DNA from: Quadrisphaera sp. | GTDB taxonomy: Bacteria; Actinomycetota; Actinomycetes; Actinomycetales; Quadrisphaeraceae | Length of the DNA: 36,033 bases | Reading direction: 5' to 3' | NCBI GenBank assembly: GCA_029257185.1 | Contig: JARICT010000071.1 | Span: 1 to 36,033, forward strand | Shown here: positions 1 to 36,033 of the stretch, piece after piece | How the letters are laid out: each line of letters opens with the position of its first letter | How positions within the stretch are numbered: the stretch's first letter is position 1 | Translations under genes and position numbers: made by a program | Notes under the pieces: model-generated | The model's input: the letters and a program-made list of their open reading frames with translations, nothing else | Database searches by the model: none | Told to the model about the DNA's origin: nothing

Positions 1-235
1 GTCACGCCGTCGGGGCGTGCCGCGGCTGCGGTGAGGGAGAGGACGAGGTGCACGTCCCGACCCTGACCTCCCGAGAACCGCTCGCCCGGCCCTCACCCGT
101 TCGGCTGTGGACGGACCCGTCGCACCGTCACCCTCCGACGACGCGGGCGGTACGCACCGTCGGTGCGGGGCGCCGACCAGGGGTGACTTGTCCACAGGCG
201 CCCTCTCAGGGAGGGGGAAGGCGCTCGCCAGGGCC

Positions 236-241
236 TAGCGT
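236..241 (+). promoter_or_regulatory. Putative -10 box for the tad operon
   Basis: The hexamer TAGCGT fits the actinobacterial TANNNT -10 consensus and lies 53 bases before the TadA start. No good -35 is visible. It would give a leader of about 45 bases that contains the GAGGGG ribosome site in front of the ATG at 295. I see no convincing complete gene in bases 1-235. Confidence 0.4.
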
Positions 242-294
242 CCGGCGCGCTGGACGTGATCACCGCACCGACGACCGGTCGAGGGGAGCCGACG

Positions 295-1581
295 ATGAGC
301 ACCACCTCCGCGGCGACGCGACCTGGCCGCAGCGCGGCGCCCGCTCGCTCCGTCTCCGCCGTGCGGGTGGTCGAGGACGAGGTGCGCCAGCTGGTGCGGC
401 TGCGCTCGCTCGACCCGGCCAGGGACCTCGCGGACGTGCGCGCGGTGGTCGCCGACGTCATGGCCGACTACACGGAGCGCTCCCTGGACGGGCTGCTGCC
501 CGCCATCGGGGACCCCGCGCGGCTCGAGCAGGCCGTGCTGGACGCGGTCTGCGGTCTGGGCCCGCTCCAGCCCTACCTCGACGACCCCGAGGTGGAGGAG
601 GTCTGGATCAACGAGCCGGGCATGGTCTTCGTCGCCCGCGGAGGACGCAGCGAGCTGACGACGACCATCCTGTCCGCCGAGCAGGTCGCCGAGCTGGTCG
701 AGCGGATGCTCAAGGGGACCGGGCGGCGGGTGGACCTGTCCAGCCCCTTCGTCGACGCCGTCCTCGAGGACGGCTCGCGACTGCACGTGGTGATCCCGGA
801 CGTCACCCGTCGGCACTGGGCGGTCAACGTGCGCAAGTTCGTGGTCAAGGCCTCCCGGCTCGACGACCTCGTCGGGCTCGGCACCCTCTCCGCGCAGGCG
901 GCCCGCTTCCTCGAGGCCGCGGTGGCCTCCGGTCTGAACGTGATCGTGTCCGGCGGTACCCAGGCCGGCAAGACCACCCTGCTCAACTGCCTGGCAGCCG
1001 CCGTCCCGCCCCGGCAGCGGGTGATCTCGTGCGAGGAGGTCTTCGAGCTCAAGATCCCCCTGCGCGACGTCGTGGCCCTCCAGTGCCGGCAGCCCTCGCT
1101 CGAGGGCACCGGGGAGATCCCGCTGCGCCGCCTGGTCAAGGAGGCCCTGCGGATGCGCCCCGACCGCATCGTCGTCGGCGAGGTCCGCCAGGAGGAGTGC
1201 CTCGACCTGCTCATCGCCCTGAACTCGGGGCTGCCCGGGATGGCCAGCGTCCACGCGAACTCGGCGCGGGAGGCGATCACCAAGCTGTGCACCCTGCCGC
1301 TCCTCGCCGGCGCCAACGTCGGTGCCCGCTTCGTGGTTCCCACGGTGGCGGCGTCGGTGGACGTGGTGGTGCACACCGCGCTGGACGCCGACGGGCGGCG
1401 TCGTGTCCGCGAGGTGGTCGCGGTGCCCGGCCGCGTCGAGGGCGACGTCGTCGAGGTGAGCGACCTGTTCACCACCGTCGACGGCGAGCTGGTGCGCGCC
1501 TCCGGGTTCCCGCCGCACGCCGACCGGTTCGCCCGCGCTGGGCACGACGTCGCGGCGCTCCTCGTCGCTGACGGGCCGTGA
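295..1581 (+). CDS. tadA: TadA/CpaF-type secretion ATPase
   Basis: Hexameric secretion ATPase that powers assembly of Flp/Tad pili on the cytoplasmic face of the membrane. The 428-residue product has the CpaF/VirB11 layout: an N-terminal domain up to about residue 200, then a RecA-like domain with Walker A GGTQAGKTT (G220, K226) and Walker B in DRIVVGEVR, followed by the SVHANS stretch typical of CpaF. The in-frame ATG at 256 has no ribosome site, while the ATG at 295 has GAGGGG at proper distance, so 295 was chosen. The stop overlaps the tadB GTG by 4 bases (GTGA), which suggests translational coupling. It heads the operon tadA-tadB-tadC-pilin-tadE-tadE-tadG, the same order as mycobacterial Rv3659c-Rv3654c. 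No CpaE/Ssd-like gene precedes it inside the window. Confidence 0.95.
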   Translation: MSTTSAATRPGRSAAPARSVSAVRVVEDEVRQLVRLRSLDPARDLADVRAVVADVMADYTERSLDGLLPAIGDPARLEQAVLDAVCGLGPLQPYLDDPEVEEVWINEPGMVFVARGGRSELTTTILSAEQVAELVERMLKGTGRRVDLSSPFVDAVLEDGSRLHVVIPDVTRRHWAVNVRKFVVKASRLDDLVGLGTLSAQAARFLEAAVASGLNVIVSGGTQAGKTTLLNCLAAAVPPRQRVISCEEVFELKIPLRDVVALQCRQPSLEGTGEIPLRRLVKEALRMRPDRIVVGEVRQEECLDLLIALNSGLPGMASVHANSAREAITKLCTLPLLAGANVGARFVVPTVAASVDVVVHTALDADGRRRVREVVAVPGRVEGDVVEVSDLFTTVDGELVRASGFPPHADRFARAGHDVAALLVADGP

Positions 1582-2486
1582 GCGACGTGGGCTCCGTCGT
1601 GGACGTCCTGGGCCCGGTGCGCGGCACCACCCTCGGCCTCGTCGCCGGCGTGGGCCTGTTCTGCGTCTGGTGGTCGTGCTGGCCCGCCCGCCCGGCGGGG
1701 CAGCGCATCGGCGGCGCGGCGCGCTGGCGCGCCCGCCTGCGCGACGACCTCACCGCCGCCGGCGTCCACGGCCTCTCCCCGGGCGTGCTCGCGGCCGCCT
1801 CCGCCCTCGCCGGCCTGCTGGTGGGGACGGGGACGCTCGCGGTGTCCTCCTCCCCGCCCATCGCCGTGTGCTTCGCCGTCATCGCCGCCGCCGCGCCGGT
1901 GCGGGCCGTGCGCGCCCGCGCGGCCCGGCGGCGCGAGGACCTGCGGGGCACCTGGCCGGAGGCGGTGGACGACCTCGCCTCCGGCGTGCGCGCCGGCCTC
2001 TCGCTGCCCGAGGCGCTCGCGGCGCTGCGCCACCGGGGGCCGGCGCCCCTGCGGCCGGCCTTCGCGGTGTTCGCCGACGACTACCGCGCCTCCGGGCGCT
2101 TCGTCGCCTGCCTCGACGACCTCAAGGTCCGCCTCGCCGATCCCGTCGGCGACCGGGTCGTGGAGTCGCTCCGGCTGACCCGGGAGGTCGGCGGGAGCGA
2201 CCTCGGCCGGCTGCTGCGGACCCTGTCGGCGTTCCTGCGCGATGACGCCAGGACCCGCGCGGAGCTGGCGACCCGCCAGGGGTGGACGGTCAACGGCGCC
2301 CGCCTCGCCGTCGCCGCGCCGTGGGCGGTGCTCGCCCTGCTGGCCACCCGGGGCGAGGCCGTCGAGGCCTACAACTCCGCGGCCGGCGTGCTCGTCCTCG
2401 CGGTCGGCGCCGGCGCGTCGCTGGGGGCCTACCGGCTGATGCTGGCGCTGGGCCGGCTCCCCTCCGAGGAACGGGTCATGCGGTGA
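1578..2486 (+). CDS. tadB: TadB-like inner-membrane platform protein (type II secretion F domain)
   Basis: Polytopic membrane protein of the GspF/TadB family (302 residues), part of the platform that couples the ATPase to pilin extrusion. A hydrophobic segment lies near residues 15-35 and two more around 70-110. A cytoplasmic helical F domain follows, with the family-like stretch WPEAVDDLASGVRAGLSLPEAL, and a C-terminal hydrophobic pair (about 240-290). The GTG start overlaps the tadA stop (GTGA) and its own stop overlaps tadC the same way. Function in pilus assembly is inferred from family and operon position. Confidence 0.9.
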   Translation: MSDVGSVVDVLGPVRGTTLGLVAGVGLFCVWWSCWPARPAGQRIGGAARWRARLRDDLTAAGVHGLSPGVLAAASALAGLLVGTGTLAVSSSPPIAVCFAVIAAAAPVRAVRARAARRREDLRGTWPEAVDDLASGVRAGLSLPEALAALRHRGPAPLRPAFAVFADDYRASGRFVACLDDLKVRLADPVGDRVVESLRLTREVGGSDLGRLLRTLSAFLRDDARTRAELATRQGWTVNGARLAVAAPWAVLALLATRGEAVEAYNSAAGVLVLAVGAGASLGAYRLMLALGRLPSEERVMR

Positions 2487-3442
2487 GCCTCGTGGCGGGA
2501 GGCACGGCCACCGGCATGGCCCTGGGGCTCGTCGCCGGCGCGGGCACGGTTCTCGTGCTCGTGGGCGCACCCCTGGGGCGCCGCCCCCGGCTCGCGGACC
2601 GTCTGGCGCCGCACCTGCGCGACGTGCCGCGCGGCTCGCGACTGCTGGGGCAGGGCCGGGGGATCCAGGGGCAGTGGGCCATGGTGCTGCGGCTCTTCGC
2701 GCCGGCGGTCTCCCGCGAGGGTCGCCTCCACCGGCTCCTCGACGCGCTCGCGGGCGGGCCGAGGACCACCTCGCGCCGTCTGCGCCAGGCCGGGTCGAGC
2801 ACGACGCTCGAGCAGTTCCGCGCCGAGCAGCTGGTGCTGGCCGTCGTGGGCCTGCTGGTCGGGACCGTGGTGGCCGGGACGCTCGCGGTGACCCGCGGCG
2901 CCCCCGTGCCGGCGCTGGTGCTCCTCGTCGTGGTCTGCGGCGTGGCAGGGGCGGTGGCGCGCGACGTGGCGCTCAGCCGGGCGCTCGCCCGGCGGACGCA
3001 GCGGATCCTCACGGAGTTCCCCACCGTCGCGGAGCTGCTCGCCCTGTCGGTGGCGGCCGGCGAGGGAGCGGTCGGCGCCCTGGAGCGGATCGCTAGCACG
3101 TCCAGCGGGGAGCTGGCTGGCGAGCTGCGCGCCACCCTCGCCCACGCGCGGGCCGGAGCCCCGCTCGTGACGGCCCTCGAGGGGCTCGCGGCGCGGACCG
3201 CGGTGCCCGCCCTGCGCCGCTTCGTCGACGGCATGGCGGTCGCCCTGGAGCGCGGCACCCCGCTCACCGAGGTGCTCCGCGCGCAGGCCCAGGACGTCCG
3301 CGAGCTCTCCCGCCGCCAGCTCATGGAGGCGGGCGGGAAGAAGGAGATCCAGATGATGATCCCGGTCGTCTTCCTCGTGCTGCCCGTGACCGTGCTCTTC
3401 GCCGTCTTCCCCGGCGCGGCCGCCCTGTCGGGGGTCAGGTGA
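2483..3442 (+). CDS. tadC: TadC-like inner-membrane platform protein (type II secretion F domain)
   Basis: Second F-domain membrane protein of the Tad machine, 319 residues from the GTG at 2483 that overlaps the tadB stop. Upstream in-frame codons exist back to 2282, but they translate to arginine-rich sequence typical of a wrong frame over tadB. Visible are an N-terminal hydrophobic helix (MALGLVAGAGTVLVLV), a central hydrophobic pair, a cytoplasmic domain with EFPTVAELLALSVAAGEG and LRRFVDGMAVALERGTPL, the conserved basic stretch QLMEAGGKKEIQMMIPVVF, and a terminal membrane helix. TadB and TadC normally work as a pair, and both are present here. Confidence 0.9.
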   Translation: MSLVAGGTATGMALGLVAGAGTVLVLVGAPLGRRPRLADRLAPHLRDVPRGSRLLGQGRGIQGQWAMVLRLFAPAVSREGRLHRLLDALAGGPRTTSRRLRQAGSSTTLEQFRAEQLVLAVVGLLVGTVVAGTLAVTRGAPVPALVLLVVVCGVAGAVARDVALSRALARRTQRILTEFPTVAELLALSVAAGEGAVGALERIASTSSGELAGELRATLAHARAGAPLVTALEGLAARTAVPALRRFVDGMAVALERGTPLTEVLRAQAQDVRELSRRQLMEAGGKKEIQMMIPVVFLVLPVTVLFAVFPGAAALSGVR

Positions 3443-3503
3443 GCACCCCCTCCCGCCAACCCCTCGAACACCCGTCCCGTCCCCGCGTCCCCCGGAGAAC
3501 ACG

Positions 3504-3686
3504 ATGATCACCGCACTGGTCCGCTTCCGCGCCACCCTCGCCATCCCTGACGACCGCGGCGACGTCCCCGGCTGGGTGCTGGTCACGCTCATGACCGCCG
3601 GCCTCGTCGCCGCACTGTGGGCCCTGGCCGACACCGCGCTGACGCAGATGTTCACCGAGGCGATGGCCGACGTCCGGGCGCGCTGA
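3504..3686 (+). CDS. Small Flp-like pilin
   Basis: A 60-residue protein with a short N-terminal leader, a GDVPGW junction, one hydrophobic helix (VLVTLMTAGLVAALWALA) and a short tail. Size, position after tadC and single helix fit the Flp/TadA-system major pilin. The ATG at 3504 has GGAG six bases upstream. Odd point: in classic Flp prepilins the cleavage glycine is followed by Glu at +5; here the matching position is Trp (G-DVPGW), while both TadE-like neighbours keep Glu+5. The pilin role is inferred from context; no prepilin peptidase gene lies in the window. Confidence 0.8.
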   Translation: MITALVRFRATLAIPDDRGDVPGWVLVTLMTAGLVAALWALADTALTQMFTEAMADVRAR

Positions 3687-3690
3687 GCCG

Positions 3691-4140
3691 GTGGCTGCCC
3701 CGGTGGCGCTCCGGCCCCTCGTCACCGCGCGCAGCGGGGCGCGGCTCTCGGACGGCGGTTCCGTCCTGGCCGAGCACGTGGCGGTGGCCGCGCTCGTGAC
3801 GCTGGTCTTCGCGTCCCTCGTCCAGCTGTCCCTCGCGCTGCACGTGCGCACGGTGCTCCTCGACGCGGCGTCCGAGGGCGCGCGGCACGGGGCGCTCGCC
3901 GACCGCACCCCGGCGGACGGCGCGCAGCGCACCCGCGAGCTGATCGCGGAACGGCTCGACCCCCGCTACGCCACCGACGTGAGGGTCGCCGCGACCTCCG
4001 TCGGCGGGCTGCCGGCGCTCGAGACGACCGTCCGGGCCCCGCTCCCGGTGGTGGGGTTCGCGGGGACGGCGACGACCGTGACCGTGAGCGGCCGAGGTCT
4101 CCTACCACCGCCACCGACACCGACACCGACACAGCCGTGA
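3691..4140 (+). CDS. TadE-like pseudopilin 1
   Basis: TadE family minor pilin (149 residues). After a short leader there is a prepilin-like junction G-SVLAE with Glu at +5, then a hydrophobic helix (HVAVAALVTLVFASLVQLSLAL). Next comes the TadE signature around LLDAASEGARHGA, and a small extracytoplasmic domain. The tail is proline/threonine-rich (PPPPTPTPTQP). The GTG start is 4 bases after the pilin stop; the ribosome site is weak. Its stop overlaps the next gene by 4 bases (GTGA). Expected role: initiation or tip assembly of the Flp fibre. Confidence 0.85.
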   Translation: MAAPVALRPLVTARSGARLSDGGSVLAEHVAVAALVTLVFASLVQLSLALHVRTVLLDAASEGARHGALADRTPADGAQRTRELIAERLDPRYATDVRVAATSVGGLPALETTVRAPLPVVGFAGTATTVTVSGRGLLPPPPTPTPTQP

Positions 4141-4604
4141 GGGGCTGCGACAGCCCCGACGCCCGCGGTGGCGGCTCGGCTCAGCGGGGGAGCGCTGTCG
4201 TGGAGCTCCTCGCCGTCGGGCTCGTGATGCTCCTCCCGCTGGTCCACCTCGTGGTGGTCGTCGCCCGCGTCCAGGCCGGGGCCTTCGCGGTCGACGCCGG
4301 GGCGCGCGCCGCTGCCCGCTCGGTGGCGGCGAACCCCGCGGCCCCGGAGGTGGTGGAGGCCGCTGTGGCCCTGTCGCTGGCGGACCAGGGGTTCGACGAC
4401 GGCGCCGGCGCGGACGTGAGCGCCGCCTGCACCCCGGCGCCGTGCACCTCACCGGGGGCGCGGGTGCTCGTGGAGGTCTCCTACGACGTCGCCGTGCCGG
4501 GGGTCCCGGCCGGCGTCGGCGCCGTGGTGCCCGCGGCGGTGCGCGTGAGCTCGCGCTCCAGCGCCGCGGTCGACCGCTACCTCGCGCCACCGACGGCTCC
4601 CTGA
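4137..4604 (+). CDS. TadE-like pseudopilin 2
   Basis: A second TadE-like protein of 155 residues. A basic/polar leader ends in a G-SAVVE junction (Glu+5), followed by a hydrophobic helix (LLAVGLVMLLPLVHLVVVVA). The TadE-like pattern AGAFAVDAGARAAARSVA comes next, then an extracytoplasmic domain with two cysteines close together (ACTPAPC), possibly a disulfide. Start and stop both overlap neighbouring genes by 4 and 1 bases. Likely a minor pilin working with the upstream TadE. Confidence 0.85.
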   Translation: MRGCDSPDARGGGSAQRGSAVVELLAVGLVMLLPLVHLVVVVARVQAGAFAVDAGARAAARSVAANPAAPEVVEAAVALSLADQGFDDGAGADVSAACTPAPCTSPGARVLVEVSYDVAVPGVPAGVGAVVPAAVRVSSRSSAAVDRYLAPPTAP

Positions 4605-5062
4605 TGGCGCCCCGCGGCGACGAGGGCCGCATCACGGTGCTCGTCCTGGGGTACTTCGTGGTCATCGCGCTGCTGGTCGGGGTGGTGGGCGGCATCGCCG
4701 CGGTGCAGAGCGCGCGCCACCGCCTGCTGTCCGTCGCCGACGCCGCGGCCCTCGAAGCCAGCCAGGCCCTCGACGAGCCCGGCTACTACGCCGTGGGCGC
4801 CTCGGGCGGGGCGCCGCCGCTGACCGACGGCTCCGTCGTCGCGGCGGTGGAGGAGGCCCTCGTCGCCGGCGGGGCCGCCGAGGACTTCCCCACCCTCGAG
4901 GTCGGCCCGCTCACCGGCAGCCCGGACGGGATCAGCGCCCAGGTCCAGCTCTCCGTCGTCCTCGACGTGCCGATGGTGCCCGCCTCGGTCGACGAGCTCG
5001 CCGGAGGCGTGCCCGTCACCGTGCTCTCGCGGGCCCGCTCCCCGCTCGACCCGGTGGGCTGA
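4604..5062 (+). CDS. TadG-like pilus assembly protein (Rv3654c-like)
   Basis: Last gene of the tad operon, 152 residues. The ATG at 4604 shares one base with the preceding stop (TGATG), so translation is probably coupled; codons before it in the same frame are out-of-frame shadow. A hydrophobic helix (VLVLGYFVVIALLVGVVGGIAAV) follows a short N-terminus, then the pattern RLLSVADAAALEASQAL typical of TadG-like/Rv3654c-like proteins, and an extracytoplasmic domain. Unlike the two TadE proteins it has no Glu+5 after its glycine. It converges with the ABC1 kinase gene, whose stop is 9 bases away. Confidence 0.82.
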   Translation: MAPRGDEGRITVLVLGYFVVIALLVGVVGGIAAVQSARHRLLSVADAAALEASQALDEPGYYAVGASGGAPPLTDGSVVAAVEEALVAGGAAEDFPTLEVGPLTGSPDGISAQVQLSVVLDVPMVPASVDELAGGVPVTVLSRARSPLDPVG

Positions 5063-5071
5063 CGCGCGGCC

Positions 5072-6409
5072 TCAGCCCTCGGCGGGCGCGAGGCCGTCCT
5101 CGAGGGCGAACCCCGGCAGGTCGGCGTCGAAGATGTGGAACGCGGGGATGACGCCGCCCAGCTGGGAGAGCACGCCGATGCCGCCCAGCCACACCCGCCA
5201 GATCAGGACGTACTCACGGGGCAGGTTGAGCTTCAGCGAGACCCACCACTCGGGCCGGTTCACGTCGTTGACGTAGGCGAACATCGACTGCATCCAGGCG
5301 CGGTCGAACCGGAACTCGTCGTGGCGGAGCACCTCGAGGAACGGCGTCAGGTAGTCGAGCAGGTCGCCCGGGTCGACGTCGATGCCGTCCCGGATGAACC
5401 CCTCGGCGCGCAGGCCGGCCACCACGCCGTCAGCATCGCCGTCCAGCCCCAGGGACAGCAGCGTGCCGATGGCCGACGGGGTGCCGTCGGGCAGGCGCGC
5501 CACGGCGCCGAAGTCCAGCACCCCGAAGCGGCCGTCGTCGGTGAGGCGGAAGTTCCCGGGGTGGGGGTCGGCGTGCAGCAGGCCGGAGCGCTGCGGGCTG
5601 GCGACGAGGAACTCGAGGTACTGGCTGGCCATGGCGTCGCGCTCGTCCTGCGTGCCGTGGGCGATGACGTCGGCCATCGGGCGCCCGGGCAGCCACTCGG
5701 TGACCAGCACCTTCTCGCTGGAGGCGACCACCGCGGGGACCGCGACGTGCGGGTCGCCGGCGTAGGCGGCCGCGAAGCCCTCCTGGGCCGCGGCCTCCCA
5801 CAGGTAGTCGACCTCCTCCGCGACGCGCTCCTTGAGCTCGTCGAGGACGGGCCCCACGTCCAGACCGGGCACCCACCCCGCGGAGACCTTCACCACCCGG
5901 GCCACCTGGTTGAGGTCGGAGACCAGGGCGGCCCCGGCGCCGGGGTACTGCACCTTGACGGCCACGTCGCGCCCGTCGGTCCACACGGCGCGGTGCACCT
6001 GGCCCACCGACGCCGCCGCGACCGGCTCGTCGTCGAAGGAGGTGAAGAGGTCCCGCCAGTCCGCGCCGAGCTGGCCGGCGAGCACCGCGTGCACCGCGGA
6101 GACCGGCATGGGGGGAGCGGCCTCCTGCAGCCGCACCAGCTGCTCGCGGTAGGGGCCGGCCATCTCCTCGGGCAGCGCGGCCTCGAGCACGGACAGGGCT
6201 TGCCCGAACTTCATGGCGCCGCCCTTCAACCGCCCCAGCACGGTGAAGAGCTGCTCGGCGGTGGCGGCCTGCATCTGCGCGGCCACGTCCTCCTGGCGCG
6301 AGCCCGTCAGCCGGCGCCCGAGGCCCATCGCCTGGCGACCGGCGAGGCCGACAGGCAGGCTGGCCAACCGCAGTCCGCGGCCGAACGGGCCGCGGGGGAT
6401 GTCACTCAC
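5072..6409 (-). CDS. ABC1/AarF (UbiB-like) atypical kinase
   Basis: Member of the ABC1 family of atypical kinases/ATPases (445 residues), homologous to UbiB and COQ8. Visible motifs in order: KxGQ (LKGGAMKFGQALS), the alanine-rich loop replacing a glycine-rich loop (AAASVGQVHRA), the ion-pair lysine in VAVKVQYPG, the catalytic segment LLHADPHPGNF and the metal-binding LDFG. The GTG at 6409 gives the family N-terminus MSDIPRG; sequence further upstream is arginine-rich shadow of the next gene. Actinobacterial members lie in the Rv3197 neighbourhood; the substrate is unknown and a ubiquinone role is unlikely in organisms that use menaquinone. Confidence 0.93.
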   Translation of the reverse strand: MSDIPRGPFGRGLRLASLPVGLAGRQAMGLGRRLTGSRQEDVAAQMQAATAEQLFTVLGRLKGGAMKFGQALSVLEAALPEEMAGPYREQLVRLQEAAPPMPVSAVHAVLAGQLGADWRDLFTSFDDEPVAAASVGQVHRAVWTDGRDVAVKVQYPGAGAALVSDLNQVARVVKVSAGWVPGLDVGPVLDELKERVAEEVDYLWEAAAQEGFAAAYAGDPHVAVPAVVASSEKVLVTEWLPGRPMADVIAHGTQDERDAMASQYLEFLVASPQRSGLLHADPHPGNFRLTDDGRFGVLDFGAVARLPDGTPSAIGTLLSLGLDGDADGVVAGLRAEGFIRDGIDVDPGDLLDYLTPFLEVLRHDEFRFDRAWMQSMFAYVNDVNRPEWWVSLKLNLPREYVLIWRVWLGGIGVLSQLGGVIPAFHIFDADLPGFALEDGLAPAEG

Positions 6410-6477
6410 CCCATCATCATCCCCGACGCGGTCACCGCCTGCCCGCCCGTCGCCGGGTCGGGGCCGTGGCGCTCGTC

Positions 6478-7560
6478 TCACCCGGCCTCCGGCTCGGCCG
6501 ACCAGGCGGCGCCCTCGCGCCACGTGCAGCCGCAGGCCGGGTGAGGGTCCCACCCGCGCCGGACGACCAGGCCGTCCGGCAGGGCGCACTCGAGCGTCGC
6601 GGACAGGGCCGCCGGTGACGGGGCGCCGTCGAGCTGCGCCAGCGCCTGCACCACCGCGATCCCCGCGGTCTGGGCGGCGAGGGAGAGCTCCTCGGGGCGG
6701 CTGCGCGAGCCGGCGGGGCGCGTGGCGACCTGAGCGGCGACCCGGGGCCACGCCGGGTCGCGTGCTGCGCGGTGCAGGTCCAGGCAGCGCAGGCACGCCG
6801 ACGCGCCGGGCCGCACCAGCGGGCCCACCACCGTCCCTCCCTCGCGCCAGAGCACGGGGAGGTGCGCGAGCGCTGCGCCGGCGGCGGCCTCCACGCGCGC
6901 CGGCACCAGCGCGCCGGCCCCCACGACCACCGCGACGTCCGGCGGGCGGGCCCGCAGCGGCGCCGCGGTGAGGACGATCGGTGCCCGCGCCGCCAGGAGC
7001 GCCCGGGCCCGGGCCTCGCGGGGGTGGCCCACGTCGTCGACGACGTAGCCGCCGGGGAAGACGTCGCCGGGGCCCACCGGTGACCCGTCGCGCACGAGCA
7101 CCCGGCCCACGCCGGCGCCGGCGAGGCCGAGCGCGATGCTCAGGCCGGTGCGGGAGGCTCCGACGACCAGCGCGGTGGCCCGCCACCTCCGGGAGAGCAC
7201 GCCCCAGCCGTCGCCGTGGGCGTGCACGAGGGAGAGCACGCGGGCGTCGGGGACCAGGGCGCGCTGCTCCTCACGGCTGGACCGGGGAGGGCGGACGCCG
7301 GAGACGTCGGAGGGTGTGCGCAGGACGAGCCCGGCCCGCACCAGCGCGCCGACGATGCGCTCGACGCGGGCGAGGGGGACCCCGTCCGCCGCCGCCGCGA
7401 CCCCCGCGAGGTCCAGGGTGCCGTCGAGGAGGGGGATCACCTGCTCGTCGGCCGCCGACAAGCCGGACAGGACCACGCCGCGGTCGGGGTCGAGCCCGAG
7501 CTGCAGCTGGCCGGGACCTCGCCGTGCCCGCAGCAGCGCGGGCCTCAGTCGTAGGAGCAC
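6478..7560 (-). CDS. ThiF/E1-like adenylyltransferase-fold protein
   Basis: About 360 residues if it starts at the GTG at 7560; the true start is uncertain because no ribosome site is clear. The N-terminal 120 residues resemble the winged-helix front part of actinobacterial ThiF-like/TOMM leader-binding proteins (LLDGTLDLAGVAAA). Then comes a Rossmann segment TALVVGASRTGLSIALGLAGAG and a C-terminal E1-like region with a zinc-type cysteine set: C256/C259 (CLRC) and C343/C345 (CGC). Known E1 proteins adenylate a carboxyl terminus, but the glycine motif here is degenerate and no ubiquitin-like or RiPP precursor gene is adjacent. Its place between the ABC1 kinase and the metallopeptidase is typical of the actinobacterial core cluster. 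Function unknown. Confidence 0.75.
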   Translation of the reverse strand: MLLRLRPALLRARRGPGQLQLGLDPDRGVVLSGLSAADEQVIPLLDGTLDLAGVAAAADGVPLARVERIVGALVRAGLVLRTPSDVSGVRPPRSSREEQRALVPDARVLSLVHAHGDGWGVLSRRWRATALVVGASRTGLSIALGLAGAGVGRVLVRDGSPVGPGDVFPGGYVVDDVGHPREARARALLAARAPIVLTAAPLRARPPDVAVVVGAGALVPARVEAAAGAALAHLPVLWREGGTVVGPLVRPGASACLRCLDLHRAARDPAWPRVAAQVATRPAGSRSRPEELSLAAQTAGIAVVQALAQLDGAPSPAALSATLECALPDGLVVRRGWDPHPACGCTWREGAAWSAEPEAG

Positions 7561-7806
7561 CCGCGGAGTGTGCTGCAGGAGGAGCCGGGCGCGTGGTGGT
7601 CGTCCACAGGCCGCAGGCAGGAGGAGGCGGGAACGGATGGGGCACGACGAAGCCCTCCGGGCCCCGCGAGCGTCCCGCCTTCCCCTGCGGACCGCACCCG
7701 GGGCCCCGAGGGCCTCGACGCACGAGACTAGGCGCACGGCGGGGGTGGGTCAACAGCGAGCGCGGCCACGACCGGCTCCATGATCCCCGGGGAGGGCGCA
7801 GCGGGC

Positions 7807-7812
7807 TACGGT
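7807..7812 (+). promoter_or_regulatory. -10 box for a leaderless transcript
   Basis: TACGGT fits TANNNT and ends seven bases before the GTG at 7820, the spacing expected if transcription starts at the start codon. It supports the 7820 start of the metallopeptidase over the GTG at 7811, which would overlap the -10 itself. Confidence 0.5.
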
Positions 7813-7819
7813 GGCGCGG

Positions 7820-8398
7820 GTGTTGTCCCGCGAGGCTCTGGTCGCGGGCGCCCAGGTCCGCCGGAGCGCCCGCCGCCGCCGCACCGTCAGCGCCTCGTTG
7901 CGCGACGGCCGGCTGGTCGTCGACGTGCCCTCGACGCTGACGCGCGCGCAGGAGCGGGCCTGGGTGGGAAAGATGGCCGACCGCGTCCTGTCGTCACGAG
8001 CCCGGACCCGTCCCAGCGACGGGGCGCTCCTGGAACGGGCCCTCGTGCTGTCCCGGCTCCACCTGGCGGGTGCGGCGGTGCCCGCCAGCGTGGTGTGGAC
8101 CGACGACCAGCACACCCGGTGGGGCTCCACCACCCCCCTCGACGGCTCGATCCGGCTCTCCACGCGGTTGAGGGGCCTGCCGGCGTGGGTGGTCGACCAC
8201 GTCCTGCTCCACGAGCTGGTGCACCTCCTCGAGCCGGGGCACGGGCCGCGGTTCCGGGCGCTTCTCGACCCCACGCCGCGCGCGGAACAGGCGCGCGGGT
8301 ACCTGGAGGGCTACCTGGCGGGCTCCGACGACACGTCGGCCGAGGACGGCTCCGGCGGCGGGCTCGACGACGACGGGTTCGCGTCCCAGCAGGGCTGA
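7820..8398 (+). CDS. YgjP-like (DUF45/M48-type) metallopeptidase
   Basis: A 192-residue protein with the zinc motif HELVH (H131, E132, H135) and a third His at 141 in EPGHGPRF. It also has the upstream RWGST stretch that corresponds to the conserved WGS(C) of the YgjP/DUF45 family. These place it in the YgjP zincin group; substrates are not established. The GTG at 7820 is preceded by a TANNNT box with seven-base spacing, so the mRNA is probably leaderless. An alternative GTG lies at 7811. Its last 88 bases overlap the antisense 3' end of the Nudix gene. The C-terminal 25 residues are acidic and Ser/Gly-rich. Confidence 0.87.
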   Translation: MLSREALVAGAQVRRSARRRRTVSASLRDGRLVVDVPSTLTRAQERAWVGKMADRVLSSRARTRPSDGALLERALVLSRLHLAGAAVPASVVWTDDQHTRWGSTTPLDGSIRLSTRLRGLPAWVVDHVLLHELVHLLEPGHGPRFRALLDPTPRAEQARGYLEGYLAGSDDTSAEDGSGGGLDDDGFASQQG

Positions 8399-8952
8399 GC
8401 GCTCTGCTGGGACCGGGACGCCGCGCGCAACCGGGGCGGGAGGTCGTCGACGGTGCCGGCGGGGAGCGCGTCGAGCGGCCACCAGGCGACCGCGTCGCTC
8501 TCCTCGCTGACGAGCAGCGGTGTCGAGGGGTCCGCCTGCACCAGGTGCACGACGTCCAGGTGCTCACCGCAGCTGCCGAAGGCGAACGCGTGGCGGCTGA
8601 GCTCCAGCGGCTCGCCGCGCAGGGCGACGGCGATCGCGGCGCCGCCCAGCCCGGTCTCCTCGGCCAGCTCGCGCAGCGCCGCCCCCGCCACCGTGACGTC
8701 GTCGGGTTCGAGGTGGCCGCCGGGCTGCACCCAGACGCCCGCCTTGCGGTGGTGGACGAGCAGCGTCGAGGTCCCCGTGGGGTCGAGCACCAGGACGGAC
8801 GCGGTGAGGTGCACCGGCGACCCGTCGCGGCTCGTCGCACCGGGGTGCGCGGCGAGGTGGGCGAGGAACTGCTCGCGCCACCGCGACTGCTCCTCGTCGC
8901 GGGGGACGTAGGCCGTGAGAGTCCGCACCGCGTCGGCGTGCGCGCCGCTCAC
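8311..8952 (-). CDS. Nudix hydrolase
   Basis: Nudix (MutT-fold) hydrolase of 213 residues. The Nudix box is readable as GGHLEPDD followed by ALRELAEETGL, supplying the REL-EE-G metal-binding helix. The domain spans about residues 40-180, with VHLTASVLVLD as first strand. It probably cleaves a nucleoside diphosphate-linked substrate; which one cannot be told. The GTG at 8952 overlaps the stop of the DUF2342 gene (GTGA), so the two form an operon. The last 30 residues are a Ser/Pro-rich tail encoded opposite the metallopeptidase 3' end. Confidence 0.9.
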   Translation of the reverse strand: MSGAHADAVRTLTAYVPRDEEQSRWREQFLAHLAAHPGATSRDGSPVHLTASVLVLDPTGTSTLLVHHRKAGVWVQPGGHLEPDDVTVAGAALRELAEETGLGGAAIAVALRGEPLELSRHAFAFGSCGEHLDVVHLVQADPSTPLLVSEESDAVAWWPLDALPAGTVDDLPPRLRAASRSQQSAQPCWDANPSSSSPPPEPSSADVSSEPAR

Positions 8953-10541
8953 GCGGGCTGCGCCGGGCCGTCGTCCTCCGAGCCGTCCGGGCCGTCCGAA
9001 CCTTGACCGTCAGCGCCGGGCAGGGACCCGTCGAGCATCGCCGCCAGCTCGGCGTCCACCGCGGCGCTCGCCTCCGCGGCGGCACTGCGGCGCTGCGAGT
9101 AGCCCTCCGGCGCGTCGAGGTCCTCGGGGGTGGGCAGGAGGTCGGGGTGGGTCCACACGTCGTCGCGCGCCGCGCCGCCGCCCTCGGACTCCAGCACCGA
9201 GAAGAGCCGCGCCGCGTCGCGCAGGCGCCGGGGCCGCAGCTGCAGGCCCACGAGCGAGGTCAGCGCGGCCTCGGCCGGGCCCCCGGTGGCGCGGCGCCTG
9301 CGCACGCTCTCGCGCAGGGCCTCCGCGTGGGGCAGGGCGCTCGCCGCCGCGGCGGTCACCTCGTCCACCCAGCCCTCGACGAGGGCGAGCGACGTCTCCA
9401 GGCGGGCCAGCGCCGCGACCTGCGTCGGGGTGCGCTCCGGCTCGAACATGCCCGAGCGCAGGGCGTCCTGCAGCGCGGCCGGGTCCGAGGGGTCCACGCG
9501 GGAGACCGCTTCCTCGATGCGCGCCGTGTCGATGACGATGCCGCGGGCGTACTGCTCCACGGCGCCCACCAGGTGGGAGCCGAGCCACGGGACGTGGGCG
9601 AAGAGCCTCGCGTGGGCGTTCTCGCGCAGGGCGAGGAACAGGCGGACCTCGTCGACCGGCACGGAGGAGGCCTGGGCGAACTCCTCGACGTTGGCGACCA
9701 CGAGCGCCAGGACGGAGCCGTCGGTCAGGGGCAGCCCCACGTCGGAGGTCGAGACCACCTCGCGGGCCAGACCGCCGATGGCCTGCCCGAGCTGCATCCC
9801 GAAGACGGAGCCGCCGAGGCTGCGCATCATCGGGGCGACGCCCGCGAGCATGCCCTTCATCTCCTCGGGCGCCTGCTCGGCCATGGCCGAGGCCACGGCG
9901 TCCGCCACGGACGAGGCGACGGGCTCGACGAGGCGCTGCCAGGTGGGCATGGTCGCCTCCACCCACTGCGAGCGGGACCAGGCCCGGGTCCGCGCCGCGG
10001 GCGCCGGGAAGTCGGTGACGGGCGCCAGCCAGAGGTCGGCGAGGCGCAGCGCCTCCGCGACGTCGCGGTCCGCCTTCTCGCCCGGGCTGGGGTCGCCGCC
10101 CGCGACGGCGCTCTGGCGCGCCAGGTCGTGGGCCAGGGTCATGTTGACGGGTCCGTCGCCGGCCGACGCCATCATCTTCTGCACCTGGCCCATCATCTGG
10201 GCCATGGCTGCGGGGTCGCCCTGGAGCTTGGCCATGAGCTCGGCGGGGTCGATGCCGCCGGGCCCGAACGGGCCCCCGGGACCGCCGGCTCCGCCGATGC
10301 CGCCGCCGGAGAGGCTGGCGAAGAGGTCCCCGAGGCCGCCGGCACCCGCCGCACCGCCCGGCCCGCCAGCGCCACCGGTCCCGCCGGTCGCCTCCGAGCC
10401 GATGGGCCCGGGCGAGGGGGAGCCGCCGGGACGGCCGCCGGGCATCTGCCCTCCGAGCTGGCGGAAGAGCTCGGTGAACGGGTCGACCGGCTCGTCGTCG
10501 CCTCGCGGGGCGTCGTCGGGGTTCTGCGGGGAGTCGGGCAC
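8949..10541 (-). CDS. Zincin-like DUF2342 protein (Rv3195-like)
   Basis: A 530-residue protein of the DUF2342/Zincin_2 family, often named zinc-dependent metalloprotease or F420-biosynthesis-associated protein. The N-terminus has DPFTELFRQLGG, then a Gly/Pro-rich low-complexity linker (about 35-95), then the conserved helical domain (about 105-450). At the position expected for a zinc motif it reads R306-E-N-A-H310 within LALRENAHARLFAHVPWL, so the first histidine of a classic HExxH is absent. The GTG at 10541 is preceded by GGAG with suitable spacing; upstream codons are an Arg-rich shadow. It diverges from the PDZ/Lon-like gene, as in mycobacteria. Proteolytic activity is a family label, not shown here. 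Confidence 0.87.
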   Translation of the reverse strand: MPDSPQNPDDAPRGDDEPVDPFTELFRQLGGQMPGGRPGGSPSPGPIGSEATGGTGGAGGPGGAAGAGGLGDLFASLSGGGIGGAGGPGGPFGPGGIDPAELMAKLQGDPAAMAQMMGQVQKMMASAGDGPVNMTLAHDLARQSAVAGGDPSPGEKADRDVAEALRLADLWLAPVTDFPAPAARTRAWSRSQWVEATMPTWQRLVEPVASSVADAVASAMAEQAPEEMKGMLAGVAPMMRSLGGSVFGMQLGQAIGGLAREVVSTSDVGLPLTDGSVLALVVANVEEFAQASSVPVDEVRLFLALRENAHARLFAHVPWLGSHLVGAVEQYARGIVIDTARIEEAVSRVDPSDPAALQDALRSGMFEPERTPTQVAALARLETSLALVEGWVDEVTAAAASALPHAEALRESVRRRRATGGPAEAALTSLVGLQLRPRRLRDAARLFSVLESEGGGAARDDVWTHPDLLPTPEDLDAPEGYSQRRSAAAEASAAVDAELAAMLDGSLPGADGQGSDGPDGSEDDGPAQPA

Positions 10542-10799
10542 CTGGGTCTCCAGCCTCGTTCGGTCGGTGGGGGGTCGACCGGGTCGAGCCACCCCGCGCG
10601 GCGCGCCCGCGGCGGGCACGTCTGCCGCCGCGCCGGTGAGCGATGATGGACCGGCCGCCGAGGCCGCCGGACGCTCGCGCGCAGCACACCCACGGTACCC
10701 AGGTCGCCCGCGATCGCCCAGATGTGCCCGGGAGTGCCCGGCGAGCGTGACGGAGCCGGCCCACCCGAGCCCCGCGGACGAGACGAGAGAGGGACGCCG

Positions 10800-11927
10800 G
10801 TGAGCGAGCACCCCACCCCCCGGGGCGACCGCACGGCCGCCGGGCTGGGGCTCCGCGCGCGCCACCGCTCGCGCGCCGCCGCCGTCACCGGCGCGCTGGC
10901 GCTCGCGACGGCCGGCGCCGCGCTCGCCCTGCCGGTGCCCTACGTGGTGGAGGCCCCCGGTCCCGTCGTCGACACGCTCGGCAGCCAGGACGGGCGCGAG
11001 CTCATCCGGGTGAGCGGGGCGCGCACCTACCCCACGACGGGGTCGCTGGACCTCACCACGGTCTCGATCTCCGGGGGGCCCGGCGGCTCGGTGGACCTGC
11101 CCGGCCTCGTGCTCGGGTGGCTGCTGCCGAGCCGCACGGCCATCCCCTACGACCTGCTCTTCGCGCCCGGCGCCACCGCCGCGGAGGAGGAGGCGCGCGA
11201 CACCGCCGACATGACGGACAGCCAGGACAGCGCCACCGCCGCGGCGCTGACCGAGCTGGGGTACGACGTCCCCACCACCGTCACCATCACCGCGCTGGAC
11301 CCGCAGGCACCGGCCGCCCCGGTGCTGCGCACGGGGGACGTCGTCCTCGCCCTCGACGGGGAGGACGTCGAGGGCCTCGCCGGGCTGCGCTCGGCGCTGG
11401 ACGCCGGCGAGGCCGGGCGGTCCGTCGCCCTGACGGTGCGCCGCGACGGCCAGGACATCACCGTCGACGCCGTCACGCAGGCCGCCCCCGCGGACAGCAC
11501 GAGCACCGTCCAGCTCGGGGTGGGCGTCACCGTGGACGTCGACCGCCGCGCGGTCCCGGTGAAGGTCGACATCGCGGTGGACGACATCGGCGGTCCCAGC
11601 GCCGGCTTGATGTTCGCCCTCGGGATCGTCGACCGGCTCACGCCGGAGCCGATGACCGGCGGCGAGGCCGTGGCCGGCACGGGGACCATCGACGTCACGG
11701 GAGCCGTCGGGCCCATCGGCGGCATCACCGAGAAGATGGTCGCCGCTCAGGCGGCCGGAGCGAGCGCCTTCCTCGCGCCGGAGGGGAACTGCGACGAGGT
11801 GCTCGCGGGCGGTCCGCCGGGGCTGCTCGTCGTGCCCGTCGCGGACCTGGCAGGGGCGCGCTCCGCCGTGGAGGCGGTGGGGCGCGGGGACACGGCCGCG
11901 CTGGCGAGCTGCCCCACCGGCGGCTGA
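10800..11927 (+). CDS. Membrane-anchored PDZ and Lon-like (S16) serine protease
   Basis: A 375-residue protein with an N-terminal membrane anchor (about 26-45), an extracytoplasmic region starting VPYVVEAPGPVVDTLG, a PDZ domain (about 165-228: LRTGDVVLALDGEDV), and a C-terminal Lon-type peptidase domain. The Ser-Lys dyad is visible as S267 in DDIGGPSAGL and K312 in GGITEKMVAA. Lacking the AAA+ ATPase of Lon, it should act as an ATP-independent protease outside the membrane. The GTG at 10800 is preceded by GAGAGAGGGA, which decides the start over the earlier ATG at 10722. It is divergent from DUF2342 and upstream of UPF0182, matching the Rv3195-Rv3194c-Rv3193c set. Confidence 0.93.
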   Translation: MSEHPTPRGDRTAAGLGLRARHRSRAAAVTGALALATAGAALALPVPYVVEAPGPVVDTLGSQDGRELIRVSGARTYPTTGSLDLTTVSISGGPGGSVDLPGLVLGWLLPSRTAIPYDLLFAPGATAAEEEARDTADMTDSQDSATAAALTELGYDVPTTVTITALDPQAPAAPVLRTGDVVLALDGEDVEGLAGLRSALDAGEAGRSVALTVRRDGQDITVDAVTQAAPADSTSTVQLGVGVTVDVDRRAVPVKVDIAVDDIGGPSAGLMFALGIVDRLTPEPMTGGEAVAGTGTIDVTGAVGPIGGITEKMVAAQAAGASAFLAPEGNCDEVLAGGPPGLLVVPVADLAGARSAVEAVGRGDTAALASCPTGG

Positions 11928-11991
11928 CGCCCCCACGGAGCACGCCCAGCCGGCCACCCGCGGTGAGGCCAGGCCGCTCAGGGTCCACGAC

Positions 11992-11997
11992 TACTCT
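11992..11997 (+). promoter_or_regulatory. Putative -10 box for the UPF0182 transcript
   Basis: TACTCT (TANNNT) lies six bases before a GTG at 12004. That GTG begins a short ORF rather than the UPF0182 gene itself. Transcription from here would give UPF0182 a leader of about 53 bases. No clear -35 was found. Confidence 0.45.
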
Positions 11998-12003
11998 GGA
12001 TCT

Positions 12004-12060
12004 GTGGCGCCGCCGGGCGCCTCAGGCCCCGACCGCCGTGCCGGCACCTGCCGGCCGTGA
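12004..12060 (+). CDS. Possible leaderless 18-codon upstream ORF
   Basis: GTG at 12004 starts an 18-residue ORF (MAPPGASGPDRRAGTCRP) placed directly after a TANNNT box, as in leaderless mRNAs. Its TGA overlaps the GTG at 12057, the first in-frame start of UPF0182, in a GTGA arrangement, so ribosomes finishing the leader could restart on UPF0182. The peptide is Pro/Arg-rich with one Cys near its end. Short leaderless leaders are common in mycobacteria, but this one is a prediction from layout only and could be fortuitous. Confidence 0.3.
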   Translation: MAPPGASGPDRRAGTCRP

Positions 12061-15000
12061 CGACCGAGACACCAGGTGACCTCTTGAGCACTGCGTCCCC
12101 CGCCCCACCGCCTCCCAGGAGCGCCCCCGCGGGGCCGCGCCGGCGCGGCGCCCTGCTCCCGACCGCGCTGGTCGTCGGAGCGGTGCTGCTGCTGATCTCG
12201 CTCGCCTCCGGCGTGTACACCGAGTTCGCCTGGTTCCGGCAGGTCGGGTTCGACAGCGTGTACACGACGCGGCTGATCACGCAGGCGGTGCTCTTCGTCG
12301 TCGCCGCCCTGATCATGGCCGGCGCCGTCGCGGCGAGCATGATCATCGCCTACCGCAGCCGCCCCATCTACGCGCCCGTCTCCCAGGAGGCGCAGAACCT
12401 CGACCGGTACCGGGAGAGCCTCGAGCCGCTGCGCAAGGTGGTCATCGTCGCGCTGCCCGCGCTGCTGGGGCTCTTCGCCGGCACGTCCGCGGCGTCCCAG
12501 TGGTCGACGGTGCTGCTCTTCCTCAACCGCACCCCGTTCGGGAGCGAGGACGCCGAGTTCGGCCAGGACCTCAGCCTGTGGGTCTTCACCCTTCCCGCGG
12601 TGACGTTCCTGCTCGGGTTCCTCACCGCGGTGGCCGTGCTCGCGCTCCTCGCCGCAGCGGCCACGCACTACCTCTACGGGGGGCTGCGGCTGCAGGGGCC
12701 GGGCCAGCGCACGACGAAGACGGCCCGCGTCCAGCTGGCGATCATCGCCGGGCTGCTCGCGCTGTTCCAGGCGGTCTCCTACTTCCTCGAGCGCTACTCC
12801 ACGCTGGTGGACGGCAACGCCGCCTTCGTCCAGGGCGCCGGATACACCGACGTCAACGCCGTCATCCCCGCCCGCTTCTTCCTGGCGATCATCGCGGTGC
12901 TGGTGGCGGTGCTGTTCATCTCCACCATCTTCACCGGCAACTGGCGCATCCCGCTGGGCGGCATCGCGCTGCTGGTGGTCTTCGCCATCCTCATCGGCGG
13001 TGTGTACCCGGCCCTGATCCAGCGCTTCCAGGTGCAGCCGTCCGAGCAGGCCAGGGAGGAGCCGTTCATCCAGCGCAACATCGACGCGACCACGAAGGCC
13101 TTCGGGATCGGTGGCATCGAGGTCACGGAGTACGAGCCGGAGACCGAGGGCGTGCAGAACGCGTTGAGCGACGACACCGCCACCGCGGCGAGCATCCGCC
13201 TGCTCGACCCCGCGATCGTCTCCCCGACGTTCCGCCAGCTCCAGCAGGTCAAGGACTACTACGGGTTCCCCGACGCCCTCGACGTCGACCGCTACCAGCT
13301 CGAGGGGGAACGCCAGGACACCGTGGTCTCCGTCCGCGAGCTGGACAGCTCCAACATCCCCGGCGACGGCGGGAACTGGATCAACGACCACATCATCTAC
13401 ACCCACGGCTTCGGCGTGGTGGCCGCCGCGGGCAACCGCGTCGCGCCGAACGGCGAACCGGCCTTCATCGAGCGGAACATCCCGCCGACGGGGGAGCTGG
13501 GGGAGTACGAGCCCCGCATCTACTTCGGGGAGCTCTCGCCCGACTACTCCATCGTCGGTGCGCCCGAGGGGGCTGAGCCGGAGGAGCTGGACTTCCCGGG
13601 CAGCAGCACCGCGGAGGACCGCAACAACACGTACCAGGGCGACGGCGGGCCCAAGGTGGACAACTTCTTCCTCAAGCTGCTGTACGCCATCAAGTTCCGG
13701 GACCAGAACATCTTGCTCTCGAGCTCGGTGACCAGCGAGTCGCAGATCCTCTTCGACCGCTCCCCGCGCGAGCGGCTGGAGAAGGTGGCGCCGTTCCTCA
13801 CCTTCGACGGCGACCCGTACCCCGCCGTGGTGGACGGCAGGGTCAAGTGGATCGTCGACGCCTACACCACGTCGCAGGAGTACCCCTACTCCCAGGCGCA
13901 GGACCTGGGCACCGTGACCACGGACGCCGGGACCGCCGCCCAGTCGGTCGCGGCGCTGCAAGCACGTCAGGTGAACTACATCCGCAACTCGGTCAAGGCC
14001 ACCGTCGACGCGTTCGACGGCTCGATCGCGCTCTACGCGTGGGACGAGGGCGACCCGGTGCTGGCGTCGTGGCGCAAGGCCTTCCCGGACATCATCGCGT
14101 CGCGCGACGACATCGACGGTGAGCTCATGAGCCACCTGCGCTACCCCGAGGACCTGTTCAAGGTCCAGCGGGCGGTGCTCCAGCGCTACCACACCCAGGA
14201 CGCCAACACGTTCTTCAGCCGCGAGAACTTCTGGTCGCTGCCGAAGGAGCCGGGTGACGAGTCGCTGCTGCAGCCGCCCTTCTACCTCACGCTGCGGATG
14301 CCGGGCCAGGACGAGGCCGGCTTCTCGCTCACCTCGTCCTACATCCCGTTCCAGGCCCGCAACGACGAGCGGAGCATCCTCACCGGGTTCCTCGCGGTCG
14401 ACGCCGACGCCGGCGCCGAGGGCGGCGCGGTCCGTGACGGGTACGGGCAGCTGAGGCTGCTGCAGCTGCCCACCACACCGCCGGTCTCCGGCCCGGGGCA
14501 GGTGCAGGCCGACTTCAACGCCAGCCCCACCATCTCCACGGACCTCAACCTGCTCCGCCAGGGAGCCTCCGAGGTGAGCCTGGGCAACCTCCTCACCCTC
14601 CCGATCGGCGGCGGTCTGCTGTACGTGCAGCCGGTGTACATCCAGAGCTCGGAGGGCACCAGCGTGCCGCTGCTGCGCCGCGTGGCGGTGAGCTTCGGGT
14701 CCGACATCGGGTTCGCCGACACCCTGGACGAGGCGCTCGACCAGGTCTTCGCGGGCCAGTCGGGCATCACGGCCGCCGACGCGAACGGTGAGCCCGCCGA
14801 GCCGGAGGAGGGCGCTGCGCCTCCCGAGGAGGGTGAGGCCCCTGCGGAGGAGCCGGCCATGCCCGATGTCGACCCGAGCGTGGCCGCCGCGCTCGCCGAC
14901 GCCCAGGAGGCGCTGGAGGCCGGCCAGGAGGCGCTCGCCGAGGGTGACTTCGCCGCGTACGGCGAGGCGCAGGAGGCGTTGCAGGAAGCTCTCGGCCGCG

Positions 15001-15086
15001 CCATCGCGGCGGAGGACGCCGCGGCGGGCTCCGGCGGTGCGGAGGCCCCGGCTCCCGCACCGGCGCCGTCGCCCTCGGGCGGCTGA
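12057..15086 (+). CDS. UPF0182 family large membrane protein (Rv3193c-like)
   Basis: A 1009-residue member of UPF0182. After a Pro-rich cytoplasmic start there are about seven hydrophobic helices within residues 35-325, then a large extracytoplasmic domain (about 330-900) rich in conserved-looking segments such as GNWINDHIIYTHGFGVVAA and FYLTLRMPGQDEAGFSLTS. An acidic Pro/Glu/Ala tail with a helix-forming Ala/Glu-rich stretch (about 945-990) ends the protein. Function unknown; phylogenetically it accompanies the PDZ/Lon-like protease just upstream. Start: GTG 12057 is coupled to a possible upstream ORF; TTG 12084 (giving MSTASP) has AGGTGA in front and is a serious alternative. Confidence 0.93.
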   Translation: MTTETPGDLLSTASPAPPPPRSAPAGPRRRGALLPTALVVGAVLLLISLASGVYTEFAWFRQVGFDSVYTTRLITQAVLFVVAALIMAGAVAASMIIAYRSRPIYAPVSQEAQNLDRYRESLEPLRKVVIVALPALLGLFAGTSAASQWSTVLLFLNRTPFGSEDAEFGQDLSLWVFTLPAVTFLLGFLTAVAVLALLAAAATHYLYGGLRLQGPGQRTTKTARVQLAIIAGLLALFQAVSYFLERYSTLVDGNAAFVQGAGYTDVNAVIPARFFLAIIAVLVAVLFISTIFTGNWRIPLGGIALLVVFAILIGGVYPALIQRFQVQPSEQAREEPFIQRNIDATTKAFGIGGIEVTEYEPETEGVQNALSDDTATAASIRLLDPAIVSPTFRQLQQVKDYYGFPDALDVDRYQLEGERQDTVVSVRELDSSNIPGDGGNWINDHIIYTHGFGVVAAAGNRVAPNGEPAFIERNIPPTGELGEYEPRIYFGELSPDYSIVGAPEGAEPEELDFPGSSTAEDRNNTYQGDGGPKVDNFFLKLLYAIKFRDQNILLSSSVTSESQILFDRSPRERLEKVAPFLTFDGDPYPAVVDGRVKWIVDAYTTSQEYPYSQAQDLGTVTTDAGTAAQSVAALQARQVNYIRNSVKATVDAFDGSIALYAWDEGDPVLASWRKAFPDIIASRDDIDGELMSHLRYPEDLFKVQRAVLQRYHTQDANTFFSRENFWSLPKEPGDESLLQPPFYLTLRMPGQDEAGFSLTSSYIPFQARNDERSILTGFLAVDADAGAEGGAVRDGYGQLRLLQLPTTPPVSGPGQVQADFNASPTISTDLNLLRQGASEVSLGNLLTLPIGGGLLYVQPVYIQSSEGTSVPLLRRVAVSFGSDIGFADTLDEALDQVFAGQSGITAADANGEPAEPEEGAAPPEEGEAPAEEPAMPDVDPSVAAALADAQEALEAGQEALAEGDFAAYGEAQEALQEALGRAIAAEDAAAGSGGAEAPAPAPAPSPSGG

Positions 15087-15091
15087 GCCGC

Positions 15092-15129
15092 GGCGCGGTG
15101 GTGGCGCCGGCGCGGGCCACCACCGCGCC
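15092..15129 (+). terminator. Hairpin terminator after UPF0182
   Basis: Fourteen-base perfect stem (15092-15105 with 15116-15129) around a 10-base loop, starting five bases after the UPF0182 stop. No U-run follows, as is common in high-GC actinobacteria. Confidence 0.6.
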
Positions 15130-15206
15130 CCTCCGCGGGGTTCTTCGGCGCCAGGCCGGGGCCCCTCGGAGCCGGTCCTGCGGTCATGTAGAGTTGGGTC
15201 CAACGC

Positions 15207-15283
15207 CGCGGGGTGGAGCAGTTCGGTAGCTCGCTGGGCTCATAACCCAGAGGTCGCAGGTTCAAATCCTGCCCCCGCTACCA
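15207..15283 (+). tRNA. tRNA-fMet (CAT), initiator
   Basis: 77-base cloverleaf including encoded CCA. The anticodon loop is CTCATAA (anticodon CAT). Initiator hallmarks are present: an unpaired C1-T72 at the acceptor end and three consecutive G-C pairs (GGG/CCC) in the anticodon stem. The T arm reads GGTTCAAATCC. A TAGAGT hexamer at 15189-15194 is a plausible -10. A 16-bp hairpin follows directly. Confidence 0.96.
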
Positions 15284-15285
15284 CC

Positions 15286-15320
15286 ACGAAGGCCCGGAAC
15301 CCCTGGTTCCGGGCCTTCGT
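15286..15320 (+). terminator. Strong hairpin after tRNA-fMet
   Basis: Perfect 16-base stem (15286-15301 with 15305-15320) with a 3-base loop, beginning three bases after the tRNA CCA. It should end the tRNA transcript and, being symmetric, could also stop minus-strand transcription from the DUF421 gene. Confidence 0.8.
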
Positions 15321-15398
15321 CGCGCCTGGTCTCCGTCGCCCGGGGAGAGGCTTGTCGTCCACCAGGGTCGGCCGAGCGGGGACCTGGCGCGGCCGACA

Positions 15399-15461
15399 CG
15401 CCGCGGGGCGTCGCACGGACTCCCCGCTCGACCGCCGCGGGGCGCACGGACTCCCCGCTCG
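15399..15461. repeat. Tandem direct repeat, two copies of about 30 bases
   Basis: Copy 1 is 15399-15430 and copy 2 is 15433-15461; copy 2 lacks three bases (TCG) but is otherwise identical. Each unit ends in TCCCCGCTCG, whose inverse CGAGCGGGGA occurs at 15374-15383, so hairpins can form. It lies in the 178-base gap between tRNA-fMet's terminator and the DUF421 stop, where I see no gene. Confidence 0.7.
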
Positions 15462-15498
15462 GCGCGGCGACGCCGCACCGAGCCCCCGCTCGGGGGCG

Positions 15499-16014
15499 TC
15501 AGGGCTGAGCCGGCTCCGGGGGCACGTCGAGCGAGGTCGGCGCGCTCGTCAGGACGCTGAAGGTCCCGTCCGTCTCGAGCACCACCGCGCGGACGTCCTC
15601 CTCGAGCGAGGCGTGCCCCTGGGAGCGAGCGACCTGGCGCAGCTCGTCCTGGGTGACGCGCTCCCGCCGCATCCTGTCGTGGAGGAAGCCGCCGGAGTAC
15701 AGCAGCGCTGGCTCGTTGCGCACGGCGTCCTGCACGAACCGCGCCCGCGTGGACGCCCACGTCACGACGTACTGCAGCGCCACGAGCACCGCCAGCGCCA
15801 GCACCCCCTCCGAGTAGCTCACCGTCGAGCTCAGCAGGATCGTCGCGAGCACCGAGCCCAGCGCCACGGTGACGATCATGTCGAAGGCGTTGAGCTGCGC
15901 CAGCGTGCGCCCCCCGGTGATCCGCAGCATCAGCACGAGCGCGACGTACGCCGACGGCCCGATGAGGAGGATGCGTGTCAGATCGGACCAGCTGTCGAAC
16001 CACATGGGTGCCAC
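15499..16014 (-). CDS. DUF421 (YetF-like) membrane protein
   Basis: A 171-residue DUF421 protein. Three hydrophobic helices lie within residues 12-85, including the family block GGRTLAQLNAFDMIVTVALG, which marks the YetF-type membrane core. A small cytoplasmic alpha/beta domain follows, with PALLYSGGFLHDRMRRERVTQDEL, and a short Pro-rich tail. Bacillus relatives are linked to spore germination and coat-associated roles, which do not apply here. The physiological role in actinobacteria is unknown. Start: GTG 16014 is used; ATG 16005, three codons later, has a G-rich sequence at ribosome-site distance and may be the true one. Confidence 0.88.
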   Translation of the reverse strand: MAPMWFDSWSDLTRILLIGPSAYVALVLMLRITGGRTLAQLNAFDMIVTVALGSVLATILLSSTVSYSEGVLALAVLVALQYVVTWASTRARFVQDAVRNEPALLYSGGFLHDRMRRERVTQDELRQVARSQGHASLEEDVRAVVLETDGTFSVLTSAPTSLDVPPEPAQP

Positions 16015-16050
16015 CCCACCACGGACGCGGGGATCCGCCCGTCGAGCGGG

Positions 16051-16905
16051 TCAGCCGGCTGCAGCCCCCGCGGCCGAGGACGCCGTGGCGTCGCGGTGAC
16101 CGGCGCCGCGGCCCAGGCGCGCGAGCACCTCGTCGTGCAGGTGGCCGTTGGTGGCCACGGCGTTGCCGCCGAACGGCCCGTCCACCCCCTCGAGCGAGGT
16201 GAAGCGCCCCCCGGCCTCGGTGACCAGGGGGACGAGCGCGGCCATGTCGTGCAGGGCCAGCTCGGGCTCGCAGGCGATGTCGACGCTGCCCTCGGCGACG
16301 AGGGCGTAGGACCAGAAGTCGCCGTAGTCCCGGGTGCGCCACACCGAGCGGGTGAGGTCGAGGTAGGGCGCCAGGAGCCCGGCGTCCTCCCACTCGCGGA
16401 CCTCCGAGCTCGACAGCGAGGCGTCGGTGACCTCCGTGACGCCCGAGACGCTCATGCGGGTGGCCGAGGCGAGGGACGAGCCGGTCCACGCGCCGGTGTC
16501 CCGCGCGGCCCACCAGCGGCGGTGCAGCGCCGGGGCGGAGACGACCCCCAGCACGGGCTCCCCGTCGTCGAGCAGGGCGATGAGCGTCGCCCACACGGGG
16601 ACCCCGCGCACGAAGGACTTCGTGCCGTCGATGGGGTCCAGCACCCACTGCCGCGAGGAGGAGCCGACACGCTCGTCCATCTCCTCGCCGAGCACGCCGT
16701 CACGCGGCCGTGCCCGGCCGAGCTGGGCGCGCACGAGCGCCTCCGCCGCGCGGTCGGCGTCGGTGACCGGCGTGAGGTCGGGCTTGGTCTCGACGGTGAG
16801 GTCCCTGGCCTTGAAGCGCGACATGGTGAGCTCGTCCACGGCTCCCGCGATGATGAGCGCCAGGCGCAGGTCGTCGCCGTAGCGGGGTCTCGTGGGGGCG
16901 GGCAC
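16051..16905 (-). CDS. hisN: Histidinol-phosphatase, inositol monophosphatase fold
   Basis: Mg-dependent phosphatase of the IMPase superfamily, 284 residues; in actinobacteria this type (HisN) dephosphorylates histidinol phosphate in histidine synthesis. Motifs: GEEMDE (metal-binding Glu), the core DPIDGTKSFVRGVPVW, and the C-terminal ALHDMAALVPLVTEAGG. That last stretch replaces the WDxAA of classical inositol monophosphatases and fits the HisN type. The GTG at 16905 sits seven bases after TAGCGT, a leaderless layout; an upstream GTG at 16929 would lie across that box. Proximity to aroA-rsgA is common for hisN in actinobacteria. Inositol phosphatase activity cannot be ruled out by sequence. 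Confidence 0.88.
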   Translation of the reverse strand: MPAPTRPRYGDDLRLALIIAGAVDELTMSRFKARDLTVETKPDLTPVTDADRAAEALVRAQLGRARPRDGVLGEEMDERVGSSSRQWVLDPIDGTKSFVRGVPVWATLIALLDDGEPVLGVVSAPALHRRWWAARDTGAWTGSSLASATRMSVSGVTEVTDASLSSSEVREWEDAGLLAPYLDLTRSVWRTRDYGDFWSYALVAEGSVDIACEPELALHDMAALVPLVTEAGGRFTSLEGVDGPFGGNAVATNGHLHDEVLARLGRGAGHRDATASSAAGAAAG

Positions 16906-16912
16906 GGGGGCG

Positions 16913-16918
16913 ACGCTA
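16913..16918 (-). promoter_or_regulatory. -10 box for leaderless hisN
   Basis: Minus-strand TAGCGT, seven bases before the hisN GTG at 16905. Together with the plus-strand box at 16953 it forms a compact divergent promoter pair. Confidence 0.5.
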
Positions 16919-16952
16919 GCGCCCACCACGCGCGGGCCGCGCGAGCCACACC

Positions 16953-16958
16953 TACCGT
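16953..16958 (+). promoter_or_regulatory. -10 box for leaderless DUF2087 gene
   Basis: TACCGT, seven bases before the ATG at 16966. No ribosome site precedes the start, consistent with a leaderless mRNA. Confidence 0.5.
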
Positions 16959-16965
16959 GATCGGC

Positions 16966-17289
16966 ATGGATGACTCGGGAGGGCTGACGGGCGGACCGGC
17001 GGCGGGGCGAGCCGCTCGCCAGGCCGTGGTGCGCGGCTTCTTCGACGACGAGGGGCGCCTGGTGCAGTGGCCGGCCAAGCTCTCCCGCCGGCTGATCGCC
17101 CTCGACACCCTCGCCCAGCTCTTCGAGCCGGGGTTGCGCTACTCCGAGGTCGAGGTGAACGCGGCGCTGCGCGGCGCGGTCGCCGGGCGGGTGGACGTGG
17201 TGACCGCTCGCCGCTACCTCGTCGACGCGGAGCTGCTCGGTCGGGAGGCGGGCCGGTACTGGCGCAGCGGGGGCACCGTCGAGGTGTGA
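16966..17289 (+). CDS. DUF2087 domain protein
   Basis: A 107-residue protein. After a short Gly-rich start it carries the DUF2087 pattern: FFDDEGRLVQWPAKLSRRLIALDTLA, then FEPGLRYSEVEVNAALR, then RRYLVDAELLGREAGRYWR. The fold is expected to be a small winged-helix-like unit, and some relatives are fused to helix-turn-helix regulators, so nucleic-acid contact is possible but unproven. The start is set by the -10 box seven bases upstream. It converges with rsgA; the two stops are 3 bases apart. Confidence 0.82.
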   Translation: MDDSGGLTGGPAAGRAARQAVVRGFFDDEGRLVQWPAKLSRRLIALDTLAQLFEPGLRYSEVEVNAALRGAVAGRVDVVTARRYLVDAELLGREAGRYWRSGGTVEV

Positions 17290-17292
17290 GGT

Positions 17293-18372
17293 TCAGCGCC
17301 GGGGCGCGTGGGGGTCCTCCTCGCCGGCCCGGCTGCGCAGCAGCCGCCGCAGGGAGGCGAGGCGCACCGGCCCGGCCGTGCCGGCGTTCCCGCCGCCGAC
17401 CCACGCGTCGAGCGCGCACTCCGCCTCGTCGTGCGTGCAGCCGCGCGGGCAGAGCGCCGAGCCGGGGGAGAGGTCGGGGAAGGACTCCAGCAGCCGCTGG
17501 GGCTCCAGGTGGGCGAGGCCGAAGCTGCGGACCCCCGGGGTGTCCACGACCCAGCCGGAGGGCGCTCGTCCGTCCCCGGCCGCGGTTCCCAGCCGCAGGG
17601 CGACCGCGGACGACGACGTGTGGCGCCCCTGGCCGGTGCTGGTGTTGACGACGCCGGTGGCGCGCCCCGCGCCCGGCACGAGCGCGTTCACCAGGGTGGA
17701 CTTGCCCACGCCCGAGGGCCCCACGAGGACGCTCTCGCGCCCGGCCAGCCAGTCCACCACCGCCTGCAGGCCGTGGACGCGCTCGCGTCCGGACGCGTCG
17801 ACGGTGCGGGCGAGGACGAGGACCGGTGCCTCCAGGCCCCGGTAGGCGTCGATCACCGGCTCGGGGTCGGCGAGGTCCGCCTTGGTCAGCGCGATCGCCG
17901 CGCCCATGCCGGCGTCGAAGGCCGCCGCGAGGCAGCGGTCGACCATGCGCAGGTTCGGCTCGGGGTCGGCCGCGGCGGCGACCACGAGGAGCTGGTCGGC
18001 GTTGGCGACGATGACGCGCTCGACCGGGTCGGTGTCGTCGGCGGTGCGGCGCAGCACCGCGGTGCGGGGCCGCACGCGCACCACGCGGGCGAGGGTGTCG
18101 ACCGCGCCGGTGACGTCCCCGACCACGTCCACGCGGTCCCCGACGGCGACGGCGCCGATGCCGCTGCGCGCCAGCTCGCGCGCCCGCATGGCCGTGACGG
18201 TGCGGGCGTCACCGTCCTCGTCGACGAGGACGGTGAACCGGCCCCGGTCGATGGTGACCACCCTCGCGGCCACGGCGTCGTCGTGGCGGGGGCGCTCCTT
18301 GGTGCGGGGCCTGGTGCCCCGCGGGTTCGGGCGTCCCCCGGGCTCCTTGCCGTCCCAGCCGCGGACCCTCAC
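17293..18372 (-). CDS. rsgA: Small ribosomal subunit biogenesis GTPase RsgA
   Basis: Circularly permuted GTPase that checks late 30S subunit maturation. The order of motifs shows the permutation: TKAD (G4) comes before the P-loop GPSGVGKST (G1) and [10 protein letters not shown] (G3). An N-terminal OB-like domain (about 35-110) and a C-terminal zinc knuckle with Cys, Cys, His and Cys in [12 protein letters not shown] are present. The 359-residue length is on the long side because of a basic N-terminal extension. The GTG at 18372 overlaps the aroA stop (GTGA), so the two genes are co-translated, as in many actinobacteria. Confidence 0.95.
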
Positions 18373-19658
18373 GTCCGCTCCAGCATCGAGGTCCAGGCGA
18401 GCGGGAAGCCGGGCATCGTCTTGGAGGTGGTGGCGACGTCCTCGACGACCACGCCCGGCACCCGCAGCCCCAGCACGGCGGCTGCGGTGGCCATGCGGTG
18501 GTCAGCGTAGGTGGACACGCGGCCGCCGTGGAGCGGGCGCGGGGAGATCCGGAGCCCGTCGTCGGTCTCCGTGACGTCGCCGCCGAGGGCGGTGATCTCC
18601 CGTGTCAGCGCGGCCAGGCGGTCGGTCTCGTGGCCCCGCAGGTGACCGATGCCGCGCAGGTGGCTGCTGGAGACGGCGAGGGCGGCGATGGCGGCGACCA
18701 CCGGGGTGAGCTCGCCGACCTCGGACAGGTCCGCGTCGACGCCGTGGACCTCGCCCGAGGACGTCACGGTCAGCCCGTCGGCGCCCAGGTCGACGTCGGC
18801 GCCCATCGCGTCGAGGAGGCCGCGCAGCGCGTCGCCGGCCTGCGTGGTGCGCTCGGGCCAGCCCGGCACGCGCACCCGCCCGCCCTCGGGGGCCAGGGCG
18901 GCCGCGGCGAGGAACGGCGCCGCGTTGGAGAGGTCGGGCTCGACGTCGACGTCGAGCGGGGAGACCGGTTCCGGGGCGACGGTCCACCAGCCCGGGCCGG
19001 TCTCGACGACCACGCCGGCCTCGGAGAGCAGCGAGCACGTCATGGCGACGTGGGGCGCCGAGGGCATCGGCCCGTCGACGGTGAGGCGCAGGCCGTCGCG
19101 CATCGCGGCGCCGCTGAGCAGCAGCGCCGAGACGAACTGGCTGGAGGCGCTGGCGTCGAGGGTGACGGCGCCGCCGGCCAGCCCCCCGGTCCCGGTGACC
19201 GTGAAGGGCACGGCGGGCTCGCCGTGGCGCGTGACGTCGGCGCCCAGGGTGGTGAGGGCGTCGAGCAGCGGCTCCAACGGACGGGTTCTCGCTCCGGGGT
19301 CACCGTCGAACGTCGTCGACCCGGGGGCGAGAGCGGCGAGCGGCGGCACGAAGCGGAGCACCGTGCCGGCGAGGCCGCAGTCCACCGCGCCGCCTCCGCG
19401 CCGCGGGCCGGGGAGGACGCGCCAGGAGCCGTCGTCCCCGTCCTCCACGGTGGCGCCGAGGGCTTCCAGGGCGTCGACCATGAGGCGGGTGTCGCGCGAG
19501 CGCAGGGGGGCGCGCAGCACGGACGGCCCCGCCGCGAGAGCGGCGAGCACGAGGTAGCGAGCGGTGAGGGACTTCGACCCGGGGAGGACCACGGTCGCGT
19601 CCAGCGGCGCGCGCGGGTCGAGGGTCGGTGCCGGCCATCCGTCCAGGGTGCTGCTCAC
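18369..19658 (-). CDS. aroA: 3-phosphoshikimate 1-carboxyvinyltransferase (EPSP synthase)
   Basis: Joins shikimate-3-phosphate and phosphoenolpyruvate in the sixth step of the shikimate pathway. The 429-residue protein has the substrate-binding [17 protein letters not shown] near residue 26, [40 protein letters not shown] and the C-terminal [17 protein letters not shown]. Length is normal. The start is the GTG at 19658, seven bases after TAGGGT, so the mRNA is probably leaderless. It is the first gene of the aroA-rsgA operon. Confidence 0.97.
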
Positions 19659-19665
19659 CGTGGTG

Positions 19666-19671
19666 ACCCTA
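19666..19671 (-). promoter_or_regulatory. -10 box for leaderless aroA-rsgA
   Basis: Minus-strand TAGGGT seven bases before the aroA GTG. It lies just downstream (in minus-strand sense) of the 34-base palindrome that ends the DoxX-like gene. Confidence 0.5.
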
Positions 19672-19696
19672 GGCGGCGTGCTCCCGGGGCGGACGG

Positions 19697-19730
19697 GGCG
19701 AGGGCCCGACCACGTGGTCGGGCCCTCGCC
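19697..19730. terminator. Perfect 34-base palindrome, likely terminator
   Basis: Every base from 19697 to 19730 pairs with its partner around the centre of CACGTG at 19711-19716; as RNA it gives a 15-bp stem with a 4-base loop. It lies 21 bases past the stop of the minus-strand DoxX-like gene and 25 bases before the aroA -10 box, so it should insulate the two transcripts. A role as a protein-binding operator is also possible. Confidence 0.7.
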
Positions 19731-19751
19731 GGGGTCGGGGTGGTGCGCCGG

Positions 19752-20309
19752 TCAGAGGCCGACGGCGTCGCGTCCGCGACGCACCTGGAGCTCCGCGTCA
19801 CGCTTGAGGCGGCCGCTGGTGCGCTGGGCGTCGGCCTTGGCCAGCTTCGCGGCGCGCTTGGCGTCGCGCCCGGCCCGCTTGGCGCGCCAGCCCAGGCCGG
19901 GCTTTCCGCTGGTGTCGACGGCGGTGATGAGGAGCCCGCCGAGGAGCCCGACGTCCTTGAGGACCTGGCCCAGCTCGCGGCTCTTGGCCTCCTGGTCCTC
20001 CTCCTCCCAGAAGCGGTGGCCGGACAGGGTGGTCGGGACCACCGAGGCGGCGAGCACGAGGGCCGAGAGGCGGGGCAGGCGACCCAGGGCCAGGAGGCTG
20101 CCGGCGCCGGCCATGATCCCGCCGTTGAGGCGGACGAGGCCCGCCGGGTTCTCCGGGAGGCTCACGGGCCCGATCGCGGTCCCGGCGAGCGCGGGGATCA
20201 GCGGACCGCCGTTGGCCGCCTTCGTGTCCGGGCGGCGGAGCTGGTCGACACCGCCGTAGACGAACTGGGCGGCGAGCAGCGGTCTGGCGAGGCGGCGCAC
20301 GAGTGTCAT
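19752..20309 (-). CDS. DoxX family membrane protein
   Basis: A 185-residue DoxX-like protein. Four hydrophobic segments span about residues 8-140, with the family-type openings LLAAQFVYGGVDQLR and RLNGGIMAGAGSLLALGRLPRLSALVLAASV. The last 50 residues form a strongly basic Lys/Arg/Ala-rich helix that is not part of the DoxX core and probably stays cytoplasmic. In mycobacteria a DoxX protein works with SodA and SseA in oxidative stress, but no such partners are adjacent here. The ATG at 20309 is preceded by AAGGA; the earlier in-frame ATG at 20345 is not supported. Confidence 0.83.
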   Translation of the reverse strand: MTLVRRLARPLLAAQFVYGGVDQLRRPDTKAANGGPLIPALAGTAIGPVSLPENPAGLVRLNGGIMAGAGSLLALGRLPRLSALVLAASVVPTTLSGHRFWEEEDQEAKSRELGQVLKDVGLLGGLLITAVDTSGKPGLGWRAKRAGRDAKRAAKLAKADAQRTSGRLKRDAELQVRRGRDAVGL

Positions 20310-20440
20310 GCGCTCATCCTTACCGCACGGGCCGCCCGGATGCACACCGGGCGCCGGATCGCCGTGCTCGAGGAGGCCGTCCCGGGCGGATCCCGGGTGC
20401 GTCCGGGTCCCTGCGCGGGCGCGCTGGCAGGATCGCCCCC

Positions 20441-21220
20441 ATGTGCGGGAGGTACGCGGCCAGCCGCGGCGCGGAGGAGCTGGTCGAGGAGCTCGACATC
20501 ACCGTCGACGCCACCGGCGGCCGCTTGAGGACCACCCACAACGCGGCGCCCACGAGCCAGCGGGCGATCGTCCGCGCCGCCTCGTCCCAGCCCTTCGCGG
20601 GCGAGCGCGGCCCCCGCGAGCTCGCGCTGGCCGGGTGGGGGCTCGTCCCGTTCTTCTCGAAGGACGCCGCCGGGGGAGCACGGATGATCAACGCCCGCAG
20701 CGAGACGGTCATGGACAAGCCCGCGTACCGCCGGGCGATCCGCCGCCGCCGCGTCCTCGTCCCGGTCGACGGCTGGTACGAGTGGCAGCGGACCACCGGC
20801 GAGGACGGCCGGGCGGGCAAGGTGGCGCACTACATGTCGGCCGACGGCGGCGAGACCTCCGTGCTCGCGGGCATCGCCGAGACGTGGAGCCCGGCCGCCG
20901 GCTCGAGCGGGCGGGGCGACGCGGGAGGGGAGCGGGGTGACGAGGACCCCGTGGTGACGTTCTCGATCCTGACCCGTGCGTCCCGGGGCCGGCTCGCGGT
21001 GGTGCACGACCGCACCCCGCTGGTGGTCCCTGGTGACCTGTGCGACGACTGGCTCGACCCCGGGATCGACGAGCGCGGCGAGGTGGCGGACCTCCTGGCC
21101 GCCGCCCTGGGCCGGGAGGCGGGCGAGGGCGTGTCCGTGGTCCCCGTCGGCAGGGCTGTCGGCAACGTCCGCACCGACGGGCCGGAGCTCGTCGTCCCCA
21201 CCGGTCCTCCGCTGCCCTGA
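20441..21220 (+). CDS. SRAP family protein (YedK/HMCES-type), abasic-site DNA-protein crosslink
   Basis: SOS-response-associated peptidase family, 259 residues. These proteins form a covalent thiazolidine link to abasic sites in single-stranded DNA through the N-terminal cysteine exposed after Met removal. The active-site set is complete: C2 (MCGRY), N34 in THNAAPT, E114 in GWYEW and H189 in VVHDRTP. An extra Gly/Asp-rich insertion is present near residues 150-170. The start at 20441 is fixed by the need for Cys2; CAGGAT lies seven bases before it, so the mRNA may be leaderless. It stands alone, ahead of sigR. Confidence 0.94.
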   Translation: MCGRYAASRGAEELVEELDITVDATGGRLRTTHNAAPTSQRAIVRAASSQPFAGERGPRELALAGWGLVPFFSKDAAGGARMINARSETVMDKPAYRRAIRRRRVLVPVDGWYEWQRTTGEDGRAGKVAHYMSADGGETSVLAGIAETWSPAAGSSGRGDAGGERGDEDPVVTFSILTRASRGRLAVVHDRTPLVVPGDLCDDWLDPGIDERGEVADLLAAALGREAGEGVSVVPVGRAVGNVRTDGPELVVPTGPPLP

Positions 21221-21257
21221 GCGTTCCTGAGCGTTCCTGATCGCTCCTGAGCGCCCC
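21218..21257. repeat. Four tandem decamers after the SRAP gene
   Basis: Four consecutive 10-base units: two identical (TGAGCGTTCC), then TGATCGCTCC and TGAGCGCCCC. The first unit begins with the SRAP stop codon. Confidence 0.75.
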
Positions 21258-21279
21258 GCAGCAGGGCGTCGCGGGGTGC
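21251..21279 (+). terminator. Hairpin after SRAP gene
   Basis: Nine-base stem with one G-U pair (21251-21259 with 21271-21279) and an 11-base loop, directly after the decamer repeats and 24 bases before the SigR-type promoter. Likely ends the SRAP transcript. Confidence 0.45.
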
Positions 21280-21302
21280 CCGGCTGCGGCCTCGGGGAGC
21301 CC

Positions 21303-21329
21303 GGAACAACCCCGGCGAGGTGCGGTGTT
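21303..21329 (+). promoter_or_regulatory. SigR/SigH-type promoter upstream of sigR
   Basis: GGAAC at 21303-21307 and GTT at 21327-21329, 19 bases apart, match the GGAAT/C-N18-19-GTT consensus of the SigR/SigH family. It is placed upstream of the sigR gene itself, as expected for autoregulation in Streptomyces and mycobacteria. A transcript from here includes the strong ribosome site at 21374-21382. Confidence 0.65.
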
Positions 21330-21373
21330 GGACCACGTGCAGCCATGGCGCCGCGAACGGTGGCGCAGGAGGC

Positions 21374-21382
21374 AGGAGGAGG
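21374..21382 (+). promoter_or_regulatory. Strong ribosome site for a long SigR isoform
   Basis: AGGAGGAGG is followed four bases later by ATG 21387, which is in frame with sigR and would add 39 residues to the N-terminus. This is the best Shine-Dalgarno match seen in the window. Confidence 0.6.
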
Positions 21383-21489
21383 CACGATGCTGGTGGCGAT
21401 CGACACCCTGGACCACGGTGCGTGCGGGCCGACCGGGGGAGGAGTCCCCGGCGCCCTCGCGCCGCGGAGCGCCGCGGACCCCGCCCCGG

Positions 21490-21495
21490 TAAGGT
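21490..21495 (+). promoter_or_regulatory. -10 box for the short SigR form
   Basis: TAAGGT lies eight bases before the ATG at 21504. It could provide basal, nearly leaderless expression of the short SigR, separate from the autoregulated promoter. Confidence 0.45.
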
Positions 21496-21503
21496 CCGTG
21501 GTG

Positions 21504-22136
21504 ATGAGCGAGGACACGGACCGGGCGCCGGCTGAGGAGACCGCGGCGGCGCGCACCGCGCGGTTCGAGGACGAGGCGCTGGTGCACCTGGACCAGCTGT
21601 ACTCCGCCGCGCTGAGGATGACCCGCAACCCCGCGGACGCCGAGGACCTGGTCCAGGAGGCCTTCGCGAAGGCGTTCGCGTCCTTCCACCAGTACCGCCC
21701 GGGGACCAACCTCAAGGCGTGGCTGTACCGGATCCTCACCAACACGTACATCAACACGTACCGCAAGAAGCAGCGGCAGCCGCAGCAGTCCTCCAGCCCG
21801 GACGTCGAGGACTGGCAGCTGGCGCGCGCCGAGGCGCACACCTCCACGGGTCTGCGCTCGGCCGAGACCGAGGCGCTGGACCACCTCCCGGACTCCGACG
21901 TGAAGGCTGCCCTGCAGTCGATCCCCGAGGACTTCCGCATGGCGGTGTACTACGCCGACGTCGAGGGGTTCGCCTACAAGGAGATCGCCGAGATCATGGG
22001 CACGCCCATCGGCACGGTCATGTCGAGGCTCCACCGCGGCCGTCGCCAGCTCCGTGCCCTGCTCGAGGACTACGCCAGGGAGCGCGGCCTGTCCGCCGCG
22101 CCGGCGGCGACCACGTCGGGGAGCAGCGCGTCATGA
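21504..22136 (+). CDS. sigR: ECF RNA polymerase sigma factor, SigR/SigH type
   Basis: Sigma factor for the thiol-oxidative stress response, 210 residues from ATG 21504. Region 2 spans about 20-95 ([27 protein letters not shown], then [19 protein letters not shown]) and region 4 about 130-195 ([19 protein letters not shown], then [21 protein letters not shown]). It is held inactive by the adjacent zinc anti-sigma factor, whose ATG overlaps its stop (ATGA). In-frame codons extend upstream: ATG 21387 behind AGGAGGAGG would give a 249-residue form. In Streptomyces an analogous extended SigR is made from the autoregulated promoter and is unstable; the layout here suggests the same. Confidence 0.93.
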
Positions 22137-22456
22137 GCGCCGGCGCCGCACAGGAACCGCTGCCCGCTGCCGGACCGGAGGACGAGCCGCACGTCCGCGT
22201 GGACGCCTCCGGGGTGGACCGGTGCGCGGCGATCCTGGACCACATCGACGAGATCATCGACCGTGAGGTGGACGTGCGCGACCTCGACGCCGTCCGGGCC
22301 CACCTCCTCTCGTGCCCGCCCTGCCTGGTCGAGCACGACGTCCAGCTGGCGCTGCGCGCGCTGGTGCGCCGCTCGTGCACCTCGGACCGGGCCCCGGCAG
22401 CCCTGCGCAGCCGCATCGTCACCACCATCACGCAGGTCCGCATCGTCTCGGAGTGA
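22133..22456 (+). CDS. rsrA: Zinc anti-sigma factor RsrA (redox-sensing)
   Basis: A 107-residue ZAS-family anti-sigma factor. It binds SigR when zinc is held by thiols and lets go when disulfides form. The zinc motif is C31, H57, C61 and C64 (HLLSCPPC), with the same C-25x-H-3x-C-2x-C spacing as Streptomyces RsrA. A further Cys at 82 lies where RsrA has its additional C-terminal cysteines. The ATG overlaps the sigR stop by 4 bases. The N-terminal 25 residues are an acidic/Pro extension. Confidence 0.93.
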
Positions 22457-22548
22457 CGGGCCGCGCCCGCAGCCGGGCGTGGGCGGAGCGGGTCGAGGAA
22501 CCCCCCGGGAGGCCGGAGCCCGGAGCCCGTGGTCCGACCTCCCCGTGC

Positions 22549-22623
22549 TCAGGAGTTGGGGCGGTTGCCGTGGTTGGCGTTCGACTTCTTGCGGTCGCGG
22601 CGCTTGCGGCCTCGCTTGCTCAT
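22549..22623 (-). CDS. Ribosomal protein bL37 (24 residues)
   Basis: A tiny basic protein, MSKRGRKRRDRKKSNANHG followed by NRPNS, encoded on the minus strand. It fits bL37, the actinobacterial 50S subunit protein first seen in mycobacterial ribosome structures, in length, in the Lys/Arg-rich start and in the NHG-x-RPN ending. GGAGAGGAGGA lies at ribosome-site distance upstream of the ATG at 22623. It converges with rsrA (92-base gap holding a weak CGCCCG/CGGGCG hairpin) and diverges from the PilT-like gene. Confidence 0.9.
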   Translation of the reverse strand: MSKRGRKRRDRKKSNANHGNRPNS

Positions 22624-22748
22624 GGCGGTCCTCCTCTCCTCCGACGTCCGCCGATGGTCCCACGGCCCGGGCCCTGCCCGCGCGCCAGCAGCTCGGGGAG
22701 GAGCGGCAGGGCCTCAAGGGCGGTGGCCGGGGCGCCGATCACCACGGC

Positions 22749-23933
22749 GTGGAGCAGCCGTCGTCACGTCCCCCAGAGCCCGCCCAGCGATCCGACCACC
22801 GGGTGGACGACGACCGCCGCGCGGTGCTGCCGGCACCCGTGGGTCGCGGTGATGCCGGTCAGGAGCTCTCCGCCTACCTGCGGGCCCTGGTCGCGCTCGG
22901 CGGGTCGGACCTGCACTGCAAGGTCGGCGGCCCTCCGCGCGTGCGCATCAACGGCCGGCTGAGGCGCCTGGACGCCCCCGAGCTGACCCCCGAGCTGACC
23001 GAGGCGATGGTGGCGTCGGTGCTGCGCAGCGACCTCGTCGAGGCGTTCCGGCGCACCCACGAGGCGGACTTCGGCTTCTCCCTCGCGGGCGTCGGGCGCT
23101 TCCGCGTCAACGCCTACCGCGCCAGGGGCTCGGCGGGGCTCGTGGTGCGGCGCGTCGCCCAGGGAGCCACCCCGCTGTCCGACCTGGACCTCCCCGAGGC
23201 CGTGGGGGCGCTCGCGCTGGAGCCGCGCGGCCTGGTCCTCGTGACGGGGCCCACCGGTTCGGGCAAGACCACGACGCTGGCGAGCATGGTCGACCACATC
23301 AACACGCTGCGAGAGGTCCACGTGGTCACCATCGAGGACCCCGTCGAGGTGCTGCACCAGGACAAGCTCGCCATCATCAACCAGCGCGAGGTCCGCGTGG
23401 ACACCGAGGACTTCGCGGTGGCCCTGAGGGCGGCGATGCGCCAGGACCCCGACGTGGTCCTCGTGGGGGAGATGCGCGACGCCGAGACGGTGCGCGCAGC
23501 GCTCTCCGCGGCGGAGACCGGCCACCTCGTCCTGTCGACCCTCCACACGACGGACGCGGCCGAGACCATCGCGCGCATCGTCGACTTCTTCCCCCCGCAC
23601 GAGCAGCAGCAGGTCCGGCTGTCCCTGGCCGCGTCCCTGCGAGGGGTGGTCGCGCAGCGCCTGGCGCCGAAGGCGGACGGCAGCGGGCGGACCGCGGTGA
23701 TGGAGATCGCCGTGAGCACCCCCCGCGTGAGCGCTGCCATCGCCGACCCGGCCCTGAGCGGGGAGCTGCCGGCGCTCATCGCCGACGGGGCCTTCTACGG
23801 CATGCAGACCTTCGACCAGCACCTCCTCGTCCTGGCCACCGCCGGGTCGGTGACCGTCGAGTCGGCGCTGGCGGCCTCGACCAGCCCGCACGACCTGTCC
23901 GTCGCGATGCGCCAGGCCGGTCTGGCGACGTGA
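22749..23933 (+). CDS. pilT: PilT-like type IV pilus retraction ATPase
   Basis: Secretion/retraction ATPase of the PilT group. The start is unclear: GTG 22749 (394 residues), 22803 and 22824 are all in frame and none has a good ribosome site; the domain begins near 22860. Motifs: N-terminal GSDLHCKVGGPPRVRINGRL, Walker A GPTGSGKTTT, Asp box VVTIEDPVEV, Walker B DPDVVLVGEMRDAET, His box STLHTTDAAETIARIVDFF. PilT normally needs a PilB, PilC and type IV pilin, none of which are in the window; the tad genes at 295-5062 use a different ATPase. It may serve a distant pilus locus. Confidence 0.9.
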   Translation: MEQPSSRPPEPAQRSDHRVDDDRRAVLPAPVGRGDAGQELSAYLRALVALGGSDLHCKVGGPPRVRINGRLRRLDAPELTPELTEAMVASVLRSDLVEAFRRTHEADFGFSLAGVGRFRVNAYRARGSAGLVVRRVAQGATPLSDLDLPEAVGALALEPRGLVLVTGPTGSGKTTTLASMVDHINTLREVHVVTIEDPVEVLHQDKLAIINQREVRVDTEDFAVALRAAMRQDPDVVLVGEMRDAETVRAALSAAETGHLVLSTLHTTDAAETIARIVDFFPPHEQQQVRLSLAASLRGVVAQRLAPKADGSGRTAVMEIAVSTPRVSAAIADPALSGELPALIADGAFYGMQTFDQHLLVLATAGSVTVESALAASTSPHDLSVAMRQAGLAT

Positions 23934-23970
23934 GCGCACCTGGTCGAGGGGGGCACGGCATGATCTGGGG

Positions 23971-24915
23971 GTGAGCCGTGCCCGCGACCTCCCGCGCTGG
24001 CGCGCCGTGCTGCGAGCGACACCGCGGGCCGTGCGGGTGCACCTGCGGGACCGGGACCTCCCGCTGACCGCGGGCGGCCTCACCTTCTACGCCGTGCTCG
24101 CGGCCGTTCCCGCCGTGCTCGTCGCCGGCTGGGTCGTCTCTCTCGCCATCGGCCCGGCCCAGCTGCGCTCCCTCGGCGGGGCCATGGACGCCGCTCTGCC
24201 CGACGCCCTGGGCGCGGGCGCCGTGGCGCGCTCCCTCATCGACAGCGCCTCGCGCGTCGGGTGGCTGGGCGTGGTCGTCGCGATCTTCCCGGCCTCCCTG
24301 TACGGCGAGGGCCTGCGGCGCGCCTACGCCACGATGGGACCGGGCAGCCACCACGAACGGTTCCTGGGGTGGCGCGGGCGCCTGGGGACCCTGCCCGTGC
24401 TGGCGGTCGCTCCTGCCCTCATGGTGGCGGTCCTCGCGATCACCCCGCTGCTGGCCGAGCTCTTCGAGCGCGGCGTGGGCTCGGCCGCGCTCGGCGTGTA
24501 CATCGCGCTGAACGTCGACTGGATCGTCGTCTCGATCCCGCTGGTGTGGACCTTCCGCGTGGTCGCCCCGGACCACATCCCCTGGAAGGCCGCCCTGTGG
24601 GGCGGGTTCTCCACCGGGGCGTTCGTCTCCGGCTTCCTGCAGGGCTTCGTCCTCTTCCTCGCGCTGCCGCTGGACCTCGGGCTGCCGTTCGGGGGCAACG
24701 CCGCCGTCGGTGGGGCCATCGCCGTGGTGCTCTGGATGTGGCTGCTCCACGCCGTGGTGCTGGTGGGCTACGTCGCGACGCGCACCGCGCTCGCCCTGCG
24801 CCACCCGTCCTCGGGGCACGGCGGCTCCGTGAGGACGAGCGAGGTGGAGCCCGGAGGACCCGGGCAGGGGATCACGGCCAGCGGCGCGCAGCACCCGGTC
24901 GCCGCGCAGGGGTGA
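23971..24915 (+). CDS. YihY/BrkB family membrane protein
   Basis: A 314-residue integral membrane protein with about six hydrophobic helices. Family features include the N-terminal LPLTAGGLTFYAVLAAVPAVLVAGW, a central LYGEGLRRAYATM, and WKAALWGGFSTGAFVSGFLQGFVLF. A charged cytoplasmic C-terminus follows (about 275-314). Older names as ribonuclease BN or serum-resistance protein are not supported by biochemistry; the role is unknown. The GTG at 23971 lies within GGGGGTG; CATGAT six bases upstream is a weak leaderless-type -10. It ends one base before the stop of the convergent GDSL-like gene. Confidence 0.87.
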   Translation: MSRARDLPRWRAVLRATPRAVRVHLRDRDLPLTAGGLTFYAVLAAVPAVLVAGWVVSLAIGPAQLRSLGGAMDAALPDALGAGAVARSLIDSASRVGWLGVVVAIFPASLYGEGLRRAYATMGPGSHHERFLGWRGRLGTLPVLAVAPALMVAVLAITPLLAELFERGVGSAALGVYIALNVDWIVVSIPLVWTFRVVAPDHIPWKAALWGGFSTGAFVSGFLQGFVLFLALPLDLGLPFGGNAAVGGAIAVVLWMWLLHAVVLVGYVATRTALALRHPSSGHGGSVRTSEVEPGGPGQGITASGAQHPVAAQG

Positions 24916-24916
24916 G

Positions 24917-25573
24917 TCACTGGGGCGGGGTGAGCCCCAGCCAGCGGTGCCACCCACCGTGCAGCACCAGCCAGGCGAGCAGCCCGTAGCCGATCTGCCC
25001 GGGCAGCGTGGGCAGCCCGGCGCCGGCCTCGACGTCCGCCGAGGGGGTGCGGGCGTCCGGGGCTGCGAGGTCCGCGAACCACTGCTCGTGGTCGACGAGG
25101 GGCGTGAAGCAGTCCACGTAGGGCACGCCGCGACGCTGGGCGACGTCCTGCCAGCCCTGGTTCAGGTCCGCCACCGGTCGGTGCAGGCGCGAGTCCGCGG
25201 GCGGCGGCGGGCCGACCACGAGGACGCCGAGGTCGGACTGGGTCGCGCTGTCGACGATGTCGGCGACGTTGAGGCGGCTGCGCGCCAGGGTGGTGCCCGC
25301 CATCGCGTCGGCGTGGCCGAGGCCGACCACCAGCCGGTTGACGCCGCGCTCCGCGCCTCGCTCCCACCGGCGGCCCGTCTCGACGGGCCAGCGCTCGCGC
25401 AACGACGCGGAGTCCTCCCCCGGCACGCCGAGGCTCATGACCGTGGCGGCGAGCGCGTCGTCCTCGTCGCGGGTGCGCACCGCGACGCGCCCCACCCACC
25501 CGAGGGCGCGCGGGTCACCGATCCCGGCGACCAGCTCGTCCCCCACGACACAGATGCGGGCAGGGGCCTTCAC
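24917..25573 (-). CDS. GDSL/SGNH-hydrolase-like protein lacking catalytic residues
   Basis: A 218-residue protein with the SGNH fold pattern: block I CVVGDELVAGIGDPRALGW near the N-terminus, block III-like VVGLGHADAM, and a C-terminal block V-like GQIGYGLLAWLVLHGGW. The catalytic Ser of GDS is Glu (E13) here. The usual GxND reads GHAD, and the DxxH histidine position reads Leu in LPTLPGQIGYG. It is thus probably not an active esterase. The GTG at 25573 overlaps the kgd stop (GTGA), so it is translated with kgd; related GDEL-type proteins occur in other actinobacteria. Role unknown. Confidence 0.8.
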   Translation of the reverse strand: MKAPARICVVGDELVAGIGDPRALGWVGRVAVRTRDEDDALAATVMSLGVPGEDSASLRERWPVETGRRWERGAERGVNRLVVGLGHADAMAGTTLARSRLNVADIVDSATQSDLGVLVVGPPPPADSRLHRPVADLNQGWQDVAQRRGVPYVDCFTPLVDHEQWFADLAAPDARTPSADVEAGAGLPTLPGQIGYGLLAWLVLHGGWHRWLGLTPPQ

Positions 25574-28500
25574 TCCCTGCCCCGAGCGGGCGCGGACCCG
25601 TCGCGGGAGAGCGCCTGCTCCACGATGGAGGTCTGCTCGGCGGCGTGCGTCTTGGACGAACCGGCGGCCGGTGAGGCCGAGGCGGGCCTGGTCACGCGGC
25701 GCACGGTCCGCCCGGGCAGGAGGTCGGCGAGCTCGTAGCCGAGGAAGGGCCAGGCGCCCTGGTTGGCCGGTTCCTCCTGGACCCAGGTGAGGGGGACCGC
25801 GCCGGCCCCGCCGTCCTGCGCCGTGCCGTACCGGGCGAGCAGCGACGTGAGCTGCTCCTCCGCGAGCGGGTAGATCTGCTCCAGACGCACGATGGCGGTG
25901 CGGCTGTCGCCGGCAGCGTCCCTCGCGGCCATCAGCTCCCAGGCGATCTTCCCCGAGCACAGCAGCACCCGGTCCACGCGGGAGGCGGCCTCGGCGGAGG
26001 CCGACGCGTCGCCCGACGTCCCCGCGGCGAAGGCGGGGTCGTCGAGGACGGGCTCGAAGCGTCCGATGGTGAGCTCGTCGCGCGCGGACGCAGCGGCCTT
26101 GGTGCGCAGCATGGACTTCGGGCTGGCCACGATCAGCGGCCGCCTCGGCCGGGCGTAGGCCTGGCGCCGCAGCAGGTGGAAGTAGCTGGCCGCGGTCGAC
26201 GGCATCGCGACCGTCATGTTGTCCTCCGCGCAGAGCTGAAGGAAGCGCTCGATGCGCGCCGAGGAGTGGTCTGGTCCCTGCCCCTCGTAGCCGTGCGGGA
26301 GCAGCAGCACCAGCGAGCTGTGCTGGTCCCACTTCTGCTCGGAGGAGGAGATGAACTCGTCGATGATCGTCTGGGCCCCGCCGGCGAAGTCGCCGAACTG
26401 CGCCTCCCAGACCACCAGGGCGTCAGGTCGCTCGACGGAGTAGCCGTACTCGAAGCCCATCGAGGCGTACTCGCTGAGCAGCGAGTCGTAGATGGACAGA
26501 CGCTCCTGGCCCGGGGTGAGGTAGAGCAGCGGCGTCCACTCCTCGCCCGTGGTCCGGTCGGTGAGCACCGCGTGACGCGACACGAAGGTGCCCCGACGGG
26601 TGTCCTGGCCGGTCATCCGCACCGGCGTCCCCTCGACGAGCAGCGACCCGAGGGCCAGGAGCTCTGCGAAGCCCCAGTCGACGTCGCTCTCGCCGCGGCT
26701 CATGGCCGCCCGGCGCTCGAGCAGCGGCTTGAGCTTGGGGTGGACCGCGAACCCCTGCGGCGGGGCGAGGTGGGCCTCGCCGACCCTCTCGAGCACGTCC
26801 GCGCTGACGCCGGTCTCGGGGACGTCGGCCACGGAGTCGTCCTGCTGGGCCTGCGGACGGTCCAGCCCCGCGGTGGTGCCGTCGCCGGCGTCGCCCTGCA
26901 CCGCCTCCCTCGTCTCGGCGAAGACCCGCTCGAGCTGGGAGCGGTAGTCGTCGACGGCCTGCTCGACCTCGGTGTCGGTGATGTCCCCGCGGCCGAGGAG
27001 GCCCTCGGTGTACAGGCGCCTGACGCTGCGCTTGGCCTCGATGAGGTTGTACATCAGCGGCTGGGTCATCGACGGGTCGTCGCCCTCGTTGTGCCCGCGG
27101 CGGCGGTAGCAGACCATGTCGATGACGACGTCCTTCGCGAACTCCTCGCGGAAGGCCAGGGCGAGGCGCGCGACGCGGACGCAGGCCTCGGGGTCGTCGC
27201 CGTTGACGTGGAAGATCGGCGCCTGCACCATCCGCGCCACGTCGGTGGAGTAGAAGGAGCTCCGCGAGGCGGCCGGCGCGGTGGTGAACCCGACCTGGTT
27301 GTTGATCACGACGTGGACGGTGCCGCCGGTGCGGTACCCCCGCAGCTGGGAGAGGTTGAGCGTCTCCGCGACCACGCCCTGGCCCGCGAAGGCCGCGTCG
27401 CCGTGCACGAGCACGGGCAGCACGGAGAACGCCGAGCCGCCGAGGTTGATCCTGTCCTGCTTGGCGCGCACCACGCCCTCGAGCACGGGGTCGACCGCCT
27501 CGAGGTGGGAGGGGTTCGCCGCGAGGTAGACCTTGGTGGTCGCGCCGTCCTCGGCGGTGAAGGTGCCCTCGGTGCCCAGGTGGTACTTCACGTCGCCGGA
27601 TCCCTGGACGCTCCGGGGGTCCTGGCTGCCCTCGAACTCGCGGAAGATCTGCCCGTAGGACTTGCCCGCGATGTTCGCGAGGACGTTCAGCCGTCCGCGG
27701 TGGGCCATGCCGATGGCGACCTCCTCGGCGCCGGCGTGCGCGGCGTCGGTCAGCAGCGCGTCCAGGAGCGGGATGACCGACTCACCGCCCTCGAGGGAGA
27801 ACCGCTTCTGGCCCACGAACTTGGTCTGCAGGAAGGTCTCGAAGGCCTCGGCCGCGTTGAGCCGCCGCAGCACCCGCAGGTGCTCCTCGCGGGACAGCGG
27901 CTCGTAGGGGCGCTCGACCCGCTCCTGGATCCACTCCCGCTGGAGAGGGTCCTGGATGTGCATGTACTCGATACCGGTGGTGCGGCAGTAGGAGTCGCGC
28001 AGGACGCCGAGCACCTCGCGCAGGAGCATCCGCGGCCGCCCGCCGAAGCCGCCCGTGGGGTAGCTGCGGTCGAGGTCCCACAGGGTGAGGCCGTGCGTGA
28101 GGACGTCGAGGTCCGGGTGGCGGCGCTGGCGGTACTCGAGCGGGTCGGTGTCGGCCATGAGGTGCCCGCGCACCCGGTAGGAGTGGATGAGCTCCATGAC
28201 GCGGGCGGTCTTGCCCACCTCGTCGTCGTGGTCCACCGCGATGTCCGCGCTCCAGCGCACGGGCTCGTAGGGGATGCGCAGGGACTCGAAGATGCGGTCG
28301 TAGAAGTCGTCCTCGCCGAGCAGCTTGGCGTGGACCAGGCGCAGGAACTCACCGGACTGGGCGCCCTGGATGATCCGGTGGTCGTAGGTGGACGTCAGCG
28401 TCATCACCTTGGAGATCGCCAGCCGGGCCAGGGTCTCGGCGGAGGCGCCCTGGTACTCCGCGGGGTACTCCATCGCCCCGACGCCGACGATCGTCCCCTG

Positions 28501-29541
28501 GCCGGACACGAGCCGCGGGACGGAGTGGACCGTGCCGATGGTGCCGGGGTTCGTCAGGGAGATCGTGGTGCCCGCGAAGTCGGCGACGGCCAGCGAGCCG
28601 CCCCGTGCTCGCTTGACGAGGTCCTCGTAGGCGGCCCAGAACCCCGCGAAGTCCATCGTCTCGGCCTTCTTCACCGACGGCACCAGCAGCTGGCGCCCGC
28701 CGTCCTTCGCCGGGAGGTCGATGGCCAGGCCGAAGTTGACGTGGGCCGGCTTGACCAGGCTCGGCTTGCCGTCCACCTCCGCGTACGCCCAGTTCATCTC
28801 CGGCATCGCCGAGAGCGCCTCGACGACGGCGAACCCGATGAAGTGGGTGAAGGAGACCTTGCCGCCGCGCGAGCGCTTGAGGTGGTTGTTGATCACGATG
28901 CGGTTGTCGACGAGGAGCTTGGCCGGCACGGCGCGCACGCTGGTCGCGGTGGGCACGGACAGCGAGGCCTCCATGTTGGTGACCACGCGCGCTGCCGGGC
29001 CGCGCAGGCGGACGGTCGCGTCCTCGTCACCGTCCGCGCCAGGGGCTGACGGTGAGCTGGGCGCCGGGGCCACGCGGGCGTTGTGGGTCGACTCCGGCGA
29101 CGCGATCGGGGTCTCCACCTGTGCCTCGGGGGGCTCGTCGCTCACGGTCGCCCGGGGGTGCGGTCGCGCTCCCACCGTCGGGGGCCCCCCGTCGCTGCCG
29201 CGCGGGGCGCCGCTGGACGTGCTGCTCCCCTCGGGGGAGGGCTCGGCAGGCGGCGCCGCCGCTGCACCGTCGGCGTCCGGCGACCCCCCGGCCCGGGCGT
29301 CGCCGCCCGCTGCGGCCTCCCCGGACCCGTCGTGCACGGGCGCGGCGGCCCCCCCGGGATCGGTGCGGCGCGGCTCCGGGGAGTACGTGGCGAAGTAGTC
29401 CCACCACGCGGGGTCCACGGAGCTCTGGTCCACGAGGTACTTCTCGTAGAGGTCGGCGACGAGCCACTCGTTGGCACCGAAGGCCGCTGCCGGGTCGTCA
29501 CCCGGTCCGCTCGTCGAGCTGGTGGTGGGAGACTGCGTCAC
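25570..29541 (-). CDS. kgd: Multifunctional 2-oxoglutarate metabolism enzyme Kgd (SucA-E2 fusion)
   Basis: A 1323-residue actinobacterial fusion: a short N-terminal E1-type segment (ANEWLVADLYEKYLVDQSSVDPAWWDYF), a Pro/Ala/Gly-rich linker (about 50-165), a succinyltransferase (E2-like) catalytic domain (about 170-415, H388 in TYDHRIIQG), then a complete thiamine-dependent 2-oxoglutarate dehydrogenase E1 (about 420-1323). E1 landmarks are GMAHRGRLNVLANI, HVVINNQVGFTT, YRRRGHNEGDDPSMTQP and LLLPHGYEGQGPDHSSAR. There is no lipoyl domain, as in mycobacterial Kgd. It runs the 2-oxoglutarate to succinyl-CoA step of the TCA cycle with separate E2/E3, and can decarboxylate or carboligate 2-oxoglutarate. 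The GTG at 29541 starts MTQSPTTSS. Confidence 0.97.
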   Translation of the reverse strand: MTQSPTTSSTSGPGDDPAAAFGANEWLVADLYEKYLVDQSSVDPAWWDYFATYSPEPRRTDPGGAAAPVHDGSGEAAAGGDARAGGSPDADGAAAAPPAEPSPEGSSTSSGAPRGSDGGPPTVGARPHPRATVSDEPPEAQVETPIASPESTHNARVAPAPSSPSAPGADGDEDATVRLRGPAARVVTNMEASLSVPTATSVRAVPAKLLVDNRIVINNHLKRSRGGKVSFTHFIGFAVVEALSAMPEMNWAYAEVDGKPSLVKPAHVNFGLAIDLPAKDGGRQLLVPSVKKAETMDFAGFWAAYEDLVKRARGGSLAVADFAGTTISLTNPGTIGTVHSVPRLVSGQGTIVGVGAMEYPAEYQGASAETLARLAISKVMTLTSTYDHRIIQGAQSGEFLRLVHAKLLGEDDFYDRIFESLRIPYEPVRWSADIAVDHDDEVGKTARVMELIHSYRVRGHLMADTDPLEYRQRRHPDLDVLTHGLTLWDLDRSYPTGGFGGRPRMLLREVLGVLRDSYCRTTGIEYMHIQDPLQREWIQERVERPYEPLSREEHLRVLRRLNAAEAFETFLQTKFVGQKRFSLEGGESVIPLLDALLTDAAHAGAEEVAIGMAHRGRLNVLANIAGKSYGQIFREFEGSQDPRSVQGSGDVKYHLGTEGTFTAEDGATTKVYLAANPSHLEAVDPVLEGVVRAKQDRINLGGSAFSVLPVLVHGDAAFAGQGVVAETLNLSQLRGYRTGGTVHVVINNQVGFTTAPAASRSSFYSTDVARMVQAPIFHVNGDDPEACVRVARLALAFREEFAKDVVIDMVCYRRRGHNEGDDPSMTQPLMYNLIEAKRSVRRLYTEGLLGRGDITDTEVEQAVDDYRSQLERVFAETREAVQGDAGDGTTAGLDRPQAQQDDSVADVPETGVSADVLERVGEAHLAPPQGFAVHPKLKPLLERRAAMSRGESDVDWGFAELLALGSLLVEGTPVRMTGQDTRRGTFVSRHAVLTDRTTGEEWTPLLYLTPGQERLSIYDSLLSEYASMGFEYGYSVERPDALVVWEAQFGDFAGGAQTIIDEFISSSEQKWDQHSSLVLLLPHGYEGQGPDHSSARIERFLQLCAEDNMTVAMPSTAASYFHLLRRQAYARPRRPLIVASPKSMLRTKAAASARDELTIGRFEPVLDDPAFAAGTSGDASASAEAASRVDRVLLCSGKIAWELMAARDAAGDSRTAIVRLEQIYPLAEEQLTSLLARYGTAQDGGAGAVPLTWVQEEPANQGAWPFLGYELADLLPGRTVRRVTRPASASPAAGSSKTHAAEQTSIVEQALSRDGSAPARGRE

Positions 29542-29625
29542 GGCGGCGATCGCCTGCTTTCACGGTCAGTGTGAGGTGGCGGCAGGCCGGAGCGCCCGGC
29601 ACCGGCCCGCGGAGGACTGGGGCCA

Positions 29626-29631
29626 CACCTT
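29626..29631 (-). promoter_or_regulatory. Putative kgd -10 box
   Basis: Minus-strand TAAGGT, 84 bases before the kgd start, giving an untranslated leader of roughly 75 bases. No strong -35 was seen. Confidence 0.4.
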
Positions 29632-29683
29632 ACCCATCCCTCGTGCGTGGACCACCGCGACCGTGCCGCCCGCGGTCACACAG

Positions 29684-29710
29684 GGCAACCTTTGATAACG
29701 ACACGGTGAC
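29684..29710 (+). promoter_or_regulatory. Direct half-site repeats in the kgd/M15 intergenic region
   Basis: The 307-base gap 29542-29848 has no gene. It contains hexamers GATAAC (29694-29699) and GGTGAC (29705-29710) with 11-base period, preceded by GGTCAC and GCAACC with a similar period. The first pair loosely resembles MtrA-type direct repeats (GTAAC/GTGAC), and MtrA controls cell-wall hydrolases in actinobacteria. It is a pattern match only. Confidence 0.25.
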
Positions 29711-29741
29711 GAAAGTGCCGCGAAAACCGGGTCCACGCGCC

Positions 29742-29747
29742 TAGTCT
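29742..29747 (+). promoter_or_regulatory. Putative -10 box for the M15 peptidase gene
   Basis: TAGTCT fits TANNNT; transcription near 29754 would give a leader of about 95 bases that includes the hairpin at 29763-29802. No typical -35 lies at 17 bases upstream, so an activator may be needed. Confidence 0.4.
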
Positions 29748-29762
29748 CGACAGCGCCCCGCA

Positions 29763-29802
29763 GTCAGGCCGTCGTCCCAGCAGCATGCGGCGACGGCCTG
29801 AC
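29763..29802 (+). promoter_or_regulatory. 5' leader hairpin of the M15 peptidase gene
   Basis: Perfect 12-base stem (29763-29774 with 29791-29802) with a 16-base loop, between the putative promoter and the start at 29849. It could be an mRNA-stabilising stem, an attenuator, or a protein site. I could not match it to a known riboswitch. Confidence 0.4.
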
Positions 29803-29848
29803 GCACCGCTGGCACGACCGCTCATCCCCGCGTCGGAGGTCTTCCCCC

Positions 29849-31687
29849 ATGCCCTCGCACCTCGCCACGCCCGCCACGGCGCTCCCCCCGAGCGACCCTG
29901 ATGGACGAGCGGGTCGAGGTGCGCCTCCCGCGCTGCCGAGGCGGCGTGAGCTCCGCCTGGCGCAGGACGGCGAGCGGGCGGGAGGCTCGCCGCCGACCGT
30001 CGTGCGGCTGCCCGACGCGGCCGAGCTGCTGGCTGCCGACGACGAGCTCGACGAGGCGGACGCGGCGCCGCAGCGCACCGGGCGTCGCCGCGCAGGGCTC
30101 TCGGCCAGCCCGTCCTCGGCCAGCCCGGCACCGACGAGACCGGCACCGAGGACCCCGGTACCGACCACCCCCTCCACGGACGCTCCGTCGTCGGCCGCGC
30201 GCCGCGCCGGCCGAGCCGCCCCCCCGGCCCCCGAGCCGCAGAGCGCTGGCGCGCCGCGCTCCGCGGCGTCGCGGCACGCCGCCCCCGTCGCCGACCCCGC
30301 GGGCCCACGGACGCGCCGCGAGGCCAGGGCGCTCGCCGGTCCGGCGACGCTGGGCGCGCCCTGGGGGCTCGAACCCGGGCTGGAGCTCCCTGGCGGTCGT
30401 TCCTCGACGGCGGTGGCCGAGCGCGCACCGGCGATGTCGATGCCCGTCCACTTCACCGCCGAGCTCGAGCTCAACGGGCTGCTGGAGCGTCTCGAGGCAC
30501 CCGTCGACCCGGACTCCGACGAGCAGGTGCAGGTCGCCGAGGCAGCGGTGGAGGTCGAGGCGCCGTCGCCCGCAGCGAGCCCGGCCACCGTGGTCGAGCT
30601 GCCGGAGACGCCCGTCGTGGGGTTCGGCGAGACGCCCGTGGCGCTCGCCGGGAGCGCCCACGAGCAGGAGCCGTCGTCCGTGATGACCCGCAGGGCGCGG
30701 CGTGAGATCGAGCTCCTCGAGCACGCGCTCGCCCTCCCGGCGGCCGGCGCGGGCGACGACCGGGAGCGCCTCCTGCGCGCGGTCACCGTCGCCCCCCTCG
30801 CCCTTCCGGCCGGGGGGGCCGAGAGGGCGCCGTCGCGTCACCCGGGGCGGTCGGTCTTCGGGCTCCCCCAGGTGGGCATGGTCGGGGTCCTGGGGCTGGC
30901 CGCTCTCGTGGGACCGACGGTCGGCCAGGTGGCCCACGCCGGGACCTCGGCGACGGCCACGGTGCCGGCGTCGGGTGCCGCGCTGGCGGCCACGCCCATC
31001 GGCGCCGTGGCCGAGGTCCCCTCCACCGGTCCCGCGGGCTCACCGGCAGACGTCGCACCGTCTGCCGACGGGCAGGACGGCGTGCCGGACGCCGCCGAGC
31101 TGCTCGCGAAGCGGGAGGCGGCCGAACGGGCCAGCCGGGCCATCGGCGAGCGCGCTGCGGCCGACCAGGCAGCCGCGGAGGAGGCCGCCGAGCGGGAGAC
31201 GCTGGTGGCCACCCTGGTCCCTGGCTGCACCGGCGAGGTCTCGTCGGCGGCCGTGACCAACGGCAACGGTCTCCTGGACTCCGCCGACCTGTGCGACCTG
31301 TGGGACGGGCACCACCAGCTCCGACCCGACGCCGCCGTCGCCATGGCGAGGCTGGACCTCGCCTTCCGCGAGGCCTTCGGCGAGGACATCACCATCTCCG
31401 ACGCCTACCGGGACTACGGCTCCCAGGTGGCGGTGCGCGCCGAGAAGCCGGCGCTGGCGGCCCGGCCGGGCACCAGCCTGCACGGGTGGGGGATCGCCGT
31501 CGACCTCGGCGGGGGGATCGCCTCCGGCGGTGAGCGCTACCGCTGGCTCCTCGAGCACGCCGGCGAGTACGGGTGGGAGAACCCCGCCTGGGCGCGTCCC
31601 GGTGGCGGCGGGCCCCACGAGCCGTGGCACTGGGAGTTCGCCGCGGGGCGCGGGGGTCCGTCGACCACCACCGACGCCCGTCCCTGA
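29849..31687 (+). CDS. Membrane-anchored M15 D-alanyl-D-alanine carboxypeptidase-like protein
   Basis: A 612-residue protein in three parts. Residues 1-334 are Pro/Ala-rich and presumably cytoplasmic, with two basic patches (TRREARALA near 155 and TRRARREIELLEHAL near 280). A hydrophobic segment at about 335-365 should anchor it. The exported part has an Ala/Glu coiled region (about 410-455) and a C-terminal VanY/M15 domain. Zinc and active-site motifs are SDAYRDYGSQ, SLHGWGIAVDLGGG and EPWHWEF. It would trim peptidoglycan stem peptides. The ATG at 29849 is preceded by GGAGG nine bases upstream. The long N-terminal extension before the anchor is unusual for a VanY-type enzyme. Confidence 0.9.
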   Translation: MPSHLATPATALPPSDPDGRAGRGAPPALPRRRELRLAQDGERAGGSPPTVVRLPDAAELLAADDELDEADAAPQRTGRRRAGLSASPSSASPAPTRPAPRTPVPTTPSTDAPSSAARRAGRAAPPAPEPQSAGAPRSAASRHAAPVADPAGPRTRREARALAGPATLGAPWGLEPGLELPGGRSSTAVAERAPAMSMPVHFTAELELNGLLERLEAPVDPDSDEQVQVAEAAVEVEAPSPAASPATVVELPETPVVGFGETPVALAGSAHEQEPSSVMTRRARREIELLEHALALPAAGAGDDRERLLRAVTVAPLALPAGGAERAPSRHPGRSVFGLPQVGMVGVLGLAALVGPTVGQVAHAGTSATATVPASGAALAATPIGAVAEVPSTGPAGSPADVAPSADGQDGVPDAAELLAKREAAERASRAIGERAAADQAAAEEAAERETLVATLVPGCTGEVSSAAVTNGNGLLDSADLCDLWDGHHQLRPDAAVAMARLDLAFREAFGEDITISDAYRDYGSQVAVRAEKPALAARPGTSLHGWGIAVDLGGGIASGGERYRWLLEHAGEYGWENPAWARPGGGGPHEPWHWEFAAGRGGPSTTTDARP

Positions 31688-31700
31688 CGCGCGACGCTGG

Positions 31701-31706
31701 TAAGGT
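31701..31706 (+). promoter_or_regulatory. Putative -10 box of tRNA-Arg
   Basis: TAAGGT located 22 bases before the mature tRNA 5' end, leaving a short leader for RNase P. Confidence 0.45.
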
Positions 31707-31728
31707 TCCCGCGGGCCGGGACGGTGAG

Positions 31729-31803
31729 GCCCCCGTAGCTCAGGGGATAGAGCGGCGCCCTCCGGAGGCGTAGGCGCAGGTTCGAATCCTGCCGGGGGCA
31801 CCA
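31729..31803 (+). tRNA. tRNA-Arg (CCG)
   Basis: 75-base cloverleaf with encoded CCA. Acceptor stem GCCCCCG/CGGGGGC, anticodon loop CTCCGGA giving anticodon CCG (reads CGG arginine codons), T arm GGTTCGAATCC. It lies about 570 bases upstream of argS, the enzyme that charges it. Confidence 0.96.
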
Positions 31804-31827
31804 GGGCCGGGACCGCTGGACCGCGCC

Positions 31828-31833
31828 TACGCT
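31828..31833 (+). promoter_or_regulatory. -10 box for leaderless response regulator
   Basis: TACGCT six bases before the GTG at 31840; no ribosome site is present. Confidence 0.5.
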
Positions 31834-31839
31834 GGCGCG

Positions 31840-32301
31840 GTGGCACACGGGCCGGCGGCCGGCGGCGAGAAGGCCGAGGAGCCCTGGCCGGCGGGAGACC
31901 CGCAGGCGCCCGGGGGAACGGCCCGGGTGCTGGTGGTGGACGACACCCCGCAGATCAGGATGCTGCTGCGCGTGAACCTCGAGATCGAGGGGTATGCGGT
32001 CGAGGAGCGCGAGGACGGGCGGTCCTGCCTGTCGCGGCTGCGCAGCGCCGGCCTCCCCGCGATCGACGTGCTCGTGATCGACGCCCTCATGGGGCCGGTC
32101 GACGGGTGGGCCACCACGGCCGCCGTCCGCGAGGACCCGGCGTTGTCGTCGCTCCCGGTGATCATGGTGACCGCGTCGGTGCAGGCGCACCACCGGGCCC
32201 GGGCCGACGCGGTGGGCGTGGACGTGTTCGTCCACAAGCCGTTCGAGCCGACCGACGTGGTCGAGGCGGTCGCCCGCCTCGCTGCCCGAGGGCGCCCGTG
32301 A
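31840..32301 (+). CDS. Stand-alone response regulator receiver domain
   Basis: A 153-residue protein made of one CheY-like receiver after a 27-residue Pro/Gly-rich start. Acid pocket D34-D35 (VVDDT), phospho-acceptor D81 (VIDALMGPVDGW), switch T111 (MVTAS) and K133 (VHKPFEP) are all present, so phosphorylation is expected. There is no output domain, and no histidine kinase lies within the window, so signal and partner are unknown. It may pass phosphate on or act by protein contact. The start follows a leaderless-type -10 box. It sits between tRNA-Arg and argS. Confidence 0.9.
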   Translation: MAHGPAAGGEKAEEPWPAGDPQAPGGTARVLVVDDTPQIRMLLRVNLEIEGYAVEEREDGRSCLSRLRSAGLPAIDVLVIDALMGPVDGWATTAAVREDPALSSLPVIMVTASVQAHHRARADAVGVDVFVHKPFEPTDVVEAVARLAARGRP

Positions 32302-32364
32302 CCTTCCGCGAGACGTAGCGCGGCCACCCCGGCGACGACCTCCCGGGCGCCCCGTGAGCCCTAC

Positions 32365-32370
32365 TACCCT
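32365..32370 (+). promoter_or_regulatory. -10 box close to argS
   Basis: TACCCT six bases before the argS ATG. The spacer GGAGAG also looks like a ribosome site, but a transcript starting at the ATG would not contain it. Confidence 0.4.
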
Positions 32371-32376
32371 GGAGAG

Positions 32377-34068
32377 ATGACTCCCTCCGATCTGGCCGAT
32401 GCCGTCCGCGACGTCCTCGTGGGGGCGGTGCGTGCCGGTGAGCTGAGCCTGGAGGAGTCGGCGCTCCCGGAGGGGGTGCGCGTGGAGAGGCCCCGCGACC
32501 GCGCCCACGGCGACTGGTCCACCAACGTCGCCCTCCAGCTGGCCAAGGCCGCCGGAGCCGCGCCCCGCCAGGTCGCCGAGGTCCTCGCCGCCCGGCTGCG
32601 CGAGGTGGCCGGCGTCTCCGGCGTCAGCGTCGCCGGCCCGGGCTTCCTCAACATCACCGTCGACGCGGCCTCGGCCGGCGAGCTCGCGCGCACCGTCGTC
32701 CGCGCCGGACGCGAGTACGGCCGGACCACGGTGCACGCCGGGCTCCACGTCAACCTCGAGTACGTCTCGGCGAACCCCACGGGCCCCGTGCACCTCGGGG
32801 GCGCCCGGTGGGCGGCGGTCGGCGACTCCCTCGCGCGCGTGCTCGCCGCCACGGGGGCCGACGTGACCCGGGAGTACTACTTCAACGACCACGGCGGCCA
32901 GATCGACCGTTTCGCGCGCTCGCTGCTGGCCTCCGCGCGGGGCGAGGCGACCCCGGAGGACGGCTACGCGGGGGAGTACATCGACGAGATCGCCCGCCAG
33001 GCGGTGTCCGACGCGGCGGCGGCCGGCGAACCGGACCCGAGGTCGCTCCCCGACCCAGACGCGGCCGAGGTCTTCCGGGCCCGGGGGACGGACCTCATGT
33101 TCGCCGAGATCCGCGACTCCCTGCACGACTTCGGCGTGGACTTTGACGTCTACACCCACGAGGGCACCTTCCACGACACGGGCGCCGTGGACGCCGCCGT
33201 GACGCGGCTCAAGGACTCGCGGGCCCTGTACGAGGCGGACGGCGCGTGGTGGCTGCGCTCGACCGAGTTCGGGGACGACAAGGACCGCGTGGTGCTCAAG
33301 TCGGACGGCAACCCCGCCTACATCGCCGGGGACCTCGCCTACTTCCTCGACAAGCGCGCCCGGGGGGCGGACCTCGCCGTCTACCTCCTCGGCGCTGACC
33401 ACCACGGGTACGTCGCACGGCTCAAGGCCGCTGCCGCGGCCTTCGGCGACGACCCCGCCCGCGTGGAGGTGCTCATCGGCCAGATGGTCAACCTGGTGCG
33501 GGACGGCCAGCCGCTGCGGATGAGCAAGCGAGCCGGCACCGTGGTCACGCTCGAGGACCTCGTCGACGCCGTGGGCAAGGACGCCGCCCGGTACGCCCTG
33601 GTGCGCTCGTCGATGGACTCCAGCGTCGACATCGACCTCGACCTGCTGACCCGGCGCACCAACGACAACCCGGTCTACTACGTCCAGTACGCCCACGCGA
33701 GGGCGTCGGGCGTCACGCGCAACGCGGCCTCCCTCGGTGTGGACCGCGCCCGTGAGGACGGGAGCGACGCCTTCGACCCCGGCCTGCTCGACCACCTTAC
33801 CGAGACGGCGCTGCTCGCCGCGATCGCCGACCACCCGCGCGTGGTGGCGCAGGCCGCCGAGCTGCGGGAGCCCCACCGCGTCGCGCGCTCCCTGGAGGCG
33901 CTGGCCGGCACCTATCACCGCTGGTACGACGCCCGCCGCGTCACCCCGATGGGCGACCAGGAGGTGAGCGATGTGCACCGCACGCGGCTGTGGCTCAACG
34001 AGGCGACCACGACCGTGCTGAGGAACGGGCTCGACCTCCTGGGCGTCTCCGCACCGGAGCGCATGTGA
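32377..34068 (+). CDS. argS: Arginyl-tRNA synthetase
   Basis: Class I synthetase of 563 residues charging tRNA-Arg. N-terminal additional domain with [17 protein letters not shown] (about 44-60), catalytic HIGH-type motif HLGG (H139-G142 in [13 protein letters not shown]), KMSK-type loop MSKRAGT (M382-K384), and a C-terminal anticodon-binding helical domain with [13 protein letters not shown] at its start. Length is normal. Its stop overlaps the lysA GTG by 4 bases, so argS-lysA form an operon, a pairing known in corynebacteria and other actinobacteria where it links arginine and lysine supply. Confidence 0.97.
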
Positions 34069-35492
34069 GCCACGGCCTCACCCACGAGGCCGGCGCGCTG
34101 CACGCGGGTCTGCCCGGCGCCCCGGTGTGGCTGGAGCGGCCCGACGACGTCAACGCGATGCTGGCGCACCTGTGGCCGCAGGGTGTCGCCCGCGGCGCCG
34201 ACGGGGTCGTCGTCGCCGAGGGGGTGCCCGTCGACCGCCTCGCGGCCGATCACGGGACCCCGCTGTACGTCGTCGACGAGGAGGACTTCCGCGCCAGGGC
34301 CCGCGGCTTCAAGGAGGCGTTCGACGCCGCCTTCGCCGACCTGTGCGGCGGCGTGGACGTGTACTACGCCGCGAAGGCGTTCACGTGCGGGGCCGTGGCG
34401 CGCTGGGTGGCGGCCGAGGGCCTGCGCTACGACGGCTGCACCGCCGGGGAGCTGGCGGTCGCGCTGCGCGCCGGCACCCCCGGCGACGACCTGCTCATGC
34501 ACGGCAACAACAAGTCCGTCCCCGAGATCACCAGCGCCGTGGCGTCCGGCGTGGGGCGCATCGTGCTCGACTCCGTCGACGAGATCGCGCGCGTGGCCGA
34601 CGCCGCGCGGGCGGCCGGCGTGGTGCAGGGCGTGATGCTGCGCGTGACCGTGGGCGTCGAGGCCCACACGCACTCCTACATCGCGACCGCCCACGAGGAC
34701 CAGAAGTTCGGGCTGAGCCTCGCCGGAGGAGCCGCGGAGCGAGCGGTCGCCGCCGTCCTGGAGCGGCCCGAGCTGGACCTGAGGGGGCTGCACAGCCACA
34801 TCGGGTCGCAGATCTTCGACGTCGGCGGCTTCGAGGTCGCGGCCCGCCGGCTCCTGCGCCTGCACGCCGCCGTCATCGCCGACCACGGCGTGGCCATGCC
34901 CGAGATCGACCTCGGCGGGGGGTTCGGCATCGCGTACACCACCGGGCAGCACCCGCTGCACCCCCGCGAGCTGGCGGAGGGGATGGCCGCTGTCGTCGCG
35001 TCGGCCTGCCGTGACCTGGAGATCGACGTGCCGCGGGTCTCGATCGAGCCCGGTCGTGCCGTCGCGGGCCCGTCGACGTTCACCCTCTACACCGTCGGCA
35101 CCGTGAAGCAGGTGCCGCTGGACGTCGGGATGGTGCGCCACTACGTCGCCGTGGACGGCGGGATGAGCGACAACATCCGCCCCGCCCTCTACGACGCGGA
35201 CTACTCCGCGACCCTCGCCTCGCGGACCTCGAGCGCCCCCCCGGTCCTGGCGCGCGTGGTGGGCAAGCACTGCGAGAGCGGTGACGTGGTCGTGAAGGAC
35301 GAGTACCTCCCCGCGGACACCGCACCCGGCGACCTCCTGGCGGTCCCCGGGACCGGGGCCTACGGGTACTCGATGGCGAGCCGCTACAACCACGTCCCCC
35401 GTCCGGCGGTCGTGGCGGTGCGCAGCGGCGCCAGCAGGGTGCTCGTGGCGGGTGAGACCCTCGACGACCTGCTTCGTCACGACATGGGGTGA
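34065..35492 (+). CDS. lysA: Diaminopimelate decarboxylase
   Basis: PLP enzyme of fold type III that makes L-lysine from meso-diaminopimelate, the last step of lysine synthesis. In the 475-residue product the PLP lysine is K104 ([11 protein letters not shown]). Further family motifs are [15 protein letters not shown], the glycine loop [30 protein letters not shown] with the partner-subunit Cys, and [15 protein letters not shown] 34065 overlaps the argS stop; codons further upstream are argS shadow. In several actinobacteria hom-thrC-thrB follow lysA; here two microprotein genes follow instead. Confidence 0.97.
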
Positions 35493-35621
35493 TGGAGCAT
35501 GAGCGGCGCGTGAGCCATTGGCGCGAAACGCCGCCAGGGATTATGGCGTCAGTGATCGACCTGTCACCATGAGAGCACCCCGGTCTAAACGGTCCGGCGC
35601 TCATTGAACGAAGGAGTCTTC

Positions 35622-35762
35622 ATGTCACCCTGGTTGCTGCTGATCATCATCGGCGTGATCCTCGCTATCCTCGGCTTTTCCGGGATCGCGTCCTGGCTCA
35701 TCTGGGTGGGCATCATCCTGCTCGTCGTGGGCCTCGTCCTCACCCTGGTGCGCCGCGCGTAG
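35622..35762 (+). CDS. Microprotein 1, two-helix hydrophobic (46 residues)
   Basis: ATG 35622 behind AAGGAG encodes a protein starting MSPWLLLIIIGVILAILG, then a short turn (FSGIAS), a second helix (WLIWVGIILLVVGLVLTLV) and the basic end RRA. Two membrane helices with both ends likely cytoplasmic. Clearly paralogous to the next gene. Similar tiny hydrophobic proteins are widespread in actinobacteria without known function. The 129-base upstream gap is less GC-rich than its surroundings and has a small GGCG/CGCC hairpin at about 35519-35531; no sure promoter was identified. Confidence 0.85.
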   Translation: MSPWLLLIIIGVILAILGFSGIASWLIWVGIILLVVGLVLTLVRRA

Positions 35763-35834
35763 TCGCTGGTCGACACCGCCCACCACCGTCGGCACGTCTC
35801 CCCGGCCGACACGACATCCACGAAGGAGCCCGAC

Positions 35835-35981
35835 ATGCCCCTCTGGCTGCTGCTCATCATCATCGGTGTGGTCCTCGCCCTCCTGGGCGTGTTCGTCGGC
35901 GCCGCGAAGTTCCTCATCTGGGTCGGTATCGCGATCCTCGTGATCGGCATCGTCGTCTCGCTGGTGCGCAGGGCGACGTAG
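35835..35981 (+). CDS. Microprotein 2, paralogue of microprotein 1 (48 residues)
   Basis: ATG 35835 behind AAGGAG. It starts MPLWLLLIIIGVVLALLG, has the turn FVGAAKF, a second helix (LIWVGIAILVIGIVVSLV) and ends RRAT. It aligns with microprotein 1 along its whole length apart from two extra residues. Both genes share ACGAAGGAG at the ribosome site, which points to a tandem duplication that included the translation signal. The 72-base spacer between them shows nothing else. Function unknown. Confidence 0.85.
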   Translation: MPLWLLLIIIGVVLALLGVFVGAAKFLIWVGIAILVIGIVVSLVRRAT

Positions 35982-36005
35982 TCCCGTGCTTCCCGTGACC
36001 TCGGC

Positions 36006-36033
36006 CGCGGCTGCTCCAGGTGGAGCAGCCGCG
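36006..36033 (+). terminator. Hairpin terminator after the microproteins
   Basis: Perfect 12-base stem (36006-36017 with 36022-36033) with a four-base loop, 24 bases after the last stop. The stem could extend past the window edge. It probably ends the microprotein, and perhaps the argS-lysA, transcript. Confidence 0.65.

Follow-up and report, generated by a model that had tools for sequence, protein, structure and literature searches.

A tandem pair of predicted two-helix membrane microproteins after a lysA-like gene belongs to an unnamed actinobacterial family with a putative promoter in common with stress genes in relatives

The window analysed here, the whole stretch of 36,033 nucleotides, is the entire contig C40 of a 178-contig Quadrisphaera sp. 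genome that is 90.5% complete. Close to its last base, 36033, it carries two short open reading frames, A and B, with the following features around them.

34065 to 35492, plus strand: lysA-like decarboxylase gene, separate, 129 bp upstream of ORF A, with homologues in genomes of the same bacterial family
35562 to 35570, plus strand: TGTCACCAT, a candidate extended -10 element for A, picked by eye; it has no matching upstream element, and the full pattern described below has at least 5 mismatches
35575 to 35600, plus strand: weak predicted leader hairpin of A, 4 bp, with a CCGG/CCGG core
35608 to 35616, plus strand: ribosome-site context ACGAAGGAG of A, with AAGGAG at 35611-35616, 5 nt upstream of the ATG
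35622 to 35762, plus strand: ORF A, a predicted 46-residue two-helix membrane microprotein of the short-loop subfamily (GFSGIAS loop), MSPWLLL...LVRRA
35788 to 35810, plus strand: predicted 6-bp hairpin (GTCGGC/GCCGAC) in the leader of B, at the position of the leader hairpin in relatives
35820 to 35828, plus strand: ribosome-site context ACGAAGGAG of B, with AAGGAG at 35823-35828, 6 nt upstream of the ATG
35835 to 35981, plus strand: ORF B, a predicted 48-residue two-helix membrane microprotein of the long-loop subfamily (GVFVGAAK loop), MPLWLLL...LVRRAT
36006 to 36033, plus strand: perfect hairpin of 12 bp with a 4-nt loop, a probable terminator from its sequence and computed fold

A preliminary description of this DNA had proposed two intact, similar microprotein genes after lysA that look translated and are easily overlooked, and this holds. 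Both frames are open and intact, 72 bp lie between them, and each has a separate AAGGAG site. Their GC3 values are 0.94 and 0.96, that of the argS-like gene 0.96. The GC content of the 129 bp upstream of A is 60.5% against 75% for the window, a drop of the kind that a promoter region would show. The two proteins are 67-69% identical (69% over the aligned part, with an E-value of 2.1e-10 in a whole-genome search), so that the full-length similarity claimed for them is not due to chance; a PxWLLLIIIGV-like N-terminal start and the RRA ends are common to both, and their leaders are similar. The 12-bp hairpin described after the pair is also present. The contig ends exactly where this palindrome ends, at its final base 36033; the assembly may have broken here, and the terminator may be longer than 12 bp.

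Homologue searches place both ORFs in a wider protein family. Genome searches with A gave matches in 11 of 59 relatives, the own genome counted, of which one (G003) is weak, lies inside another reading frame and is not a member; A is similar to the member in G016 (62% identity, E 1.3e-12) and B to that in G255 (69% identity, E 2.6e-13). Searches with B found members in 44 of 297 genomes of the same actinobacterial order, and a 42-member profile run over 396 genomes of the phylum recovered two, the own genome and one of the same order. As sampled, the family is restricted to one actinobacterial order. In the named genomes 64 loci matched, 59 of them full-length members; the other five (L105, L113, L115, L117 and L118) match over only 20-31 residues and were excluded, and L116 has no in-frame start at the expected place. 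Members occur in Cellulomonas, Cellulosimicrobium, Isoptericola, Promicromonospora, Myceligenerans, Georgenia, Sanguibacter, Kineosporia, Occultella, Actinotalea and other genera; at an E-value of 1e-4 none appears in the 12 other genomes that share the window's bacterial family.

The homologue search suggested in the preliminary description thus yields homologues with a preserved frame; start codon and length of about 50 residues are preserved as well. Across 42 members the residues W4, L5, G11, G18, W28, G30 and V35 do not vary, and A and B have W4, G11, G18, W28 and G30 and resemble independent members over their full length. In 38 of 38 disjoint, codon-aligned homologue pairs, chosen at identity above 60% and dS below 1, dN is lower than dS, with a median ratio of 0.28. 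Judged from these comparisons, purifying selection acts on the family, and A and B belong to a genuine family of proteins of about 50 residues that has no name. That they are chance or non-coding ORFs, a reading to which their small size alone lends itself, is contradicted by the homologues, the kept frame and the selection, and we regard its probability as negligible.

No model of Pfam, NCBIfam or PHROGs scored above its cut-off for A or B, and titles and abstracts of the literature, with subscription papers mostly outside this coverage, held no description of the family. Among Pfam families A matches DUF1328 (PF07043; enterobacterial YtjA) best, along nearly all of its length; DUF1328 members likewise have about 50 residues and two predicted helices, as do A and B with 46 and 48 residues and the helices modelled for A. 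We rejected DUF1328 as a family name: A scores 24.8 bits, under the gathering threshold of 27, B has no match at an E-value of 1, and none of 59 relatives passes the cut-off. NCBIfam equivalogs of PRK13682 fared no better (best 23.6 bits against curated cut-offs of 52-89 bits), nor did DUF6131 (PF19626), also small hydrophobic proteins, with 11.3 bits for A, far under the cut-off of 25. Salmonella YtjA (DUF1328; 53 residues, two transmembrane segments) stands in a table of sigma-S-controlled small proteins (PMC5437024), and another paper lists DUF1328 from several phyla and gives no function there (PMC2602986).

Two further families resemble A and B in kind. The GlsB/YeaQ/YmgE proteins (PF04226) are small membrane proteins that have a promoter in common with the microprotein family in relatives, as set out below, but are longer, at about 82-93 residues; neither A nor B matches PF04226, so membership was rejected, and no PF04226 gene was found in the own genome. 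In Bifidobacterium animalis, overexpression of GlsB raised acid survival more than 22-fold (PMC12731931). DUF6458 (PF20059) proteins are likewise small membrane proteins, rich in glycine, for which two hydrophobic stretches are predicted; they differ in sequence, in their 74-76 residues and in a long polar tail, and have no match with A or B. A phage holin-like protein was also considered and rejected: a tblastn search of 50,697 phage records with B gave nothing, A and B have no match in PHROGs, and no plasmid homologues of B were matched.

AlphaFold2, run on A with a 42-row alignment, predicts helices at residues 3-19 and 22-45 (mean pLDDT 85.5, pTM 0.39), in agreement with the two helices per protein expected from the sequence. 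A Foldseek search of the PDB with the 46-residue hairpin as the only query gave no match at E-values up to 10. We infer a membrane location: on this model, A and B would be helical hairpins that span the cytoplasmic membrane and end in a basic C-terminal tail. The positive-inside rule is a guide to membrane topology, and by it the tail would probably face the cytoplasm. Packing through the conserved glycines (G11, G18, G30) and tryptophans (W4, W28) is probable.

The two ORFs fall into different parts of the family. In the tree, A groups with short-loop members and B with long-loop members (support 96/83, with a set of 4 rows for B), although a tree constrained to make A and B sisters was not rejected (AU test, p 0.15; 56 rows used from a 72-row set, with 18 rows listed for dropping). 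Tandem pairs occur at 5 of the 59 named loci (L062, L066, L076, L085 and L107), in Isoptericola and Cellulosimicrobium, and in each of the five the two members come from different tree branches. This bears on the idea that A and B are functionally identical products of a recent tandem duplication kept for dosage. Their identity, like N-terminal start, RRA ends and similar leaders would suit such an origin; the separate loop subfamilies and the unlike members united in the other tandem pairs speak against it, and we think it somewhat unlikely. Because the subfamilies are separate, yet sisterhood is not rejected, recent duplication as such is neither proved nor rejected by the sequences. Nor do the sequences show that signals were retained from a recent duplication, given the different subfamilies and a ribosome-site context that is family-wide. 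The shared ACGAAGGAG does stand before both ORFs, but it is not peculiar to the pair, as ACGAAAGG/ACGAAGG occurs upstream of the start across the family. Most relatives carry a single copy of the gene, which indicates that dosage or hetero-oligomer formation is not the basic function of the family; either role is possible for the A/B pair.

The gene's surroundings vary between lineages. The gene upstream of A, which we take by eye from its sequence to be lysA-like, has homologues 67-81% identical over the C-terminal 194 residues in all 12 genomes of the bacterial family, and at the site after it the pair is absent in all 12 (in G001 only 249 nt are readable). Five of the 12 (L274, L276, L277, L278 and L279) have a different protein of 79-80 residues at this site, in which two hydrophobic stretches are combined with a charged tail; one of these proteins, compared with Pfam, gave no match. 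On the minus strand, from 35567 to 35540, a good sigma-70-like site (GTGACA-16-CATAAT, 10/12) points from the leader of A into the 3' end of lysA, and an antisense transcript of lysA is possible from its position. In Cellulomonas and Georgenia the microprotein gene lies between presumed helicase-like and nicotinate-phosphoribosyltransferase-like genes, with clpS- and murI-like genes farther out; in Cellulosimicrobium and Isoptericola its presumed neighbours are a dihydrouridine-synthase-like and a glycyl-tRNA-synthetase-like gene of the opposite strand, all these neighbours being named from their sequences by eye, unscanned. At L021 (genome G045) the gene stands between a divergent GroEL-like gene and a short ORF with a DJ-1/PfpI gene, after which comes a cold-shock-like gene; L024 (G029) has a divergent GroEL-like neighbour too, with downstream sequence of a similar kind, and at both loci a repeat that looks CIRCE-like separates the GroEL-like and microprotein genes. 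Since the neighbours are unrelated, lineage-specific and partly on the opposite strand, the gene appears to be mostly a stand-alone transcript whose place is kept over genera.

AcrZ, KdpF and MgtS are small subunits or regulators of single membrane enzymes or transporters, and A and B could be a dedicated small subunit or regulator of this kind, in two versions or as a hetero-pair. The residues W4, G11, G18, W28, G30 and V35, invariant in 42 members, suggest specific helix contacts, and tandem pairs of unlike subfamilies recur. No conserved gene for a membrane complex accompanies the microprotein gene among its unrelated, lineage-specific neighbours, however, and the patchy presence of the family, which all 12 other genomes in the window's bacterial family lack, also argues against it; we consider this reading unlikely.

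The leaders of the relatives contain a pattern of fixed geometry. From 129 leaders, thinned to 71 through shared 8-mers, an EM search returned a 14-nt motif with a log-likelihood of 207, against 55-68 in 12 shuffled sets. Of 49 strong sites, 40 have a hexamer NANNNT whose offset from the motif is exactly 16 nt, no other offset being seen more than four times, and in 30 of the 49 TG stands three bases ahead of the hexamer. The combined pattern TCRRSRTGCSRR-N13-TGNSANNNT, at up to two mismatches, occurs in 43 of 71 leaders, a count that is partly circular as the pattern derives from the same leaders, against none for the reversed pattern and one on the opposite strand. An independent test drew on PF04226 genes of the same genomes, identified through their family and scanned over a fixed 230 nt upstream of the domain match: 8 of 20 carry the pattern at up to two mismatches, and 0 of 20 do so for the reversed pattern or the opposite strand. 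At L152, L155, L164 and L280 the start codon comes immediately behind the hexamer, which further supports the promoter reading. The exact motif TTCGACRTGCSRA was rejected as a regulon marker, since in 12 genomes it is mostly coding (F-D-V-P and similar), and the bipartite pattern was used instead.

Across 20 genomes, at up to one mismatch, the pattern has 185 matches and the reversed control 66 (summed by hand), a control which leaves codon bias uncorrected. Sixty-two loci were inspected, 30 returned by the search and 32 hand-picked for an intact -10 or by eye, and a rough heuristic puts 30 of the 62 inside open frames. The other 32 loci include four members of the microprotein family, four GlsB/YeaQ/YmgE genes, two DUF6458 genes, an anti-sigma-antagonist-like gene and two TspO-like genes, beside housekeeping or unclear cases; a Mn-catalase gene and a trehalase-like gene lie downstream of matches that the heuristic flagged as inside frames. 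Targets identified by HMM are DUF6458 (G075 and G133, behind the same pattern as the microprotein family), DJ-1/PfpI and Mn-catalase, with a STAS anti-sigma antagonist just below cut-off. Sites of the pattern ahead of the microprotein family, GlsB/YeaQ/YmgE, DUF6458 and other stress-type genes were seen in several genera (L156, L172, L175, L219, L208, L213, L221, L233, L147 and L234). In G133 the two family members found with B are joined by a third, of the MALWLVLIIAGL type, which is dispersed and lies behind the pattern (L219).

Within the bacterial family of the window, genus g2 has a variant, YCRRGATGCCG-N17-TANCGT, ahead of its GlsB genes. One variant site occurs in the own genome, L280 (G000:C3:9846-9879), 6 nt upstream of the ATG of a DJ-1/PfpI gene, which suggests a leaderless stress transcript, and G001 has one upstream of an ATPase-like gene whose HATPase match is sub-threshold. 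In the leaders of A and B the best match to the family promoter has 5 mismatches, scans of the own genome gave no match at A, and matches of the variant in the window are near chance in number, with none in the leader of A. Because the pair's own leaders lack the promoter, its stress role is drawn from family membership, and the pair would be regulated as its relatives are.

Leaders of the family also tend to fold. The best stem between -66 and -12 in 71 leaders scores 17.4 on average, against 14.1 in shuffled sequences (standard deviation of set means 0.41) and 14.4-15.3 in three control windows farther upstream; a strong stem is present in 53 of 71 leaders where 27 are expected. Among 43 promoter-bearing leaders 39 have a stem passing the score, and 36 of these 39 begin 0-15 nt past the predicted start site. 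The stems differ in sequence among relatives. A 5' stem-loop would protect a short mRNA, as established for ompA, and an mRNA that begins with a stem-loop and has a good ribosome site would allow rapid, abundant synthesis under stress.

Leader hairpins, small size, hydrophobicity and occasional tandem arrangement are also properties of type I toxins, small hydrophobic peptides repressed by an antisense RNA. The microproteins have two helices, not one, and they show long-term synteny with purifying selection over genera, gave no match in PHROGs (A and B) or in phage and plasmid records (B) and, in relatives, have a promoter in common with stress genes. A consensus promoter scan, on sequence alone, found none for an antisense RNA over A or B, and the sole minus-strand promoter-like site near the pair is the one pointing away from A into lysA. 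A toxin is very unlikely in this light.

In relatives, then, the usually isolated microprotein gene would have its promoter in common with genes for GlsB/YeaQ/YmgE, DUF6458, a STAS anti-sigma antagonist, Mn-catalase, trehalase and TspO-like proteins. From this common promoter we infer stress induction for the family, and we consider it rather probable that the family that includes A and B consists of stress-induced two-helix membrane microproteins that act on a membrane complex or in the bilayer itself. They would form homo- or hetero-oligomers in the membrane and stabilize or tune either of these, by analogy with other small stress membrane proteins. The function, unknown in the preliminary description, is thereby narrowed to a probably stress-linked one through the relatives' promoter. 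More tentatively, at a little under an even chance, the fixed-geometry promoter class (YTCRRSRTGCSRR, 13 nt, then TGNSANNNT, or TANCGT within the bacterial family of the window) may define a general stress regulon of the order with its own regulator, of which the microprotein family would be a conserved effector made from short mRNAs with a protective 5' stem-loop.

Two overlooked ORFs have thus led to a testable family that is conserved, under selection, without a Pfam or NCBIfam model and tied by its promoter to stress genes in relatives. If the regulon is true, it would offer a route to the regulator that governs general stress in Cellulomonas-type actinobacteria, and A and B would be a simple protein pair with which to probe the role of two-helix stress microproteins in the membrane.
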